Shown here: positions 1 through 64,000 of the stretch, one piece after another
Numbering within the stretch: the stretch's first letter is position 1
How the letters are laid out: the number at the start of each line of letters is the position of its first letter
DNA from: a virus
IMG/VR virus record: IMGVR_UViG_3300031787_000100
Span: 1 to 64,000 of that record
Length of the DNA: 64,000 nt
Strand: one strand, 5' to 3'
Notes under the pieces: model-generated
Seen by the model: the letters and a program-made list of their open reading frames with translations, nothing else
Databases searched by the model: none
Told to the model about the DNA's origin: nothing
Position numbers and translations under genes: made by a program

Positions 1-44
1 CCGCCCAATGAACGAACTGGGCCTTGAAACGTAGTGCGTGCCAT
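1..44 (-). CDS. Partial structural-type protein, N-terminus only
   Basis: The start codon and first 14 codons of a minus-strand gene that leaves the left edge; the visible protein begins MARTTFQGPVRSLG. A GGA Shine-Dalgarno sits about 8 nt upstream. I recall similar N-termini in capsid-associated proteins of uncultured phages, but that is from memory. It follows the terminator after the capsid gene, so it probably has its own promoter or relies on read-through. Function is not established. Confidence 0.6.
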   Translation of the reverse strand, partial: MARTTFQGPVRSLG

Positions 45-70
45 GATGTATTCCTTACATGCAAGTTTGG

Positions 71-111
71 GTGTTCTGTCTGCATGTCGTCAGCCGGGAC
101 TGTCAGAACAC
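71..111. other. 8-bp inverted repeat in the leader of the left-edge gene
   Basis: GTGTTCTG (71-78) and CAGAACAC (104-111) are perfect inverted repeats around a 25-nt loop. They lie between the capsid-operon terminator and the start codon at 44, so they would be in the 5' leader of that gene. This could be an operator or an RNA hairpin. No clear promoter was identified beside it. Confidence 0.35.
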
Positions 112-149
112 CGGATAAGCCCGGATTGGGAACAATATACAACAAAAGA

Positions 150-172
150 AAAAGGGGCACAAGGCCCCTTTT
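150..172 (-). terminator. Intrinsic terminator after the major capsid gene
   Basis: A 9-bp stem (AAAAGGGGC / GCCCCTTTT) closes a 5-nt loop. On the minus strand it is followed by TTTTTCTTTT. It starts about 20 nt beyond the capsid stop codon, the expected place for the end of the terminase-to-capsid operon. Confidence 0.88.
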
Positions 173-192
173 CAAATATTTCCAAAGAAATA

Positions 193-1101
193 TTAAGCGC
201 CGGGTGAACCAAACACGCCCAGTGGGTCTGACACGCCGAAGCTGTAACGCTCACGGGCTTTGTAACGGACGTTGCCGGTATCAAAGTCACCGTCCATGCC
301 TGTAGACATGGGGGTACGAACAAAGTGCTTCAAACCATTAGGCACATCTGTACACAGGAACCAAGCATTGGTGTCTGTCAGGTAGTGGTTAACGGTATAG
401 CCTTCAGGAATTGAACCATTGTTCTTCAATGCGTTGATGTCATTATCGGCTGTAGAAACGCGGAGTTCGGTTTCGAGCAAACGTGTAGCAACGAACATTA
501 AAGAAGGGGGAACAATCAACTTACGGGGCTTAGCAGCGATCAGCAAGCTGCGCTCATCTGTCCAAGCAGCGATTTGAATAACAGCGTTTTCCAACGATGT
601 TTCGTTCAAGTCGGCAGCGGTAGATGGTGTATTGCTGTTGGTGCCACCGGAGACCAAAGGATGTGCTGTCGAGAACAAAACTTGACCGTCACCATAAGTG
701 GGGCCACCGGCAAAGCCGTTGTTCAAGATTGCAGCAGCTTTGACCTGCTTGGTGTAAGCCATACCACGGGCCAAAGCCTTGGTATAACGTGAAGACAGGC
801 TGTCGTACAAGTTATCTTCCACAGCTTCCTCTGTGATGGAGAAGCCCATCGCAATGGTTTCGTGGGTGTAACGTGCAGTCCATGCTTCTTGTGCATTGTC
901 ATAAGCGATGGCAGAACCCTCGTTTTTGACTGGTGCTTGACCGAAGCCAGACAGCTTTGTCTCTTCTTCGAAGCTACGCTCAGATGTCTCTGTTTCGTAG
1001 ATTTCTTTGTGCTCTTCGCCGTATTTAGCGTACTCAAGACCAAACAAAGCGTTCAGGCCGGGGAGTAATTCTTTGAGCAGTTGTGCGCGTGAAATAGCCA
1101 T
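193..1101 (-). CDS. Major capsid protein (HK97-fold, Mu gpT-like)
   Basis: A 302-residue protein forming the head shell. An acidic helix-rich N-terminus (about 25-50) is followed by a region typical of Mu gpT-like coat proteins: FSITEEAVEDNLYDSLS around 98-115, then a FSTAHPL segment around 142-148. The length suits a shell protein without a large delta domain. It is the last gene of the head operon, preceded by GGAG and followed by a strong terminator. The fold is inferred from sequence feel and position, with the scaffold-like gene just upstream. The alternative, that the 201-aa neighbour is the main coat protein, is less likely. Confidence 0.8.
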   Translation of the reverse strand: MAISRAQLLKELLPGLNALFGLEYAKYGEEHKEIYETETSERSFEEETKLSGFGQAPVKNEGSAIAYDNAQEAWTARYTHETIAMGFSITEEAVEDNLYDSLSSRYTKALARGMAYTKQVKAAAILNNGFAGGPTYGDGQVLFSTAHPLVSGGTNSNTPSTAADLNETSLENAVIQIAAWTDERSLLIAAKPRKLIVPPSLMFVATRLLETELRVSTADNDINALKNNGSIPEGYTVNHYLTDTNAWFLCTDVPNGLKHFVRTPMSTGMDGDFDTGNVRYKARERYSFGVSDPLGVFGSPGA

Positions 1102-1112
1102 GATTTAGCTCC

Positions 1113-1718
1113 TTAGATGCCAACGGCGTTAGTGAAAGCGGAAGCGCCGGGATTGAACTTCACAAACACTTCCGTGTATGTGTCGGTCAATGGAGAAGCG
1201 AAACCGATAATCTTGAACGCAGCGGCAGTTGTTACAACTGTGCTTTCCAAAGCGCTGGTAGAGTTACCTGTACGGGTGTTACCTGTAGAAGTAGACTGTG
1301 CAGCGGCAAAGAAAGTGTTTGCGCCAAGAGCGGCCTGAGTTACTTGACCATCCAATTGAGCTTGGAATGTCACGTTAGGGTCAGTGATCACGTATGCAGT
1401 CACCACGCCGGTTGTGCCGGAGGGGTAGTACTGACCGTAAATCTGCTGGCCTTGTGCGTTGATGTAGGATGCACCAACAAACACGCCCCAAGCACCAATA
1501 CTAGAACCACCAAGGTTGTTGGTAGTCAAGTCTGCGCCGGTAGCGGTAGACAAAGCGATATAACCGTCTGCGTCGATAAGAACTACTTGTCCAAAGAACA
1601 AGTTGGTTCCAGCACCGCTGGTTGGGTTAATCAAATACTGACTCGTAGCGCCAGCATAGGGCATGCCGTCGTTACGGTTAATGGCTCGTAGGCCATAGGG
1701 GGTATTGGTCATTGACAT
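1113..1718 (-). CDS. Head structural protein, probably decoration or minor capsid
   Basis: A 201-residue, Thr/Ser/Ala/Gly-rich protein of predicted beta character with no signal peptide or membrane segment. It starts at MSMTNTPYGLRAINRNDG after a GGAG site and lies 11 nt upstream of the capsid gene. Composition and position fit a head decoration protein, and similar proteins sit beside the coat gene in many uncultured phages. Nothing catalytic is visible. A head-completion role is also possible. Confidence 0.6.
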   Translation of the reverse strand: MSMTNTPYGLRAINRNDGMPYAGATSQYLINPTSGAGTNLFFGQVVLIDADGYIALSTATGADLTTNNLGGSSIGAWGVFVGASYINAQGQQIYGQYYPSGTTGVVTAYVITDPNVTFQAQLDGQVTQAALGANTFFAAAQSTSTGNTRTGNSTSALESTVVTTAAAFKIIGFASPLTDTYTEVFVKFNPGASAFTNAVGI

Positions 1719-1736
1719 TTAAGTCTCCAAAAAAAT

Positions 1737-2189
1737 TTAAATACCTTTTCCGAAAGTGACCGTGGACTTACGTTCTTTGAACATAGGCATCCTCGGATCA
1801 TTCTCGCGCATGTATGTGTTGTCAACCGATTGCATTTGCGCGTCCGCTTGTTGGCGATAGTACGCATTACGCTGTTCAGTAAACTCCACAGGTGTTTTGC
1901 AAAGCAAGAGACCACCTACCTCGATACTGTCTGGAAACTTTGCCGCAGCAGAGTTAAACAAACGAATCTCGGGATGATCTGAAGCTTTAACGGGTTCCCA
2001 ACCCTCGGCAAGCTTGGAGGAATAGTTTGTGGCGTCATCTTTCCCTTGCGAGGCAATCCTGATCCAACGAAACGCATAACCCGGTTCCGGATTCGGATCG
2101 GGTAGAAGTTTGGGGGGCATCCATTGTTTAGGACGCTCCGCCTTTTCGCGTGTATCAAGTTCCCGTGATAGGGGTTTAGTTTTTTCCAT
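1737..2189 (-). CDS. Conserved phage head-operon protein, function unknown
   Basis: A 150-residue soluble protein. The N-terminal third is charged and Pro-rich; the middle (about 40-105) has a compact WIRIASQGKDD...GWEPVKASDHPE pattern, and the C-terminus is basic. Its start codon overlaps the stop of the scaffold-like gene (TAATG), so translation is probably coupled. Position between scaffold and coat genes suggests head assembly. I do not recognise a domain. Confidence 0.7.
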   Translation of the reverse strand: MEKTKPLSRELDTREKAERPKQWMPPKLLPDPNPEPGYAFRWIRIASQGKDDATNYSSKLAEGWEPVKASDHPEIRLFNSAAAKFPDSIEVGGLLLCKTPVEFTEQRNAYYRQQADAQMQSVDNTYMRENDPRMPMFKERKSTVTFGKGI

Positions 2190-3145
2190 TATGTTTTCCT
2201 CATTTCTTCAGCAACCTTACGGGCGTACAGTTCCAATGGAACTCCCAACCGCTTGGCGAGATTCACCTGTGTCTGCGTCAGCACGATTTTGCGCGGTGCT
2301 GTACTACGCGTTGCAGGTGCAACGTTATTGGATTTGGTTCGCTGAGGTTTAGCATCAGCGGGTTCGTCGGCTCCAAACTGGTCGGCGAACCTTTCGCGCA
2401 TGTCAGTGTTGATACGTCGGTAGTATTCTTCACTGCCTGCCGGAATTCCTTCCCCTACCAAGTCCTCGTGCAAGCCAAGGGCATAAGCTGTCATCCGTTT
2501 ATTTGAACCAAACCACTGATTTTGGTCTTGCCATGCAAGCAGTTTTTCGTCCACGGGTGCAGCCGGTTGGGGCTGATATGCGGGTTGTACCTCAGTTTTT
2601 TCTTCCTGTAAAGGGGCTGGACGGAAATTATTTACTTTTTCCGATTTCATCTTGGCCGAGGTAAGCGCTTCTTGGGCGTTTACCAGAGCATCAGAATCAC
2701 CCGCTTCATAGGCTTCTTTGTACTGACGTTTTGCAGTTTCAAGCTCGTTGGCCACCACTTTCTTGGCTTGTTCCAACAACGCTGTCTGGTTCTGGCTAAC
2801 AGAACCTTTTAGCTGTTTGTTTTCTTCAGCCAGCGACCGGGCAAACCGCAGGGCTTCTTCTTTCTCGCGTTCCGCCGTTTCTTTAGCGCGGCGCTCGTCG
2901 TGATAGCCTTTTGTAAAGTGTTTTATGCGTTTTTGAACACTTTCGTCGTACTTTGCCAACTCATCATCCGTCACCTCTTTAGGAGGCTCAGTCATGGGTT
3001 TGCGCCCACGGTCCTCGGGAGGCGTGTCGTCTACGACTTCAATTTCCGGTTCGTCGGACTCAGGTTCTACAACCTTGCCACCCTTACGGGCGTTGACTTC
3101 GACTTCATCAGGAAACTCAAATTCTGTTTTCTCAATTTCTGCCAT
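2189..3145 (-). CDS. Scaffolding-like protein
   Basis: A 318-residue, highly charged protein. Residues 1-70 are strongly acidic, about 75-180 are a Glu/Lys/Arg-rich coiled coil, a Pro/Gln linker follows, and the C-terminus (about 255-318) is basic and helical. Acidic coiled-coil proteins with a basic C-terminal coat-binding helix, encoded just before the coat gene, are typical phage scaffolds. The assignment is by architecture and position. Start is ATG after GGAG. Confidence 0.7.
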   Translation of the reverse strand: MAEIEKTEFEFPDEVEVNARKGGKVVEPESDEPEIEVVDDTPPEDRGRKPMTEPPKEVTDDELAKYDESVQKRIKHFTKGYHDERRAKETAEREKEEALRFARSLAEENKQLKGSVSQNQTALLEQAKKVVANELETAKRQYKEAYEAGDSDALVNAQEALTSAKMKSEKVNNFRPAPLQEEKTEVQPAYQPQPAAPVDEKLLAWQDQNQWFGSNKRMTAYALGLHEDLVGEGIPAGSEEYYRRINTDMRERFADQFGADEPADAKPQRTKSNNVAPATRSTAPRKIVLTQTQVNLAKRLGVPLELYARKVAEEMRKT

Positions 3146-3154
3146 GATTACTCC

Positions 3155-3559
3155 TTAGGTTGGACGCTGGATACCACGAGGGTCTTGCACAACGGCTTGT
3201 ACGGAATCATCGTTAATCAGACGCCATTCGGTGCCATGAATTTTCATGCGCGTGCCAGTGTTTGGACGAACCAAAACAAAGTCACCAACTTTGCATGATG
3301 GGCCAGATGGGAATCTGGCAGCGTCTTTGAACGCGTCGGGACCAATCTTTGCGACAAACAGCACGGGGGATAAAAGCTCCTCGTGATACATCATCGTTGC
3401 GGATTTAATAATCCCTGTTTCACCAATTTCTTCTTCAGCTTTGGGAAGCATACAAAGAATGTGGTAAGTGGCCGGATCGGGCACTTGTTTGGCTTTTTCT
3501 TCAGTGGATGTATTTAGCAACCCACTCAGATTAACAGCCTTAACATCAAACTCAGTCAT
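3155..3559 (-). CDS. GroES-like co-chaperonin (Cpn10 family)
   Basis: A 134-residue protein. From about residue 36 it follows the Cpn10 pattern: MLPKAEEE (38-45), a GETGIIKSA stretch (47-55) where GroES has its mobile loop, an hxVxKIGPDAF turn near 67-78, KVGDFVLV (90-97) and a C-terminal INDDSVQAVV strand (115-124). Cpn10 proteins cap GroEL; phage versions such as T4 gp31 help fold coat protein. Its place beside portal, scaffold and coat genes fits. The ATG at 3559 is preferred over 3565 because AAGGA is then about 8 nt away. The frame overlaps the end of the 64-aa gene upstream by 8 nt. Confidence 0.7.
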   Translation of the reverse strand: MTEFDVKAVNLSGLLNTSTEEKAKQVPDPATYHILCMLPKAEEEIGETGIIKSATMMYHEELLSPVLFVAKIGPDAFKDAARFPSGPSCKVGDFVLVRPNTGTRMKIHGTEWRLINDDSVQAVVQDPRGIQRPT

Positions 3560-3746
3560 CGTCATAATCCTTAGTTTTTCGCACGAGGTCAGCAAGTTCA
3601 TACTGCGCGGTTTGCAGACCTCGGATAGTTCCGCACAGTTCTTTATAGTGCTCGTGGGATTTAGCTCCACCAGCACTAATTACGTCAACCAACTGCTTGA
3701 CGTGTTCATTGAGTTTTCCGTCTAAAACTTCAAGCAGTGAGGCCAT
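3552..3746 (-). CDS. Small helical protein, unknown
   Basis: A 64-residue protein predicted mostly helical (LLEVLDGKLNEHVKQLVDVI, then YELADLVRKTKDYDDD) with an acidic tail. It has a good GGAGTAATC site before ATG. It is encoded between portal and the GroES-like gene, just after the portal stop. No recognisable domain; a small head-assembly accessory role is only a guess. Confidence 0.7.
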   Translation of the reverse strand: MASLLEVLDGKLNEHVKQLVDVISAGGAKSHEHYKELCGTIRGLQTAQYELADLVRKTKDYDDD

Positions 3747-3748
3747 GA

Positions 3749-6310
3749 TTACTCCTTATTACCTTGTAATAACTTCTGAATTCTGTCCATCTCAGCGTGC
3801 TCTAACTTCTGTGCATGAACTTGTCCGCCGTGAGCCATCTTCTGCTGGACTTGAGCTTGTTGTTGCTGCATCTGCTGTTGTTGCTGAGCTTGCGCTTGCT
3901 GCAACTCCATCTGTTTGGCAGCCATCTCCATGCCGTGTAACTCCTGCGCCTGCATAATTTCTTGCTGTAATCGCATTGATGCCATGGCTGGGTCTTCACC
4001 AGTTTTAGCCGCGTTCTCCTGCGCCTTGAGTGACAACTCCTCGGCCTTAAGCTGCAAGTCACCTTTGACCTTGAGCGCTTTAGTGTCAGCTTCCTGTTGT
4101 TTAATCTTGATCTCAGCTTGCTGCAACTGCATAACTGGGTCTTGCTGCATCTGCTGGGCCTGTTGACTTGCCGCCTGACCTTTGCTCGCAGCCAGCACCT
4201 GCTGTGCGCCTTGGGCAACCAGACGCGACAACATAACTTCTGCGTCTTCTGGCATTTCTTCGTCTGGTGGTGGCAGTGGCACGCCAAGCTGCTCCTCGAC
4301 TTTCTTGCGGTACGCAAACGCCAAGTGTTCTGCAATGTGCGCTTGAATCTCGGCCATCATTTTCTGGGCTTGTGGGTTCTGCCCAATTTGCGCCATTATG
4401 AGTGGGTCCTGCATCATTGATGTATGTACAGAAATGTGTGCGTCGTGGTCCTGATAGATAAACGCTTTAGTCGGTTTGCCATTCAGGAACGCCATGTTCT
4501 CCGAGACAGGATCGCGTGGTGTCATGTCGTCATCTGTAGGTACAAGCTTCTCAGCGTTCTTTACACCCAACACTTCAATCATCTGGCGGTGCAATATGGG
4601 CAAGTCGTAAATCTGCGGAGCTTGCTGCGCCAACTGCATCACCGCTTGGTACTGCATGATGCGCTGCGCCATTGTCGCGCTGTTCGGATCGGACACTGGG
4701 ATCACGTCCACCATGTCGTAATCTTCTTGCTTTGCCATGCGGTCGCCGCTTGATGGATCAAAGCTGTACTGATCTGGTGTGTAGTCGCGGATGATGTCAC
4801 GCAGGAGTTTGAACTCTTGCTTCATGCTGTAGTGCACGCGGGCCTGTACAGCAGACATTGTCTTCAACTGACGCTCAAGTAATGCAAGCGTGGTACCTAC
4901 CGGAGCATTTGCACTCATGTCGCTGATGTTCATGTCAGCAATAGAGCCAAGGCGTTTGCCCTCGTCAGTGATCTGATTTAACAAGGCTAGTAAGACTTGT
5001 GATGGCTCTTTGTACGGCAACATCATGATGTTGTCTTTGACCGCACCGCTTGGCACATCTACATCACGGAACTCACCGGGATTGATTGGTGTATCGTCTC
5101 CCTTGATACGCAGACCACGAGCCTTCAGACCACCGGGCAAGTTAGCCAACGTACCCGCGTCTACGAGTTGACGAATGATAGAAGTACCTGCGCGTGCGTA
5201 GCCGCCGATCAAGTGGATTAGCCCCAAGCCATAAGCACCAAAGCCGGGTATGTATGTGTACTGTACGAAGTGATCGCGTTTTAGTTTGCGCTTGTCTTCT
5301 GGGTTCCAGTTACGGCGGATGGCCAACACTTTGTTAGTGCCACGATCTATTGTCACCACGTATGGCAGTGCAATCTCATCTTCATCCTCGTAACCCGGCA
5401 AGTCGTAGTCAACGTGGATTTCCAGAATCTGATAGCGGTCGTCTTCCGTCAGGCTAAAGCCTTGGTCTTCCGCTTTCTTCTTCTCAATATCCGTGTGGAT
5501 AATCTGTGGCTCACCCAACTCAACGTCACGATAAAAGCCCGCTACCTGCAGCTTCTTCATGTCGTTCTTGGTCTTACGCATGATGTGGGTTACACGATCA
5601 GACGTCTTCAAGCTCGACGCACCATACGGAATAATGATGTCTTCCGCAGGAATAAACACCGCAATCTGGCGAGCCAGACCGGGGTCGTAATAAACTTTCT
5701 TAAACGCGCTGCCTGCCAAACCAAGGGAGTACAGCATCTTCTCATGCTCGGGGCGATACTCAGACATTACCTCGGTTAACTGGTAATTCATGTCCTCCCG
5801 GACACGTTCCGCAGCCTCTTCTTTAAGACGATCAATGGCACCAATGATTTCCGTTTTAACAGGGCCTTGAGCCGGGAACGTCTCAATGATCGTTTCGCTT
5901 TGGAACCTAACTGCTGCTTCGGTAAGGACTGTAGAAAACACTCCACAAGCTCCAAGCCAAGGTTCCGTTCTTTCCTCATACTTCATCCCCAAGACATCTA
6001 AGCCCTTGACATACATCTCCACCCATTCTTTGCGGCCAGAAATGTCACTGTCCACCATCTCAACCAAGTCGCTGGCAACTTTCTGCAACTCGCCCTCGTC
6101 CATCTCTTCGGCAAGGTTGGCATCGAAGTCGTCGCTTTTATCGCCTGCAACAATCTCCATCAAGTCAATCTCTATGCCGTCCATGCCGACAAGTACGCCA
6201 TCTGGGTTCTCAATCTGGACTTCAATCTCGGGACCCTCGTCCATCTCAGGAGCCAGTGCATCTAACCCAAGCGGTGCTGGGTTCAAGGAGGGGAACATAT
6301 TAGTAGCCAT
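3749..6310 (-). CDS. Portal protein (P22-like podovirus type)
   Basis: An 853-residue dodecameric portal: the packaging motor docks on it and it forms the head-tail junction. After an acidic N-terminus (1-80), the core (about 90-640) has the portal pattern with ERTEPWLGACGVFSTVLTEA near 115-135, WNPEDKRKL and a Gly-rich YIPGFGAYGLGL stretch. From about 690 to 853 it is extremely Gln/Ala-rich coiled coil, like the long P22 portal barrel but richer in Gln. It lies directly downstream of the large terminase (9-nt gap). A MAHGG motif lies near the C-terminus. Confidence 0.92.
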   Translation of the reverse strand: MATNMFPSLNPAPLGLDALAPEMDEGPEIEVQIENPDGVLVGMDGIEIDLMEIVAGDKSDDFDANLAEEMDEGELQKVASDLVEMVDSDISGRKEWVEMYVKGLDVLGMKYEERTEPWLGACGVFSTVLTEAAVRFQSETIIETFPAQGPVKTEIIGAIDRLKEEAAERVREDMNYQLTEVMSEYRPEHEKMLYSLGLAGSAFKKVYYDPGLARQIAVFIPAEDIIIPYGASSLKTSDRVTHIMRKTKNDMKKLQVAGFYRDVELGEPQIIHTDIEKKKAEDQGFSLTEDDRYQILEIHVDYDLPGYEDEDEIALPYVVTIDRGTNKVLAIRRNWNPEDKRKLKRDHFVQYTYIPGFGAYGLGLIHLIGGYARAGTSIIRQLVDAGTLANLPGGLKARGLRIKGDDTPINPGEFRDVDVPSGAVKDNIMMLPYKEPSQVLLALLNQITDEGKRLGSIADMNISDMSANAPVGTTLALLERQLKTMSAVQARVHYSMKQEFKLLRDIIRDYTPDQYSFDPSSGDRMAKQEDYDMVDVIPVSDPNSATMAQRIMQYQAVMQLAQQAPQIYDLPILHRQMIEVLGVKNAEKLVPTDDDMTPRDPVSENMAFLNGKPTKAFIYQDHDAHISVHTSMMQDPLIMAQIGQNPQAQKMMAEIQAHIAEHLAFAYRKKVEEQLGVPLPPPDEEMPEDAEVMLSRLVAQGAQQVLAASKGQAASQQAQQMQQDPVMQLQQAEIKIKQQEADTKALKVKGDLQLKAEELSLKAQENAAKTGEDPAMASMRLQQEIMQAQELHGMEMAAKQMELQQAQAQQQQQMQQQQAQVQQKMAHGGQVHAQKLEHAEMDRIQKLLQGNKE

Positions 6311-6319
6311 TTAAAGTCC

Positions 6320-7843
6320 TTAGTAATACGCTTGCCGACGGGCCGCGTAATAGGGGTCATTATCCTCGTGGTCACTGCTCAAGCGCAAGAGTCCACCTTT
6401 ACGAATTCTCATCAACGCCAGTGTCATGGTGTCCACCTCGTCGTCATGCTCGCCTGCGGGAAATGCCAAAATCTCCTCCACAGTGGCCGCAGCCCACGCA
6501 TTCTCGGGGAACCAAACGTGCCCTGACGCAAACATATCTGCCACGGCATTGAGCCGCGCAATTTTATCCTGCCCCTTACCGGGGCTAAAGTCCTGTACAA
6601 ATATACCTGACCTGCGCATCTCGTCAATCAGCGGCTGACCACTGGCTTTAGCCTCGACAATCACACTGTCCGGCTCCCATGTCTTGTACTGCTCGTGCGC
6701 CATGGCTTTTAGCTCAGGAAACTCGTATTTCCCCTTCACTTTGTTCAGCAGGATCACATTCTGCGTGCCGTCTTCTTCACTTTCAAACACGCCCCACGTA
6801 TGGCACACGGAGAAGTCAGACCTTTCCTTGGTCGTAAGCGCCGTATCAAACGCCTGCACCATAAAGTCAATTTTTGGCGGATCATCTTTCTCCCACCAGC
6901 GTATCCAGTCCCGTTTTATGATCGCAGCTTCGGCTGCGGTTGGGTTTTGCTGGTATTGAGCGTACCACTGCCACATGATGTGGTGCATTGACGCCCGGGT
7001 TTGCTGCAAAGACTCGATTGACCACTGTTCTGGCCAGATTGACTTCTCGTTATCCGTGCCTTCGTTCAAAATTGCAGGGAATTCAAAGGTTTCGTAGCTG
7101 TCCCCGCCCTCATTCATGGCGGAATCCTTAATTAGACGCCCAATCAGGTCCCTCTGGTGCCACCTTGTGTGCAAAACACAGATTTTCCCGTCTGGCATGA
7201 GTCGAGTACGCAGACCAGCACTGAACCACTCGTATGCGTTGTCCAAAGATGTGGTGTTTCCAGCTTTAATGTCCTGTTCAGACAGCGGATCGTCGGCAAT
7301 AATCAAGTGAGCGCCCCGTCCGGCTAGCGCACCACCCACACCAATTGCAAAATACTCGCCCCCTTTGGTCGTATTCCACTGCGCAGCCGCTTTTGCGTCG
7401 CTTGCGATGCTTGTATTGGGGAAAATTGCCTTGTATTCAGGCGTATTGATGAGATTTCGCACCTTGCGGGCCATGACAACCGCCAAATCTGCAGTGTGTG
7501 AGGCCACAATTACCTTGTGATCGGGGTGTTTTCCCAAGTACCAAGCCGGATAGTAGATAGAAATCATCTGGGATTTACCCATACGAGGTGCCATAGACAC
7601 CGCAATCCGGTTCTTGATGTTGGTTTCTACCTCCATCAGCAGAGTACCCAGCCGTTTTAAGTGCGTACCAAACTTATAGTTAGGATCAATGGCAGCAATA
7701 AACGACAAAAAGTCGTTCTGGGCCAGAGTCTGGCGCTTTCTGCCATCCAATTCGGCAAACATGGCAAGTAACTCCACCGCCTCGTCTGGAGGCAGCTTCT
7801 TAGAAATCCTGTCAATGATCTCTGGAGTTAGGGTTTGGTCCAT
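6320..7843 (-). CDS. terL: Terminase large subunit
   Basis: A 507-residue DNA-packaging ATPase and nuclease. The ATPase domain has a Walker A-type loop APRMGKSQ (84-91) and Walker B HLIIADDP (179-186). A coupling region with LHTRWHQRDLIGRL follows. The C-terminal RNase H-like nuclease shows QAFDTA (about 330), VEAKASG (about 395) and HDDEVDTM (about 470), supplying the acidic metal ligands. The length is normal. The start overlaps the small-terminase stop by one base. Confidence 0.95.
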   Translation of the reverse strand: MDQTLTPEIIDRISKKLPPDEAVELLAMFAELDGRKRQTLAQNDFLSFIAAIDPNYKFGTHLKRLGTLLMEVETNIKNRIAVSMAPRMGKSQMISIYYPAWYLGKHPDHKVIVASHTADLAVVMARKVRNLINTPEYKAIFPNTSIASDAKAAAQWNTTKGGEYFAIGVGGALAGRGAHLIIADDPLSEQDIKAGNTTSLDNAYEWFSAGLRTRLMPDGKICVLHTRWHQRDLIGRLIKDSAMNEGGDSYETFEFPAILNEGTDNEKSIWPEQWSIESLQQTRASMHHIMWQWYAQYQQNPTAAEAAIIKRDWIRWWEKDDPPKIDFMVQAFDTALTTKERSDFSVCHTWGVFESEEDGTQNVILLNKVKGKYEFPELKAMAHEQYKTWEPDSVIVEAKASGQPLIDEMRRSGIFVQDFSPGKGQDKIARLNAVADMFASGHVWFPENAWAAATVEEILAFPAGEHDDEVDTMTLALMRIRKGGLLRLSSDHEDNDPYYAARRQAYY

Positions 7844-8400
7844 CAGATTGCTTCGACGTCGCTAATATCTATCTGTACTTGGGCTTTGGTTGGTTTGGCG
7901 CTGTTATCCACCACCTCGGCTTCCAACACCTTGGTCAGGCGTTCACGCAGCATTTGTTCTAGCTCTTCCGTAGGCCGGTGGCGCATCGTGATTTCTGTCT
8001 TGTCCGTGAACAATCCAACGTCGCTGATCTTGCCGAGCAGTTCCAGTGACTTCATCCGTATGCGGGGGTCAGGGTTTGCCGTCTCAGATAGCAGCTTATT
8101 AGTTACGTAGGTTCGCAGTTGTTGGGCCGACTTCACAACCACCTGATCGTATTCAGATAGCAGGGACTGCAGATACACCACCATGCCGGGGGAAGACAAG
8201 TCCTCGTCGGACGCCAACTCGTTACCCAGAAACACTTCGCGGGCCTTGTGCTTGTCCGTTTCGGATATTTCGTTTGGCGGTGGCAGGTTGTTAGTGTCTA
8301 CTAACGCAGACATGGCTGCGGCCACGCGGGTCTCCAGCGACTCGAATGTCGGGGAGTAGTCCGCAAGCGGAATGTCGTAATCAATTACAGGTGTGTACAT
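7843..8400 (-). CDS. terS: Probable terminase small subunit
   Basis: A 185-residue protein directly upstream of terL and overlapping it by one base. The central region (about 85-150) is helical (PGMVVYLQSLLSEYDQVV, then RIRMKSLELLGKISDV), followed by an acidic tail. Small terminases bind the packaging site and recruit TerL. There is no unmistakable helix-turn-helix, so the call rests on position and size. No clear Shine-Dalgarno precedes the start at 8400. Confidence 0.65.
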   Translation of the reverse strand: MYTPVIDYDIPLADYSPTFESLETRVAAAMSALVDTNNLPPPNEISETDKHKAREVFLGNELASDEDLSSPGMVVYLQSLLSEYDQVVVKSAQQLRTYVTNKLLSETANPDPRIRMKSLELLGKISDVGLFTDKTEITMRHRPTEELEQMLRERLTKVLEAEVVDNSAKPTKAQVQIDISDVEAI

Positions 8401-8459
8401 AGGCGGAGTAGCAGCCGTTAGTTTTGCGGATTATATATGTAATTTTTTTCTTGTGTGTT

Positions 8460-8978
8460 TTATTTAACAAGGGGGCGTCTTCCGTTAACGGACCCCCACG
8501 GCCTGCGGTTGGCAATTTGTTCTTGCATGGTAGCCCATCGGCAGTTGTCCGGACTATAGCCTTTTGTATTGTCTATTCTATCTATGGAATGCCCAGTTGG
8601 TTTGGGTCCCATATCTTCAAAGAAACATAGCCAGCCGGTCTTGCCGTTTTCCCCAAATCTCCAACGATCACATACAGATACCCCACGTCCACCATAAAAA
8701 CTATACTTGGGATGCTTTGGGTTATAGCATCTGCTCATCATGGATTTCCAAGACTGCTTGGTATATGTGCGGCGCTCCACATCGGCGGCTGTAACTAGTG
8801 CGGCACGAAACTCAGTTGCGTAACAACCACAGGATTTGGTAACTCCAGTCTTTAGCTTGAACCCTAGCACTACCGATGTATTGCCGCAGTCGCAAAGGCA
8901 GGTCCAGCGTGCATTGGATTTTTTATCCCGGCTGTGTAAATTCTGCACAATTAATCTACCAAATCGTTGTTGTTCCAT
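8460..8978 (-). CDS. HNH-type endonuclease-like protein with N-terminal zinc-binding motif
   Basis: A 172-residue protein. The N-terminus has FGRLIV followed by two Cys pairs (CLCDCG about 28-33 and SCGC about 49-52), a likely zinc site. The C-terminal half has the phage HNH/AP2-associated pattern: SWKSMMSRCYNP, FYGGRGVSVCDRW, SIDRIDNTKGYSPDNCRWAT. Relatives are free-standing homing endonucleases or packaging-associated HNH proteins. It is the first minus-strand gene after the divergent region and lies 59 bp upstream of terS. Good AAGGA ribosome site. Confidence 0.75.
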   Translation of the reverse strand: MEQQRFGRLIVQNLHSRDKKSNARWTCLCDCGNTSVVLGFKLKTGVTKSCGCYATEFRAALVTAADVERRTYTKQSWKSMMSRCYNPKHPKYSFYGGRGVSVCDRWRFGENGKTGWLCFFEDMGPKPTGHSIDRIDNTKGYSPDNCRWATMQEQIANRRPWGSVNGRRPLVK

Positions 8979-9272
8979 AAGATTCCTTAGTGGGGGGTAG
9001 GGTGGGATTGTACTTGATTTTTTATATTTTTGTTATAGGTTTAGTTTTATTTTGCTGCCAGAGGATTCAGCGCTCAGCGTAAAGCGGACGGGACTCCGTC
9101 AGCCCACAGCTTGGGGTGGCGGGGCGGTGGGGTCAAAACAGGGTCAAAAAAAGATAAGGTTATAACTAAAGATAAGTGTTGACAAACATTATAGTTTGAT
9201 ATACATTTCACCCATCGGTTAAGCAATTCGGTTTAGCCGATATGTAAGTAAACGCTATTCAAAGGAAATGAA
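8979..9272. promoter_or_regulatory. Divergent intergenic control region
   Basis: No gene is visible. It separates the minus-strand terminase operon from the plus-strand early genes. It holds CAGCGCTCAGCG, two GGGTCAAAA copies (near 9130 and 9141), a degenerate half of the 20-bp repeat family (AAGGTTATAAC near 9155-9165) and the rightward promoter at 9179. A leftward promoter is expected but none is clear. Confidence 0.6.
9179..9207 (+). promoter_or_regulatory. Sigma70-type promoter for 9273 onward
   Basis: A perfect TTGACA (9179-9184), 17-bp spacer and TACATT (9202-9207, 4 of 6 matches to TATAAT). It lies about 65 nt upstream of the first plus-strand start codon. A degenerate copy of the TTATAA-CC-TTATAA repeat lies just upstream. 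Confidence 0.65.
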
Positions 9273-9812
9273 ATGGCACAATTCTCAAAACTTCATGCAT
9301 CAATTATTGGTGCGTTCGCAACTGCTAAAGCTAAAGCTGAAAAGCTAGAAGCTGATAGCATCACAAAACAAAACGCTGAAATTCAGAAGTTAGTAGATGC
9401 TCACGTTTTGGCTTGCAGTACAACAAAAGCTGAGTATTTGAAGGGCAATTCAAAAACCAACGAAGCAAGGGGCGAAGTGAAAGCCTTATTTGATACGCTA
9501 GTATCAAAAGAGTACATCAGCAAAAATTCAGCGCAACAGTATGCCCAATGTTTTTGGATAGCGTTCGAAACGAACGTGCCATTTTCCCGAGACCTTGTAA
9601 ACAAAAAAGCTGAAGCTAAAGCTGAAGCAAATACAAAAGCTGAAGCTACCGCTAAAGCTGGAAAAGTAGAAGTTACCGATATGCCAGCTTTAACGCTGAC
9701 ATTACAAAAGGCTTTGCACCAATGCACCTTGTTGAATCAAACTTTGCTGAAGGGCGCTTTGCTTGATGCAATAGTTGAATTTATCCCTGATTTTACAGAA
9801 TCAGCTAAGTAA
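9273..9812 (+). CDS. Ala/Lys/Glu-rich early protein, unknown
   Basis: A 179-residue, highly charged helical protein. KAKAEKLEAD near the N-terminus and a KAEAKAEANTKAEATAKAG tract (about 111-130) look like a long helix or linker between two small domains. It is first in a three-gene operon with a good promoter and an AAAGGAA site, so it is probably expressed at once after infection. No catalytic motif or membrane segment. The linker suggests an oligomeric or DNA/protein-binding role, which is speculation. Confidence 0.75.
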   Translation: MAQFSKLHASIIGAFATAKAKAEKLEADSITKQNAEIQKLVDAHVLACSTTKAEYLKGNSKTNEARGEVKALFDTLVSKEYISKNSAQQYAQCFWIAFETNVPFSRDLVNKKAEAKAEANTKAEATAKAGKVEVTDMPALTLTLQKALHQCTLLNQTLLKGALLDAIVEFIPDFTESAK

Positions 9813-9827
9813 AAACCTAATCAACGG

Positions 9828-9851
9828 AAACCCTAGGGGAAACCCTAGGGG
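9828..9851. repeat. Tandem 12-bp repeat AAACCCTAGGGG x2
   Basis: Two adjacent copies of AAACCCTAGGGG. Because CCCTAGG is nearly self-complementary the pair also folds as a 7-bp hairpin (9831-9837 with 9844-9850). It lies just before the 9859 start and partly supplies its G-rich ribosome site. A related 14-bp palindrome (AAACCCTAGGGTTT) occurs at 10255-10268. Confidence 0.7.
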
Positions 9852-9858
9852 TTTTAAA

Positions 9859-10044
9859 ATGAACAAATATTTTCACTATTCAAAAGCAAAACCCGAATCC
9901 GATGTTTTGACATGGAAAATCTACAATGACCCTTTGGTTAACCGATGGAAAGTTGAATTTTCCGATGGGGAAACCCGTTCGTTCCGTCATGAAAAAGACG
10001 CACTCGCATACATCAATGACAAGTTCTTTTCAATGTACTTTTAA
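9859..10044 (+). CDS. Small early protein, unknown
   Basis: A 61-residue protein starting MNKYFHYSKAK. The pattern is strand-rich (LTWKIYNDPLVNRWKVEFSD, then FRHEKDALAYINDKF). The ATG at 9859 is preferred because the G-rich AGGGG lies about 7 nt upstream and the longer reading would begin inside the previous gene and run through the AAACCCTAGGGG repeat. Second gene of the 9.3-10.3 kb operon. Confidence 0.65.
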   Translation: MNKYFHYSKAKPESDVLTWKIYNDPLVNRWKVEFSDGETRSFRHEKDALAYINDKFFSMYF

Positions 10045-10055
10045 GGGTTAACATC

Positions 10056-10256
10056 ATGTCCGATTTTGTTGGAGTACTCACAATTTATACTTGGGTCAAT
10101 GCACCAGAGGGTAAAAGGGGCAAAAGGTTAAACGTAAACAAAAGCCATTTTTGTGACACGTTCGAAATGGGAAAAGACCTTTTGAATCAATGGCGCGAAG
10201 CAAACCCCAGTATTGAAATGCACGCTGAACTTGTCATTACCCGATACATTGACTAA
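10056..10256 (+). CDS. Small early protein, unknown
   Basis: A 66-residue soluble protein (begins MSDFVGVLTIYTW) with alternating strand-like segments and a basic middle. It lies 11 nt after the previous gene with AAGGG upstream, and is the last gene before the terminator at 10274. Not recognised. Confidence 0.65.
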   Translation: MSDFVGVLTIYTWVNAPEGKRGKRLNVNKSHFCDTFEMGKDLLNQWREANPSIEMHAELVITRYID

Positions 10257-10268
10257 ACCCTAGGGTTT
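10255..10268. repeat. Perfect 14-bp palindrome AAACCCTAGGGTTT
   Basis: A perfect palindrome overlapping the 10256 stop and shortly before the terminator hairpin. It shares the CCCTAGGG core with the tandem repeat at 9828-9851, so this small operon carries three copies of that core. Confidence 0.7.
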
Positions 10269-10273
10269 CCACT

Positions 10274-10299
10274 AAGCCACCGCAAGGTGGCTTTTTTTT
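10274..10299 (+). terminator. Intrinsic terminator of the 9.3-10.3 kb operon
   Basis: An 8-bp perfect stem AAGCCACC / GGTGGCTT with GCAA loop, followed by an unbroken run of T residues to 10299. Textbook form. Confidence 0.95.
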
Positions 10300-10435
10300 C
10301 GCCCTGATTTTTTCCATGCGTGCGCTTCCATTGTCCGTTTGGAAAACGTCATAGTAGTTAGGCGGTGCGGGAGAGCGAGCGTGAGTGCGCGTGTGTGCGA
10401 GGGTGCGGGAGAGCTTCGGGGCAAAAACTTCCCAA

Positions 10436-10455
10436 AAGTTATAACCTTATAACTT
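10436..10455. repeat. 20-bp repeat, copy 1 (palindromic form)
   Basis: AAGTTATAACCTTATAACTT: two 9-bp arms around CC, built of two TTATAA hexamers. It lies at the left end of the gene-free region. Confidence 0.9.
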
Positions 10456-10506
10456 TTACCCCACGGGCTGATGGCACAACTATGACGCAGGGAGAATGGC
10501 ATGCTT

Positions 10507-10917
10507 GTTACAATGTAACAAAACACCCCCGATTTGTTACAAAACCCCGTAACGTTGTTTTTTTGCAAATAGCCCCGCAAAAGTAATACTAAGCGTTTCA
10601 AAAACCAAGAGAGAGAGATAGATATATATATAATATATTATATTGTTACATTGTAACGGTCTTTTTAGGTTATGAGAGTCAAATTCCCAAAACGTATAGT
10701 TCCCTTAATGGTTACCCTGACGCTTATAGCAAACTAAAAGAAAAAGATTTTAGACCTTCATACCCCCAAATACCCTGTTACAGCGTAACCACGACCCATT
10801 TAACCCAAAAGCTATACTATAAAATCGGCTAAGTTGTTGATTCGCAATGACCGACCTATAAACCCCCTCGTAACGACCCCCCTGTAACATTCCCCACCCG
10901 TTTCGTAACACCGTAAC
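10507..10917. repeat. Array of twelve GTTAC/GTAAC pentamers (iteron-like)
   Basis: GTTAC or its complement GTAAC occurs at 10507, 10515, 10536, 10549, 10645, 10653, 10777, 10785, 10870, 10884, 10905 and 10913. Fewer than one is expected by chance in 411 bp. Three pairs form palindromes: TTGTTACA-A-TGTAACAA (10505-10521), GTTACA-T-TGTAAC (10645-10657) and GTTAC-AGC-GTAAC (10777-10789). The rightmost four are direct repeats. Confidence 0.75.
10611..10644. other. AT-rich tract inside the pentamer array
   Basis: A purine-rich GAGAGAGATAGA stretch runs into about 25 bases of only A and T (alternating TATATA/TAATATATTATATT), ending exactly at a GTTACATTGTAAC palindrome. Such tracts next to iterons often serve as unwinding elements, but function is inferred. 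Confidence 0.5.
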
Positions 10918-10929
10918 ACGACCCCCCCA

Positions 10930-10949
10930 AAGTTATAACCTTATAACTT
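10930..10949. repeat. 20-bp repeat, copy 2 (palindromic form), upstream of the 10991 regulator
   Basis: AAGTTATAACCTTATAACTT, about 40 nt before the 10991 start codon. It would overlap the spacer and -35 region of a weak extended -10 (TGCTACACT, 10951-10959), a natural position for autoregulation. Confidence 0.85.
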
Positions 10950-10990
10950 CTGCTACACTACACACCTCCACACCAACCCAAGGACTTACT

Positions 10991-11449
10991 ATGACACAAG
11001 ACCTCTACACCCTCGAATTGAACTTCCCCACCGAAGTTGCCGACCGACTTGCCAACTCACACAAAGACGGCATCGAAGCAGCCACCACACAAGCCATCAA
11101 GTTCTGGCTCCAACTGGGCGACGACACATGGCAAACCATTGCCACACAAGCCAACACCGAAGGCATGTCACGGGCGGAGTTCGTACGCAAAGCCATTGCA
11201 AAACTAATGCACCCCGAAGCCCCCGCCTATGTAAACCTCAAATCAGACCTAACCCTTGCCGAACGACGCAAGGCACGAGATGAGGACATTGCATACCGCG
11301 CACTACGCGGAACACTACGCAGAGACCTTGCAACCCAATACGGCATATCAGAAATCAGGGTGCATCAGATCGTAGCTGCTGCAAAGAAAGAAATTGCCAA
11401 GGAAAAACTCAAGCGGGATTGGACTCCAGACCCATACGAAAACGCTTGA
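10991..11449 (+). CDS. DNA-binding regulator (RHH-like N-terminus, helix-turn-helix C-terminus)
   Basis: A 152-residue protein. The N-terminal half resembles ribbon-helix-helix/CopG-type proteins twice: LNFPTEVADRLANSHKDG (about 9-27) and MSRAEFVRKAIAKLM (about 59-73). The C-terminal half has RDLATQYGISEIRVHQIVAAAKK (about 115-138, shown only as description), a clear helix-turn-helix. It lies alone between the pentamer array and the strong promoter at 11446, with a 20-bp palindrome upstream. It is the best candidate for the protein binding the 20-bp repeats or the pentamers. Whether it represses, activates or initiates replication is unknown. Confidence 0.7.
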   Translation: MTQDLYTLELNFPTEVADRLANSHKDGIEAATTQAIKFWLQLGDDTWQTIATQANTEGMSRAEFVRKAIAKLMHPEAPAYVNLKSDLTLAERRKARDEDIAYRALRGTLRRDLATQYGISEIRVHQIVAAAKKEIAKEKLKRDWTPDPYENA

Positions 11450-11474
11450 CAACATACCTATAATCTGTTATAAT
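11446..11474 (+). promoter_or_regulatory. Perfect extended-consensus sigma70 promoter
   Basis: TTGACA (11446-11451), exactly 17 bp, TATAAT (11469-11474), and a TGT just before it giving the extended TGnTATAAT form. Every key base matches consensus. It overlaps the last codons of the 10991 gene and points into the gene-free region. The predicted start is near 11481. This is the strongest promoter in the window. Confidence 0.92.
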
Positions 11475-11483
11475 TGATTTATC

Positions 11484-11527
11484 AAGTCGAGTAACGCCTC
11501 GGCTTGTTTAGTTCTTTAACAATTTAT
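11484..11527 (+). promoter_or_regulatory. rRNA-type antitermination leader: boxB-like hairpin plus boxA
   Basis: Right at the predicted transcript start is a hairpin, AAGTCGAG (11484-11491) with CTCGGCTT (11498-11505), one G-U pair. Seven nt later comes TCTTTAACAATTTAT (11513-11527), identical over 15 nt to the boxA segment I know from E. coli rrn leaders (TGCTCTTTAACAATTTATCA). The order boxB then boxA is that of rrn operons, not of lambda nut sites. Known function: NusB-S10 load on boxA and protect untranslated transcripts from Rho. Function here is inferred. Confidence 0.75.
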
Positions 11528-11551
11528 ACATAGGTTTTTGTGTAGCTTATA

Positions 11552-11571
11552 AAGTTATAACCTTATAACTT
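11552..11571. repeat. 20-bp repeat, copy 3 (palindromic form)
   Basis: AAGTTATAACCTTATAACTT about 70 nt downstream of the predicted start from the 11446 promoter, 25 nt after boxA. It is the only copy deep in a leader rather than beside a start codon. Confidence 0.88.
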
Positions 11572-12198
11572 TCGCCCAGTCCACATAGGGTACACAAAAA
11601 ATGCAAGCCGTCGCTGTAAATACAGAAGCTCGATAGATTAGTGTCCAGTTCATACAAGAGTTGGTCGTATCCCGATGCCTCAATAGCCACCGCACCTCTT
11701 ATGCGTGTTTCATATCCCATTCACTTGGGTTTCCCTGATTCCGAGAGTTTACTGTAAGTCCCCAAGGGCAGGTAGTGCCATGCCAGTTAGCTATTGTTGA
11801 GTAAAGATACCAAACCGCCAAAGATGTAAGTTACTTTTCTTCCTCGTTTGAATAGACGTTGGGTTAAAGCCCCAGTATGTTGTGGTGTAGTTTCAATAGG
11901 CTAGTGTCAACGAAACGATAGCAACATGCAGCACTAACGCACACTACCTAAATGGGTGCAGTATTTGTATGCCAATCATACAAACTGCTCAGTGGAGTTT
12001 ATGTAGCACCTCGGGTCGCTACCGCTAAGACAACCATGGGAACTGGAACTGACAAGGGTCAGGATATGCCAGAACGACAAACCCTATCGTAGTAAAAAAG
12101 CCAAATCAATCGACGCACTACTCACGGCATTAGCCGTGTCAACAAGTTGTATTCAACTGGGAGGGGATACTGTCCCCTCTTGGGTGTGTACCACACCA

Positions 12199-12218
12199 AA
12201 CCTATAACCTTATAACTT
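12199..12218. repeat. 20-bp repeat, copy 4 (variant)
   Basis: AACCTATAACCTTATAACTT; two changes in the left arm, right half intact. It is immediately followed by TGGGAG, the ribosome site of the 12231 gene. Confidence 0.8.
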
Positions 12219-12230
12219 TGGGAGATCACC

Positions 12231-12440
12231 ATGGGACTTGAGAAAGTAGTACTTAACAAACTAAAAGAGGTTGACCCTCACCTGCAAGCTAGCTTCTACA
12301 ACGGCACATTGTTTATCGACAACGAGCCGAACCTTGACACGCTGACTATCTATCGCATCAACAACGCAGTCAAAAGCGTAGTCACATGCCCCATACAGAT
12401 CAGCAAAAACCGCGACGAGATCGCTATAGATTTTCTTTAA
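12231..12440 (+). CDS. Small protein, unknown
   Basis: A 69-residue protein with a short alpha-beta pattern (VVLNKLKEVDPHLQASFYNG, then LTIYRINNAVKSVVT) and an acidic end. It is the first gene after the structured leader, with GGGAG before ATG. Not recognised. Confidence 0.65.
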   Translation: MGLEKVVLNKLKEVDPHLQASFYNGTLFIDNEPNLDTLTIYRINNAVKSVVTCPIQISKNRDEIAIDFL

Positions 12441-12472
12441 ACCTAACCCTAACTTTAAGACTGGAGAATGAT

Positions 12473-12712
12473 ATGAAAGTGTCCGAACTAATCGCAGAAC
12501 TGGAGTGCTACGACGGTGATGCCGAAGTACACATGGCATACGGTGCTGGTGACTACTGGCGTACAACGCTAGCCCCAAGGGTAAGCCGAACCTTTCAAGG
12601 TACGGTGCAGAAGTCTGAGTATCACCAGACCGACCGCTTGTATGAACGTGACCTCGACGAGCCTGAGGATGAGGAAGACGAACCCATTCGTCAAGTTGTG
12701 GTGATTGAGTAA
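12473..12712 (+). CDS. Small acidic protein, unknown
   Basis: A 79-residue protein. The N-terminus (MKVSELIAELECYDGDAEVHM) matches a short pattern common in phage and bacterial small proteins of unknown role; the C-terminus is very acidic (EDEEDEP). GGAG at 12463-12466 supports the ATG at 12473; a longer in-frame upstream reading has no ribosome site. Confidence 0.65.
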   Translation: MKVSELIAELECYDGDAEVHMAYGAGDYWRTTLAPRVSRTFQGTVQKSEYHQTDRLYERDLDEPEDEEDEPIRQVVVIE

Positions 12713-12730
12713 CTTATAACCTTATAACTT
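12711..12730. repeat. 20-bp repeat, copy 5 (tandem form)
   Basis: AACTTATAACCTTATAACTT, equal to two tandem CTTATAAC units. It overlaps the stop of the preceding gene and is followed at once by TTGGAG. Confidence 0.9.
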
Positions 12731-12742
12731 TTGGAGATGCAA

Positions 12743-12895
12743 ATGATTGAAACCAGTTACACAGAGACAAGACACTACATCTTGCTCAAGAACCTACTCA
12801 TTGCTATTGCCAATGACCGTGATGCCCTGCGCATCATGGCTACCAAAAAAGAAATGGCAGAAGCCGTAGCTGCAATGAAACATTTGTGGGAGTGA
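12743..12895 (+). CDS. Small helical protein, 50 aa, unknown
   Basis: A short frame starting MIETSYTETRHYILLKNLL, with a helical centre and a KKEMAEAVAAMKHLWE end. The repeat-TTGGAG-ATG arrangement is the same as for larger genes in this module, which is the main reason to accept it. It ends 2 nt before the next start codon. Confidence 0.55.
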   Translation: MIETSYTETRHYILLKNLLIAIANDRDALRIMATKKEMAEAVAAMKHLWE

Positions 12896-12897
12896 GT

Positions 12898-13119
12898 ATG
12901 ACCCACTATCACCTGCCGATCTGCACTTGTTGTTACGCAGAACGGATACCCCCTGCCCGAGCTTCGCTCGGTTACAAAACATGCCTGTCATGTGGCGAGA
13001 TACAAGCCAAGACACGCAAGCACACCATCGTGCCTATGCCTAAGTCCAACTACATCGTAGTGACTGACCGCAATTTATTGAAGGGGCTTAACTCATCACA
13101 CAAGGGAGGGGCTATGTAA
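12898..13119 (+). CDS. Small zinc-ribbon-like protein
   Basis: A 73-residue protein with CTCC (about 9-12) and CLSC (about 33-36), i.e. two Cys pairs 20 residues apart as in zinc ribbons. A basic C-terminus follows. ATG at 12898 with GGGAG upstream is preferred over an in-frame GTG at 12886. Probably nucleic-acid or protein binding; not recognised. Confidence 0.6.
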   Translation: MTHYHLPICTCCYAERIPPARASLGYKTCLSCGEIQAKTRKHTIVPMPKSNYIVVTDRNLLKGLNSSHKGGAM

Positions 13120-13367
13120 TGGCAATCGTTCATGGGAAACACCGAGCGCAATACCAGTGGTATCAATACGCATATAAAACATGGGCTTACGAAATACCGA
13201 AACCTGACTTGTATGCCCATGATGTACTGCGTGTTGGGTATTCATCCGAAATAGACGGGTGGAAAATCTTTATAAATCACATCGAGGCGGGACAAGCCTC
13301 AACACTCGAAGAAGCCAAGACATTGGCAATCATGCTGTACAAACTGCACCCCGACTGGGGACACTAA
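13119..13367 (+). CDS. Small protein, unknown
   Basis: An 82-residue protein rich in aromatic residues near the start (YQWYQYAYKTWAYE) with a helical end (TLEEAKTLAIMLYKLHPDWG). The start overlaps the previous stop (TAATG), so it is probably translationally coupled. No domain recognised. Confidence 0.65.
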   Translation: MAIVHGKHRAQYQWYQYAYKTWAYEIPKPDLYAHDVLRVGYSSEIDGWKIFINHIEAGQASTLEEAKTLAIMLYKLHPDWGH

Positions 13368-13388
13368 CTCAACCCTAAACAAACAACA

Positions 13389-13408
13389 AACCTATAACCT
13401 TATAACTT
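13389..13408. repeat. 20-bp repeat, copy 6 (variant)
   Basis: AACCTATAACCTTATAACTT, identical in form to the 12199 copy, followed immediately by TTGGAG for the 13422 gene. Confidence 0.82.
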
Positions 13409-13421
13409 TTGGAGAAACACA

Positions 13422-14180
13422 ATGAGCATGTACTCAAAACTTTCAATGCACTTATCACGTCACATGTATAAGCGTGGCAAGAACAAGGGTAGCGCCCCTG
13501 CCAATGCACATAGGCGTGGCATGGATCACTTCAGAGTGGTCAAGGGTAACGACGACACAATGCGTATCCGCATGTGGAGTACCGACATTATTACCGCTTA
13601 CCCCAATGGCGATGTGAAGATCGACACCAACGGATACTACACACATAACACAACAATCATTCGGCTCAACGAAGCGTTTGGTTTCTTCGAGGGTGTGGGC
13701 GTGGGTATGGGTAAGCGTAGCATCTACAGTTATTCACAACCTGTGCTTCGGGTGGGCGTTAAACTTTATTATTACTATGACGGCATCACACTCAATGCCC
13801 AAGGCGAAGTCATCACGCCACTTCAAGCGTTTGAGCAGAAACGTGTAGATAAAGCAGCGACTAAAGAACTAGCCGTTGACCTAAAAGAGTCAGGGTTTGC
13901 CGATGCGTTCAATCTACTGTATGCAGTAGCTACACCCGATGATATGGAAACCGATAACTACGGGATGTTTGGTGTACGACTCCCCGATGCTTTGTCTGAC
14001 TCTGCCCGAGCCGACACATGGAAAATGATTATCGCTCGCAACAAATTCCAACGTGAGTACGCATATCCGCAGTACCAATACGTAGAGAAATCAAATGCAA
14101 AAGCATGTTGGGCAACCATCATGGCTGCATGCAAAAAGAACATGTACATTGTGTCTCGCTCTGAGACCTTTGTCTTGTAA
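13422..14180 (+). CDS. Uncharacterised protein of the MoxR module
   Basis: A 252-residue protein. The N-terminus is basic (MYKRGKNKGSAPANAHRRG); the middle (about 40-130) is strand-rich and aromatic (TAYPNGDVKIDTNGYYTHNT, then VGVKLYYYYDG); the end is helical. No signal peptide, membrane helix or catalytic motif. It has its own copy of the 20-bp repeat and lies directly before the MoxR ATPase. Function unknown. Confidence 0.7.
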   Translation: MSMYSKLSMHLSRHMYKRGKNKGSAPANAHRRGMDHFRVVKGNDDTMRIRMWSTDIITAYPNGDVKIDTNGYYTHNTTIIRLNEAFGFFEGVGVGMGKRSIYSYSQPVLRVGVKLYYYYDGITLNAQGEVITPLQAFEQKRVDKAATKELAVDLKESGFADAFNLLYAVATPDDMETDNYGMFGVRLPDALSDSARADTWKMIIARNKFQREYAYPQYQYVEKSNAKACWATIMAACKKNMYIVSRSETFVL

Positions 14181-14204
14181 ACGTGGCGTAAGCCAACTTA
14201 AGTA

Positions 14205-14224
14205 AACTTATAACCTTATAACTT
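14205..14224. repeat. 20-bp repeat, copy 7 (tandem form), before the MoxR gene
   Basis: AACTTATAACCTTATAACTT in the 63-bp gap before the 14244 start. Here the ribosome site (CCAAGGAAA) lies further downstream than in most copies, so the repeat is separate from translation initiation. Confidence 0.9.
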
Positions 14225-14243
14225 TCAATCCAAGGAAATCAAA

Positions 14244-15311
14244 ATGCAATTGTCTGTAAACCTCAAACAAGCAGCTACTCTCATTCGCAATGTGGGTACA
14301 ACAAACACAATCCTACTGCGGGGTCAGCCCGGTGTAGGTAAGTCATCTATTCTTGCAACACTAGGCAAGGAACTACCTGACTATCACGTTTGCTACATCG
14401 ACTGTGCAAACTTAGACCTCGGTGACTTGGCTATGCCTGTCATTGACCGAGAGAACATGACCACATCGTATGCACCCAATGTGCGCTTCGGTGTAGGTAA
14501 GAATCAGACTCGACCCGTCATACTTATGCTTGACGAGTTGGGTAAAGCATCACGCCCTGTGATGAACATGTTGTTGCCGACTATCCTTGAGCATCGTGTA
14601 GGTGATGTGCAGTATCGTACTGGGTCAATCATCTTAGCAACAACCAACCTAGATACAGATGGTGTGGGTGACAATATCCCTGCCCATGCCTACAACCGCA
14701 TGACTGTGGTGAACCTAGCCAACCCAACAACTGAGCAGTGGCTCGAGTGGGCATCGGACAACAACATTGCCCCCGAAGTTATGGCATTTGCTAAGCAGTA
14801 TCCGCAAGTGTTCGACTGCTATGTAGACCTTGACCCCAAGGCTAAGAACCCCTACATCTTCAACCCATTGACGGGCAACGTGAAAGCATACTGCTCGCCT
14901 CGTTCACTCGAGAAAGCATCTAACATTATCAAGATGCGTCATGTATTGGGTGATGCCTTGTTGCCTGCATTGGCGGGTACTGTGGGTGAAGCAGCAGCTA
15001 GGGATATGGATGCACTCATTCACTTGGCAGATCAGTTGCCTTTGTTCGAGAACATCGTGAAGGAACCATTCAAGGCTAAGGTTCCAAGCAGTGCGGGTGC
15101 GTTATTCATTCTCGCCTTTATGTTGGCAGGTCGTGTCGATGCTAAGACTATCGACGCAGTGATGGACTACTCAGATCGTATGGCTAACGAATCATTCGAG
15201 GCACATGCACTCTTTATCACATCACTTGCATCCAACAAAGCCAAGGTAGGTATGGCATGCGGTAGCCGTAAGTTCACGACCCAAGCAGCCAAGCTTGGTA
15301 AGTTCTTCTAA
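14244..15311 (+). CDS. MoxR/CobS-type AAA+ ATPase
   Basis: A 355-residue ATPase. Walker A GQPGVGKSS (27-35), Walker B VILMLDELGKAS (about 92-103), sensor 1 ATTNLD (about 131-136), and an arginine-rich NRMTVV stretch follow the MoxR pattern. MoxR ATPases work as hexameric chaperones with von Willebrand A (VWA) partners, remodelling or inserting metals into targets. A metallopeptidase-VWA gene lies 0.9 kb downstream, so the pair is probably functional. A viral precedent is the archaeal virus ATV, which encodes a MoxR and a VWA protein. The target here is unknown. Confidence 0.85.
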   Translation: MQLSVNLKQAATLIRNVGTTNTILLRGQPGVGKSSILATLGKELPDYHVCYIDCANLDLGDLAMPVIDRENMTTSYAPNVRFGVGKNQTRPVILMLDELGKASRPVMNMLLPTILEHRVGDVQYRTGSIILATTNLDTDGVGDNIPAHAYNRMTVVNLANPTTEQWLEWASDNNIAPEVMAFAKQYPQVFDCYVDLDPKAKNPYIFNPLTGNVKAYCSPRSLEKASNIIKMRHVLGDALLPALAGTVGEAAARDMDALIHLADQLPLFENIVKEPFKAKVPSSAGALFILAFMLAGRVDAKTIDAVMDYSDRMANESFEAHALFITSLASNKAKVGMACGSRKFTTQAAKLGKFF

Positions 15312-15330
15312 ACTTATAAGGTTATAACTT
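15311..15330. repeat. 20-bp repeat, copy 8 (GG-centred)
   Basis: AACTTATAAGGTTATAACTT; the centre is GG instead of CC, i.e. the core is in inverted orientation relative to the gene. It overlaps the last base of the MoxR gene and ends 1 nt before the ATG of a 29-aa membrane peptide. Confidence 0.85.
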
Positions 15331-15331
15331 T

Positions 15332-15421
15332 ATGTTTACACCTTGGGAACGCTTCGAGCGTTTTATCTTAGTCCTAGCACTCATTGTGCTAGCCCTTGAC
15401 CTCTACTACTGGAGACCATGA
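15332..15421 (+). CDS. Tiny membrane peptide, 29 aa
   Basis: A short frame, MFTPWERFER then FILVLALIVLALDLYYW, i.e. a positively charged start and one clear membrane helix. The stop overlaps the next start (ATGATG context), suggesting coupling. There is no Shine-Dalgarno because the 20-bp repeat abuts the ATG, which lowers confidence. Confidence 0.45.
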   Translation: MFTPWERFERFILVLALIVLALDLYYWRP

Positions 15422-15594
15422 TGCTTATCGTAGAACGAACATCTAACGGGCAGACCATCGTCGTCATTAAGAAAGATTGGCATCCCAATCGAATCAGCAA
15501 GGCGTACCAACGCCCACTGCCTAACCATGTGCAGTCAAATGATGCATGGAATTTACAAACCGCATTACTAAACAAACTAAGGAAACCATCATGA
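15418..15594 (+). CDS. Small basic protein, 58 aa
   Basis: A 58-residue frame starting MMLIVERTSNGQTIVVIKKD with a basic, Pro-containing C-terminal half. GGAG (15411-15414) precedes the ATG and the end overlaps the next gene by 4 nt (ATGA). Chained overlaps on both sides support it as real. Not recognised. Confidence 0.55.
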   Translation: MMLIVERTSNGQTIVVIKKDWHPNRISKAYQRPLPNHVQSNDAWNLQTALLNKLRKPS

Positions 15595-16190
15595 GAAATA
15601 TGTACGAACTCGCAAGACAACTGCAGTCCCCCGGTGTAGTCACCACGGCATACTTTAACCCAACTCGTTTGACTAAGTCGCTACGCAACCTTGCTCGTAA
15701 GAGCATTGCGTCAGGCAAGCATAGCGGTGGGTGGTCAAGTCAAACAAAGAAAGTGCGCAACCTTATCTTTAAGTTAGCGGGTGAAGCACCTGTGATACAC
15801 GCTAAGCCTGAGCATGGACCGTATGTATCTTTTGTAGCACCACGCCCTATACCTCATAGCGTTCAGAATGAGATGATTGGACTGCTCGAGGCGGACTGCT
15901 CGTTGACTAAGATGAACTTCGAGACAGAGAAGAAGAACTACTACAAGATCACATACGATGAGTTTGTAGAACGAGTTGATGATACTTTTGTTACTAACAT
16001 GAAACGTTTGCAAGAGGTGGGTGGTAGCACGCACTACTCAATCATAATCCGCAACAAACCAATACGAGAGCAGGTAGTTGACTTGTTTCTTACATTGCGA
16101 ACCTCTGATGAGGTGGCATTGGCTGAGCGCATAGCTTCGCTACTAGATGAGAATCGAGAGTTTCTCATCCCATTGGACTACAACTTTTGA
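15591..16190 (+). CDS. Uncharacterised protein between MoxR and VWA genes
   Basis: A 199-residue, soluble, mixed alpha-beta protein. The start MRNMYELARQL at 15591 has AAGGAAA upstream and a 4-nt overlap with the previous gene; a longer upstream reading lacks a ribosome site. Basic N-terminal region (LRNLARKSIASGKHSGGW) then an acidic C-terminal half. Its constant company (MoxR before, VWA after) suggests an adaptor or substrate of that pair, by inference only. Confidence 0.65.
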   Translation: MRNMYELARQLQSPGVVTTAYFNPTRLTKSLRNLARKSIASGKHSGGWSSQTKKVRNLIFKLAGEAPVIHAKPEHGPYVSFVAPRPIPHSVQNEMIGLLEADCSLTKMNFETEKKNYYKITYDEFVERVDDTFVTNMKRLQEVGGSTHYSIIIRNKPIREQVVDLFLTLRTSDEVALAERIASLLDENREFLIPLDYNF

Positions 16191-16191
16191 A

Positions 16192-16211
16192 AACTTATAA
16201 CCTTATAACTT
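16192..16211. repeat. 20-bp repeat, copy 9 (tandem form), before the VWA gene
   Basis: AACTTATAACCTTATAACTT directly joined to TTGGAGAAATCAA and the 16225 start codon. Confidence 0.9.
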
Positions 16212-16224
16212 TTGGAGAAATCAA

Positions 16225-17397
16225 ATGAACGTATCAGATCGAATCAAGAAAGCGCACATCGCTATCATGCAACACAAAAAGTTCTGTGTGTATAGCGGTA
16301 TCCTTGCGTGTGGCAAGGTGCATGTCAACAACGACGTACCTACCGCAGCTACTAACGGTTGGGATGTTATCTACAACCCTGCCTTCATCGAGCAACACAT
16401 GAAGACCGACCCCGAGTTGCGCTTCCTCATCTTGCATGAGGGTCAGCACAAAGCGTATCGTCACTTGCAAGTATGGACTGCATTGCACGACGAGGATGCT
16501 CAGTTGGCTAACATCGCAGCAGATCACTTCGTTAACTTATCCTTAGTGGATATGGATGACGGTGAGGGGTTCATCAAGATGCCTGAGTTAGGTGTGCAAC
16601 CTGATGCCAAGTATCGTGGGTGGTCAGTCAAGCAAATCTTCGAAGACCTCAAGCAAGAGGAAGAAGAAGGCGGGGGTGGTGGCGGTGGCGAAGGTGGCAA
16701 TGGGTTCGATGAGCATGACTGGGCTAATGCAACAAGCGGTGACCCTGCTAAGGATGCCGAGCGTGGCAATGAGATACAACGAGCCATTCGTCAAGGCGAG
16801 ATCGTGCGTCGCAAGATGCAAGGCAAGGGTGCAGGCGATGCAGATGGTGCGTTCGGTGAGTTGTTGCAACCCAAGATCGACTGGAAGAAAGTCTTGCGTG
16901 ACTTCATCACCGAGACATGTGCGGGTCGTGACGAGTCCTCATGGCGTAAACCTAATCGTAGATTTTTGAGCTACGACGTTTACATGCCCTCTATGGTGGG
17001 GACTACTATGACAGAGCTTGTCATCGGGTTCGACACGTCGGGTTCATGTTTCGGTGGCGATGAAATGACTGCGTTTGTTTCCAACATCAAGACCATCATT
17101 GAAGAGGTCAAGCCAACCAAGACACACGTCATCTATTGGGACACTCAAGTAGCAGGGCATCAAACATTCGAGGATGGTCAGTTTGCCGTAGCCGACATGA
17201 AACCCAAGGGCGGTGGTGGTACAGATGGTTCTGTGTTGTTTGAATACTTGCGTGAACACCGTATCAACCCACAAGCTATTGTGCAGTTTACCGACGGCTA
17301 CGTAGGTGATTGGGGTAACACCAATGTGCCTACCTTGTGGGCTATCACAACCGATGTGGTTGCACCATTCGGTACGACGATTCGTGTCGAAGTTTAA
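16225..17397 (+). CDS. Metallopeptidase-like/VWA protein, MoxR partner
   Basis: A 390-residue protein. The N-terminal domain (1-130) has ILHEGQHKAYRH with HEGQH at 71-75, an HExxH zinc motif as in DUF2201-type putative metallopeptidases. A Glu-then-Gly linker (about 146-162) leads to a helical middle and a VWA-like domain with a MIDAS set: DTSGS (about 269-273), GGGTDGS (about 330-337) and FTDGY (about 352-356). Proteins of this type pair with MoxR ATPases in bacteria. The role is unknown in phages; protein remodelling or metal-dependent cleavage is an inference. Confidence 0.8.
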   Translation: MNVSDRIKKAHIAIMQHKKFCVYSGILACGKVHVNNDVPTAATNGWDVIYNPAFIEQHMKTDPELRFLILHEGQHKAYRHLQVWTALHDEDAQLANIAADHFVNLSLVDMDDGEGFIKMPELGVQPDAKYRGWSVKQIFEDLKQEEEEGGGGGGGEGGNGFDEHDWANATSGDPAKDAERGNEIQRAIRQGEIVRRKMQGKGAGDADGAFGELLQPKIDWKKVLRDFITETCAGRDESSWRKPNRRFLSYDVYMPSMVGTTMTELVIGFDTSGSCFGGDEMTAFVSNIKTIIEEVKPTKTHVIYWDTQVAGHQTFEDGQFAVADMKPKGGGGTDGSVLFEYLREHRINPQAIVQFTDGYVGDWGNTNVPTLWAITTDVVAPFGTTIRVEV

Positions 17398-17417
17398 AAC
17401 TTATAACCTTATAACTT
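17398..17417. repeat. 20-bp repeat, copy 10 (tandem form)
   Basis: AACTTATAACCTTATAACTT, starting 1 nt after the VWA stop codon and followed at once by TTGGAG for the 17430 gene. Confidence 0.9.
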
Positions 17418-17429
17418 TTGGAGAAAACC

Positions 17430-17795
17430 ATGGGATATAGATCAGATGTGCAGGCACTTATTTACCCTGCGAACGGTGACACTAACTTGTTGGAGTACGA
17501 CAAGCTCAAAACGCTAATGAACACCACGTTTAAGGATATGTTGGATACATGGGGCGATTACTTTGATTGGAATGACCATCATCGTGTACTCCAGTTTACC
17601 GCTAACTCTATTAAATGGTACGACAGCTACCCCGATGTGGCTAGGTTTACTAAGTTTTTGGAGGAGGTGCGCGACCTTGAGTACGAGTATGAGTTCATTC
17701 GTATTGGCGAGGATGACAACGATGTTGAGTCCGATAGCACAGGCGATGCCGAGAACTTTATGTACGTAGAACGAACCATACAGGTGAATTTATGA
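17430..17795 (+). CDS. Acidic protein, unknown
   Basis: A 121-residue acidic protein starting MGYRSDVQALIYPANG. The MGYRSDV opening is shared by unknown proteins of other phages and plasmids, as far as I recall. Residues 95-115 are almost all acidic. ATG at 17430 follows GGAGAAAACC. Soluble; no catalytic motif. Confidence 0.65.
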   Translation: MGYRSDVQALIYPANGDTNLLEYDKLKTLMNTTFKDMLDTWGDYFDWNDHHRVLQFTANSIKWYDSYPDVARFTKFLEEVRDLEYEYEFIRIGEDDNDVESDSTGDAENFMYVERTIQVNL

Positions 17796-18070
17796 AATTC
17801 AAGTTAACTATCAACGGGCATCACGTATTGGTGGATGCAGGGCAACTCCAAATCCTTACAGATACTCTGTCGTTTGCCGAACACCTAACCGAAACTCACG
17901 TTGGGCACAACATGGGGTCACAAGGGTATCAGAACGCATACGTACCGGCTATCAAGCCAGTCGTAACACACGAGCTATTCACTGTAGCACCAGTGAACCA
18001 AGACTACATCGACACAATCAAACTGACGATGAAGCTAAATGACACATCAACCATGCAAGTAACAACCTAA
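17792..18070 (+). CDS. Small protein, unknown
   Basis: A 92-residue protein (begins MKFKLTINGHHVLVDAGQLQ) with a strand-helix start and a Tyr/Pro-rich centre. It overlaps the previous gene by 4 nt (ATGA) and ends just before the next repeat. Not recognised. Confidence 0.65.
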   Translation: MKFKLTINGHHVLVDAGQLQILTDTLSFAEHLTETHVGHNMGSQGYQNAYVPAIKPVVTHELFTVAPVNQDYIDTIKLTMKLNDTSTMQVTT

Positions 18071-18090
18071 AACTTATAACCTTATAACTT
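18071..18090. repeat. 20-bp repeat, copy 11 (tandem form)
   Basis: AACTTATAACCTTATAACTT directly after the previous stop codon and directly before TGGAGAAACC of the 18101 gene. Confidence 0.9.
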
Positions 18091-18100
18091 TGGAGAAACC

Positions 18101-19027
18101 ATGAACTACTACACAATCGAAACAGAAAAGCCTATCGCAGGCGTCGCACGTTCCGCCATGATGGTGGACTTAAACATCGCAGTCTACTCGGGTCGCAAGC
18201 AAGACAAGAGTACGCAAGCCGAGGTCACCAATGCCAAGGGGTCAGGCTCCAAGAAAGCAGCGTCGGTGTACAAGAACTTGTTTGCTGAGTGCAAAGAGTT
18301 GGAAGCTATCACCAAGTTCCAAGCCCGTGCCCGAGCCGAACACTATCGCTTGACGCTTCCTTGGAATGACCAAGGTGCAAGACTGTTGCCCACTGCAGCC
18401 CTGCTTGAGTATCAGAAGACTATGGGTAGGCATAACACAGAGTTCAATCGCTTGGTCGATGCGTTCTTGGACAAGTACGAGACACTCGTAGCAGGGGCAG
18501 CGTTCCAACTCGGCACATTGTTTGATCGCAACGAGTACCCAAGCAGGGGCAAGGTGGCTCAGCGTTTTCGTATGGAGGCATCGTTCACTCCCTTGCCTAC
18601 TGGCGGTGACTTCCGACTTGATGTGGAGAGCGAGGTACAACGCAACCTGATCGCCCAATACGAAGAGAAGCTCGATGCTAAGTTGAAGGCAGCGAACCAA
18701 GACTCATGGACTCGTTTGTATAACGCTATCAGTAAGTTGAGTGATCGCTTGACTGTGGATGAGGATGGCAAGAAGCGTACGTTCCACGACACAACGGTGA
18801 CCAATGCCGTTGACTTGTGTGAGTTGTTGCAGGTCATGAACATTACCAACGACCCTGCGTTGACGAAAGCTTCACGTAAGCTTGAGGAAGTATTATCTGG
18901 CATAACACCTAAGGAATTGCGGGAAGAAGATAGCACTCGTGCTTTAACCAAGATCAAGGTGGATGAAATCCTTGGTGCATTTGATTGGGGGATAAATGAT
19001 GGGGAAAGTGAAGGCGATGGTAACTGA
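18101..19027 (+). CDS. DUF3150-like protein of the MoxR/VWA module
   Basis: A 308-residue, mostly helical protein. It begins with strands then a GRKQDKSTQAEV segment, followed by long helices (about 50-130), a FRLDVESEVQRN segment, a second helical block and an acidic tail (DWGINDGESEGDG). Size, helical build and position near CobS/MoxR and CobT/VWA-type genes match DUF3150 proteins known from phages and conjugative elements. The match is from memory, not from a search. Role unknown; a third component of the ATPase module is the inference. Confidence 0.55.
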   Translation: MNYYTIETEKPIAGVARSAMMVDLNIAVYSGRKQDKSTQAEVTNAKGSGSKKAASVYKNLFAECKELEAITKFQARARAEHYRLTLPWNDQGARLLPTAALLEYQKTMGRHNTEFNRLVDAFLDKYETLVAGAAFQLGTLFDRNEYPSRGKVAQRFRMEASFTPLPTGGDFRLDVESEVQRNLIAQYEEKLDAKLKAANQDSWTRLYNAISKLSDRLTVDEDGKKRTFHDTTVTNAVDLCELLQVMNITNDPALTKASRKLEEVLSGITPKELREEDSTRALTKIKVDEILGAFDWGINDGESEGDGN

Positions 19028-19358
19028 GATTATGGAAGTAGCAGACAGGCATGGGCGAGCTAAGTCAGACGCCCTTCGAATGCTAGAACATAAACTTGGA
19101 TACCACAAAGACAATCCTATGTACGAATGTAGATACGAAGAACGTGGGCTTGACTACACGCTAAAGAAATGGCGTGACGGACACGAGGAAGCATCTCGTG
19201 GACTGGTAACAGACCTACCTGATTGGCTAGAGAGAATCAGGGATGTGGCGACGGTGGGTGGGCATCTTAAGAAAGTGAACGTGCCTCCCCCTGACAACAT
19301 CGTATGGTTCACTATCGACGACGATGGAAATTTAATTAACTTTATGGAACTTACATGA
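18996..19358 (+). CDS. Uncharacterised protein
   Basis: A 120-residue protein with a charged helical N-terminus (MEVADRHGRAKSDALRMLEHKLG) and an acidic, strand-like end (NIVWFTIDDDGNLINFMEL). The start is uncertain: 18996 overlaps the previous gene by 32 nt; ATG at 19017 with AAGG upstream is also plausible. Not recognised. Confidence 0.6.
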   Translation: MMGKVKAMVTEIMEVADRHGRAKSDALRMLEHKLGYHKDNPMYECRYEERGLDYTLKKWRDGHEEASRGLVTDLPDWLERIRDVATVGGHLKKVNVPPPDNIVWFTIDDDGNLINFMELT

Positions 19359-19528
19359 ACTATGACAACTTGACCGATGAGGAACTAATCCGTTTTGCCG
19401 ATGGGCATACGGGTTTAATCAAAGTCTTATCTGAAAGGTTGGAGATGCGGTTGCGTGACATGGAGGATTTATCACGCACCATGCCTGACCCCAAACAACT
19501 TAACCTATTCGAGGATGACGATGCCTGA
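19355..19528 (+). CDS. Small acidic protein, 57 aa
   Basis: A short frame starting MNYDNLTDEELIRFADGHTG with a helical centre (LIKVLSERLEMRLRDMEDL) and a NLFEDDDA end. It overlaps both neighbours by 4 and 8 nt, the close packing typical of this operon. Not recognised. Confidence 0.55.
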   Translation: MNYDNLTDEELIRFADGHTGLIKVLSERLEMRLRDMEDLSRTMPDPKQLNLFEDDDA

Positions 19529-20072
19529 CATACAAACAGAAATGCAAAAGATATTGCAAGCTTGGGAACAACCCGAAACAACTGAAACAACTAAGGAAAC
19601 AACAGTGTTTAAACCTACAAACAACGTAACAAAAGAAACCTTTAACTTTATTCGAGACAACTCCGGTTGCGCTCGAAACGATGCAATCCGAATCCTTGTA
19701 GCGCAAGGGCATAAGAAATCATCTGTGTCATCTTTGCTTGGACAGATGCTACGCCAAGGGCATATCTACAAGGATAGCGACGGCTTGCTACGCCCCAATG
19801 GTAAAGAGTACACACCCATCAAATCTTCTAAGACGCTTGCTAAGCGAGAAGCTAAGGTGAAGAAACCAAAAAGTTATAAGGTTATAACTTCTAAGCCAAG
19901 TCAAGAGGCATTGGGTTTAGCTGCATTGGTGAACGAGCCAATAGCTAAAGCGTTCAATCACCAACCTGACATTCGTACAAACATCGACATTATCATGGAT
20001 ACGATTAGCCTCAATGATGCCCACGAGTTGTATCGTCGCTTGCACTTGTACTTCGGTGGCTTGGGTAAATGA
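19521..20072 (+). CDS. Winged-helix-like protein carrying a repeat in its coding sequence
   Basis: A 183-residue protein. A Thr/Glu-rich start (about 1-40) is followed by a winged-helix-like region (FNFIRDNSGCARNDAIRILV, SVSSLLGQMLRQGHIYKD, about 42-95), then a basic linker and a C-terminal helical tail. A 20-bp repeat (19871-19890) lies inside the gene and encodes part of KSYKVITSK. GAGG before ATG 19521 decides the start. A DNA-binding role fits, and the internal repeat raises the possibility of self-binding. Confidence 0.6.
   Translation: MPDIQTEMQKILQAWEQPETTETTKETTVFKPTNNVTKETFNFIRDNSGCARNDAIRILVAQGHKKSSVSSLLGQMLRQGHIYKDSDGLLRPNGKEYTPIKSSKTLAKREAKVKKPKSYKVITSKPSQEALGLAALVNEPIAKAFNHQPDIRTNIDIIMDTISLNDAHELYRRLHLYFGGLGK
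19871..19890. repeat. 20-bp repeat, copy 12 (palindromic form), within a coding sequence
   Basis: AAGTTATAAGGTTATAACTT, perfect 9-bp arms around GG. It is the only copy inside a gene and the rightmost in the window. Confidence 0.9.
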
Positions 20073-20263
20073 GATCAAAAGCCATATTGGAGTTTGATTA
20101 CCCCGACGATGAGGATGCGTTACTGTTCGCATTGAAGGGGCAAGCTATGTATAAGGCGCTGGCAAGTATCAAGATGGTTATGTCTGCACCTTATACAAAG
20201 GCTGAGATGGTCAGCCAAATCAAAACTGTACTCAACGAAATATTTGAGGAGTTGGGTGAATGA
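20069..20263 (+). CDS. Small helical protein, unknown
   Basis: A 64-residue protein. An ILEFDYPDDEDALLFALKG start and an AEMVSQIKTVLNEIFEELGE helix resemble small phage proteins of unknown role. It overlaps the previous gene by 4 nt and the next by 4 nt. Not recognised. Confidence 0.65.
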   Translation: MRSKAILEFDYPDDEDALLFALKGQAMYKALASIKMVMSAPYTKAEMVSQIKTVLNEIFEELGE

Positions 20264-20448
20264 AGCCCAATGCTAAACGCATTACGATACCGGTGTCCGA
20301 GGGCATTGATAAGATACGAGATCAACTGTCTGCGGATACTGGCATCAAGATGACATACAACCAAGTGCTTGACTACCTGATTCATTTCTATTTAGTACGC
20401 ACTCAACAACCTGACGCACCACGAACACAATGGAGGAAATTAAAGTGA
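20260..20448 (+). CDS. Small ribbon-helix-helix-like protein
   Basis: A 62-residue protein. RITIPVSEGIDKIRDQLSAD then TYNQVLDYLIHFYL gives the strand-helix-helix pattern of Arc/MetJ-type DNA-binding proteins, with a basic tail. Four-nt overlap with the gene before. A regulatory role is inferred from the fold pattern only. Confidence 0.55.
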   Translation: MKPNAKRITIPVSEGIDKIRDQLSADTGIKMTYNQVLDYLIHFYLVRTQQPDAPRTQWRKLK

Positions 20449-20549
20449 CTTGGCCCTTCCCCCCATTCCCAAACCCCAAGGACAAGGGCAACCGAGTCCC
20501 TAAGTTCAACCCTGATAACCACGAGGATGCACCGGTATGCGACAACTAA
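20445..20549 (+). CDS. Possible tiny Pro-rich protein, 34 aa, GTG start
   Basis: A GTG at 20445 overlaps the previous stop (GTGA) and has a perfect GGAGG 8 nt upstream. The product is Pro-rich (WPFPPFPNPKDKGN) with an acidic end. The excellent ribosome site argues that it is translated; the short length and simple composition argue caution. Confidence 0.4.
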   Translation: MTWPFPPFPNPKDKGNRVPKFNPDNHEDAPVCDN

Positions 20550-20728
20550 GCGAAACAACCGCAAGGCAAACCATAGGCATGATGCGCTCAATCGCTAGCC
20601 ACGTACCAATCAGCCCATTTCATTTGCAAGCAGCCAAAGATATGGAACAATTACTGGAAGAAGTTTTGAAATACCGAAAGGAAAAGAAAGATGAAAAACC
20701 CACGCGTAATAATTTACACAAGGGATAA
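20537..20728 (+). CDS. Small helical protein, unknown
   Basis: A 63-residue protein, helical and basic at the end (LLEEVLKYRKEKKDEKP). It overlaps the glutaredoxin start by 38 nt. No strong ribosome site is seen before the ATG. Not recognised. Confidence 0.5.
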   Translation: MRQLSETTARQTIGMMRSIASHVPISPFHLQAAKDMEQLLEEVLKYRKEKKDEKPTRNNLHKG

Positions 20729-20939
20729 CTGCCCGAACTGTGAGATAGCCAAACGTATTCTTTCGACTGCGAACATTGAATACATAGACGTCGACATCAT
20801 GCTAGGCAACCGATTGCAAAACTTTCTAGCGGAGTATCCTGATGCCCGTCAGATGCCTCAAATTTTTATCAACGACCAACGTGTTGGTGGTGTTGAGGGT
20901 CTGAAGGTTGCGTTACGCCAGTTGGGGATACTGCAATGA
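20691..20939 (+). CDS. grx: Glutaredoxin
   Basis: An 82-residue thioredoxin-fold redox protein of normal glutaredoxin size. The CPNC active site lies at 14-17 after the first strand (RVIIYT), the cis-Pro loop is QMPQIFIND (about 54-62) and the GGVEGL glutathione-binding loop is at 67-72. Glutaredoxins feed electrons to ribonucleotide reductase in many phages, but no reductase gene is visible in this window. Start ATG with AGGAAAAG upstream. Confidence 0.92.
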   Translation: MKNPRVIIYTRDNCPNCEIAKRILSTANIEYIDVDIMLGNRLQNFLAEYPDARQMPQIFINDQRVGGVEGLKVALRQLGILQ

Positions 20940-21391
20940 TTAACAGTTATGCGCACAGTGGATTTCTAAAGCCCGATGTTGTAGATGCAAAGGGTTTTGG
21001 GTGGAAGGTAGAAACAATCACTAAGTTTGCCGCAAACGAACTAACGCTAGAAACAGGAACAAATTTAACACGGAGAGCTAAAGATATGTCAACAGATTAC
21101 GAAACCGCAACCAAGATTGCCGATGACGCAAGCAAGATGTTCAAGAAAAGTTACAGCGATTTAATTGAAACAACGGCACAGCTACAAACATCAACTAAAA
21201 AAGTATCAGGTGATATTCGCAAATCAGCCGATGATTTAGCGCAAGGGTTACTGAAGGTGCAGAAGCAGGCGGACTTTAACAACCTGACACGATACGTTGA
21301 GTTGCTTGAGAGGGCAGCTACTGCCATGACTACGCTAGCTGACCTAGAGAAGGCAGGGAAACTGCAAAAGATTGCGGGTGCGCTGAAATGA
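20936..21391 (+). CDS. Helical protein, unknown
   Basis: A 151-residue protein. After a short strand region (about 1-45), residues 50-150 form long amphipathic helices rich in Lys, Ala and Thr (coiled-coil-like). It overlaps the glutaredoxin stop by 4 nt. An internal MSTDYETATKIADD start at about residue 51 is conceivable. Function unknown. Confidence 0.6.
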   Translation: MINSYAHSGFLKPDVVDAKGFGWKVETITKFAANELTLETGTNLTRRAKDMSTDYETATKIADDASKMFKKSYSDLIETTAQLQTSTKKVSGDIRKSADDLAQGLLKVQKQADFNNLTRYVELLERAATAMTTLADLEKAGKLQKIAGALK

Positions 21392-21663
21392 AAGTTTTAG
21401 ATTTAGTAAGGTATGACCCTGATAAAGGATGCTTCGTTATGAAAGACAATACACCCCCGCGTGTGTTCAACCCATGGGAAGAGTTAGCGCAAGTTGACCG
21501 CCCTAGCATCTTTCTAAAAGATGTTTACTTCCGTGCCAAAGGTGCGGGAACCCTTGAGAGTGAGAAGGGTCTAGGCTACAAACAATTTGGCACTTACACC
21601 AAAGCACGACAACCAAACAAACACGAAAGGTCACCCGAAGATGCCAAGACCAAAGCCCCCTGA
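21388..21663 (+). CDS. Small protein, unknown
   Basis: A 91-residue protein (begins MKVLDLVRYDPDKGC) with Pro-rich turns and a basic end. Overlaps of 4 nt before and 23 nt after show the tight packing of this operon. Not recognised. Confidence 0.6.
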   Translation: MKVLDLVRYDPDKGCFVMKDNTPPRVFNPWEELAQVDRPSIFLKDVYFRAKGAGTLESEKGLGYKQFGTYTKARQPNKHERSPEDAKTKAP

Positions 21664-21832
21664 GCCATTGATAGGAAGACAGATACGAATGTCTGACAGA
21701 CAGTGGATTATTTTTAATCAGCTTGGCGGTGCCGAATGGTTACGTACCATCATCACCAAGAAAGCCCCGATGCCCAAGCAGTACTATGACGCACTACTAC
21801 AGGAGAAACCAAATGATTCAAAGAGCCGATGA
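21641..21832 (+). CDS. Small basic protein, unknown
   Basis: A 63-residue protein starting MPRPKPPEPLIGRQIRMSDRQW, with a short helical centre (FNQLGGAEWLRTIITKKAP). The start at 21641 with AAAGG about 10 nt upstream is preferred; a longer reading would lie inside the preceding gene. The MSDRQWxxFxxLGGAxWLR pattern suggests a CopG/RHH-like fold, uncertain. Confidence 0.55.
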   Translation: MPRPKPPEPLIGRQIRMSDRQWIIFNQLGGAEWLRTIITKKAPMPKQYYDALLQEKPNDSKSR

Positions 21833-22028
21833 CACGCAAATTGGCGGGTCGCATTACAAAGACAAAACCATACAGCCATGGGACTACATCATTGCCAACG
21901 ACCTTGGGTATCTCGAGGGTAACGTGGTGAAGTACATATCCCGTTGGAAAAACAAAAACGGTGTTGAAGACTTGAAGAAAGCCCAACATTACTTATCCAA
22001 ACTAATTGAGGTGGCAAATGGAAAATAG
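21813..22028 (+). CDS. DUF3310-like protein
   Basis: A 71-residue protein with the DUF3310 pattern: IGGSHYKDKTIQPWDYI, then LGYLEGNVVKYISRWKNKNG and VEDLKKAQHYLSKLIE. Widespread in phages (often called nucleotide-kinase-like, without proof). Start ATG 21813 behind AGGAG; longer readings lack support. Overlaps the gene before by 20 nt. Confidence 0.85.
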   Translation: MIQRADDTQIGGSHYKDKTIQPWDYIIANDLGYLEGNVVKYISRWKNKNGVEDLKKAQHYLSKLIEVANGK

Positions 22029-22506
22029 AATGATAATGCGGGACGCTTGGGGTCGCACGATTGCCGGTGACGGGGGGCACTGCCCTATATGTGATCGGTG
22101 GGGCAAGATATACATCCGCAACATTAACAAAACAATGGCACAAGGTTTGGTGTGGCTGAACCATCAAACTGGCGATGAGGACGGTTGGGTAAACGTTCCC
22201 GTAAAGGGGCCACAATGGTTGGTGCGATCTAACCAACTGGCTACGTTGCACTGGTGGAACCTTGTGGAACGCAAAAGCAAAGACGACTCACACAAGTCCA
22301 AGTTCTCAGGCATCTGGCGTACTACACGGTTAGGTAAAGAATTTGTGGCGGGGCTGATACGTGTCCCACGTAGCGTGTACACATACAACAACACGGTTGT
22401 TAAACACGGGGATGAAGAAGTGCTACTCAGTGAATGCCTCGACGAGGGGTTCGATTACAACCAAGTTATGAGTACCAATCTACATGGCAGCAACACCCGA
22501 ATCTAA
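22018..22506 (+). CDS. Uncharacterised protein with CxxC
   Basis: A 162-residue protein. A CPICDRWGK motif near residue 22 suggests half of a zinc site; the rest is mixed, with FSGIWRTTRLGKEFVAGLIRVP (about 100-120) looking winged-helix-like. GAGGTGG upstream supports ATG 22018. Positioned before the VRR-NUC nuclease. Function unknown. Confidence 0.6.
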   Translation: MENRMIMRDAWGRTIAGDGGHCPICDRWGKIYIRNINKTMAQGLVWLNHQTGDEDGWVNVPVKGPQWLVRSNQLATLHWWNLVERKSKDDSHKSKFSGIWRTTRLGKEFVAGLIRVPRSVYTYNNTVVKHGDEEVLLSECLDEGFDYNQVMSTNLHGSNTRI

Positions 22507-22783
22507 AGTAAAAGCCAAGATCAAAGCAATCTTGAAAGCCCACGGAGCTTACTACGCCATGCCTATTGGCACTGGCTACGGCAACAGTGGTGTGCCTGAC
22601 TTCCTAGTGTGCCACGGTGGTGAGTTTCTTGCCATTGAAGCCAAGGCGGGGAAGGGCGTGCCTACTGCATTGCAATACAAAAACCTAGACGCCATCCTGA
22701 CCGCAGGGGGCAGGGTGCTAGTCATCAACGAAGATGAACTCAAACGAGGTACCCTCGAAGCCACATTAGATAGGATGTTATGA
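22484..22783 (+). CDS. VRR-NUC family nuclease
   Basis: A 99-residue PD-(D/E)xK nuclease of the stand-alone viral VRR-NUC type. The core is visible: N-terminal helix with E6, GVPDF (36-40, metal ligand D39), AIEAKAGKG (50-58, E52 and K54) and a conserved Q64. These cut branched DNA or act in phage replication and repair. It overlaps both neighbours, directly before the DNA polymerase. Confidence 0.88.
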   Translation: MAATPESKVKAKIKAILKAHGAYYAMPIGTGYGNSGVPDFLVCHGGEFLAIEAKAGKGVPTALQYKNLDAILTAGGRVLVINEDELKRGTLEATLDRML

Positions 22784-24678
22784 AAATCGTAACGCTTGAC
22801 CTTGAGTGCTTCTACTCAACTGAGTATTCCCTGACCAAGATTCCTACCGAGGAGTATGTGCGGTCGCCTCAGTTTGAGATGATTGGCATTGCAATCAAGG
22901 TGGACGATGGTGAAACCGTTTGGTATCCCAAACCGCAAGTGGAACGGATACTGAAAGAGTTTGATTGGTCTGATGCGATGGTGGTTGCACAGAACACTGC
23001 GTTTGATGGTGCGGTACTTGACTGGCTGTATGGCGTAAAGCCACTGGCTTGGTTGGACACACTTGGTATGTCACGGGCTTTGTTTCCGCATGAGAAGGCG
23101 CATGGCTTAGCCAAGCAAGCTGAACGCATGGGTATCGGAGCTAAGGGTGATGAGGTGCTTCATGCCAAGGGCAAGCACTACGCTGACTTCTCACCCGAAG
23201 AGTTGGCACGCTACGCTGAGTACTGCATCAACGACACTGAGTTGACGTACAAGCTATTTAACATGTACATGGCGATGGGTTTCCCTAAGCAAGAACTGAA
23301 ACTGATGGACATGACTCTGCGTATGTTTATTGAGCCTGTGCTTGAGTTGGATAAGAAGTTATTGGTTGACCACTTGGAAGCCGTGAAAGATGCCAAGGAA
23401 GCCCTGATGGAATCGGTGCGGGACTTCATGCTCAAAGACGCTGATCCCGAGTACGTACACGCTATCTTTAGCGAAGGTATGGATGGCATCAAGAAGCTAC
23501 TAATGTCTAATGACAAGTTCTCTAAGGTACTCGAGAACTACGGTGTTGTACCGCCCACAAAGGTAAGCCTGCGCACTGGCAAGACGGCATGGGCATTTGC
23601 CAAAACCGATGAAGAATTTAAAGCACTAGAGGAGCATCCTGATGAACGAGTACAAATGCTTGTCGCAGCCCGCCTTGGAAACAAGACGACAATTGAAGAG
23701 ACTCGCACTGAGCGCTTTATCGGTATGTCTACTCGAGGCAGGTTTCCTGTACCTCTACGTTACTACGGGGCACACTCTGGTCGTTGGTCTGGTCAAGACT
23801 CTGTAAACCTGCAGAACCTACCGTCACGCGGTGACAACGCAGGCAAGATCAAGAAGGCTATCAAGGCTCCGGCAGGGCATGTGGTCATTGACTGCGACTC
23901 AGCGCAGATTGAGGCACGTACCTTGGCTTGGTTAGCAGGTCAGCATGACTTGGTGCAGGCGTTTGAGGATAAACAAGACGTTTACCGCCTCATGGCTAGC
24001 CAGATTTACCAGATACCGCCCGAGCATGTGACGACCGGCCCCGCCAGTCAGCGTCAGGTGGGCAAGACCGTGGTGCTTGGTGCAGGCTATGGCGTTGGAC
24101 CAAACAAGTTACAGATATTCTTAAAGACACAGGCGGGGGTTGAGGTGACGCTTGACGAGGCAAAACGCATCATCCACGCATACAGGACAACGTACTACAA
24201 GATACCCGAGTTGTGGCACAAAGCTGATGAAGCGCTGATAGCGTTGCGTACAGGCAACGGTTTTCAAGTGGACGAGCAAGGCTTGATTAGAGCCGTACCG
24301 AAGAGCGGGTTAACCCTACCTAGTGGGCTACATATCCAGTACCCCGGCTTGGGTGAGGTGTTAGATGAGAAGACCGGCAAGACTCAGCTACGCTATTTCT
24401 CTAAGGGAATACCCGTGTATATCTACGGGGGTAAGGTAGTCGAGAACCTGTGTCAAGCCGTAGCAAGGCAGGTCGTGGCGGAGCAGATGCTCAAAATCGG
24501 CAAGAAGTACAAAGTGGTGTTGACAGTCCATGATGCCGTGGCTTGCATTGCACCGATTGAGGAAAAAGATGAAGCAAAACAATATGTTGAGGAGTGTATG
24601 TCATGGCGACCAAAGTGGGCACAAACTCTGCCGTTAGCCTGCGAGTCAGGCGTAGGGGCTTCCTATGGGGACTGTTGA
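22780..24678 (+). CDS. polA: DNA polymerase I-type (family A) with 3'-5' exonuclease
   Basis: A 632-residue replicative polymerase. Exonuclease motifs: DLE (7-9), QNTAFDG (71-77) and YCINDTE (about 147-153). Polymerase motif A DCDSAQIEAR (about 370-380), motif B RQVGKTVVLGAGYG (about 424-437) and motif C VHDAVA (about 582-587). The usual motif C is VHDE; the catalytic Asp is kept but Glu is Ala here. It lacks the 5'-nuclease domain, as in T7-type enzymes. It overlaps the VRR-NUC gene by 4 nt. Confidence 0.95.
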   Translation: MKIVTLDLECFYSTEYSLTKIPTEEYVRSPQFEMIGIAIKVDDGETVWYPKPQVERILKEFDWSDAMVVAQNTAFDGAVLDWLYGVKPLAWLDTLGMSRALFPHEKAHGLAKQAERMGIGAKGDEVLHAKGKHYADFSPEELARYAEYCINDTELTYKLFNMYMAMGFPKQELKLMDMTLRMFIEPVLELDKKLLVDHLEAVKDAKEALMESVRDFMLKDADPEYVHAIFSEGMDGIKKLLMSNDKFSKVLENYGVVPPTKVSLRTGKTAWAFAKTDEEFKALEEHPDERVQMLVAARLGNKTTIEETRTERFIGMSTRGRFPVPLRYYGAHSGRWSGQDSVNLQNLPSRGDNAGKIKKAIKAPAGHVVIDCDSAQIEARTLAWLAGQHDLVQAFEDKQDVYRLMASQIYQIPPEHVTTGPASQRQVGKTVVLGAGYGVGPNKLQIFLKTQAGVEVTLDEAKRIIHAYRTTYYKIPELWHKADEALIALRTGNGFQVDEQGLIRAVPKSGLTLPSGLHIQYPGLGEVLDEKTGKTQLRYFSKGIPVYIYGGKVVENLCQAVARQVVAEQMLKIGKKYKVVLTVHDAVACIAPIEEKDEAKQYVEECMSWRPKWAQTLPLACESGVGASYGDC

Positions 24679-24719
24679 TTGGTACACTAGGGCTTGCAAA
24701 AACAAACCCAGTTCTTTCC

Positions 24720-25385
24720 ATGACGCTAGCACACTCCTACTCAGGCATCAAAGACTACGAAGGCTGTCCACGCAGATACCACGAAGTCAAGATACTAAAA
24801 AAGTTTAAATCTAAAGACACTGAAGCAACCATGTACGGCACTGCCGTACACAAAGCATTTGAAGAATACATCCGTGATAAGACACCACTTCCAGCGAGTT
24901 ATGCGAATTACAAACCATTCGTGGAACCCCTCGCCAACTTCCAAGGCGACGTCCGTTGCGAGGAAAAACTTGGCATCCGTGCAGACTTCACACCCTGTGG
25001 ATTCTTTGACAAAGATGTATGGTTCCGAGGTATACCCGACTATCTTGCAATCAACCACGACAAAGGAATTGCAAGGGTAGCCGACTATAAGACTGGCAAG
25101 TCAAGCCGGTACGCAGACAGCGCTCAATTAGAACTAATGGCAGCTATGGTGATGATTCACCATCCCAACGTAAATACCGTCAAGGGGGCACTGTTGTTCG
25201 TTGTAGTTGGCGATGTGATTAAGTCTGAGTACACTCGTAAACAATTGCCTGAAATCCTGTCTAAATGGGCTGGCAGGGCTAGTGCAATCGAAGCAGCGGT
25301 AGTGCATGGGGTATGGAATCCCAAAAGCTCTGCCCTATGCAAATTCTGCCCAGTTACTACTTGTGAGAACCACAATGGCCACTAA
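24720..25385 (+). CDS. Cas4/RecB-type PD-(D/E)xK exonuclease with Fe-S cysteines
   Basis: A 221-residue nuclease. It starts HSYSGIKDYEGCPRRY with Cys16, then YGTAVHKAFEEYI (H44), GIPDYLA (D107), VADYKTGK (D122, K124) and Q136. The C-terminal CKFCPVTTC (Cys 207, 210, 215) with Cys16 matches the four Fe-S ligands of Cas4/AddB-like nucleases. ATG 24720 is chosen because the homologous N-terminus begins there, although no strong ribosome site is seen. No other CRISPR gene or array is present, so a replication or recombination role is likely. Confidence 0.85.
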   Translation: MTLAHSYSGIKDYEGCPRRYHEVKILKKFKSKDTEATMYGTAVHKAFEEYIRDKTPLPASYANYKPFVEPLANFQGDVRCEEKLGIRADFTPCGFFDKDVWFRGIPDYLAINHDKGIARVADYKTGKSSRYADSAQLELMAAMVMIHHPNVNTVKGALLFVVVGDVIKSEYTRKQLPEILSKWAGRASAIEAAVVHGVWNPKSSALCKFCPVTTCENHNGH

Positions 25386-25659
25386 ACGAAACTATAAGCA
25401 AGAATACGAACGGTATCAGGGTACGCCTAAACAGTTGGCTGCCCAATCCGAAAGACACAAAGCTAGACGGGCATACGAGAAGGAGCATGGCACTCTGCCT
25501 GACACCGTAGACGTAGACCATAAGAAGGCTATGTCCAAAGGCGGTACGTCTAAACTAAGCAATCTACGTGCCTCACCGCAGTCTGAAAACACAAGCTTTT
25601 CCCGTACCAAAACTGGTGCGCTGAAGTCACAAATTTCTAAGCGAGAGCGTAAAAAATAA
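25375..25659 (+). CDS. Small HNH-type endonuclease
   Basis: A 94-residue, basic protein. VDVDHKKAMSKGG (about 45-57) followed by LSNLRASPQSENTSF (about 60-74) is the DHK...N...N pattern of a small phage HNH nuclease family. It overlaps the Cas4-like gene by 11 nt and ends before a terminator. Confidence 0.75.
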   Translation: MATKRNYKQEYERYQGTPKQLAAQSERHKARRAYEKEHGTLPDTVDVDHKKAMSKGGTSKLSNLRASPQSENTSFSRTKTGALKSQISKRERKK

Positions 25660-25731
25660 TGTAAGATGAAATCACTTAGCGGTTGCCACTTCTAAGTTGT
25701 TTCATTTGGTTCTCCTCCCAGTAATGGGTTT

Positions 25732-25761
25732 GCCCAGTAGCAGTGCTACTGGGCTATTTTT
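25732..25761 (+). terminator. Intrinsic terminator
   Basis: A 9-bp stem GCCCAGTAG / CTACTGGGC with CAGTG loop, followed by TATTTTTG. It lies about 70 nt after the HNH stop and 20 nt before the helicase start, dividing the replication operon. Confidence 0.9.
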
Positions 25762-25782
25762 GTCAACTCTATTCAAATTTAT

Positions 25783-27336
25783 ATGCAAATCATTGATAAC
25801 AAAGCATTGGTGTTTAACACACGTAAAGCAAATCAAATCACTTCAATCATTCCTAAGAGCAAGGTGCTTGAGAACAACGGAGACGTTGACCAAGTTATTG
25901 TTAACTGGGGCTTTGACGAAGTGCAACTACTACGCAATCTAGGTATACGTGATGTGCCTAGTCCCATTTTGGGACGCTATCAGTGGCCGGGAATGTTTAC
26001 GCCGTTTGATCATCAGCGTACTACCGCAGAGTTCCTTACACTCCATCCACGTTGCTTTGTGTTCAACGAAGCAGGCACAGGCAAGACCAGTGCAGCAGCT
26101 TGGGCTGCGGATTATCTGATGCAACAAGGCAGAGTTAAGCGTGTGCTTGTTGTGTGCCCAGTGTCCATCATGGACACCGCATGGCGTTCTGATTTATTTA
26201 AGACAGTCATGCACCGCACAGTGGCTATCGCTCAGGGGTCACGCACACAAAGACAGAAGGTTATTCAAGGAGATTACGAATTTGTAATCATTAACTTTGA
26301 TGGTGTGAAGGTAGTCAATAAAGAGTTAGAAGCCGGTGGGTTTGACCTCATCATTGTGGACGAGGCTAACGCAGTTAAGAGCGTGACTACCGATAGGTGG
26401 AAGTGCCTTGCAACCTTGATTAAACCTACTACACGCCTATGGATGATGACAGGTACGCCTGCCTCGCAGTCACCGCTAGATGCCTATGGTCTGGCTAAGC
26501 TTGTGGCACCTGATGCGGTGCCTAGATTCTTTGGTGCGTTCCGTGACAAGGTGATGCTCAAGCTTACGCAGTACAAGTGGGTGCCGAGACAAGACGCACA
26601 ACAGATCGTTCACCAAGTATTGCAACCCGCCATTAGATACACAAAGCTTGAGTGCTTGGACTTGCCTGACTTGTTGTACTCGACTCGTGAGGTTCCCTTG
26701 ACTGCTCAGCAGACCAAGTACTATGACGCGCTCAAAAAACAAATGATGACCATCGCAGCAGGCTCAGAAATTACAGCGGTGAATGCGGCAGCAATGCTTA
26801 ACAAACTTTTGCAAGTTGCGCAAGGGGCGGTATATACCGATGATGGTGGCGTTGTTGAGTTTGATGTAACCAACCGCATGAGTGAGTTGTTAAACGTGAT
26901 CGAGCAGACCGACCATAAGATATTGGTGTTTATCCCATATCGACACACGCTTCAAATGGTTGAGAATACTCTGCTCAAAGAAGGTTACACAGTGCAGACA
27001 ATTCATGGCGGTGTTGCGTCAACACGACGAGCAGACATAATTAAAGAATTCCAAACAGAAGATGACCCACGCATACTCCTCTTAGTACCGCAGGCAACTG
27101 CACACGGTATCACGCTGACTCGTGCCGACCAAGTTGTGTGGTGGGGTCCAGTAGCGTCCACAGAAATCTATTTGCAAGCTAACTCACGAGCGCACCGAGC
27201 AGGGCAGACAAACAAAGTTACAGTCACACACCTGCAAGGCAGTCCGGTCGAGCGACGCATGTACACCATGCTGCAAAATAAAATAGATTTACATCAAAGT
27301 TTGGTAGATTTATACAAACAAGAGCTTGACACGTAA
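25783..27336 (+). CDS. SNF2-family DNA helicase/translocase
   Basis: A 517-residue superfamily 2 ATPase. Motif I NEAGTGKTSA (95-104), motif II DEAN (about 191-194), motif III MTGTP (about 222-226), motif V-like LLLVPQATAHGITLT and motif VI YLQANSRAHRAGQ (about 463-475) are all present. The RAHRAGQ ending of motif VI is characteristic of SNF2 proteins. Phage relatives serve in replication or fork remodelling. It follows a terminator, and no clear Shine-Dalgarno lies before ATG 25783. Confidence 0.92.
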   Translation: MQIIDNKALVFNTRKANQITSIIPKSKVLENNGDVDQVIVNWGFDEVQLLRNLGIRDVPSPILGRYQWPGMFTPFDHQRTTAEFLTLHPRCFVFNEAGTGKTSAAAWAADYLMQQGRVKRVLVVCPVSIMDTAWRSDLFKTVMHRTVAIAQGSRTQRQKVIQGDYEFVIINFDGVKVVNKELEAGGFDLIIVDEANAVKSVTTDRWKCLATLIKPTTRLWMMTGTPASQSPLDAYGLAKLVAPDAVPRFFGAFRDKVMLKLTQYKWVPRQDAQQIVHQVLQPAIRYTKLECLDLPDLLYSTREVPLTAQQTKYYDALKKQMMTIAAGSEITAVNAAAMLNKLLQVAQGAVYTDDGGVVEFDVTNRMSELLNVIEQTDHKILVFIPYRHTLQMVENTLLKEGYTVQTIHGGVASTRRADIIKEFQTEDDPRILLLVPQATAHGITLTRADQVVWWGPVASTEIYLQANSRAHRAGQTNKVTVTHLQGSPVERRMYTMLQNKIDLHQSLVDLYKQELDT

Positions 27337-27353
27337 ATTTTACAGTGTATAAT
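27326..27353 (+). promoter_or_regulatory. Strong sigma70 promoter before the SSB-like operon
   Basis: TTGACA (27326-27331), 16-bp spacer, TATAAT (27348-27353), both hexamers perfect. It overlaps the helicase stop codon. Downstream (near 27390) is AAGTCGAG followed by ACTTTTTT, sharing the AAGTCGAG octamer with the boxB-like hairpin at 11484, but no boxA is seen. Confidence 0.85.
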
Positions 27354-27473
27354 TTCTAAAAAACGGGGGGAAAGCTGCTACTGATTGTTAAGTCGAGACT
27401 TTTTTAAGATCGCATCAATCGGACGAGCGGTTAGTACCCTCACCCAATGTTCAACGTAAATCAAAGGAATCCT

Positions 27474-27863
27474 ATGGATGCAAGTCAGTTAGTCAATGTG
27501 TATATCAAGATACGTGACGCCAAAGAAATAAAAAAGAAACAGATGGAAGCCGAGATTGCTGACCTTGATGTTCAGCTTGAGGCAGTCGAGCAAGAGCTTC
27601 TAGAAATCTGCAAGACCACTGGACAAGACGGTGGCAAAACACAATTCGGTTCGTTCACACGAGCCGTCAAAACACGCTACTGGACCAGTGACTGGGACAG
27701 TATGTACAAATTCATCCGTGAGCATGATGCACCTGACTTACTCGAACGTCGGATTGCGCAAGGTAACTTCGCACAGTTCGTCAAAGAGAATCCGGACAGC
27801 ATGCCTGCAGGTGTGAATATCGAGTCGAAATACTCGATCACGGTTCGCCGTTCATCCAAGTAA
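27474..27863 (+). CDS. Uncharacterised protein before the SSB-like gene
   Basis: A 129-residue protein. The N-terminal half is a Glu/Lys-rich coiled coil (about 10-55); the C-terminal half has a compact KTRYWTSDWDSMYKFIREH and GNFAQFVKENPDSMPAGV pattern. The coiled coil plus small domain recalls Gam-type nuclease inhibitors in general shape, but I cannot support that call. Start ATG 27474 follows AAAGGA. First gene after a strong promoter, so probably abundant. Confidence 0.65.
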   Translation: MDASQLVNVYIKIRDAKEIKKKQMEAEIADLDVQLEAVEQELLEICKTTGQDGGKTQFGSFTRAVKTRYWTSDWDSMYKFIREHDAPDLLERRIAQGNFAQFVKENPDSMPAGVNIESKYSITVRRSSK

Positions 27864-27883
27864 CTTCCCAATAGGAAATCAAA

Positions 27884-28774
27884 ATGAGTAACATGACACT
27901 TTTTAAATCCGGTTCCGTTATCCCTGACTATTTACGTGAGGCTTCTGACGCTACTACCCGTGACATTGCAGGTAGCTCTGGCGGTAAGCAAATCTCTATC
28001 AAGGGCGGTGTGTGGCGTATGGTCGTAGGCGGTGAAGAAGTCGCCAAGAACGAAGAACGCGCCATGAACTTCGTGGTGATTGCATCCGGCAAGGGTGTGA
28101 CACGTACGTTCTATGCAGACAAATACGAAGAAGGCAAGGACATTAAACCTGCCTGCTGGTCTGCTGAAGGCGTAGTGCCCAACGAAGAAGTGACTAACCC
28201 ACAGGCTAAGACCTGCGCTACCTGCCCACAGAACATCGAAGGCTCTGGCGATGGTAAGGCTCGTGCCTGCCGTTACAGTAAGCGCTTGGCTGTAGCTTTA
28301 GAGAACGACATTGGTGGCAACATCTACCGCTTGTCAGTCCCCGCCAAGTCATACTTCGGTCGTGCTGAAGGTGAGAAGATGCCACTGCAAGCGTTTGGTA
28401 AGTTCTTGTCAGGACACGGTATTCCGATTACAGGCATTGTGACCGAAGCTCGCTTCGACACTGCCGAAGCAGTGCCCGTGTTGAAGTTCCGTGCTGTACG
28501 CCCCTTGTCGAAAGAAGAGTGGGAACTGGGTAAAGCACAGAGCCTGACAGAAGACGCTCGTCAAGCTATCGAGTTGAAGATGGTTCCATCTAAAGCCGAA
28601 GGCATGCCTGCGTTACCACAGTCGTTCAAGGAAGCCCCTGCTGCCGTCGAGAAAGCGGAAGCCGTGGCTGAGCCAGTGAAACGTGCCCCTGCTAAAGCAA
28701 AGCCTGAGACGCCTGCAGCAGCAAAGAACGTATCTGACATCTTGAGTGACTGGGCTACTGACGAAGATGCGTAA
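27884..28774 (+). CDS. Probable single-stranded DNA-binding protein
   Basis: A 296-residue protein. The middle (about 30-200) is strand-rich, with CATCPQN (about 112-118) and a later Cys forming a possible zinc site, as in T4 gp32-type proteins. A Pro/Ala/Lys-rich linker (about 240-280) precedes an acidic tail ending DWATDEDA, the hallmark of phage and bacterial SSBs. Its place in the replication module with its own strong promoter fits high expression. Assigned by architecture, not homology. Confidence 0.6.
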   Translation: MSNMTLFKSGSVIPDYLREASDATTRDIAGSSGGKQISIKGGVWRMVVGGEEVAKNEERAMNFVVIASGKGVTRTFYADKYEEGKDIKPACWSAEGVVPNEEVTNPQAKTCATCPQNIEGSGDGKARACRYSKRLAVALENDIGGNIYRLSVPAKSYFGRAEGEKMPLQAFGKFLSGHGIPITGIVTEARFDTAEAVPVLKFRAVRPLSKEEWELGKAQSLTEDARQAIELKMVPSKAEGMPALPQSFKEAPAAVEKAEAVAEPVKRAPAKAKPETPAAAKNVSDILSDWATDEDA

Positions 28775-29015
28775 TAGACCACGGGGGCATGACACCCTCT
28801 TCATTCAGAAAGTTGAAGATGCAGACCAGAGGCCGATTGTTATGCAGTTGGCTGACGTTTGCATCAACAAAGGTACACCGATTACCGAGATAGCGCTGAT
28901 GTTTGGCGTGACTCGTGCGAGTGTGTACAACTGGCTGACTGGTAGATCGGTGCCACGCGCTCGTCATCAGGCAGCAATGCCTAAAGTTATTGCACGTCTT
29001 TCAAAACGTAAGTAA
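28767..29015 (+). CDS. Helix-turn-helix protein
   Basis: An 82-residue protein. The centre (about 30-60) has a clear helix-turn-helix: PITEIALMFGVTRASVYNWLTG. The basic C-terminus (RLSKRK) may contact DNA. ATG 28767 overlaps the previous stop by 8 nt. Probably a transcription regulator; it is followed directly by a terminator. Confidence 0.7.
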   Translation: MRNRPRGHDTLFIQKVEDADQRPIVMQLADVCINKGTPITEIALMFGVTRASVYNWLTGRSVPRARHQAAMPKVIARLSKRK

Positions 29016-29022
29016 CCCTCGT

Positions 29023-29056
29023 GGGGTGGCAGGTAGCACTGTCACCCCTATTTTTT
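29023..29056 (+). terminator. Intrinsic terminator
   Basis: A 9-bp stem GGGGTGGCA / TGTCACCCC (one G-U pair) with an 8-nt loop, followed by TATTTTTT. It lies between the HTH gene and the PrimPol-helicase gene. Confidence 0.88.
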
Positions 29057-29078
29057 CCCCTCAACCCAGTGAGGTTCT

Positions 29079-31928
29079 GTGACTGACTTTCTCAACTCCG
29101 TATTACCTACGCAGGGCTTGTATTGCACTGTGGGTATTCGGTCAAACGCCGTCAAGCAGTCGTTCCAAGCGACGATTGAAGACGTGGAGGCAGTCGGCTC
29201 AGGTATGGATTCTCAAGGCGTGGATGCGTATTTTGCGCTTGCCACATTTGAAGATGACTCAGGTCGCAAGGTGGACAATGCCATCTTTCTGCGGTCGTTC
29301 TTTCTAGACCTAGATTGCGGTACAGGTAAGCCATACGCTGACCAAGCTGCTGCTGCCCAAGCCCTATCCATATTTGTTGCTGACACGAAGCTCCCAAGTC
29401 CAACGCTTGTTAACTCAGGTGGTGGGCTACATGTCTATTGGCCCTTGACCGAAGACGTGCCCGTATCCGAGTGGATACGACACGCAAAATCACTGAAGCG
29501 TTTGTGCGCTCAGAAGAAACTATTTGCTGACCCTGCCGTAACTGCAGATGCTGCACGTATCTTGCGCATACCCGGCACCCATAACTTTAAGAACGAAACC
29601 TCGAGACCCGTACAGATTATTGCAATGGGTACGCCCGTATCCCTTGCTGAGTTTATTGAGCCGTTACCCGCCCCTGCAATGGACTTGAGTGCTGCCAAAC
29701 AGTTTGGCATGGACGATACGTCTAAGGATATTGGTGGCACTGGCGACTACCCTAAGTGTTCGTTTAAGCGCATAGCTATCCGTAGCATTAACGGTAACGG
29801 TTGTGCGCAGATGAAGCATGCCATTGAGCAAGCACCTACACTGGAAGAGCCGTTGTGGAGGGCTGCGCTGTCTATCGCTGTGCGTTGTGAAGATGGCCCC
29901 ACGGCTATCCATACCATGTCCAAACGGCATCCCGAGTACTCGGCAGAGGCGACTGAAGCTAAAGCTGCTGAGACCAAAGGCCCGTACACCTGCGAGTGGT
30001 ATCGGGACAACAACCCATCACTGTGCGAGGGTTGCCCACAGAAGATTTCTACACCTCTTCTGTTGGGTAAGTTTGTAGAGCAGGCAGTGGTTGAGGATGA
30101 CCAGTACATCATTGAGACGCCCAAGGACGAGACGGCACCTGCACTCACCATGTCGATACCGGCATATCCGTTCCCATACTTCCGTGGGGCTAACGGTGGT
30201 GTATACAAGAAAGAACGTACCCCTGATGGTGAGGAAAAGGATGTTGAAATTTACCCATACGACCTATACCTGACAGAAAGGTTCTTTGACTCTGACCAGT
30301 ATGGCAATGGTGAAGGCGAGATGGTGGGGCTGAACTTGCACATGAAGCAAGACGGTATCCGCAGGTTCTACGCCCCAGTGACAACACTGTTCACTAAAGA
30401 TAAGATGCGTGACCTACTGATTAAAAACGGTGTGGTCGCTTACGGAAAACACTTGGATGCAATCATGGCTTATTTTGCTTCGACACTACGCAAACTGCAG
30501 TCGCAGTACGCTGCAAACAGAACCCGCAATCAAATGGGGTGGACACCGGATGGGCTTGGCTTTGTTGTAGGTGAGTTGGAATACACGGCAGCGGGTACTA
30601 AACTAGCGCCCCCCGCAAGCGGTACACGAGAGTTGGCTGAGCAGTTTAAACCAACTGGCACGTTAGAGGAGTGGAGCAAGATCGCTAACTTCTACAACCG
30701 GCCCGGACTTGAGACACATGCACTGGCGTTGTTTTTTGGCTTTGGTTCACCCCTGTTGAAGTTTATTGGCCCCAAGCAGAACGTAAAGGGCGCGTTGATT
30801 CACCTTAAACACAACGGGTCAGGCTCCGGCAAGTCAACGGCTCAGATGGTGGTCAACTCTATCTTTGGCAACCCTGACACCCTACTGCTGAAGCAAGACG
30901 ACACGTACGCTTCCAAGATGCACTTGCTTGGCATGATGAACAGCATTGCGTTTACTGTGGATGAGATCACCAACGAGAAGCCTGAGGTTCTGTCTGACTA
31001 CGCCTATGGATTCACCTCAGGGCGAGGCAAGCACCGTATGGAATCGCAGAGTAATAAACTGCGTGTGAACAACACAACATGGTGTAACTTTACCCTGTCG
31101 TCCGGCAATGCCTCTGTTGTTGACGCCCTGCAGAACCTTAAGAGTACGGCAGATGGTGAGCTTCGTCGGGTGCTTGAGGTTGCGTTCCACAAATACACAG
31201 GCTCAACCAAGGCCGAGATTGACGAGACGTTTGGCAAGCTTAATTCTAACTACGGCTTGGCAGGCCCGATATACATTCAGTACATCATTGACAACCACGA
31301 CCATGTAATGAAGCTGCTTGCTGATATGCAAGCCAAGGTGGACAAGGCGCTGAACCTAGATCAGACTGACCGTTTCTATTCTTGTTTGTTGACGTGTGCC
31401 TTTGTGGGTGCCTTGATTGCAAAAAAGCTTGGCCTAATTGACATCGACATTACACGTATTTACCAATACGCACTGGGCGTAGTTCGGGAGTCGATTGCAT
31501 CTAACTTGTCTAGCGTTGGTAATCCAATGACTGTGGCACAAGAGACACTGGGCGCGTTCATCAACGAGAACGTCAACAATGCAATGGTGGCTGCATATAC
31601 CCCCAAGGGTGGCTTGCCTGAGAGACCTGCGCTAACACCCAAGGGCAAACTGGTGATGCGGTACGACCCTGACACCAAGACGCTTGCAATCCCTGTGGCT
31701 GATTTACGCAAATACTTTACCGGTAGACAGGTGGACGTGCGTGATAGCTTGGCACGGCTAACCACTGCGGGGTATCTAAAGCACGGTGGCAAGTCGCATC
31801 CAACTCGGATTGGTGCGGGAGCCGTTGGTGGGCTTAGCGGTATTGCAGTACGCTGCTACATCTTTGATGGAGACGTAATTGGCATTGACGAAACGGCGTT
31901 CGCGCAAGCGGAAGCTTCCGACATTTAA
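29079..31928 (+). CDS. PrimPol-helicase fusion (AEP primase plus SF3/DUF927-like ATPase)
   Basis: A 949-residue replication protein. The N-terminal archaeo-eukaryotic primase domain has FFLDLDCG (74-81, catalytic Asp pair), NSGGGLHVYWPL (112-123) and RILRIPGTHNFK (160-171). A Cys-containing middle (CEGCPQK about 315) may bind zinc. The C-terminal ATPase has Walker A HNGSGSGKST (about 581-590) and Walker B-like FTVDEITNE (about 626-634). It would prime and unwind DNA for the polymerase. GTG start with GAGG upstream. It follows a terminator with no clear new promoter. Confidence 0.85.
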   Translation: MTDFLNSVLPTQGLYCTVGIRSNAVKQSFQATIEDVEAVGSGMDSQGVDAYFALATFEDDSGRKVDNAIFLRSFFLDLDCGTGKPYADQAAAAQALSIFVADTKLPSPTLVNSGGGLHVYWPLTEDVPVSEWIRHAKSLKRLCAQKKLFADPAVTADAARILRIPGTHNFKNETSRPVQIIAMGTPVSLAEFIEPLPAPAMDLSAAKQFGMDDTSKDIGGTGDYPKCSFKRIAIRSINGNGCAQMKHAIEQAPTLEEPLWRAALSIAVRCEDGPTAIHTMSKRHPEYSAEATEAKAAETKGPYTCEWYRDNNPSLCEGCPQKISTPLLLGKFVEQAVVEDDQYIIETPKDETAPALTMSIPAYPFPYFRGANGGVYKKERTPDGEEKDVEIYPYDLYLTERFFDSDQYGNGEGEMVGLNLHMKQDGIRRFYAPVTTLFTKDKMRDLLIKNGVVAYGKHLDAIMAYFASTLRKLQSQYAANRTRNQMGWTPDGLGFVVGELEYTAAGTKLAPPASGTRELAEQFKPTGTLEEWSKIANFYNRPGLETHALALFFGFGSPLLKFIGPKQNVKGALIHLKHNGSGSGKSTAQMVVNSIFGNPDTLLLKQDDTYASKMHLLGMMNSIAFTVDEITNEKPEVLSDYAYGFTSGRGKHRMESQSNKLRVNNTTWCNFTLSSGNASVVDALQNLKSTADGELRRVLEVAFHKYTGSTKAEIDETFGKLNSNYGLAGPIYIQYIIDNHDHVMKLLADMQAKVDKALNLDQTDRFYSCLLTCAFVGALIAKKLGLIDIDITRIYQYALGVVRESIASNLSSVGNPMTVAQETLGAFINENVNNAMVAAYTPKGGLPERPALTPKGKLVMRYDPDTKTLAIPVADLRKYFTGRQVDVRDSLARLTTAGYLKHGGKSHPTRIGAGAVGGLSGIAVRCYIFDGDVIGIDETAFAQAEASDI

Positions 31929-32181
31929 GACACCGAAGGCTCCTAAGCCAAAGCCGAAGCTGTCGGACAACATGAGAGTACTCACCCTGTTTGGGGTTGA
32001 GTATTTTCTCCTTTGGGAGCGGTTTGTTATCGGTAGCTCGTTCTTCTTGCCTACCACTGCAACACCCGCGCAGGTGCGAAACGCACTCCTACCGGCTACT
32101 AGGTTTCTTAAAATCAAAATAGAAGTACGCGCCCGTTGTGAGTACGGGCGGTACGGTACGCGAGTTTGGCGGGTCTACTGA
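31879..32181 (+). CDS. Small basic protein at the end of the plus-strand operon
   Basis: A 100-residue protein if started at TTG 31879, which has GGAG 6 nt upstream. The N-terminus is very basic and Pro-rich (KRRSRKRKLPTFKTPKAPKP), followed by a compact domain (LFGVEYFLLWERFVIGSSFF, TPAQVRNALL, CEYGRYGTRVWRV). An ATG at 31972 would remove the basic arm but has no ribosome site. Likely nucleic-acid binding. It overlaps the convergent 2059-aa gene by 7 nt. Confidence 0.6.
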   Translation: MALTKRRSRKRKLPTFKTPKAPKPKPKLSDNMRVLTLFGVEYFLLWERFVIGSSFFLPTTATPAQVRNALLPATRFLKIKIEVRARCEYGRYGTRVWRVY

Positions 32182-35100
32182 ACTTTGCGTAGTTCTGCTT
32201 TGGCTTCACGTACCCAACCAACCAACTCAATCTCCATCTGTTTCAGTTCTTTGAGTTCTGCTTCGCGGTCTGCCTTGCTCATGTCATTAGCACCCTCTGG
32301 GCTGTTCAAGAACTTGCGATAAGCACGGGTGCGTTCCAGTTGTTCAAGCGTAGAGTTAACTGCGCTCTCTAACATTAACTCATCCCCATGTTCCTCAATG
32401 TATTTCTCAGCACGGGTTAAGTCGGTTTTCATCAACTCATTCAGCGTAGTGTTTGCCTTGCCGACCTTCTCGCGCTCCTCGTAGAACTCAGTCATGCGTC
32501 GTGTGCCAACTGGGTCATATAAGTAGTTGCTGAACAGTGCGTACTTATGTAGTGGGCGATCAACTCGCGTTGGGTTAAGTAAGCTGTCCGTCACCATCGT
32601 AACCATTGCAGCAGTTGAGCCGAAGTATCCACGCAGTGCGTTGTCAAGCATGATTGGAGAAACTTCAACGCCAATCTCATCACGGCTAAATACGGCAATG
32701 GCTTTAGCCAACTCAGACGTCTGCTCAGTCATACGCATGCTTGGGTCCATCGCCCTGTGGTGATAGCCTTCCAAGTCTTTGCCAGTCAAGAATGACTTGT
32801 TAGCCCATGCCTCAATCACCGGTTTGATAGCTTGCGGTATTGGCACGGCACGACCTAAGTACTGCTCAAACATATAGCTCAGCGTTGTACGCACGGCTTC
32901 AAATGCCGTTTGCTCTTCTGGTGTACCCTGACGACGCATGTATTCTACGATACGCTCGGGAATGACTTTAAAGATAGCACCTAGTTCGCCCGGAACTCCG
33001 ATCTTGTATCCGCCACCAAGAATCCAGTTGCTGTCCCGAGTACGCAAGTCCATCTCGTTGTAGTCTTCGTCGTCATCGCCCTTACCCAACGCATACAGGG
33101 AACTCAGCATCGTGACAGTAACCGCACGGCTATAGAACAATCGCCGAGCTTGCGCACGATCAACAGAAGAACTTGAGTCCTTGCCTGACGCTGCGCGATA
33201 CAGCACATCCATACCTTGTATGTAAGCGTTAAAGAACGGGATGACCGTAATCATGTCAGTCACAAACTGATTCGCACCACGGCGACGGAAGTTAATAAAC
33301 TCACGGGCACGGGTCTGTGCCAACAACTCATCGCCCTTGCTTTCCTTCATGGTCTGATCGTAGATTGCCTTACGAACGGCCAAGTCAGACGCACGGGTAA
33401 TGCCATCGAGTTTGTGAATCAGTGACTCAAACCTACCGCGCTTTTTGTAACCTAAATCTTTTAGCAAAGATGTTGCAGGCTTACCGGCTTCAAAGTCGTA
33501 CTCACCAGTCAAACCGAGGCGTCCAAAATCTCTGACGTATGGGTGTTCAAGCCCCGGCAAACCAAACAGCGCCTTCACAGTTTGTTTCCCTTCGTGCCAC
33601 ACTAAATTACCAAAGTTAGTCAAAGACATCCATACCAATGCGCCGGGGTTTCTTACACCGGAGGTCATGATGGCACGTTGCACGTCGTCCATTACCTGCT
33701 TCAACGCAAATGGCGGCAGTACAGTAACTGTTTTGCGTAGGATGTTAGAGAACGCACCCATTGCCCGAATCCAACCCGCCTTAGGTGGGTTCAAGTCTTT
33801 AAACGCCATGACGTCGTACTTGCTTGGCACTGACCAATACATCATCTCGCCGTCAACATAAGCGCCAACAACGTTTGGTTTGCCTTGGTTAGTGCGCCCC
33901 AAGAACTTAGCCTGTCCAATGTCTTCTAGGCTACGCAAAGTTGTTAAAGTAGCGTCGGCTTTAAGTGTTTGCCCAACCATCCAACCGAGCGTGTTTAGGT
34001 AGTTATCGAACACATTGCCCACCGGACGGTTGAGCGAACCAACCAACTCAGGTAGCTTGCCAAGTTGTGCCAAACCTTTACCACTGATCTTTTTGGCTTT
34101 GTTGAAGTTGGTGGTTACCTCGTCAATTGTTTCACGGTCAAATGGTACATAGCCTACGACCTCGCGCCACAGCTTGCCTTCTTCAGCAGACAATCTACCT
34201 ACCGAAACCAAGTTGTCAACCATCGCTTTACGGGCTTCGTCCATGAGCTTGCTCATTTCCTGCAAGTCTGGGTCGGCGTTGTATGCTTTTACTAACTGGT
34301 CGATCTCGTTGTCTTTTAAGTGAATCAGGAACGTTGTGCCGTCTTGCGCATTAGACCTGCGCATCTCATTTAAACGCACACCTTCCAACACACGGCTGGC
34401 AATTTGTGTGGCGCGTTCACGGCTGTATCCGTTTTTTTCTCCGTACTTGTCAATCAAACCATAAACTTCTGCAGGTGGGCGTACGCCTTCACCCATGCCG
34501 GACTTCCACAAGCCTGTTGTTTTATCTTTATACAACGTGCCAGTTTGGAAATACTCAAGCAGCATCTTGGTGTAGTCTTGCGCTTGACGGTACAGACCCA
34601 TGGGGTTTAGCTTGCCCAGCTTGTCACGCACCGCGCCATCAAACTTCTCACTCAAACGTTTTTCAATCGTGGCAGCAATGTCTGATACTTGCGTACGGAA
34701 CTTAGTCACGTAGCCAATGTCAGAGTTGGATTGAACACCGGTAAGTAAGTTTTTTAATCCGGATTTGTCGTCACGGTTTAACGGCCCCATGGAGTCAATA
34801 AGTTGCTCGTCGCTAAAGGTAACGGCAAAATCAATCTTAGTGTCTGCTGGAGAAACAGAACGCGTACCAGCGGGGTTAAACCCCCATAAGAAAGCATCAG
34901 CACTGCCCGGCCCCATGTTTTCTAAGAATTCTGCAACGGCTCTGGATGGTGGGAACTTACGCCCTGACACCACGGCAACCAAGTCACGCATCATTTGCGC
35001 AACTTTAGAGAAGAACTTTTCGGCAATCGTCAATGGCTTATCGGCAGTGGTGGCCCAACGAGACACGTTGTCTGCAAACCACTCACTAAATCCTAACCAG

Positions 35101-38100
35101 TATTGCTGTTGCTTTGCTCTTAGTTGATCTGTAGTTACGTCAGGAATACCGGACCGTTCCATGTTTTCCGTACCACGGCGGTTGCGAAGATTGGGAACTA
35201 ACTCCCGCATGCTCTTGCCTTTGTTGGTGGCAAGCCATGCATCGTACTCATACAAGACCGCTTCTTTTTCTTTTACAGACGCGGTGTCAAACGCAATATG
35301 CTGGATCATGTGCCCAAGTTCATGAGCAATAATCTCAAGGGTCATGTCCGGGTCCATATCGTCCCGGATATAGAGAAAGAACTCTTGGTAGTTTGGCCCC
35401 ATTCGCGTTGTAGCGCCTTTGGTTTCGTCCCCCCGCGCCAACATTTCGTATGGACGAGCGTACCTACCATGCAGATGAAACTTCTCGGGAAAGTTTTCTA
35501 CGTCTTTACCAGTAAAGAAAAATGTGTTGATGTCCTTTAAACCCAATGAGTCCATCAAATCCCGCAGATATGCAACGTATCGTGGGTTAATATTGTCGCC
35601 AGCCACTACGTTTGATTTGGCATTGGTAAACGGCCCGTTGGGGTATTTCTTGGTTAAGTCTTCTTCACGTTTAACGTCTTCCCGTTTTGCTTTTTGCAGT
35701 TCAGCAATTTCTTGGCTGGAAAAACGTCTGGTAGTTGTTGGGTCCATTACAGACACATCAGTTGACACGTAGGGAGACGTGTCACGCGCTGCACCGTAAA
35801 CAATTTTGCCGTCGGGGTCTACGTACTTAACAAGCGCAATATTGCCTTGGCTGTATGTAACAACGCCTTTGTATTTTATTGCTACAGAATTAGCCCACTT
35901 TGGATGCACAGGTTTGGCTGCTATAGCGGCTGCGTTTTTGGCAGCGTCTGCCTTGGCTCTGGCTTCTTTTTCCTTGCGCTCCACTTCCTCCATCTGCTTT
36001 GCAAATTCATCTGCTTCGCGCTTGCGTTCAGCCTCTTCCTCAGCTTCTACTTTGGCTTTACGGTCAGCTTCCGCTTTAGCTTCCGCATCCTCTTTGGCTT
36101 TACGCTCGGCATCTTCACGAGCTTTGCGTTGCGCGTCAGTTTCTACAGTTTCAGCAGTGCCAGTAGCAGCCGGTGCTTTAGTCGTTTTGGTAGTGGTAGT
36201 TTTAGTAGCTGCCCCAGTAGCCTTCTTTGATCCCTTAGTAGTCGTGGTAGTGGCAGGAGCACCAGTAGCAGCAGGAGTAGTTGTAGGCGCATTTGTTCCT
36301 TTAGCGAGTCGTTCTGCTTTGTCTAGCGAATCCCACTCCGCTTTCTTTTGAGAAAGCAGGTCAGTTATCTCATCCCATCTTGCACGAGCTTTAGATTTCA
36401 CAGCGGGCCGTTTCCCTGCGCTAGTGAGAAGGGCTTGTTGCTCTTCCCTTAGCACCCGCATTTCATCCATAACTTGGTCGGCTGTTCTATTAGCCGTTAC
36501 TGCAGGGGGCTGAGTTCCTTGAGCTTGAGTTCCCGTGCCAGCAGGTTGTCCAGCAGGTGCCAATCCGAGTCCGTCAGGTGTTGCAGATGTTCCGGTGGTG
36601 GCGGGAACTCCGGTTCCGGGTTGTACCACGTCGGTGCCGGTAGGCTTACCAGATACTCCCACGCTTGGCTCACCTCCTCCGAGGTCAAGCTCGCCTTGAG
36701 GCTGATCCGTTTGGGTAGGGGTCGGGACATTTTTCTTCTCCTCAAAAACTGCAGGTTGTGGCGATACCAACGCTTTCAATACCCCCGCACGCGCCCCAGT
36801 ACCACTGATAAGTTTAGGGTCACGCTGAACCAGCGCTTTAATTTCCTCAACGGTTTTGCCTAGCACATTGTCTTGTATCCACTTTGCGGATGTTTTCAAA
36901 GGCAGACCTATGGCATCAATATCTGCTTGTGTAATAGGTGCAGTAGTTGCACCAGCCAATCCGGGAAAGCGTTGCGCACCGGCTTCGTCAGCGGCTTTTT
37001 TCTCTGCTTCTTCCGTAAGTCGTTGTTCTTTAATGATTTTTTCGGCTTGACGTCTGCCAATATCGGCTTCGTCGTATGACGCCCGTTGCTCGGCCAGTTC
37101 TTTGATACGCGCCTTGACCTCAGGGGTTTGGGGCTGCATCTTAAGCGTTTCTTGTTCTTTAACAAGGTCAGCGTAGTCGCGCTCGTAATCTAATCCTAAA
37201 CCAAGTTGTTCGCCTTGCTGCACTGCAGCAGGCTGGGCGGGGGCGGGTTCTTCTTTGGGTTCTGGAACCCGCTTGCCCATTTCTTTGGGCGTGAACAGCG
37301 TACCCTGCGTACCCACAGGAGCTTCCTCAGGCAGTTTGGCTCCGGGAACTACTTCTTCTGGGGGTGTAGGCGCGGGTCTTGCCGCTTCTTCAGCACGTTG
37401 TTGCTGTTCTACCTGTCCACGGGCTTGACCGCGTTCTACAACCCCCGCTGCGCCACCTAGCGGGCCACCAATCAACGCAGCTTGGTATGCGGACTCGCCG
37501 TACTCTTTGAGGGCATCTGGGGATGTTAGGTCTAACCCAGCTTGATAGCGTTCAAGGATTTGCTGGCTAACCTCAACTGGCATTTCAGCAGTACCACGGG
37601 CAACACCACGCCCCGCAGATGCAGCCAGCGAACGCTCGGCGGCTTTGACTAACTCAGCTTGCGATTTGGCTGTAGCAAGTGCGGCATCATCTGCAACACC
37701 AAGAATACCTTTGACAACTCGTTTGCCTAGCGTAAAGGCAGTACCTACGCTCTCTAATGCGGCTTGGCCTGCGGCAGCGGTATAGGCTTTTGTGCGGTCA
37801 ATACTGACGTCTTTGCCTTCTTCCATTTGCTCAGAAGCTTGGCGCTCAACGTTAGAACCCATAAACTGGGGGAGAAGCGCACCTGCGGCACCAGCCGCAC
37901 CACCAATAATTCTGCCTCTTGCCCCAAACGGGGCACCTGCAGCAGCACCGGCTTTACCGGCAGCATACATAGACGCTAAGTTAGCGCCTTGTCCAGCTAA
38001 CGCACGGGGGATTTGAGATACGGCTTCGCCTGCTGCAGACAGTACGCCTTTGTCTTGATACGCTTTTTGTACGGCTTCTAAGGAGGGTCCAACACCAGCT

Positions 38101-38354
38101 TCTTCTCCAATGGCTTGGCTACGGGCAACACCAGCCTTAGCTGCCTCCTCAGGGTCAAAAACGCTACCAACACCCGTACGAGCAGAAGATACTAACTGTT
38201 TGGCACCACGGACTAACTCACTACCAAACGTAGATTCTTTGGGTGCGGCGGGTGCCTGAGTATGAGTGTAGTTAGCCCACTGCCATGCCGTGTTGGAATC
38301 CGGTGCATCTACTTCGTAGGTTTTACCACCAACATCGACTTCATACTTAGGCAT
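32175..38354 (-). CDS. Giant polyvalent internal virion protein with HELGH motif
   Basis: A 2059-residue protein. Order: short N-terminal domain (MPKYEVDVGGKTYEVDAP), a Gly/Ala-rich amphipathic stretch (about 120-165), long Ala/Glu/Lys coiled coils and Thr/Ala-Pro linkers (about 300-860), a zinc-metallopeptidase-like site IIAHELGHMIQH (about 1008-1019), then a long helical C-terminal part containing an LPD38-like segment (RRRGANQFVTDMITVIPFFNAYIQ, near 1690-1715, only part quoted). Large polyvalent proteins of this type are injected with DNA in podoviruses. It is the last gene of the late operon. Ejection function is inferred from size and place. Confidence 0.75.
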   Translation of the reverse strand: MPKYEVDVGGKTYEVDAPDSNTAWQWANYTHTQAPAAPKESTFGSELVRGAKQLVSSARTGVGSVFDPEEAAKAGVARSQAIGEEAGVGPSLEAVQKAYQDKGVLSAAGEAVSQIPRALAGQGANLASMYAAGKAGAAAGAPFGARGRIIGGAAGAAGALLPQFMGSNVERQASEQMEEGKDVSIDRTKAYTAAAGQAALESVGTAFTLGKRVVKGILGVADDAALATAKSQAELVKAAERSLAASAGRGVARGTAEMPVEVSQQILERYQAGLDLTSPDALKEYGESAYQAALIGGPLGGAAGVVERGQARGQVEQQQRAEEAARPAPTPPEEVVPGAKLPEEAPVGTQGTLFTPKEMGKRVPEPKEEPAPAQPAAVQQGEQLGLGLDYERDYADLVKEQETLKMQPQTPEVKARIKELAEQRASYDEADIGRRQAEKIIKEQRLTEEAEKKAADEAGAQRFPGLAGATTAPITQADIDAIGLPLKTSAKWIQDNVLGKTVEEIKALVQRDPKLISGTGARAGVLKALVSPQPAVFEEKKNVPTPTQTDQPQGELDLGGGEPSVGVSGKPTGTDVVQPGTGVPATTGTSATPDGLGLAPAGQPAGTGTQAQGTQPPAVTANRTADQVMDEMRVLREEQQALLTSAGKRPAVKSKARARWDEITDLLSQKKAEWDSLDKAERLAKGTNAPTTTPAATGAPATTTTTKGSKKATGAATKTTTTKTTKAPAATGTAETVETDAQRKAREDAERKAKEDAEAKAEADRKAKVEAEEEAERKREADEFAKQMEEVERKEKEARAKADAAKNAAAIAAKPVHPKWANSVAIKYKGVVTYSQGNIALVKYVDPDGKIVYGAARDTSPYVSTDVSVMDPTTTRRFSSQEIAELQKAKREDVKREEDLTKKYPNGPFTNAKSNVVAGDNINPRYVAYLRDLMDSLGLKDINTFFFTGKDVENFPEKFHLHGRYARPYEMLARGDETKGATTRMGPNYQEFFLYIRDDMDPDMTLEIIAHELGHMIQHIAFDTASVKEKEAVLYEYDAWLATNKGKSMRELVPNLRNRRGTENMERSGIPDVTTDQLRAKQQQYWLGFSEWFADNVSRWATTADKPLTIAEKFFSKVAQMMRDLVAVVSGRKFPPSRAVAEFLENMGPGSADAFLWGFNPAGTRSVSPADTKIDFAVTFSDEQLIDSMGPLNRDDKSGLKNLLTGVQSNSDIGYVTKFRTQVSDIAATIEKRLSEKFDGAVRDKLGKLNPMGLYRQAQDYTKMLLEYFQTGTLYKDKTTGLWKSGMGEGVRPPAEVYGLIDKYGEKNGYSRERATQIASRVLEGVRLNEMRRSNAQDGTTFLIHLKDNEIDQLVKAYNADPDLQEMSKLMDEARKAMVDNLVSVGRLSAEEGKLWREVVGYVPFDRETIDEVTTNFNKAKKISGKGLAQLGKLPELVGSLNRPVGNVFDNYLNTLGWMVGQTLKADATLTTLRSLEDIGQAKFLGRTNQGKPNVVGAYVDGEMMYWSVPSKYDVMAFKDLNPPKAGWIRAMGAFSNILRKTVTVLPPFALKQVMDDVQRAIMTSGVRNPGALVWMSLTNFGNLVWHEGKQTVKALFGLPGLEHPYVRDFGRLGLTGEYDFEAGKPATSLLKDLGYKKRGRFESLIHKLDGITRASDLAVRKAIYDQTMKESKGDELLAQTRAREFINFRRRGANQFVTDMITVIPFFNAYIQGMDVLYRAASGKDSSSSVDRAQARRLFYSRAVTVTMLSSLYALGKGDDDEDYNEMDLRTRDSNWILGGGYKIGVPGELGAIFKVIPERIVEYMRRQGTPEEQTAFEAVRTTLSYMFEQYLGRAVPIPQAIKPVIEAWANKSFLTGKDLEGYHHRAMDPSMRMTEQTSELAKAIAVFSRDEIGVEVSPIMLDNALRGYFGSTAAMVTMVTDSLLNPTRVDRPLHKYALFSNYLYDPVGTRRMTEFYEEREKVGKANTTLNELMKTDLTRAEKYIEEHGDELMLESAVNSTLEQLERTRAYRKFLNSPEGANDMSKADREAELKELKQMEIELVGWVREAKAELRKVQ

Positions 38355-38365
38355 ATATCACTCCA

Positions 38366-40372
38366 TTAGCGTTTCACCTCGCGAACGGCACCGGGAGGTG
38401 GTGTAGAACTGGTTCCGCCGGGGCTTGCTGCGCCGGGGGCTTCTGGAATTGTAATACCAAACTGTCCGTAGATGGCTTTTGTTCGGTCGTTAATCTGCTT
38501 CTCAATAGCGACAATTTTTGCTTTGTTTGACGGTATTGGCATCTTGGCCAACTCTTTAAGTTGAGCTTGCCAGTTGTTAATAGTCTCGTCCCGTGCAGCC
38601 AACTGACTTGCCGCGTTAATCTTGGCAATTTCTTGGTTGTCTCCACGCTGGGCAGCAGCAGCCATAGCTGCGCGGTATGTCATATCCTGACCACGTCTTG
38701 TAACGTCTGCTTGTATGTCTTGTCCACGGGCGGTGCCTAAAGACTGCAGCTTTTCCCGATCAAACGCCCGCACATCCCCAACGTCTTTCTCACGAGCAGT
38801 TCTAACTCCCGTAGCAGAAGTAGTTTTCTCACCACGTTGGGTATCCTCAACGCCACCCATGAGTTCGTTAATCATCTTAGCCTGCGCTGCGTCTGCGGCA
38901 CGTTTCTTCTCAGCCATGCTTGTGTATGCGGGAGCCAAACCAGACAGCCCTTTGTACTGACCAGACTTACCGAGCATGGCAATAAGCTCGTCCATGGGAG
39001 ACAATTGCGTTGCCGCATACTGCTTGTTCATTTCCTCAATACGTTCCAGTTTGGCTTTACCGGCGGGTTCGTCTAAGCCCAGACGTTTCTTAATGTCTTG
39101 GTCTTCTGCAATAAGGTCTTCAACTTTGCGCTCTTTAGGGCCACCCTCCAGTGACGTTCTGTACATAGCTTCCATGCTATCTGGAGCAGGCGCTGCGGGT
39201 GCCGCAGGAGGCGCATTAGGGTTTACCTTAACTGCGTTAGGGTTGACGTTCTGTGGAACATTGCCCTGTGGTTTAGGTCTAGCCGACGCTGGAATAAGGT
39301 TGGGCGATACATTGATGCCGTTGCCCGTAGCAACCTGACCTGTACGGCGACCTTCGGTACCCATGTCTGGAGCCGGTGCTTTTGCAGCCAACCGAGCATT
39401 TTCAGAAGCCATGTCGCCTTTTTGCGATTCACGATATTTCTTGAGCGCGTCGCCTTCTTGGTCAATCAAAGCGGCAAGGCCAGTACCTGCGGCAGCACCG
39501 GCTATGGTGCCAGCAACAGGAGCGGGGATTAAACTTCCCACAGCACCACCTGCAATTGGCAACGCCGTTCTAGCGCCTGTACGGGCAAATTGTTTAATCT
39601 TCTCCGCCATTGGTACGTTAGGATCGTCATAAAACCCTTGGGCATCGCTTACTTCACCCAGTCCTTGATAAGCCGCTAAGCCTATGTTAGCGCCGGGAAT
39701 CAGTTTAGTTTTTGCAGCGTTCTTTGCTGCGTCTATTGCGGGACGCATGGCTTGACCTGCGGCAAAAGCTTTTGGAGACGCACTGCCTTGAACGGTTTGC
39801 GGAGTTGGTGCTGCTTGTGCCGCTGGCGGTGAACCTTGTACGGAACGAAACATGTCCTTAATACTGTCTTGAGCGGCGGCGGGAGACTTTACAAAATCTG
39901 TGTAGTCAATACCCATGCTCTGTAAGAACTTAATAAACTCAGGGCCAGCTTTAACCTTGTCTCCAGTTGCAAACGCAACGATACCGCCACCGGCCATCTT
40001 GATATTGGACTGCAGTTGGTCAAGTCCGGCCATCTGTGGGGGTTGAGGTTGTGCTTCGGGTTGTGGAGTTCCCGTAGGTACAGGTCCTGACATAGGGCGT
40101 GCCTGCATCATTGCCTGCTGCTGCGCACCTTGCTGTGCTTGCTGAAGTCCTAATAGACCTGCTTTTTGCTCAATCTGTTCTTTGACGCTAGGCTGTTCTC
40201 CTTGCGCTGCGCCTTGCCTATTGTTGGCCATCTCAGCAAGTTTTGTTTTAGCCTGCATAACGCCAGTGGCTACCCATGGTGGGATCATGGCTGGATTCAT
40301 TCCATCCACATACTTTTGCAAGTCCGGTATGGGGAGCGATTGTGCGTATTCTTGCGCTTTAACGAGATTCAT
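38366..40372 (-). CDS. Internal virion (ejection) protein candidate
   Basis: A 668-residue protein. A Gln/Pro-rich N-terminal third (about 55-120) contains MAGGGIVAFATGDK (about 126-139); Gly/Ala hydrophobic helices at about 270-300 (IAGGAVGSLIPAPVAGTIAG) could insert in membrane; the rest is coiled-coil-like. The next downstream gene is the giant polyvalent protein. Composition and position match ejected core proteins of podoviruses. No enzymatic motif seen. Confidence 0.6.
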   Translation of the reverse strand: MNLVKAQEYAQSLPIPDLQKYVDGMNPAMIPPWVATGVMQAKTKLAEMANNRQGAAQGEQPSVKEQIEQKAGLLGLQQAQQGAQQQAMMQARPMSGPVPTGTPQPEAQPQPPQMAGLDQLQSNIKMAGGGIVAFATGDKVKAGPEFIKFLQSMGIDYTDFVKSPAAAQDSIKDMFRSVQGSPPAAQAAPTPQTVQGSASPKAFAAGQAMRPAIDAAKNAAKTKLIPGANIGLAAYQGLGEVSDAQGFYDDPNVPMAEKIKQFARTGARTALPIAGGAVGSLIPAPVAGTIAGAAAGTGLAALIDQEGDALKKYRESQKGDMASENARLAAKAPAPDMGTEGRRTGQVATGNGINVSPNLIPASARPKPQGNVPQNVNPNAVKVNPNAPPAAPAAPAPDSMEAMYRTSLEGGPKERKVEDLIAEDQDIKKRLGLDEPAGKAKLERIEEMNKQYAATQLSPMDELIAMLGKSGQYKGLSGLAPAYTSMAEKKRAADAAQAKMINELMGGVEDTQRGEKTTSATGVRTAREKDVGDVRAFDREKLQSLGTARGQDIQADVTRRGQDMTYRAAMAAAAQRGDNQEIAKINAASQLAARDETINNWQAQLKELAKMPIPSNKAKIVAIEKQINDRTKAIYGQFGITIPEAPGAASPGGTSSTPPPGAVREVKR

Positions 40373-40385
40373 GATTTACCTTTAC

Positions 40386-42359
40386 TTACGGCTTAATGCC
40401 CAAGTTAGCCAATTTTTGATACAACGATGCTAAGCCAGAAATGTCTGTTTGCACTTTAGATAACGCGTCTTGATCTGTTGATTTAGTTTCTGCACCAATT
40501 GGCAAGCCTTCAAGCATCTTGCGCTGGAACTCCAAGTTAGTGTAAGGACGAGCTTGCTGTTCCTCAAACTGCCGTTTGTCAGCGGTAATACCCTCAGACT
40601 CAATTGCACGTTGAGTTTCACCGGCTCTCATTAAATCACTCAAAGACTTAAGTCCGTAGTCTGCGCTGTACCGGCGGGATTCTTCGGTGGCTTTCTGGGT
40701 ATCTAATCCACGGCCTTGTTCAATATTAAACTGACCCATGGCGGTGTCGTACGCTTTGTTGTAGCCCGAACCGGTAATACCTGCCAAGTTAGCGCCCAAA
40801 GAACGCTGAGTTTCGGCATCAAGAATAGCTTGGCGTGAGCCACCAAATGCACCGGCTTGAGTCATCTTAGCAGCGTTCTGCTGTTGGGTAATTTGAGACT
40901 GGCGACGCGCTTCGTCAATCTGCGGCTGCAATGATGCCTGCAAATACGGGTTCATGTATTTGTTAGCGGCGCTGGCGTCAAATGTGCCAGAGGTAAAGGT
41001 CGCTGGATTAAACCCACCCTTAGTTACTTCGCTAAGCCCTGCAAAACCTTGTTGTTGCAAGTTAGATGCGCCAGCCGTTAAAGGACCGCCGTAAGTTTGC
41101 ATGGGGGCGTTAGTTAAAGCTTCGGTTTTACCCAACATATTGGTAACGTAGTCACCGGCCCAAGGGGACAGAGTAGAAGTCTTAGAGGTATCAAGCGGTA
41201 TCCCGCCTTCTTGAAACTTCTGCACGGAGCCACCACCGGCATAAGCCGCAGCCAAACCACCTGAAGCTGCAGCAAGGAATTTGTCGGGGTTAATCTTTTT
41301 GCCCTGTTCCTTTGTGCCAGTACGAGCTTCGCGAATGCGGTCCATCATGGCATACAGTTTTTTAGCGCCAGCATCCGAGTTGCCATTACCTAGGTGGGAT
41401 ACCACATCGGCAGGGATTACGAACTCACCATGGCTTAGTGCTGCCTCTTGGTCGCCATCAATTGTGGTTGAAATCTTATCAGCCATGCCATCTGTGTCAC
41501 CACCTAAATAGCGACCTTTAGCCATTGCAATACCACCGTCAGCCATGCCAATTGAGTTAATTTTAAAGTTGGGGTCCATAAGCTGTTCTTTGGTTGGTAT
41601 GGCAGCTATGCCTGCAGTGGTTCCTGTTGGAGTAGTTGCAGCGGCGGCAGGAGCGTTGTATTTCATAGCCATTTGCCCAGCGTATGGGTTAACCGCTGGA
41701 GGGGCGGCGGCAGGTTTATAGGCTGCCAAAATACCGGCTTTCTGTGCGTCCGAAGCGGCTTGGGCTGCGGCTAAGCCTGCAGCATCGCCTTGTTTTACGT
41801 AACGCGGGTCGGTCGTATACTGGCGACCAGCGGAGCCGGGTCTGCGGTTTGGATCGTTGTAGTCAATCTGTTGTGTAACTGCATCCATCTTAGGGACAGG
41901 GACGTTGTAGCCACCCTCGTCTTTGTTAGTTGCAAGTTTATACGCGCCAATACCAGCAACTAACAATTTTTTGGGGTCAAATTTGCCGTTTGTTTTAAGC
42001 AGATCAATCGCTTTTGAACCATACTTTTTTATGTAGTTAAGCAAAGAATTGTCGCCGCCAGCAAAGTTCCCGTCTTTATCTGTGAAGCCGCCTTTCTCTG
42101 CGTTGTACGTAAAGTCAGTGCCTTTGCTGTCTTTAAAAGTTAGGTTGCCAGAGTCGTCTAACTTGTAGGCGTTGCCAGTTTCGTCTTGCAAAAAACCTTG
42201 CCCAGCAAGGGCTTCAGATGACGTCAGATCATAATCTTGCGATTCTCCCCCAGTAAAGTCGGAGGTATCAACGGTGCCGTCGTCGTAACATTGTTCTTCA
42301 ACAATGGCAGACCCATCGTCTGGGTCATAGCCAACAATAATATCTTCACAAACTCTCAT
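40386..42359 (-). CDS. Internal virion protein candidate
   Basis: A 657-residue protein. An acidic N-terminus (1-60), an Ala/Pro-rich middle with MADGGIAMAKGRYLGG (about 270-285) and LSHGEFVIPADVV (about 307-319), then YAGGGSVQKFQEGG, and a C-terminal coiled coil with LQPQIDEARRQSQITQQQNA. The HGEFVI(P)A element recurs in tail and core proteins of uncultured phages, in my recollection. Function inferred from position only. Confidence 0.6.
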   Translation of the reverse strand: MRVCEDIIVGYDPDDGSAIVEEQCYDDGTVDTSDFTGGESQDYDLTSSEALAGQGFLQDETGNAYKLDDSGNLTFKDSKGTDFTYNAEKGGFTDKDGNFAGGDNSLLNYIKKYGSKAIDLLKTNGKFDPKKLLVAGIGAYKLATNKDEGGYNVPVPKMDAVTQQIDYNDPNRRPGSAGRQYTTDPRYVKQGDAAGLAAAQAASDAQKAGILAAYKPAAAPPAVNPYAGQMAMKYNAPAAAATTPTGTTAGIAAIPTKEQLMDPNFKINSIGMADGGIAMAKGRYLGGDTDGMADKISTTIDGDQEAALSHGEFVIPADVVSHLGNGNSDAGAKKLYAMMDRIREARTGTKEQGKKINPDKFLAAASGGLAAAYAGGGSVQKFQEGGIPLDTSKTSTLSPWAGDYVTNMLGKTEALTNAPMQTYGGPLTAGASNLQQQGFAGLSEVTKGGFNPATFTSGTFDASAANKYMNPYLQASLQPQIDEARRQSQITQQQNAAKMTQAGAFGGSRQAILDAETQRSLGANLAGITGSGYNKAYDTAMGQFNIEQGRGLDTQKATEESRRYSADYGLKSLSDLMRAGETQRAIESEGITADKRQFEEQQARPYTNLEFQRKMLEGLPIGAETKSTDQDALSKVQTDISGLASLYQKLANLGIKP

Positions 42360-42369
42360 CTTGAGTCCT

Positions 42370-45168
42370 TTAGCGTAATAGGTTAAGCAGGTCGTCTACT
42401 GTCATCTGCTCCGCCAGCAGGTCATCAAGGTGCCCGCCGGTAGCCATTTTAGTAGTTTGTTGGGATTTTTTGTTGTCTTTTTTATCTGTGTCGTCAGATA
42501 AGAGTTCTGGCAAAGTTGCAAACAGATCAAAATCACCCATAGCGCCTGCATAAATAGGGCTTGTAGTTTCTGTATTGACCGCCGCAGTCGAGATGGCAGG
42601 GGTAATAGTCGGCGTAACGGTCGTTGGGGTTACAACCGTGGGAGGCGTAGTAGTAGTAGCAATTGGAACGCAACTTATACCATCTGGGCCGCGCTTAAAG
42701 CCAGTGCCGCATTTGGGTATGCAACTCTTACCGTCAGGACTTTTCTCTTCATTGGCTCCGCATACAAGCGTACTATCTTCAATTTTCTTTAACTCGCACC
42801 GTTCAGTAACTGGGTCCCAGTACTTACCATCTCCGCAATCAATGGGTACACATTTGCCCGCAGCATTTCGTTGTTGGCCGCTTGGACAGGCTTTAATTAC
42901 GATCTCATCGTCTTTAACGCAGCTAATACCATCAGGACCCCGTGTATATCCCGGCCCGCATTTATTTAAACAACTTAGCCCATCGGGGCTTAGTTCTTGG
43001 TTGGCTCCGCATACAAGCGTTTCAACTTTCCTTAGCTCGCATTGTTTGGTAACCGGGTCCCAATACTTGCCGTTGCCACAATCAATATCTTCGCATATGC
43101 CTTGAGCATTACGGACTTTGCCCTCGCCACAAGCGGTAACCGTAATGGTATCGGTGCCATCACCTTTTACCTCTACAGTTTCAACTTTCTTTAGCTCGCA
43201 TTTACCTGTAGTTGGGTCCCAAAACTTACCTTCTCCGCAATCAATATCGACGCAATCGCCTTTAGCATTACGCACTTTACCCGGCCCACAAGCGGTAACA
43301 GTAACGGTGCCCTTGTCGGTGCCTTTATCTGTAACATCAACCGTTTCAATCTTTTTCAGTTCACATTGCTTGGTAACGGGGTCCCAGTATTTACCTTCGC
43401 CGCAGTCAATATTTACGCATATACCTGCTGCGTTACGGACTTTGCCCTCACCACAACCGGTCACATTGACGGTACCAAGATCGGTACCTTTTGTGGTTAG
43501 ATTATTACCGGAAGTATCAACACCGGTAACGTCTTTATTACCGGTAACATTTAACGTTTCTGTGCCATCTGTGCCGCCGGGAATAGTTTCCCCCGTATCC
43601 AGACCCGTGGTATCTGTAATGTTGCCACCGGCGTCAGTGCCGCCGTAGATCATGTCCAAGATGTCTTGGTTGCTCAGGCCGCTGTCTTTGTTTTCGCTGG
43701 CCCCAGCATCAATACCGCTTAGTAATTTGGTGATGTCTGCTGTATATTTGAGGCCCTTTGTTCCGTATTCGTCGTATACGGCTTTTTCTTCGGGCGTCAA
43801 TTCGGCAATGGCTTTGGCGTCTAACGGAGCGTTTAGTTTTCTTTGCTGTGCAATCTCAGCATTTGCGGCAGAAATAGCGGTGTTGATTAAAACTTGATCC
43901 AACGGTTTGCCAGATACCGTGCCAACTACAGCATTGGAAATCAGTTTTTTCTGAGTGTTGCTCAGTTCCTTAAACCCCTCTATATTGGGCAACAGTGCGT
44001 TTACCGCACCGTTCAATCCACCACTGGTAAATCCTTTTACCACGGCATCGCTAAGGTCTTGGCCAGTCAATAAAGCTTTTGCGCCAGATACTGTTGCAGT
44101 CTGGACAGCGTTGTTCAAAGTTTTAGTTAGTTCTACTGGCAACCCCAGATCACTGATAAAGCTATTGGCTTCTTTCATGATGTCTGTGCCGGGAATCTGC
44201 GCTACCGCAAAACTGACCGCCGCGTTTTTAATTGCGTCGTCAAGGTCTACACCGCTTAAAACTTGAATTGCCATCTGTGCAGCAATCTGTTGGGGGATAG
44301 ACAGTCCACCCGTAGCAATAGCCAAACCAATCTGACCAATAGGGCCAAGGTCTTCTAGTAGGTTTGCAAGGTCATTTGACGAGGCGTACGTGGTGTAGAA
44401 AATAGGGGTGCCGTCAGGCGTAAACTGCACGCGATAGCCAGTATTACCATCTCCAGCAAAGGTACCGCCCCAAGCATTTCCTGTTTGGCGCTCGCTGTAT
44501 GTATTGGGTACTGCTTGACCAGTAGCTTTATTGCCAAAAGTTTCACCAACTGCAACAACAGGTTTTCCATCTTTAAATGTAATTTTTGATTGATCAACTG
44601 GAGTAACAGTGTCGAAGCCGACATACAGACCATAAACAGACCCAAGTTTTGCGTCAGGAGGAACTGGCGCAAACTGTGTTACGGGGTACTGTTGTCCAGT
44701 GTCCCAGTCGTATTGATATTCTCCTGTTGGTTGGCGAATATAGCTAACAGTTTTGCCCTCTTCATCAGTCGTGGTAATGACTTGTTGGCCGTTATACGTT
44801 TTGTACATTTCTTGTACCGGCTCATACGCTGTAACCTTACCAAACTGCTTAATGTCGGTAATCCCAATACCAGTCAGGATGGTAGCCATGTCTTTGGCAT
44901 TTGCTTCAGCAGAACCGTAGCCTTGACCTTTCCATTGGGAGGTCAGCTTTTGACCAAGAATTTGGTTTGCAAGAGTGTCAATATTTTTGGTTAAGCCTTC
45001 AGTCCCAGCACGGTTTTCATTCCTCCCGTAGTTGCGGTAATGGTATGCGACGTAAGATTCTGGCGTCCATTTACTAGGCGCTCGTGCTTTAAAACGCTCA
45101 AACTCAGCGTTCACATCAGGATTGGCATCAAGATATTGTTGTGCAATAGATTTAACTGTTGTTGCCAT
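42370..45168 (-). CDS. Internal or tail virion protein with Cys-rich tandem repeats
   Basis: A 932-residue protein. The N-terminal ~450 residues are helical and Ala-rich with LDANPDVNAEFERFKA at the start. Residues about 565-835 form Cys-rich tandem repeats, each built on CGEGKVRNAAGICV / DCGEGKYWDPVTKQCELKK with variants. A Thr-rich linker and a MATGGHLDDLLAEQ end follow. The repeats look like small disulfide- or metal-bonded modules, odd for a protein expected inside the virion. Start ATG 45168. Confidence 0.65.
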   Translation of the reverse strand: MATTVKSIAQQYLDANPDVNAEFERFKARAPSKWTPESYVAYHYRNYGRNENRAGTEGLTKNIDTLANQILGQKLTSQWKGQGYGSAEANAKDMATILTGIGITDIKQFGKVTAYEPVQEMYKTYNGQQVITTTDEEGKTVSYIRQPTGEYQYDWDTGQQYPVTQFAPVPPDAKLGSVYGLYVGFDTVTPVDQSKITFKDGKPVVAVGETFGNKATGQAVPNTYSERQTGNAWGGTFAGDGNTGYRVQFTPDGTPIFYTTYASSNDLANLLEDLGPIGQIGLAIATGGLSIPQQIAAQMAIQVLSGVDLDDAIKNAAVSFAVAQIPGTDIMKEANSFISDLGLPVELTKTLNNAVQTATVSGAKALLTGQDLSDAVVKGFTSGGLNGAVNALLPNIEGFKELSNTQKKLISNAVVGTVSGKPLDQVLINTAISAANAEIAQQRKLNAPLDAKAIAELTPEEKAVYDEYGTKGLKYTADITKLLSGIDAGASENKDSGLSNQDILDMIYGGTDAGGNITDTTGLDTGETIPGGTDGTETLNVTGNKDVTGVDTSGNNLTTKGTDLGTVNVTGCGEGKVRNAAGICVNIDCGEGKYWDPVTKQCELKKIETVDVTDKGTDKGTVTVTACGPGKVRNAKGDCVDIDCGEGKFWDPTTGKCELKKVETVEVKGDGTDTITVTACGEGKVRNAQGICEDIDCGNGKYWDPVTKQCELRKVETLVCGANQELSPDGLSCLNKCGPGYTRGPDGISCVKDDEIVIKACPSGQQRNAAGKCVPIDCGDGKYWDPVTERCELKKIEDSTLVCGANEEKSPDGKSCIPKCGTGFKRGPDGISCVPIATTTTPPTVVTPTTVTPTITPAISTAAVNTETTSPIYAGAMGDFDLFATLPELLSDDTDKKDNKKSQQTTKMATGGHLDDLLAEQMTVDDLLNLLR
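42660..43480 (-). repeat. Degenerate tandem coding repeats (Cys-rich modules)
   Basis: Within the 932-aa gene, a unit of about 130-180 bp encoding CGxGKVRNAxGxCVxIDCGxGKYWDP (only partly quoted) occurs about four times, alternating with a related CGANxxxSPDGxSC / CGxGxxRGPDGISC unit present twice. Copies differ at many silent and some coding sites, so expansion is old. Confidence 0.75.
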
Positions 45169-45176
45169 GTTTTACC

Positions 45177-45842
45177 TTACGGGGGAGTTGGGCGGGGGTC
45201 AGGCAACCGCGCAATAAAGTTTACAGCCATTACCGCCGAAGCAACAGCAGGGTATGGCGCAGATGCAGGAATAGCTTCCATTGTCACAGCAGTATCGTCT
45301 GCGCCCCAGTACATCTCAATGTATTCATTGGCCGCCAAGTCAATGTCAAATATCCAAACAACATTCATGTGGTTGTCTGAACCTTCAATCGTGTACCTAT
45401 GGGAAGAATATCCAATCGTTGTTGTACCGCGTTTGATCCAAATTTGCACATCTTTGGCAGATGCGTTAGTGCTTTTTAACTGAGCCGACAACTGGAAGTT
45501 GTAGACACCGGCAACAGCCACTTCAATTTTGGATGTACTAGCGGCTTGGAGGGCCACAAAGTTATTAAGGTAAGTCTGGTTAAACGTGATGGGGTAGCCT
45601 GTATCTACAGCGGCCAGCGTCTGGTCTGCGGTGTTGAAAAACAGACCGTTAGGTACGTTAATGTTAGCTGGATCAATGGTTTCGCTTGTTTTTAGTTGAG
45701 CCAAAATTGCGTCAAGCCGATTGAAATACAGCCGCAGGACGTCGTTAAGCTGGTCGGTGTATTGCCGCTGATACTCCGTTGGAGCCAAGGGTAAGTTAGG
45801 CGCAACTACCTGCTGGATTTCAAATTCAGAAATAACAATCAT
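45177..45842 (-). CDS. Virion protein, C1q/tumour-necrosis-like fold possible
   Basis: A 221-residue protein. A helical N-terminal part (about 20-55) carries RQYTDQLNDVLRLYFNRLDAI; the C-terminal 130 residues are all strands (GVYNFQLSAQLKSTN, VQIWIKRGTTTIGYSSH), the kind of jelly roll seen in trimeric tail spikes and receptor-binding heads. It overlaps the tail hub gene by 4 nt. Probably a tail-tip or neck component, not proven. Confidence 0.6.
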   Translation of the reverse strand: MIVISEFEIQQVVAPNLPLAPTEYQRQYTDQLNDVLRLYFNRLDAILAQLKTSETIDPANINVPNGLFFNTADQTLAAVDTGYPITFNQTYLNNFVALQAASTSKIEVAVAGVYNFQLSAQLKSTNASAKDVQIWIKRGTTTIGYSSHRYTIEGSDNHMNVVWIFDIDLAANEYIEMYWGADDTAVTMEAIPASAPYPAVASAVMAVNFIARLPDPRPTPP

Positions 45843-47716
45843 GAGTTACCTCTGCGGCCATCTTGTTTGATGTCAATACGGGGGCTACCCAACTGCCATG
45901 CACATCCAAGTTGGTTTGATTCAACTTGCAAAATCATTTGGCGTCCACGAACCCTGACGTAAACTTGACCGGTAAATTGCTCGATAACAGATGTTGATGT
46001 ACGGGTTACTGTAGCGTTCTCATTACCGCCCAACGAGATGGGGTCGTTATACCCAGAGCCAGCGTTTTGCATTGGGATTAGCGTCATAGTAACCTGCGGA
46101 GAAGCTGTGTCAGACCCACGGAATGTAATGTCAGGCAACATCCTCCAGACAAATCCAAAGTGATCGCCGTCGTCAATGTCAAACTCAGCAGACCCAATGA
46201 TTGCATTAATTGCTACAGGCGTGGCTGTTTCCGCATCGTCATTCCCAAATTCGTGGTTAACCAAGTTATATGTATATGTAGCAGCCAGTGGGTAATCGCG
46301 CAGCCCTGAGTCAAGCCATGCTGTACGGCCCAGCGTGCCATAAGACCACACGCCCTCGCCATTGTTTTCAAAATAATTAAAGATAACGTAGCTATCAATG
46401 ACGGTGCTGTTGGCTGAGCAATAGAACCACCAGACTTCGTTAAAACCCTCGTTGGTTCCAGCAAACACTTGAGCCGCTTGGCTTAAATTAATATTTTGAA
46501 AAATGTGTTGGCGCAAATCGCAACGCAGAGTTTGAGTACGACCATCGTACTTATAGAACTTGTCTACGCCCATCCAATACACAACACCTGATGCAATAAC
46601 GGCGGCGTTTTGACTGAATATAGAAATGTTATCGCCAAGCAGTTGGCTTGACCAAATAGCTGGTGGGCCTTGGTACTGAAATGAATACACAGAAGAATCA
46701 GTAAAAACCACAATCTCCTGACGGGTCTGAACACAAGTCACAATTCTAGAGCCGTGCGAAAGCCTAATGCTATTAGCCTGATTGGTAATAGATGGCGTCC
46801 AATTAACTACGGATTCTTGGTCTGACCAGCGCACAAGCATGGGGTCTTGTGTAGCACTGCCAATTTCATTAGCGCCGAAAGCAAACACAAACCGGCTGAT
46901 ATCAGATACAAAAATAAAGTTTTGCACTGTTGGAACATCGGAAGCTCCGGCCAAACTAGACACCAATACGCCACGGGTTGTTACACCATTAGTGGCGTCC
47001 CAATAGTAAAGCTGCCCCCCTGCTGGGGCAAAGATCAAATCTTCACCAAAGTTTTGCTGGCTCCAAATGCGAATATTTGTTTCAGTTGTGGATGGAGTTC
47101 CAACACCCCAAGCCCCTGCGCCCCACGCGCCCGCACCCCAACCTGTCAGGGCAACTTCAATTGCTGGGCCAACGCTTACTTGGTATGCGGCTACAACAGA
47201 AGCGCCCCCGCCCGTGGCTGTAGAAGTGGCTGCAGTAGCTGCCGTAATTGTGTATGTATTGGCAGTCAGTACCGTTATCTGATACTCATTGTTTAAATCC
47301 AACCCACCAACAGCCGTAGCGCCACTAAAAGTTACAAAATCGCCCGTTGCCCCACCATGCGCAGTATCAGTAACCGTAACTGTGGTACTTAAATTGGTTG
47401 TAGAAAACGGGTTGTTGTTGATGGTAGAAGACGAACGAATAGGCGTGATGTCGTTATACGCACCACCTTTTTCAATATAAAACTTTAAGTTAGTGCCCAC
47501 TCCAATTAGATTGAAGTTTTGCAACGTAACCCAGTTCCACAAAGAACGACAAACACCTAAGAAAGTACTCGCAGATATGCGCTGCCAGCCGCCAATCTTT
47601 TCAGGCGTACCTTGGCGAAACCGCATCTTGTCGGATATATACCAACCGTTCTCGTTGGTATAGCGGGTGTTTTCTTGGTTTACACCCGGTTTCAGTACAA
47701 GTTTTTTCAGCGCCAT
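45839..47716 (-). CDS. Tail hub / DNA-stabilisation protein (P22 gp10-like)
   Basis: A 625-residue protein. It begins KLVLKPGVNQENTRYTNENGW, typical of the P22 gp10-like family, followed by GWYxSDKMRFRQGxPEKIGGW and repeated propeller-like strands (FTDSSVYSFQYQGPP, VVYWMGVDKFYKYDGRT). These proteins form the tail hub that keeps packaged DNA in place. A Gly/Ala-Trp repeat (GAGAWGAGAWGVG, about 195-208) is an unusual insertion. Family assignment is from pattern memory. Confidence 0.85.
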   Translation of the reverse strand: MALKKLVLKPGVNQENTRYTNENGWYISDKMRFRQGTPEKIGGWQRISASTFLGVCRSLWNWVTLQNFNLIGVGTNLKFYIEKGGAYNDITPIRSSSTINNNPFSTTNLSTTVTVTDTAHGGATGDFVTFSGATAVGGLDLNNEYQITVLTANTYTITAATAATSTATGGGASVVAAYQVSVGPAIEVALTGWGAGAWGAGAWGVGTPSTTETNIRIWSQQNFGEDLIFAPAGGQLYYWDATNGVTTRGVLVSSLAGASDVPTVQNFIFVSDISRFVFAFGANEIGSATQDPMLVRWSDQESVVNWTPSITNQANSIRLSHGSRIVTCVQTRQEIVVFTDSSVYSFQYQGPPAIWSSQLLGDNISIFSQNAAVIASGVVYWMGVDKFYKYDGRTQTLRCDLRQHIFQNINLSQAAQVFAGTNEGFNEVWWFYCSANSTVIDSYVIFNYFENNGEGVWSYGTLGRTAWLDSGLRDYPLAATYTYNLVNHEFGNDDAETATPVAINAIIGSAEFDIDDGDHFGFVWRMLPDITFRGSDTASPQVTMTLIPMQNAGSGYNDPISLGGNENATVTRTSTSVIEQFTGQVYVRVRGRQMILQVESNQLGCAWQLGSPRIDIKQDGRRGNS

Positions 47717-47724
47717 CGGTTGTC

Positions 47725-48228
47725 CTAAGATAGAAACAAGGCACGTTCAGCGTCCCTGCGCTTTTTTAGCCCTAGTAGTATTTTGCCACCAGCCATGCAA
47801 TACAGCAAGAGCGCATCGGCTGCGCCTTCCCAGTCACCACGGTTTATTTTCATCCGAATAGAAGAACGCTGAAAAGCCCCCACTCCGGCGTTGAAGGCAA
47901 AGCTGACACACGCGTCGAAAGCGCCTTGACGACCAGATAAAGCGGGAGCAAGTCGTAGAACACCACGTTCAGTAGGGCCGACGTCATCTGTGAATAGTTT
48001 CTCGATCTCTTCTTTAGTCCAGACACGGTTGTCCTCCGGTTTCAGTGGCATCTCTTTGCGGATCATCCCTGTGTAGCCTTCCTTCCTGACTACGGGCAGG
48101 CGGATTTGCTCTTGATAGAGTACGTGCCCGTACCCAATCGTATGAATATGGGCAGGGCAGAGGTACGGTTTAGTGCGATACCCCTCCCACTGGTGCATCA
48201 AATCAGCGCCAGCTTTGCCTAGTTTCAT
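47725..48228 (-). CDS. Endolysin, GH24 phage lysozyme
   Basis: A 167-residue muramidase. The N-terminal WEGYRTKPYLCPAHIHTIGYGH contains catalytic Glu15 and the second-shell C24/T30 of P21/R-type lysozymes (Asp is replaced by Cys24, as in many). FDACVSFAFNAGVGAF (about 104-120) and KINRGDW follow. There is no signal-arrest-release segment at the N-terminus, so it needs the holin. It overlaps the holin gene by 4 nt. Confidence 0.93.
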   Translation of the reverse strand: MKLGKAGADLMHQWEGYRTKPYLCPAHIHTIGYGHVLYQEQIRLPVVRKEGYTGMIRKEMPLKPEDNRVWTKEEIEKLFTDDVGPTERGVLRLAPALSGRQGAFDACVSFAFNAGVGAFQRSSIRMKINRGDWEGAADALLLYCMAGGKILLGLKKRRDAERALFLS

Positions 48229-48728
48229 TTCTTGCTCCAGCTACGTGAGCCAAACCAAAAACCAATGATGCCTCCAAGCATTGCCATCTCATCAGTGCTG
48301 AACAGGATGTCAGTCAAACGAACCAAATCGTCCATGCTTGTAACCAAACTGGGGCGAGTGTAGATGTAGTAAGCCATCCAAGCGTTAATGGCACATAGTT
48401 CTAGCACAAAGATGTAAGTGACCATCGGGCGCACAGTACCCACAAAGTTGACCACCCAGCGGCTGGCTTCTTCCATGATCTTTTTGTCGTGGTCATAGGC
48501 CGCTACAGTCATCTGCGCGTCTGTTTCCATAGCAATCTGATCGGTGCGAATCTCTTCCATGCGCTCTTGGGCGGCAAAGCCCTGCGCCATCATCTGAAGC
48601 TGTAACTCCATCTGCACACGGGCAAGAGCCAACTCATGCTTTTGGTCAGCCTTGTTCTGGAAGAAGTCTAGTAGTTTTGGTAGGCCCGATATGAGCAAGC
48701 CACCAAGGGTTGAAAATAGTGAAAGCAT
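48225..48728 (-). CDS. Holin, three-transmembrane GTA-type
   Basis: A 167-residue membrane protein. A weakly hydrophobic N-terminal helix (4-20), a long charged cytoplasmic helix (about 25-90), a WVVNFVGTVRPMVTYIFVLE membrane region (about 90-120) and a C-terminal GGIIGFWFGSRSW segment (about 151-163) match the 3TM holin of gene transfer agents. It releases the lysozyme encoded next. Start overlaps the stop of the 50-aa peptide (TAATG). Confidence 0.8.
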   Translation of the reverse strand: MLSLFSTLGGLLISGLPKLLDFFQNKADQKHELALARVQMELQLQMMAQGFAAQERMEEIRTDQIAMETDAQMTVAAYDHDKKIMEEASRWVVNFVGTVRPMVTYIFVLELCAINAWMAYYIYTRPSLVTSMDDLVRLTDILFSTDEMAMLGGIIGFWFGSRSWSKK

Positions 48729-48880
48729 TATCCGAGTCCTATCATTCCAAGTAGTTTATCGACAATTTTCCCCGCCAACTCATCTGGCAGGAATTGGAGA
48801 AACCCAAGCACCCACCACGCAACACACAGCCTGACAAAAACTTTAAGGAAGAGGTCAAACTGTTTTTGGTACTCATTCAT
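48728..48880 (-). CDS. Tiny membrane protein, 50 aa, lysis cassette
   Basis: A 50-residue frame, MNEYQKQFDLF then LKVFVRLCVAWWVLGFLQFL, with one membrane segment and an amphipathic end (GKIVDKLLGMIGLG). AAGG lies 7 nt upstream, the stop overlaps the holin start, and the start overlaps the previous 29-aa frame. Could be an antiholin, a holin partner or part of a spanin-like set. Confidence 0.6.
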   Translation of the reverse strand: MNEYQKQFDLFLKVFVRLCVAWWVLGFLQFLPDELAGKIVDKLLGMIGLG

Positions 48881-48962
48881 TGCCCAACCTTGGATAAATA
48901 ACTATCCAAAAGAAATAGTTAAAAGGTACAGCAGACCAAAGCAATACATCAAACCAAGTCAT
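48873..48962 (-). CDS. Tiny membrane peptide, 29 aa, lysis cassette
   Basis: A 29-residue frame starting MTWFDVLLWSAVPFNYFFW, almost entirely a hydrophobic helix, ending PRLGNE. ATG overlaps the previous stop (ATGA). GGAA is only 3 nt away, so translation probably depends on coupling. Supported by the chain of overlaps rather than homology. Confidence 0.5.
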   Translation of the reverse strand: MTWFDVLLWSAVPFNYFFWIVIYPRLGNE

Positions 48963-49453
48963 CTTCCACACCTGTTGACAGCACAAAACTCAAACAGTTC
49001 ATACAAGCCAAACGCCAGCAGCATTAACAAAAAAGCACCTGCGGTCAACCCAGCCGCCAATTCAAGTTCTTCTTGTTCTTTTTCTTTACGGCGTTTCTCT
49101 TCTTCTTTGGCTTTACGGGCTTCTATAGCGTCATCCCTGTCCATCTCAGCGGCTCTGGCCTTGATCTTGTTCCACACGTCTATGTGGCCCGTCTGCATAT
49201 AGAGCATCTGCAACTCAGCCTCCAGCTTGGCGGTCTGCATCAGCGTGTTTTCTATCTGCATCGCCAGCGCAAAGTTAGACTTATTGCCTGATCGCTTGGC
49301 TTCCACCATCGCCTTGGATGCCTGACTCTTAGCGTCAAACATCCGACCAACCATCACGCCTAGGCCACCTAGGTCATTTGCCACCTGTGCCGCCTTACGG
49401 ACTAGCCCTATGGCACTTTGCAGTCCTTCTAGCGCGGCAACAGGATCAATCAT
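48959..49453 (-). CDS. Coiled-coil protein with C-terminal membrane helix
   Basis: A 164-residue protein. A helical start, then a long Lys/Glu/Arg coiled coil (about 75-132) and a hydrophobic segment GLTAGAFLLMLLAFGLYELF (about 135-154) near the C-terminus, ending CAVNRCGR. A tail-anchored membrane protein within the lysis cassette. An inner-membrane spanin-like or holin-regulating role is possible but unsupported by motif. Confidence 0.65.
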   Translation of the reverse strand: MIDPVAALEGLQSAIGLVRKAAQVANDLGGLGVMVGRMFDAKSQASKAMVEAKRSGNKSNFALAMQIENTLMQTAKLEAELQMLYMQTGHIDVWNKIKARAAEMDRDDAIEARKAKEEEKRRKEKEQEELELAAGLTAGAFLLMLLAFGLYELFEFCAVNRCGR

Positions 49454-49902
49454 TTCATTTCAAAACTTAAATTCGCATGGCGAGGGTACTGCACAACGCG
49501 CTCCCCTTCAGGACACTTGTACTTGATCGTTGCCAGCAAAGTGGCTTTGCCGCTGGTAACCTTTTCCTTGCCTACCATCGTAAGTTCGTAGGTGAACGTA
49601 TCAATCTCTGGCCCGGCTGGGCCGCTAAACTTACTTGCGGTGGTGGCTGCCTCATGCACCATACCAGCCGCATCACGGATGCTTGGCGTAAAACTCTCAA
49701 CAGAACAATCGTCCCGTTTTTTTATTCTTGCAACTGTGACGTTGATAGGCTGTCCAGCGTCTGCCACAATTTTAAAATTCTCTGGCGACCATTCAATGAT
49801 TGCGCGGTCAAACCAACCAAACTTATCGGCAAGCGTGTAACTACCGCCTAAAGCGGCAACGGTAGCGGCAACGGCTCCAATTGCTTTGGTAATGTCAATC
49901 AT
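49450..49902 (-). CDS. Membrane-anchored exported protein
   Basis: A 150-residue protein. MIDITKAIGAVAATVAALGG gives an N-terminal membrane anchor or signal anchor; residues 30-150 are strand-rich with two Cys (CSVESF, KCPEG), probably periplasmic. ATG 49902 comes 1 nt after the 30-aa peptide stop; GGAG is 12 nt away, so coupling is likely. A longer start at 49923 is less likely. Lysis-cassette role inferred from position. Confidence 0.6.
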   Translation of the reverse strand: MIDITKAIGAVAATVAALGGSYTLADKFGWFDRAIIEWSPENFKIVADAGQPINVTVARIKKRDDCSVESFTPSIRDAAGMVHEAATTASKFSGPAGPEIDTFTYELTMVGKEKVTSGKATLLATIKYKCPEGERVVQYPRHANLSFEMK

Positions 49903-49903
49903 T

Positions 49904-49996
49904 TTAAACCAAACTCCATGCAATTATGTAAGTGCCATAGATGACGAAGGCCACTATACAGGCTGCGGCAATGAACGCTTCAGCCCAGTCCCACAT
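49904..49996 (-). CDS. Tiny membrane peptide, 30 aa, strong ribosome site
   Basis: A 30-residue frame starting MWDWAEAFIAAACIVAFVI, one membrane helix with a short end. GAGGTGATC, a nearly complete anti-Shine-Dalgarno match, lies just upstream, so it should be well translated. It overlaps the end of the 169-aa tail protein by 17 nt. Too short to assign; phage lysis cassettes often have such peptides. Confidence 0.6.
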   Translation of the reverse strand: MWDWAEAFIAAACIVAFVIYGTYIIAWSLV

Positions 49997-50489
49997 TTTG
50001 GATCACCTCAACCCAAGAAGTTGTAGCTTCGTCCCAGCTATATTTTTTGCCGTCATTAGGCATGGGGGTTGGCGCTTCCCATCGACCGGTAGTTTCGTTT
50101 TTAACCCAACTTGGATACGGTGATGGATAAGGAATTTCCACCCAAGCGGTTGTCGCTTCGTCCCAGCGGTACTGTTTGTTGTCTGTCGGATACGCTACCG
50201 GAGCAATCCATTGGCAAGTAACCTCGTCTAGAACCCAGCTTGGGTAGGGTGTTGGCGGAACAAACGCATCCAGCGTAGGGTTGTATTGGAAACCAATCCC
50301 CGCATAATTTTTACGGATGTTGCCGTTGTAACTTGTTTGCCTCCAGCGCGTACCGGGGAACAATGATTGACAAAAGGCAATTCCAACAGATTCGGATTCA
50401 TTTCCGTTGTCGCCTAAGCATTCATTGTTATGTACCACAATAACTTGCAGTACTACATTGTTGTCATCAAGTTGTGCAAAATGTGCCAT
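49980..50489 (-). CDS. Tail-associated protein with Pro/Trp repeats
   Basis: A 169-residue protein. The N-terminal MAHFAQLDDNNVVLQVIVVHN is widespread among phage tail-region proteins; the C-terminal half has repeats of PYPSWV...W(A/E)AP (about 75-150), each followed by a YxWDEATTxWVE motif twice. Probably a virion surface or fibre-assembly protein. The repeats look like small carbohydrate- or protein-binding modules; no proof. Confidence 0.65.
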   Translation of the reverse strand: MAHFAQLDDNNVVLQVIVVHNNECLGDNGNESESVGIAFCQSLFPGTRWRQTSYNGNIRKNYAGIGFQYNPTLDAFVPPTPYPSWVLDEVTCQWIAPVAYPTDNKQYRWDEATTAWVEIPYPSPYPSWVKNETTGRWEAPTPMPNDGKKYSWDEATTSWVEVIQNVGLG

Positions 50490-50497
50490 GTGTCACC

Positions 50498-51658
50498 TTA
50501 GAAAGTAATTGAGCCGGAGCTATTCCATTGATAAATGCGATAGCCCCCCGCAACGGTAATTGTAGGAGAACCGGTTGTACTTGTCGCGGCTTGGAACGTA
50601 TCTGCGTAGCGAATAATAACAACGCCCGAGCCACCATTACCGCCCCTATACTGAACAGCGCAGCCGCCACCACCACCGCCAGTGTTGTCGGTTCCGTATT
50701 GGGCATTACCGGGGAAGTTTTCAGCGTTTCGACCAAAGCCACCACCACCTAAACCTCCGGGGATTGGATCGCCCTGTCCAAGTTGTGTACCACCGCCGCC
50801 GCCCGCATAGTAAGTAGCTGTTCCAGTAATAGAAGACTCTAGGCCATTACCTCCTCGGTAACCTACAGTGTTACCCGCCTGCCCAGCACCGCCACCTCCA
50901 CCTCCAGAGCCGCCTCCATTACTGCCTTGCGATGGACTTGTTGATGGGGTATTACCAGCGCCACCACCGCCTCCATCACGTCCACCGCCACCGCCACTGC
51001 CACCAGAGCCGCCACTGCCTTGGTAAGTTCCGCCAAATCCTCCGCCATTAGAAGTGATGCTTGAAAATACAGAATTTGATCCGGTTGAGCCTTGACCTGT
51101 GCTGGAGCCAGTACCCCCGCCGCCCACAGTTACAGTAATAGAAACGCCAGCAGAAACGGCAAAACCTGTTGCAGTTCTATAGCCGCCCGCCCCGCCACCG
51201 CCACCGTTGTAGTGACCAGTACCTTGTGAATTATTTGCGCTACCACCGCCACCGCCACCGGCTACAACCAAATACTCGACTGTCGATGTAATAGCAGGGG
51301 CCACTGGAGTTACGCTATTTGATGCTGCGCTTGCAGGGCCAGTACCTTGTGTGTTGGTAGCCCGTACAGTAAAAGTATATGCCGTGCCGTTGGACAGTCC
51401 AGTTACTACAAGAGGAGAAGACGCCCCACTAGCCGTTAAACCGCCGGGGGAGGATGTTACGGTGTAGCCCGTAATTGCACTAGAGCCAACATAAGTAGGC
51501 GCAGTAAAAGTAACAGACGCTTGCGCATTACCGCCAGTGGCAGTACCAATTGTAGGCGCTCCGGGGAACTGCGGCCAGTTGCTACCTTGAATAGCTCGCT
51601 TGACCTTTTTTACAGTCCATAGGCCATTGGCGTTTGTTGGTGATGGGAATTGAGCCAT
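50498..51658 (-). CDS. Gly-rich adhesin with FN3 domain, paralogue 1
   Basis: A 386-residue protein. A short N-terminal module (MAQFPSPTNANGLWTVKKVK), a fibronectin type III domain (about 32-115) with ITGYTVTSSPGG and GTAYTFTVRATN, then a Gly-rich domain (about 125-345) and a conserved end (VVIIRYADT...GGYRIYQWNSSGSITF). Poly-Gly bundles of this kind form receptor-binding tips, as in phage S16 gp38. One of four related genes in this cluster. Confidence 0.8.
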   Translation of the reverse strand: MAQFPSPTNANGLWTVKKVKRAIQGSNWPQFPGAPTIGTATGGNAQASVTFTAPTYVGSSAITGYTVTSSPGGLTASGASSPLVVTGLSNGTAYTFTVRATNTQGTGPASAASNSVTPVAPAITSTVEYLVVAGGGGGGSANNSQGTGHYNGGGGGAGGYRTATGFAVSAGVSITVTVGGGGTGSSTGQGSTGSNSVFSSITSNGGGFGGTYQGSGGSGGSGGGGGRDGGGGGAGNTPSTSPSQGSNGGGSGGGGGGAGQAGNTVGYRGGNGLESSITGTATYYAGGGGGTQLGQGDPIPGGLGGGGFGRNAENFPGNAQYGTDNTGGGGGGCAVQYRGGNGGSGVVIIRYADTFQAATSTTGSPTITVAGGYRIYQWNSSGSITF

Positions 51659-51660
51659 GG

Positions 51661-52236
51661 TTAACTGTACCGAACGTTAAAAGACAAGCTAATTCGCTCT
51701 TGAGTCGTTGGAATTGTACGGTGCATCAAGTGGCTTGGAAATATAAAACATCTACCAGTTACCGTTTCATACTCAAGATTGTGGCAATTCTGCGGTGTTA
51801 GCTCTGTATGTTTTGGGTAAGACGGTTGAAAAAAGTGCCAAGGCGCTTGAGTAATAAAATCTTTGACCCCGTGTGCTTTGAGATACACACAGCCAGACAA
51901 TACGCTATCTTCATGCGTATGCAAATCTTGATAGCCGTTAGTTTGATATTCGTTTAGCCAAGAGCCGCTGAACATCAAGTTATTTTTGTTAATCTTTGCA
52001 AAGTCACAGTACGTTGCAACGCATTCAATTACAAACGTTTTAAGCTGTGCAAACTCTGGCAGTTCTAACACGGTACCAAATGTTCGCACGGTGCTATTAC
52101 ATGGGCTATAAAACGGGTTGTCGCCATGCGTTTTTAAAATCTGTTTTGCGCAGTCAATAAGCTCAGGTGTGATTAAGCCGTCAGAATCTCGTTCTAACAT
52201 TGGCACGGGGAACACATAAGAACATTTTGCAGTCAC
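51661..52236 (-). CDS. 2OG-Fe(II) oxygenase-like protein
   Basis: A 191-residue double-stranded beta-helix protein of the kind found beside phage fibre genes. DLHTHEDSVLSGCVYLKA (about 104-121) supplies the Fe-binding HxH/E pattern, and LMHRT...RISLSFNVRY (about 168-190) the distal His and Arg. Such enzymes hydroxylate proteins or small molecules. It sits between two Gly-rich adhesins, overlapping one by 4 nt, so modification of fibre residues is an attractive inference. Confidence 0.75.
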   Translation of the reverse strand: MTAKCSYVFPVPMLERDSDGLITPELIDCAKQILKTHGDNPFYSPCNSTVRTFGTVLELPEFAQLKTFVIECVATYCDFAKINKNNLMFSGSWLNEYQTNGYQDLHTHEDSVLSGCVYLKAHGVKDFITQAPWHFFQPSYPKHTELTPQNCHNLEYETVTGRCFIFPSHLMHRTIPTTQERISLSFNVRYS

Positions 52237-53450
52237 GATAGATATATCCTTCCGGTAACTCCTGTACCACCGCCCGCAGAACCGCCATTACCCGCAGTGC
52301 CACGGTTGGCATCACTTGAATTACCTACTGTACCCGTAGACGCATTGCCGCTGTATAGTGTTCCGGATGTAACAACTGAGCCGTTAACGTAGCCAGAACC
52401 GCCGCCACCACCAAAACCACCAGCGTCACCGCCACCTTCACCGCCGCCAAAATAACCCGCGCCGCCACCCCCAGAACCGGCATCACCACCGTTGAACGTA
52501 CCAACACCGCCCGTTCCAAACCCAGTACCGCCTGTTGTATATGCTGATCCAGTATTACCGCCGCCACCATTACGACCAGAACCTGAAGCGCCAGTACGAC
52601 GACCACCATTACCACCAGCGCCAGCAGCGCTTTGAGTACCACCAAAACCACCGCCTCCGGGAGCAGTCTCACCCGTAGTACCACCACCGCCGCCACCATA
52701 TCTACCTGATCCACCCTCAGCGTTACCGCCACCGCCACCGCCAACCATAATTGGTGTAGAGCCAGAAGTAAATTGAATGCCCGAACCCGCACCGCCAGCA
52801 CTAGCTGCACGGCTAACCGAAGTGCCTTGACCGCCCGTACCAACAATCAGTTGATATGAGGTTCCGTTAGTCATTGCAATCGTGCCCGTGGCCGCACCAG
52901 CGGGGCCGCCGGAAGTTGTCATACCGCCACCGCCCGCACCCCAAACTTTTGCAGATACGTTATAACTTGATGTAGGGACAATAGTCCATGTACCGCCAGA
53001 ACCGAGATTAAGCGCTCCGTCACTCTCTAGTGTCCACGTACTCTTACCAGATACCGCAGGGGATATTGTAAAAGCTCTAACCGATGCGGGAGTAACGCTG
53101 TTAGATGCAGCACTTTCCGCACCATAACCAATAGCATTTTGTGCCGCCACTGTAAATGTGTAGGCGGTGCCGTTTGTCAAACCTGTAATTGTGATGGGAG
53201 ATGACGCGCCTGTTGCAGTAATACCGCCGGGTGAAGAGGTAACTCTGTAACCTGTAATTGCGGAACCGCCATCACTGGCTGGCGCTGTAAATGTTACCGA
53301 TGCAGAAGCACTAGCGCCAGTAGCCGTGCCAATTGTTGGCGCTCCGGGAACAGTAGCCGTTACAGGCCAATTATCGCCAGCTTCCGCACGATAGACATCC
53401 GTCATGTTCCAGACGTCTGATGCACTAGAGGTGGATGGAAATGTTGCCAT
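52233..53450 (-). CDS. Gly-rich adhesin with FN3 domain, paralogue 2
   Basis: A 405-residue protein. N-terminal module MATFPSTSSASDVWNMTDVY like the paralogues, an FN3 domain (about 35-120; ITGYRVTSSPGG, GTAYTFTVAAQN), a different beta insertion (about 125-175) and a long Gly-rich domain to the end. The C-terminus (NGGSAGGGTGVTGRIYLS) differs from the others, so the tip is divergent. Same role proposed: receptor recognition. Confidence 0.78.
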   Translation of the reverse strand: MATFPSTSSASDVWNMTDVYRAEAGDNWPVTATVPGAPTIGTATGASASASVTFTAPASDGGSAITGYRVTSSPGGITATGASSPITITGLTNGTAYTFTVAAQNAIGYGAESAASNSVTPASVRAFTISPAVSGKSTWTLESDGALNLGSGGTWTIVPTSSYNVSAKVWGAGGGGMTTSGGPAGAATGTIAMTNGTSYQLIVGTGGQGTSVSRAASAGGAGSGIQFTSGSTPIMVGGGGGGNAEGGSGRYGGGGGGTTGETAPGGGGFGGTQSAAGAGGNGGRRTGASGSGRNGGGGNTGSAYTTGGTGFGTGGVGTFNGGDAGSGGGGAGYFGGGEGGGDAGGFGGGGGSGYVNGSVVTSGTLYSGNASTGTVGNSSDANRGTAGNGGSAGGGTGVTGRIYLS

Positions 53451-53452
53451 GA

Positions 53453-54361
53453 TTAGAACGTGATTGAGCCGGAGCTAGTCCATACATAAATACGATACCC
53501 ACCAGACACTGTAATAGTAGGGCCACCTGTTGTTGAAACTGCTGCAATGTATGTGTCTGCGTAACGAATAATAACAATACCTGACCCCCCGGCTCCACCA
53601 CTTCTGCCGCAAGAGTTAGTTACACCGCCAGCGCCCCCACCCCCACCACCAGTGTTGTTTGTTCCTGCTGCACCGTTACCTGTGGAGCCGCAATCATAAG
53701 CGCCACCTGTTCCTCCGCCACCATTACCGCCTGTAGCAGCACTGCCATCAGCCATGTGGCGTCCACCACCGCCACCACCTGCATAGTAAGTAGCAGAGCC
53801 ACTAATTTCGGAATATAAACCCCCGCCCCCGTTACCCGAAGAGTTTCCGGATGCGTTTTGACCAACAACAGAAGCGCCGCCCCCGCCGCCGCCAGTATTA
53901 GAGTTACCGCCTGTACCACCGGCATTTCCTTGACCCGATACCCCTGCACTTCCCGCCGCACCCGTAGCGCCACCGCCACCAGAACCACCAGAACTACCAC
54001 TAGAGCCGTTGTATCCACCGTAACCACCACCAGTAGAAGTGATAGAAGAAAAAACTGAATTAGAACCAGCGGTAGGCAAGGTGCTTTGATTACCGCCTCC
54101 TGTACCACCACCGCCAACAGTAACAGTAATTGCTGAACCGGAAGAAACCGCAAAACCTGTAGCCGTTCTACAACCCCCAGCACCGCCGCCACCACCCCCC
54201 GCCCATTGACCGCCCCCACCGCCACCAGCAACTACAAGGTATTCAACGGTTGGTGTAACTAGCGGCGGAGGTACAGGCCAGTTATCGCCCATTTCGGCGT
54301 CGCGCACATCCATGAGGTTCCAACGCCCATAGGCGCTGCTAGGGGATGGAAAATCCGCCAT
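53453..54361 (-). CDS. Gly-rich adhesin, paralogue 3 (no FN3)
   Basis: A 302-residue protein. N-terminal module MADFPSPSSAYGRWNLMDVR joins directly to TVEYLVVAGGGGGG (about 38-51), i.e. the FN3 domain of paralogues 1 and 2 is absent. Gly-rich domain (about 45-260) and conserved end GGYRIYVWTSSGSITF. The domain absence shows modular gain or loss among paralogues. Confidence 0.78.
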   Translation of the reverse strand: MADFPSPSSAYGRWNLMDVRDAEMGDNWPVPPPLVTPTVEYLVVAGGGGGGQWAGGGGGGAGGCRTATGFAVSSGSAITVTVGGGGTGGGNQSTLPTAGSNSVFSSITSTGGGYGGYNGSSGSSGGSGGGGATGAAGSAGVSGQGNAGGTGGNSNTGGGGGGASVVGQNASGNSSGNGGGGLYSEISGSATYYAGGGGGGRHMADGSAATGGNGGGGTGGAYDCGSTGNGAAGTNNTGGGGGGAGGVTNSCGRSGGAGGSGIVIIRYADTYIAAVSTTGGPTITVSGGYRIYVWTSSGSITF

Positions 54362-54714
54362 CAGCTAATGTCCTCGTATGAACACACGCCTTCAAGGTAG
54401 CTGTTAACGCTGGCTGTTAAACGCAAGGTATCGCCTTCTTCTAAGTAAATACGACTTGAAATAATATCAAGCGTAGCCCCCGCAGGCACGGTCATTAGGT
54501 ACGCAAGATCGTACGCAACCGAAGACCGAAAAATATCTATGGTTACGGTCGCATTGTTGGTGCCGTTAACGTTTGTGATAAGAAGCTGGTCTATCTTCAG
54601 AACCTTACCGCTGGCGGCAGAGTTAGTGACAATAGCCGTAGCTGCTGTCGTAATTGCCAACACAGCGGTTTTACCGAGGATTGTTGTTGGTGCGATGATA
54701 TTAGGTGCTGCCAT
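54361..54714 (-). CDS. Small virion protein, beta-rich
   Basis: A 117-residue protein. Strand-rich with VLKIDQLLITNVNGTNNATVT (quoted in part) and EEGDTLRLTASVN; a pattern I associate with small tail or fibre-associated proteins of many phages. One-base overlap with the adhesin gene. Possibly a fibre cap or adaptor. Confidence 0.6.
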   Translation of the reverse strand: MAAPNIIAPTTILGKTAVLAITTAATAIVTNSAASGKVLKIDQLLITNVNGTNNATVTIDIFRSSVAYDLAYLMTVPAGATLDIISSRIYLEEGDTLRLTASVNSYLEGVCSYEDIS

Positions 54715-54722
54715 GATTTACC

Positions 54723-55595
54723 TCAAAATTCTATTGAACCTGAACCCGTAAAACGGTATGTGCGGTATCCGCCTGAAACTGTGACTGTTGGAGAACCTGT
54801 CGTGGTAGCTGCAGCAAAAGTGTCAGGGTATTTAATGACAACTACGCCGGAACCACCGATACCGCCGTCACTTCCACCGCTATTACCAGCAGCGCCCCCG
54901 CCAGCGCCAGAACCGCTATTAGCAGCCCCGTTAGCGCCTTGGTAATTACCAGAAGTTCCCGTACCACCTTCACCGGAACCAGCAGAAGCGCTGCCTGATC
55001 CACCAGCACCGCCAGCACCGCCACCACCGCCTCCGCCAGCGGCATACCTATTTCCATCAAACCCTAGAGTACCGTTGGTTGAACTGCCACCGCCAGTGCC
55101 GCTACCATTTTCACCAATAGAATTAGAGTTGCCGCCACCGCCACCGCCCCCATTGTCTGGGGCGCTTGTAAAACCACCGTTACCGCCAGCGTAACCTTCA
55201 ACGGGAGAGTAGCCCCCCTCATTACCCGGCCCCCCCGTGCCGTCTATACGTCCACCACCACCGCCACCAGAACCGCCGTAACGACCATTATTACCCGGGT
55301 CACCGCCGTACCCACCACCCGTGGCCGAAATGGTAGTTATAGCCGCAAAACTGGAAGCACTACCCGCGCTAAAACTACGTTCTCCACCCGCGCCAACAGT
55401 TACAGTGTAAGAGTCGCCCGGATTTACAGCAAGTGAACTGCCGGTTCTGTATCCCCCAGCCCCACCGCCGCCACCACCGCCGTTGATGTTATCGCCAGCA
55501 CCGCCGCCGCCTCCGCCAGCAACAACAATATATTGGACAGACGTTAGCCCAGTAACTCTAGGCTTTAGACCTAGCATCATCTGGATACCGCTCAC
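54723..55595 (-). CDS. Gly-rich adhesin, paralogue 4
   Basis: A 290-residue protein without the shared N-terminal module; it starts MSGIQMMLGLKPRVTGLTS and enters the SVQYIVVAGGGGGG motif at residue 20. Gly-rich domain (about 27-250) and the shared C-terminal signature in a diverged form (GGYRTYRFTGSGSIEF). It overlaps the fibre gene at 55592 by 4 nt. Confidence 0.75.
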   Translation of the reverse strand: MSGIQMMLGLKPRVTGLTSVQYIVVAGGGGGGAGDNINGGGGGGGAGGYRTGSSLAVNPGDSYTVTVGAGGERSFSAGSASSFAAITTISATGGGYGGDPGNNGRYGGSGGGGGGRIDGTGGPGNEGGYSPVEGYAGGNGGFTSAPDNGGGGGGGNSNSIGENGSGTGGGSSTNGTLGFDGNRYAAGGGGGGGAGGAGGSGSASAGSGEGGTGTSGNYQGANGAANSGSGAGGGAAGNSGGSDGGIGGSGVVVIKYPDTFAAATTTGSPTVTVSGGYRTYRFTGSGSIEF

Positions 55596-56857
55596 GATAC
55601 GTTTCCTGAGACAACGCAGACTGTACTGCTGATAAACAAAATGGTTGCTACGCCTCGGGTGGCTAAAGCAAGTGATGCGTTAGAACTATTAGTGCCAGCA
55701 ATATAAGCGGTGGTAGTGTTACAAGTAATCGTAATGTTGCCAGCGGTGTTGTTAAAAATACTAATGGCGTCGCCTTCTGCAAACGTTGAATTGGGAATTA
55801 CGATGGAGCCGCCTGTACTGACTTGCACGTATTTGCCTACATCAGCGGTAGTCAACGTATACGAACTTGTCTTTGTGCCAACGGGTGGAATGCTTCTAAA
55901 GCCAACAGCATTTGTGCCGTCCACGGTACAGCTAGACAACGTACCGGATGAAGGGGTGCCAAGGACAGGCGTTACAAACGTGGGTGATGTGGCCAAAGCC
56001 AATACCGTTCCCGTGCCAGTGGTTGTGTAGCTTGTACCCCAAGCAGAGCCGGTTGAATTAGCAATACCTGCGCCTGGATAAACCTGCGCGGAACTAGAGG
56101 CATTGATCGTTTGATTAGGCCATGAGCCACTCACTGTAACGTTAGTTCCAGCCACGATTGCTGGCGTCGCCGTACCCGTACCACCGTTTGCAATGGGCAG
56201 AAGTCCAGTTACACCAGTAGACAGTGGCAAGCCGGTCAAATTCGTAGCTGTGCCGCTTGAAGGCGTTCCAAGAGCACCGCCCGGAGCCACATAGTCTGTA
56301 CCCGCAGTGGCCGCTGAGATCGCGGTTCCGTTACCTTTGAGCACACCTGTGATGCTGGTAGAAACCGTGATGGCGGGGGTTGTGGTTGCTGTGGCCACCG
56401 TACCTGCAAAACCATTAGCTGATGCTACGCTGACAGAAGTTACCGTACCATTTGAAGTAGACGAGGCCACCTTAACAAAATCAGAATCGCTCCAAGCAAC
56501 AACGCATTTCTCTCCAGAAACAATTGTGACGCCTGCTGTTGGTCCTACGCCGCGAAACACAATGGAGCCAGTTCCAGCATTGATGACTACGTAGGTTTTG
56601 CTTTTAGCTGGGGCTGTGACGTTTCTAGTACTTGCGCCATTACTTGCCGTCCAGCGAATAATCGCCTGCCGTGCTTGGTTTGCTACGTAGTCGGTGGAAG
56701 TTAGCGTGACATCTGCGTCAGCACTAAGTGTGGTAACCCCAGCAACAGCCGAATCTAACAAAGATGTAATGGAGTCGTTAACGGTGTCGCCCCATGTACC
56801 AGACAGGTCGCCCTGTACGGGTAGCGCAAGGCCAAGAAGTGCGGTAGGTGAAGTCAT
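55592..56857 (-). CDS. Tail fibre protein
   Basis: A 421-residue, Thr/Ser/Gly/Ala-rich protein. The N-terminal TALLGLALPVQGDLSGTWGD (about 5-24) is an attachment-type motif common to phage fibres; the shaft has NGTVTSVSVASANGFAGTVA and LPIANGGTGTA repeats typical of trimeric fibres; the C-terminus (about 300-421) is strand-rich and may bind receptor. Confidence 0.8.
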   Translation of the reverse strand: MTSPTALLGLALPVQGDLSGTWGDTVNDSITSLLDSAVAGVTTLSADADVTLTSTDYVANQARQAIIRWTASNGASTRNVTAPAKSKTYVVINAGTGSIVFRGVGPTAGVTIVSGEKCVVAWSDSDFVKVASSTSNGTVTSVSVASANGFAGTVATATTTPAITVSTSITGVLKGNGTAISAATAGTDYVAPGGALGTPSSGTATNLTGLPLSTGVTGLLPIANGGTGTATPAIVAGTNVTVSGSWPNQTINASSSAQVYPGAGIANSTGSAWGTSYTTTGTGTVLALATSPTFVTPVLGTPSSGTLSSCTVDGTNAVGFRSIPPVGTKTSSYTLTTADVGKYVQVSTGGSIVIPNSTFAEGDAISIFNNTAGNITITCNTTTAYIAGTNSSNASLALATRGVATILFISSTVCVVSGNVS

Positions 56858-56867
56858 TGTTTCTCCA

Positions 56868-59357
56868 TTATCGTCCGAAGACTAAAGACATTCCAACAGC
56901 AAAACCTTTTGCTGCGGCTGTAGATGTTTGCCAAGATGGTGCTGCGCCTGATCCTGCTGATGTTAGTACTTGACCTGCTGTGCCGTAGTTAGCGCCACCG
57001 ATGCCTAGTTGACCAGCAGAGCCAATGCGGAATCGTTCAGATAATGTTGTATTGCTAGAAGTCCAAAGACCTAAAGTACTACCAAAACCACCACCTGAAT
57101 AAACGCCAAAGGCCTTAATATTGATATTGGATTCGCCAAGAGCACCGCCGCCTGCTGGGTATGTTCCATCAATTGCAAGTCCTGAATCATAGGAAGCACT
57201 ATAACTATTAGTTTTGACTGCAAAACTTCCGCCAGTAACGCCCCTTGCGCCAACAATTGCACCAGCAGTTGCTGTAGCCGCAAATGTAAATCCTGTTGTT
57301 GTAGATACATCTAGTTTGCTTGAGGGCGAAGTTGTCCCAATACCCAGACCTGTCGAGGTTAGGCGCATACCTTCTGTTGCATTTGCCGCAAACGCAAGAC
57401 TGTCAGAACTATGAAAGTATGCAAGATAACCAGCGTATTCACCACTTCCACTATCAGCATCAGCAAAAAATAAATTAGACTGATTTGAATCTGTTGAGGC
57501 TATGGTTATGCCACGCTGACCAGTTCCAGCAATCACAAGGTTGTTTGCCGCTGAACTGTAATTGTTGGGGGTTGCAGTTCCAATTCCCAAATTAGTCCCA
57601 TTCCAAGTAAGCGCAGACCCAGTAGCCAATGCACTTGTGCTAGAAGCGTAAACAACACCGCCTGATGTAAATGATGTAAGCCCCGTGCCGCCGTTTGCAG
57701 TGGCAACCGTGCCAGACACATTAGTTGCAGTACCACTCAACGTGGCTGTAATTGTTCCCGCACTAAAGTTACCCGATGCGTCACGAGCTACAACTTTAGA
57801 AGCTGTATTAGCGGAGGTGGCATCCACCGTCCATGTTTGTGCTGCTGAACCGTTGTAGGCGGTGCCGGTTAAATATGTACCGGCGGTAAGGCTGTTTAAA
57901 TTAGAACCTAAAGCCACACCAGAAATTGTTCCTGACACCCATGTAAACGCAGAACCGTTGTAGTTCAATACGTAGTTAGTGCCGGACGCCGCCGTAGTAA
58001 ACGCTGTTGTGCCCGCTGCCGTTTGATACGGAATCTGGTTGGCTGCACCACCAGCCAAGTTAGTTGCGGTTGTTGCGCTTGTAGATGACCCGCTTAGCGT
58101 AGCTGTAATCGTACCGGCAGAGAAGTTGCCAGAACCGTCCCGCGCCACAACCTTGGAAGCAGTGTTTGCCGAAGTCGCGTCAACGGTTGCTGTTACAGCA
58201 GCAGAGCCGTTAAAACTTGTGCCCGTCAGGTATGTACCCAACGTCAGCGCATTCGCCACAGACCCAGCCGATCCAGAGATATTGCCCGTTACAGCAGAAC
58301 CATTGATGGCAATGTTGGTGTTGGTTACAGAAGTAACTTGACCCTGTGCATTGGTAACAAACACAGGAACCGCAGAAGCCGAGCCGTATGTGCCAGCAGT
58401 GCCTGTATTGGCAATGTTGAATGTGTAAGTTGGTGACTCACTAAGTCCTGTGCCAGCCGTGTAGGTAATTGGGGCAGAAAACTGCTGGAACACAATTGCT
58501 GTTGTACCAATTGTAATAGGGGGAGCGGTCTGTTGTACCCAAGCGGTATTAGCATTAACTGTACCGCTAGTGACCAAGAAAAAGTCACCTTCGTCGATTT
58601 GGTCAACTCCGGTTCCGGCAGTATCAAAGTCTGTAGCGCGAGTTAGGATGTATGGCGTTCCAGCAGCGCCAACTTGCGTAACCGTGTATACACCGTTGTT
58701 TGCTTGCGTAACTTCGTTCTTGACTAAGATGCGGTTGCTAACAACAGTAAGCGTTGAGTCAACAGACAGAGCGCCATTAGCGTTGGCTGTAAGCGTTGCC
58801 CCTACCCCAGATGTTCCGTTGTTGTACGTGTTTGCTGGCAGGGCTGCGGTAGTTGCCAAGTCCACCGCCTCATGGAAATGGATGCCAGAAGCAATAGCGT
58901 CAGCGTACTGCTTATTAACAATGTCAGTATTGTTAGTTGGAGTCGTAGAAATCGTACCGGACGTAAGATTTGCAGTTGTAATGTTGGCAGTGGTAGCGTT
59001 GATTGTGTTGAACTCATACTGCACCAAAACGTTGCCTGCGCTGTCAAGCCAAACCGCCCGTTCAGATGGATAAGTTACAAAAACATCTTTAGAATTGGCC
59101 GCAAAACTAACAAGCGACCCGCTATTACTTGAAGACAACACAGTTGTACGAGACAGCGTAGTCCCAGAAGATGTGTATGTACCAATACCCACTTCCCACG
59201 CGCCCGCAACGGGGTCAACAATGGCGTAATAAGTACTGTTACCGTTACCTACAGCCGAGAAAGATTGAAACCCCGCGACCGCGCCAGCAAGCGTAATCGT
59301 GCCTGTACCAGCGGTGGTAGAGGTTTCTTTAACCCGATCTTTTAGTACGAGAGCCAT
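56868..59357 (-). CDS. Long tail fibre protein with internal repeat
   Basis: An 829-residue fibre. The first ~110 residues (ALVLKDRVKETSTTAGTGTI) are a tail-attachment domain shared by many phage fibres; 140-300 contains a FHEAVDLATTAAL / NNGVYTVTQVGAAGTPY domain; the shaft has two copies of TYLTG(T)xxNGSAA...DATSANTASKVVARDxSGNF (about 375-430 and 505-550). The C-terminus lacks an intramolecular chaperone that I can recognise. Confidence 0.85.
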   Translation of the reverse strand: MALVLKDRVKETSTTAGTGTITLAGAVAGFQSFSAVGNGNSTYYAIVDPVAGAWEVGIGTYTSSGTTLSRTTVLSSSNSGSLVSFAANSKDVFVTYPSERAVWLDSAGNVLVQYEFNTINATTANITTANLTSGTISTTPTNNTDIVNKQYADAIASGIHFHEAVDLATTAALPANTYNNGTSGVGATLTANANGALSVDSTLTVVSNRILVKNEVTQANNGVYTVTQVGAAGTPYILTRATDFDTAGTGVDQIDEGDFFLVTSGTVNANTAWVQQTAPPITIGTTAIVFQQFSAPITYTAGTGLSESPTYTFNIANTGTAGTYGSASAVPVFVTNAQGQVTSVTNTNIAINGSAVTGNISGSAGSVANALTLGTYLTGTSFNGSAAVTATVDATSANTASKVVARDGSGNFSAGTITATLSGSSTSATTATNLAGGAANQIPYQTAAGTTAFTTAASGTNYVLNYNGSAFTWVSGTISGVALGSNLNSLTAGTYLTGTAYNGSAAQTWTVDATSANTASKVVARDASGNFSAGTITATLSGTATNVSGTVATANGGTGLTSFTSGGVVYASSTSALATGSALTWNGTNLGIGTATPNNYSSAANNLVIAGTGQRGITIASTDSNQSNLFFADADSGSGEYAGYLAYFHSSDSLAFAANATEGMRLTSTGLGIGTTSPSSKLDVSTTTGFTFAATATAGAIVGARGVTGGSFAVKTNSYSASYDSGLAIDGTYPAGGGALGESNINIKAFGVYSGGGFGSTLGLWTSSNTTLSERFRIGSAGQLGIGGANYGTAGQVLTSAGSGAAPSWQTSTAAAKGFAVGMSLVFGR

Positions 59358-59366
59358 TTTTATTCC

Positions 59367-60086
59367 TTACGACGGCAGGTTAGTCCAACCGGGAGATTGT
59401 TCATCGTTTATGACTGTCCATGCGGGCGATTGAGTATTGCCTATATTTTGCCAGTTTGGGTTCTGGTTGTCATCAATAGAACCCCAAACAAGTACGTCAC
59501 CAATCAAAACATAAATTTGCACCCCAACAGGGTATACGTTAATTGTGGCGGTAGCACTTAAAGAATCTGCTGCTGCTGCGGCTTCAGCAACCGTACCAAT
59601 AAACGCGACTTGCGCTGTTTGGGTATCCGTGCCGGTAGCCCCTTCACTAATGACGGCACCAAAAACTATAGTGGCACTAGACGCATCTAAAGCTGTGGCC
59701 AATTCCGAGATGGCCGCTAAAACACTAGCACTTACACTAAAGGACGCAGTTCCTGTCGCACTTTCCGATAGGGCGGCAAAAACACTTGCAAGCGCCGTTT
59801 GAGTATTTGCTGCCGTTGCAATTTCGGCTATCTGTGCCAATACATCAGTACGCGCTACTTGTGTAGACGTGGCAGTAACTGTTTCACTGTTTGTAGCCAG
59901 TAAAGTGTTATTGGCGTTAAACACCGTGTCAGTGGCCGCAGCAGCTTCTTCCGCAACCCCGCCTAGTGTGGTTTCGGCATCCATAGACGCCAAAGCTACA
60001 GCGCTTTCAGAAACGGCGAAGCTATACGTATTACCGCCTAAAGCGGCAAAGGGTGCTTGGGCAAATGTAACATCTCCAAACACCAC
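59367..60086 (-). CDS. Virion protein with Ala/Thr repeat helix
   Basis: A 239-residue protein. Residues about 25-185 repeat an irregular ~22-residue unit (LA.ISE.ATA....), predicted helical or solenoid-like; the end has three copies of a W-containing NPNWQNI / SPAWTVI / SPGWTNL motif. Adjacent to the long fibre. Probably a fibre connector or tail accessory; not recognised. Confidence 0.6.
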   Translation of the reverse strand: MVFGDVTFAQAPFAALGGNTYSFAVSESAVALASMDAETTLGGVAEEAAAATDTVFNANNTLLATNSETVTATSTQVARTDVLAQIAEIATAANTQTALASVFAALSESATGTASFSVSASVLAAISELATALDASSATIVFGAVISEGATGTDTQTAQVAFIGTVAEAAAAADSLSATATINVYPVGVQIYVLIGDVLVWGSIDDNQNPNWQNIGNTQSPAWTVINDEQSPGWTNLPS

Positions 60087-60092
60087 GCATCC

Positions 60093-60677
60093 TTAAGCTG
60101 CGTCAAGCGAGAATGTATATGTAACCGCTAATGTATCGCCGTTGTCTACAGTTTTGTCACCACCAGTAAAGTCACCAGCAGAAAACAAAACACCAGATGT
60201 ACCAGAAGCTGCGTTTGTTAACAACGCGCCAGCTACCACAGTACCGTTAACCAACATGGAAAACGACGATGGTGCTGCAGAGTTTGAAATTACTGAAGGA
60301 TCAGCAGTTGTGGCTGTACCAAATGTAACCGCCTTACGGTTGCCCGTGTATGCTGTACCGGGAACCAACTCAGTCCAGCCTGCGTGAACAGCCAAAGTAT
60401 TACCGGCGGCGTATGTAGTGCCTGAACCGGGGCCTTGCACTAAGCCTAAGTACCAAGCAGCGGTGTAGCCTGAGCCTTGGAAATATTTGGCATTCATGTC
60501 CTGTAGACCTTCGTTTACCACTAAGTTGTGGAACGTGTCAGACCACTTGAACTGACCATCAGAGCCGTGGCAAGTGACTGTAAAAACACCGCCTGCACCC
60601 ACACGCTCTGTGCCGTTGGGACGCGCAACCAATGCTGCAGATACTACGTCTTGTGCTTTTGAAATTTCTGTGCTCAT
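60093..60677 (-). CDS. Virion protein, tail region
   Basis: A 194-residue, beta-rich protein. GVFTVTCHGSDGQFKWSDTF and NLVVNEGLQDMNAKYFQGSG belong to a family widespread in phage tail operons, recognised by pattern only. It lacks membrane segments. It follows the paralogue-like 151-aa gene. Likely a structural tail protein. Confidence 0.65.
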   Translation of the reverse strand: MSTEISKAQDVVSAALVARPNGTERVGAGGVFTVTCHGSDGQFKWSDTFHNLVVNEGLQDMNAKYFQGSGYTAAWYLGLVQGPGSGTTYAAGNTLAVHAGWTELVPGTAYTGNRKAVTFGTATTADPSVISNSAAPSSFSMLVNGTVVAGALLTNAASGTSGVLFSAGDFTGGDKTVDNGDTLAVTYTFSLDAA

Positions 60678-60686
60678 TTTTAGTCC

Positions 60687-61142
60687 TTACGAGATACGCA
60701 CGATGGCGCTGTTTGCATCGGGGGTTGGGAAAATAATTTGGAACGTGTCGTTGGTTACAGTCTTGTCTGCACCAAAGTCCAACACAGCTACAGATGGGTC
60801 ACCTGCAACAGAGTCGTTATAGATCAGTGCCCCACGCGCAGTAAACGATGCGTTTGTCCAAGTTGAGTTGTTAAACGAAATAAACGCTGTTGGAACACTA
60901 GCAGAGTTGTTACCGGATGTTGGCGATGTAGAAATCACCAAAGTATTACCGCCCGCCGTGTAGCCAGTACCTGACACTTCCCCAGTCATACCTACTGTAT
61001 ACGCCGTGGTATCAGCACTGAGATTGGCTGCGCCTGTAAACAACGCAACTTTAAACGTGTTGGGTGATGTTGGGCCAAAGTTATGTACTGCTTGAAGCAG
61101 TTGCACTTTAAAACTTGTTGTGGCCGTTTGAAGAATACTCAT
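60687..61142 (-). CDS. Virion protein, tail region
   Basis: A 151-residue, Thr/Ser-rich beta protein (FKVALFTGAANLSADTTAY, GALIYNDSVAGDPSVAVLD). Related proteins occur next to the 194-aa type in many phages. Overlaps the adaptor gene by 4 nt. Function unknown beyond likely structural. Confidence 0.65.
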   Translation of the reverse strand: MSILQTATTSFKVQLLQAVHNFGPTSPNTFKVALFTGAANLSADTTAYTVGMTGEVSGTGYTAGGNTLVISTSPTSGNNSASVPTAFISFNNSTWTNASFTARGALIYNDSVAGDPSVAVLDFGADKTVTNDTFQIIFPTPDANSAIVRIS

Positions 61143-61795
61143 GATACCGCCGTTCTTACTTGACCGTCGCGATAAGCATCCATGCGTTGCTTACCATCAG
61201 CCAGATTTTTATACAGAGCAATTGCTTGAACATAGCGATCTTGCGCTAATTTAACCATTTCCGCATCGCCCTTCATGTAGGTGTACGCTTCGCAGATAGT
61301 CCCATACAAAAGCACAGAATCAAAGTTATCACCAAGCCAAGATGTGTTAGCGGTAACAATAGACTCAGGGTAGTAGTAATAGTGAAGTTCGGCCATATAC
61401 GCAGAATCAGGCGTGGGGCCAACAATAAACGCCAACTCGTTTATATCGTTAGATTGCGGTCCAAAGATTGCATAGTGTTTGGGCTTACCTGTAGTTGTTG
61501 GATTTGGATATGCTTCACGCATGAAGTTCACATCTTTGTTCAGCAAATACAGGTAATCACCGGTACCAGATGCTGGGTATATGGCTAAGCTATATACCGA
61601 CAAAAAATCAGATGGGCACCCCAAATATTTATTGCCAGAACTCAAAGAGCCTGTCACGTTCTTTCTTAAATTAGCAGGTTGCGCCGTGTTATAGATGCGC
61701 TGCTCCGCCTGACGAATGAACGTATTCATATTGTCAGTTGGGAAAGAATTCTCGCAGTAGTCGCTTACCTGCGTGACAAGCTGGGTGTAGTTCAT
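61139..61795 (-). CDS. Head-tail adaptor-like protein
   Basis: A 218-residue protein. N-terminal helices (VTQVSDYCENSFPTDNMNTF, FIRQAEQRIYN) and a central beta region (about 60-140), then a helix-rich end (YTYMKGDAEMVKLAQDRYVQ). The YxxLVTxVxDYxEN start is typical of phage adaptor proteins (DUF6682-type, from memory). It would sit below the portal. 4-nt overlaps both sides. Confidence 0.7.
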   Translation of the reverse strand: MNYTQLVTQVSDYCENSFPTDNMNTFIRQAEQRIYNTAQPANLRKNVTGSLSSGNKYLGCPSDFLSVYSLAIYPASGTGDYLYLLNKDVNFMREAYPNPTTTGKPKHYAIFGPQSNDINELAFIVGPTPDSAYMAELHYYYYPESIVTANTSWLGDNFDSVLLYGTICEAYTYMKGDAEMVKLAQDRYVQAIALYKNLADGKQRMDAYRDGQVRTAVS

Positions 61796-62055
61796 GCCAT
61801 CGGGCCTCTTGACATTACGCCTTTAGTCGCTGCACCTGCGCCGCGCATCTTAATGCCAGAAGTTTTAGCTGCTGGTTGTGCGCGACGATAAACATTACCC
61901 ACAGCCATATTAACTGTGCCAGCATCGCTGTGATCTGGGCCACTGCCGGGGTTGGTAGAAGCTGTAACTACTTTGCCCGTCATAGTATGCGGTGTGGCGT
62001 AGACTTTGGCATCGCCAACTTCTTTACCCATCATCTTTTTGCTAAATGTAGCCAT
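61792..62055 (-). CDS. Small basic virion-operon protein
   Basis: An 87-residue, Gly/Ala/Met/Lys-rich protein of low complexity (MATFSKKMMGKEVGDAKVYA, GIKMRGAGAATKGVMSRGP). Found in the adaptor gene block. No fold or function recognised. Confidence 0.6.
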   Translation of the reverse strand: MATFSKKMMGKEVGDAKVYATPHTMTGKVVTASTNPGSGPDHSDAGTVNMAVGNVYRRAQPAAKTSGIKMRGAGAATKGVMSRGPMA

Positions 62056-62057
62056 GA

Positions 62058-62246
62058 TTAGCCTCGCTTCTGTGCGGCAATTTTTGCCAAGTTACGACCC
62101 ATGGACAACATATCGGCATTGGTTTTACCCTTACCTTTACCCTTGCCGCCCATGACTTCTTTTTGAGTAGGGCCACTATTGCCCAAGTTTTTGCCCTCGG
62201 TCTTGCCTTTTTTAGCGATGCCATCGGCTGATCGTGTGTATGCCAT
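62058..62246 (-). CDS. Small basic virion-operon protein
   Basis: A 62-residue, Gly/Lys-rich protein (MGGKGKGKGKTNADMLSMGR). Low complexity and basic; position between two adaptor-block genes suggests a packaged or DNA-contacting peptide, unproven. Confidence 0.55.
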   Translation of the reverse strand: MAYTRSADGIAKKGKTEGKNLGNSGPTQKEVMGGKGKGKGKTNADMLSMGRNLAKIAAQKRG

Positions 62247-62247
62247 A

Positions 62248-62640
62248 TTAAGCTCCTATTTGTATCGTTACTGTACCAATTTGTACACCTAATGCCAAGT
62301 AGTTTGGCGTTAGTAAATTATCAAAAAACCTAGACCCACCAACCGGGTTCCAGCCCCATTGAATGTCCCGCGATCCACCTGCGGTGTACCCATTAACGTT
62401 AACACCGGAAGTTACATACGTTGTGTCTTTGCGAGGATTACGCAAAGCCTGTGGGTCATCCACAGGAAACGTACCCAACATCAACTGCGGCTGGTCAGGG
62501 TCCCAGCACTCAGAGCAAACCAGCAACTGATACTTTCTCTGTTTAATAACTTCGGTTTTAAGCTTTTTGAGCAAGTATTGCTGGCCACAGCGGTCACACA
62601 TAGCAATCGCTTTTTTGCCGGATGCGAACCTATTTCCCAT
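62248..62640 (-). CDS. Zinc-ribbon virion protein
   Basis: A 130-residue protein. CDRCGQQY (about 15-22) and CSECWDPDQPQ (about 42-52) form a four-Cys zinc ribbon; the C-terminal half has beta character (GSRFFDNLLTPNYLALG, VTIQIGA). Present in the adaptor gene block of related phages as I recall. Its start overlaps the previous gene by one base. Confidence 0.65.
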   Translation of the reverse strand: MGNRFASGKKAIAMCDRCGQQYLLKKLKTEVIKQRKYQLLVCSECWDPDQPQLMLGTFPVDDPQALRNPRKDTTYVTSGVNVNGYTAGGSRDIQWGWNPVGGSRFFDNLLTPNYLALGVQIGTVTIQIGA

Positions 62641-63566
62641 TATGTGCTACCAATAAACATTTGACGGGGGACAAGCCTGATAGCCGCCTTCTCTCGGTCT
62701 TCACCAGCAGCAATCTCAAACGCCTCGTTGTACATCATCTTGAGCATTTCGACACGAGGCATCAATTCAGGGACCTTAACCGCAATGTTATACGCCAAGC
62801 CCGCTACCAAACAAGGTAGGAAACGGAAATTCATGTCTGCAGTACTGACCCCAGCGCCAGCGTCTTGAACACGTCTGAGTCTCCAGTATACGAACTGGTA
62901 GGGCGTTGAGTTGTCAGGAGTAGGCCAGACTGTTACGGCTGGTAGTTGGGGCACAAAGACTGCAGTACCATCAGTTTGTGCCGCCGCAGTTGTATTATTC
63001 TGACCACGGAACACGCCGCCTAAGGTATTACCCGTGACATAACCGTAGTAAATGTCTTCTGTGCCAAGACGGATAAAGCCCGCATTTGCTAACCCAACCA
63101 CCGTACTAAGCGTTATTGTGGTGTCCGTTGACGTAATCGCGCCCACCAAGACCGAATTGGTTGGGTTAGTTTCGCCAGAAAGTCTTTGCACCCAGACTTG
63201 AATTGGGCGAGCTTGGCTAAGCTTGTTTGGGATAGTTGCATAAGTAGAGACGCTAATGCGTGTAATGGTTAAGTCCGCTTGCGTAGACGCAGTGTTGGAC
63301 CCAGTACGAATGACGTGTTCTAGCAAATCAATCGTGTCCGTTGGCAGGGCGTAAGTACTAAGCCCCGGAGTCAGGTTAATGATTCCCTGCTCCATTGTCC
63401 ACATGTTAATACCCTTAGACTGCCACTCAATAGTCATCAGGTTCATGGAACGACGCGCCGTACGCAAGTCATAACCAGAACGCATTTCACGGCCCGCACG
63501 CTCCCACGCTTCCTCGGCGATCTCCGTGAAGTCCATGTTGAACAGTGTGGTTCCGGTAGTGGTCAT
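62640..63566 (-). CDS. Head-tail connector / tail accessory protein (gp4-like)
   Basis: A 308-residue protein. The N-terminus has FTEIAEEAWERAGREMRSGY and DLRTARRSMNLMTIEWQSKG (quoted in parts), a helical pair typical of podovirus tail accessory factors that bind below the portal, followed by a beta insertion (about 120-215) and helical C-terminus (LPCLVAGLAYNIAVKVPELM). Assigned by pattern and place. Confidence 0.75.
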   Translation of the reverse strand: MTTTGTTLFNMDFTEIAEEAWERAGREMRSGYDLRTARRSMNLMTIEWQSKGINMWTMEQGIINLTPGLSTYALPTDTIDLLEHVIRTGSNTASTQADLTITRISVSTYATIPNKLSQARPIQVWVQRLSGETNPTNSVLVGAITSTDTTITLSTVVGLANAGFIRLGTEDIYYGYVTGNTLGGVFRGQNNTTAAAQTDGTAVFVPQLPAVTVWPTPDNSTPYQFVYWRLRRVQDAGAGVSTADMNFRFLPCLVAGLAYNIAVKVPELMPRVEMLKMMYNEAFEIAAGEDREKAAIRLVPRQMFIGST

Positions 63567-63796
63567 CTAAATCCTGCCGTTTTCTTTGCAATAGTCTTGG
63601 GTTGCGCTACGAACTGTTTACCAGATGCCTTACCTGCACGCTTGGCTTTAGTAGTCGCAGCGTATTCTGCTGGAGTTAGAGATTTAATGGCTTTCTCAGG
63701 CAAATATCGCTCCCCCGTCTTACTTGACGGTTTACCAGACTTAGTGCGCCACTTCTGGTCGCCCCAGTCCTTGAGCGATTTCTGAGGAGCTTTCAA
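63563..63796 (-). CDS. Small basic protein, TTG start
   Basis: A 77-residue, very basic protein starting at TTG (63796-63794), overlapping the previous stop; it contains no internal Met, so the rare start is forced. SLKDWGDQKWRTKSGKPS and YLPEKAIKSLTPAEYAATTK are segments seen beside DUF5872-type proteins. Role unknown; probably associated with head or DNA. Confidence 0.65.
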   Translation of the reverse strand: MKAPQKSLKDWGDQKWRTKSGKPSSKTGERYLPEKAIKSLTPAEYAATTKAKRAGKASGKQFVAQPKTIAKKTAGFR

Positions 63797-64000
63797 TCTC
63801 TATACCCCCCACCAGCATCTTTGTACTTTTTAGCAACAAGCTGTGCTTTACGTGCAGACCACTGTCCTGCGCCTGTACCGTGGGTAGCTGCGGCTTTTAC
63901 CTGAGACACAATCCGCTTACGCAGATCAGGTTTAGTGTAGTTGCCAGCCTCATTGACTTTACCGCCTTCAGCATATTGCGTGAAGTCAGTATCATCCCGG
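63793..64000 (-). CDS. Partial DUF5872-like protein
   Basis: The C-terminal 69 residues of a gene entering from the right edge: DTDFTQYAEGGKVNEAGNYT, then KPDLRKRIVSQVKAAATHGT and GAGQWSARKAQLVAKKYKDAGGGYRD (quoted in parts). The GQWSARKAQ...GGGYRD ending is characteristic of DUF5872 proteins. The start lies outside the window. Confidence 0.7.
   Translation of the reverse strand, partial: RDDTDFTQYAEGGKVNEAGNYTKPDLRKRIVSQVKAAATHGTGAGQWSARKAQLVAKKYKDAGGGYRD

Follow-up and report, generated by a model that had tools for sequence, protein, structure and literature searches.

A MoxR-type AAA+ ATPase, a zincin-like metallopeptidase carrying a VWA domain, and a DUF3150-family protein form a three-part module in a freshwater phage, and the composition of this module is well supported. 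The MoxR/VWA pair was already known, and the obligatory DUF3150 third member appears to be the new part. All three proteins were encoded together in 65 of the 65 related viral loci whose contigs reached far enough to show them. The analysis covered a stretch of 64 kb, referred to as the window, in which genes are named by their first position. The initial annotation had recognized a MoxR AAA+ ATPase, a protein combining HEGQH with a full MIDAS set, and a DUF3150-like protein among several small genes; every gene was found where it had been placed, and the three identities were confirmed.

Composition of the module

The features of the module and its flanks are as follows (counts refer to viral loci).

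13391..13406, + strand, palindrome copy before 13422
13422..14180, + strand, 252-aa protein directly upstream of moxR; 60 of 79 loci
14207..14222, + strand, palindrome copy with exact core before moxR
14244..15311, + strand, MoxR-type AAA+ ATPase, 355 aa; phrog_1297, N4 gp24-like
14322-14345, MoxR Walker A (GQPGVGKS), with Walker B DE at 14532-14537
15313..15328, no strand assigned, palindrome copy with GG centre before 15332
15332..15421, + strand, possible 29-aa hydrophobic peptide read from the sequence, MFTPWERFERFILVLALIVLALDLYYWRP
15418..15594, + strand, 58-aa protein; 58 of 79 loci
15591..16190, + strand, 199-aa protein; 41 of 79 loci (dispensable)
16194..16209, + strand, palindrome copy with exact core before the zincin-VWA gene
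16225..17397, + strand, DUF2201 zincin-like metallopeptidase and VWA protein; N4 gp25-like
16435-16449, HEGQH of the N-terminal zincin domain of 16225; D100 and N104 invariant
17032-17046, DTSGS of the C-terminal VWA domain of 16225, with T333 at 17221-17223 and D357 at 17293-17295
17400..17415, + strand, palindrome copy with exact core before 17430
17430..17795, + strand, 121-aa protein; 55 of 79 loci
17792..18070, + strand, 92-aa protein upstream of the DUF3150 gene; 62 of 79 loci
18073..18088, + strand, palindrome copy with exact core before the DUF3150 gene
18101..19027, + strand, third component of the DUF3150 family, 308 aa; mixed alpha/beta fold, long helices
18996..19358, + strand, 120-aa protein after the DUF3150 gene; 61 of 79 loci
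19355..19528, + strand, 57-aa protein; 59 of 79 loci

The product of 14244 matched phrog_1297 ("ATPase", E 1.2e-49) and exceeded the Pfam AAA cut-off. Its Walker A, Walker B, sensor 1, and arginine residues were all present; in the alignment with relatives, G32, K33, D97, N135, R152, and R220 were invariant and E98 was almost so. The nearest solved structure by sequence was the AAA+ part of midasin, and as a MoxR protein it would be expected to act as a hexamer with ATPase and chaperone activity.

The 16225 product matched Pfam DUF2201_N ("putative metallopeptidase", 1.3e-28, 100.9 bits against a cut-off of 23.2) and DUF2201 ("VWA-like", 2.5e-16, 60.4 bits against 26.4), and a glycine-rich linker joins the two domains. 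HEGQH and the MIDAS residues (D270-S272-S274, T333, and D357) were invariant among 37 diverse proteins. The protein also matched phrog_1314 (5e-85), which is labeled "HNH endonuclease" in PHROG. This label on N4 gp25-like proteins is wrong, as Pfam finds no HNH domain.

For the 18101 protein alone, the Pfam DUF3150 match (PF11348) was below the cut-off (E 0.01, 15.6 bits against 24.9). The same profile matched 18 of 26 relatives at E<=0.01 (best 4.6e-7), with one relative above the curated cut-off (25.2 against 24.9 bits), and profile-profile comparison by hhalign linked the family to canonical DUF3150 at 92% (E 5.7e-7). The predicted fold resembled that of a viral DUF3150 protein (E 6e-19, TM 0.74); a PDB fold search with the predicted model gave zero matches at E<=0.001. 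The DUF3150 homology is thus supported by profile, fold, and an operon context with MoxR/VWA. DUF3150 was named in no paper found by the literature search.

Conservation across viral loci

The co-occurrence sample comprised 79 related viral loci, in which a contig end explained every absence. Loss of co-conservation was looked for in all of them and none was found, in agreement with the claim that the three genes are one functional module. The gene order was MoxR-VWA-DUF3150 in 60 loci and DUF3150-MoxR-VWA in five, and the 13422 gene was kept even in a clade at 42-46% identity (L063, L064, L067, and L068). The HExxH, MIDAS, and P-loop/Walker B/sensor residues were retained across viral, phage, and plasmid proteins at about 20-97% identity; neither Walker A nor HEGQH was degenerate among relatives, and the catalytic residues stayed invariant down to about 22% identity. 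The three module genes are under purifying selection, with median dN/dS values of 0.10, 0.11, and 0.10.

Close copies in bacterial genomes were limited to one contig in an Armatimonadetes MAG, which is likely a phage contig, and canonical DUF3150 was essentially absent from Armatimonadota genomes. PADLOC and NCBIfam searches returned nothing informative on the module. The cultured relatives nearest by terminase, HTVC027P and DSL-LC04, have the replication genes and lack both MoxR and the VWA protein; thus, replication as such does not depend on the module.

Palindromic repeats upstream of the module genes

The palindrome core CTTATAACCTTATAAC occurred in about 13 copies in the window (up to two mismatches allowed) against 0.05 expected per strand, all confined to 10.4-19.9 kb. 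Copies were found directly upstream of six genes (13422, 14244, 15332, 16225, 17430, and 18101), as first described, and none directly upstream of 15418, 15591, and 17792, so the description of all genes as lying under copies of the same repeat was slightly overstated. The arrangement is nevertheless laid out for co-regulation of early genes.

RNA hairpins are an unlikely explanation of the palindromes: their fold z-scores ranged from -1.5 to +1.2, the arms in relatives have zero loop, and Rfam held no family for them. Sigma70 promoters were rejected, as arms like TTCTAA-CC-TTAGAA are without TATAAT-like words. Two candidate palindrome-binding proteins were considered as specificity factors, one at 10991-11449 with a Mor-like HTH and one with a wHTH that ends at 20072. 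Both are nearly identical in loci with different palindromes (L003 versus L010/L011), and thus neither sets the palindrome specificity.

Genomic neighborhood in phages

In phages, the module is mostly embedded among genes of replication and of nucleotide metabolism, which bears out the early placement near replication genes proposed at the outset. DNA polymerase, helicase, primase, exonuclease, thymidylate synthase, or dCTP/dCMP deaminase genes were found near the pair in nine phages (N4, LUZ7, pYD6-A, pVco-5, RHEph16, SonariX, SCTP-2, V17, and that of the window). No clear link of the pair to DNA genes was seen in the rV5 group. Genes of these kinds abound in the early regions of phages in general, so this linkage counts as neighborhood evidence only. 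The module in the window is apart from the virion genes, which occupy the other strand.

Related pairs in phages and triads on plasmids

The module had been described as having no known role in bacterial phages, which is only partly right. The pair itself has been noted before: as gp24/gp25 of N4 in Schitoviridae, with the function given as "unknown" (PMC2784036), in phage 0305phi8-36 (PMC2147016), and in jumbo phages, where MoxR again accompanies a fusion of metallopeptidase and VWA and a role in virion assembly was proposed (PMC7824862). The pair occurs in hundreds of sequenced phages, coliphage N4 included, and a MoxR gene lay near the DUF2201 zincin-VWA gene of the window and near its counterparts in almost every phage or plasmid example examined. 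The N4 (PHROG 1297/1314) and jumbo-phage proteins are homologous to those of the window, and their genes are adjacent or at most about 9 kb apart with every catalytic motif retained. Unlike the window, these loci and genomes are without a DUF3150 homologue: profile searches of loci and whole records found none in N4, rV5-type phages, phage G, PA5oct-like phages, RaK2, SCTP-2, LUZ7, or Slicko01. The core action of the pair therefore cannot need DUF3150 everywhere.

The complete triad recurs on plasmids. Compact MoxR-DUF3150-VWA operons were found on Burkholderia, Cupriavidus, and Rhodovastum plasmids; in the Burkholderiales operons (pBVIE02 and a C. taiwanensis plasmid), the three subfamilies are identical to those of the phage, whereas the neighbors are PRTRC or conjugation genes and no palindrome regulon was shown. 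Canonical DUF3150 was present on 1,103 PLSDB plasmids, 970 of them conjugative, and lay within a triad in all five such plasmids examined. A parallel homologous triad was found on five of five MOBH plasmids (IncA pRA1, pLM6, pPae-WC20, pT267A, and pRHBSTW-00398_2), with RecT/Bet and lambda-exonuclease genes nearby in four and helicase, HU, and exonuclease genes in the fifth. Profile-profile links between the MOBH and phage proteins were 97% for MoxR and 92% for DUF3150. The MOBH triad has HExxH and MIDAS as in the phage but differs in its subfamilies, a NorQ-type MoxR and a CobT-like zincin-VWA protein of about 590 aa.

NorQ/NorD, RavA/ViaA, and CobS/CobT likewise combine a MoxR ring with a VWA partner, but they are two-part metal-insertion or respiratory chaperones without DUF3150. 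VMAP/iSTAND ternary conflict systems (PMC7159879; PMC12839542) share MoxR, a vWA protein often with a peptidase effector, and a third protein, which is VMAP or an inactive STAND instead of DUF3150. Unlike them, the phage module shows no effector diversification; the recurrent Pfam match of its third component was DUF3150, with no PADLOC model.

Proposed function and alternatives

We tentatively favor a ternary AAA+ remodeling or proteolysis machine of mobile elements that acts early on DNA-processing complexes; a physical complex, its remodeling or proteolytic activity, and a target in DNA metabolism are what we infer from the above. The MoxR hexamer would be the motor of an early-produced machine, and the zincin-VWA protein, with its metalloprotease-like head, would dock on the ring via the VWA/MIDAS domain. 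The DUF3150 protein would be the obligatory third subunit, probably for target recognition or regulation. By using ATP to pull or twist the VWA linker, the machine may then remodel, and perhaps cleave, a protein complex at work when the element replicates or recombines its DNA; an annealing-protein complex or a replisome complex would be examples. A mechanism of this kind is known for NorQ/NorD, where the VWA finger of NorD reaches into the pore of NorQ, with remodeling of the linker (PMC13036017). A more specific form of this reading, which we regard as possible though doubtful, is that phages and conjugative plasmids share a distinct class of MoxR-zincin-VWA machines whose missing third subunit is DUF3150, an adaptor bringing the ATP-driven protease to recombination/replication nucleoprotein complexes of the element as an extrachromosomal counterpart of ClpX/MuA-type remodeling.

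The initial annotation had instead proposed remodeling of a host complex. An early machine that dismantles or inactivates RNA polymerase, RecBCD, or a defense complex would suit the early region, the regulon with host-takeover-like small genes, and the separation from the virion genes, and on plasmids it would serve an entering element too. Such a role is rather doubtful: plasmid and phage neighborhoods point more to the element's own replication or recombination complexes, no host factor was identified, and no PADLOC defense model of note matched. The pair also occurs in phages of Bacillus, Pseudomonas, Escherichia, Vibrio, Rhizobium, and cyanobacteria, which a conserved target fits better than a variable host target.

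It seems unlikely that the module is a chaperone of virion assembly with peptidolytic processing, the role put forward for jumbo phages (PMC7824862). The analogy is with the archaeal virus ATV, whose MoxR protein p618 interacts with a VWA partner, p892, and where both are connected with the development of the tail (PMC4124505); in RaK2, virion genes adjoin the MoxR/VWA pair. The window and the N4-type phages, however, have these genes in the early/replication region, distant from virion genes, and the published proposal is weakened because plasmids, which make no virions, widely carry the same triad.

A metal-insertion role, in which the HExxH head would bind or deliver the metal and the ring would drive it into a metalloenzyme of phage or host as in NorQ/NorD or CobS/CobT, is equally improbable. 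The biochemically known MoxR-VWA pairs do insert metals (PMC13036017; PMC9976466), and the versions found on plasmids have matches to the NorQ C-terminal and CobT families. Against this, no client metalloenzyme or chelatase was found among the annotated neighbors in window, phage, or plasmid loci, HExxH with an acidic residue is the classical site of a protease, and the minigluzincin-type protein MJ1213 was a match for the zincin region (E 2e-4).

Least probable is an anti-repressor protease, in which the zincin, by analogy with ImmA-type zincins that act likewise on ImmR-type repressors, would remove a DNA-binding protein occupying the early-gene palindromes; the module does sit within the palindrome-preceded gene set, but neither a repressor nor, for the homologues of plasmids and N4-type phages, palindromes of this sort came to light, and the two candidate DNA-binding proteins do not follow the palindrome type.

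Seen as one ternary module, the phage and plasmid cassettes become a testable unit, and N4 in E. coli K-12 offers an easy laboratory model for the pair.

Gene content of the module

ORF calling and reading of the sequence bore out the gene positions of the initial annotation, and the main features are as follows.

14244-15311, plus strand: MoxR-like AAA+ ATPase (phrog_1297, E 1.2e-49; Pfam AAA and AAA_5 above cut-off)
16225-17397, plus strand: DUF2201_N metallopeptidase domain fused to a DUF2201 VWA domain, hereafter zincin-VWA (100.9 and 60.4 bits; phrog_1314, E 5.1e-85)
18101-19027, plus strand: weak DUF3150 match (E 0.01)
10438-19888: palindrome copies, intergenic, before early genes

In the 66.2-kb source virus record, the plus strand carries the module together with genes for DNA polymerase A, an exonuclease, a helicase, and a primase/helicase, and the minus strand carries the virion genes (terminase, portal, head, and tail). 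The nearest named phages by terminase were the Pelagibacter phages HTVC027P/HTVC023P and phage DSL-LC04 (43-45%), followed by the Planktothrix/Synechococcus phages Pag-Yong1, MinM2, and Pra-JY27 (37%). N4 gp25-like metallopeptidase-VWA proteins are mass-labelled 'HNH endonuclease' in PHROG 1314 and RefSeq phage annotations; this label of PHROG 1314 was rejected, as domain searches gave it no support.

Conservation of the triad

IMG/VR was scanned using the zincin-VWA protein as the query, which yielded 79 loci at 35 to 100% identity. Iterated profiles retrieved MoxR in 69 and DUF3150 in 75 of these, and for each of the 14 absences, a contig end lay within ~0.8 kb on the gene's expected side. 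All three genes were present in 65 of 65 informative loci, which upholds their proposed co-conservation among relatives. The order was MoxR-VWA-DUF3150 in 60 and DUF3150-MoxR-VWA in 5, and Planktothrix phage Pag-Yong1 carried MoxR-DUF3150-VWA. The small genes starting at 13422, 15418, 17430, 17792, 18996, and 19355 were each found in 55-62 of the 79 loci, and 15591 in 41. MoxR and the VWA protein were not found in HTVC027P and DSL-LC04 at the sensitivity used, which shows that this type of replication does not in itself require the module.

No variation was seen at H71-E72-x-x-H75, D100, N104, D270/S272/S274, T333, or D357 across 37 aligned zincin-VWA proteins, which came from this clade, N4, LUZ7, RaK2, phage G, rV5-type phages, pSYSA, and Burkholderia plasmids. 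HExxH was retained in all full-length homologues collected (91/91). MoxR residues G32-K33, D97, N135, R152, and R220 were retained in 31/31 aligned proteins, and E98 in nearly every one. Comparing the window with its relatives gave median dN/dS values of 0.10, 0.11, and 0.10 for the three genes. The zincin region matched the small zincin MJ1213 (E 2e-4), the VWA part matched VWA folds, including the human midasin MIDAS, and midasin was the best PDB relative of the MoxR profile (E 3e-45).

The fold of the DUF3150-like protein was predicted confidently (pLDDT 82, pTM 0.71). No PDB counterpart was found for it, and it clearly matched viral proteins, the first being a 'DUF3150 domain-containing protein' (E 6e-19, TM 0.74). 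PF11348 was matched at E<=0.01 by 18 of 26 family members, one of which passed the curated cut-off. Profile comparison of the phage family with canonical DUF3150 of MOBH conjugative plasmids aligned the N-terminal half (92% probability, E 5.7e-7). On the basis of the PF11348 matches in relatives, the profile alignment, and the fold match, the 18101 protein was treated as a putative divergent DUF3150 member.

Palindromes

TTATAA-CC-TTATAA occurs in ~13 copies in 10 kb of the window, mostly in the gap from a stop codon to the following ribosome-binding site. Among the related viral loci (L001-L080), 57 with at least four copies displayed 18 different palindromes, including TTCTAA-CC-TTAGAA, TCTTAA-CC-TTAAGA, TTTTAA-GG-TTAAAA, TCTAATATTAGA, and CTAACAATGTTAG. 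A single type is common to all copies within one phage, the arms changing together and symmetrically; shuffled control loci never reached two copies. One copy (19873-19888) falls within a wHTH protein's coding sequence (homologous genes in the related loci L003, L010, and L011), where the encoded residues follow the palindrome type, from SYKVIT to TSKVRT, and the DNA site seems to be selected at the expense of the protein. The pattern fits putative operator sites of a DNA-binding protein with quickly diverging specificity, and the set resembles a regulon of operators or stoperators that diversify rapidly. No such binding protein was found, and two candidate trans-acting factors were rejected.

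Separately, 10991-11449 encodes a small protein with a HicB-like/RHH-like N-terminus and a Mor-like C-terminal HTH; its homologues comprise ~40 ORFs of related loci, with two separate ORFs in some.

Occurrence in other phages and plasmids

By tblastn, zincin-VWA was detected in 550 of 50,697 phage records at E<=1e-5, and MoxR in 458. Among the phages examined in detail (Schitoviridae, Vequintavirinae, Alcyoneusvirus, Arenbergviridae, phage G, and unclassified phages), the ATPase gene lay at most ~9 kb from the VWA gene and was mostly adjacent; the SonariX candidate was an unlabelled gene of fitting size. DUF3150 was not found in nine pair-carrying phages searched whole. Replication/nucleotide genes adjoin the pair in N4, LUZ7, pVco-5, pYD6-A, RHEph16, SonariX, SCTP-2, and the window.

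The phage-type triad forms a compact operon on Burkholderia vietnamiensis pBVIE02 and on Cupriavidus taiwanensis and Rhodovastum plasmids, and is more loosely arranged on a Simplicispira plasmid. Canonical DUF3150 was present on 1,103 PLSDB plasmids (970 conjugative). All five distinct MOBH plasmids examined encoded AAA/MoxR, DUF3150, and a CobT-like protein containing HExxH and a VWA domain. In four of them, genes for lambda-exonuclease and for Bet or RecT lay nearby; in the fifth, the neighbours were a helicase, HU, and a 3'-5' exonuclease.

On the Burkholderiales plasmids L093 and L096, PRTRC (ParB-related, ThiF-related) cassette genes, which carry this annotation in C. taiwanensis, are located a few kb upstream of the triad operon. 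The toxin-antitoxin-rich plasmid pSYSA of Synechocystis PCC 6803 (26352-28630 of the record) carries the MoxR and DUF2201 zincin-VWA pair without DUF3150. Acinetobacter baumannii pRBH2-3, filed as a plasmid, has an N4-like-looking DNA-directed RNA polymerase gene and a MoxR/VWA pair, and is probably a phage-plasmid or phage genome.

Proposed function

N4 gp24/gp25 have been catalogued as an AAA ATPase and a vWFA protein, with function unknown (PMC2784036), and two 'MoxR-type metalloprotein chaperonin' subunits were noted in phage 0305phi8-36 (PMC2147016). The VWA finger of NorQD inserts into the pore of the AAA+ ring, which twists a linker (PMC13036017). MoxR-vWA systems whose third part is VMAP or iSTAND have been described as ternary conflict systems (PMC7159879, PMC12839542), whereas the third part here is DUF3150. 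In the literature searched, no paper named DUF3150 and no description of a DUF3150 ternary version was found.

Iyer and colleagues proposed virion assembly with processing for the MoxR/metallopeptidase-vWA pair of jumbo phages (PMC7824862), and the interacting MoxR protein p618 and VWA partner of ATV were tied to tail development (PMC4124505). The presence of the triad on plasmids argues against a function dedicated to the virion. In the simplest model, a MoxR ring would drive the zincin-VWA co-factor, with DUF3150 as a presumably obligate third part in this phage lineage. The position and replication/nucleotide neighbours in phages, and the annealing protein and exonuclease in MOBH plasmids, argue for early action of the module on DNA-processing complexes as its putative target.
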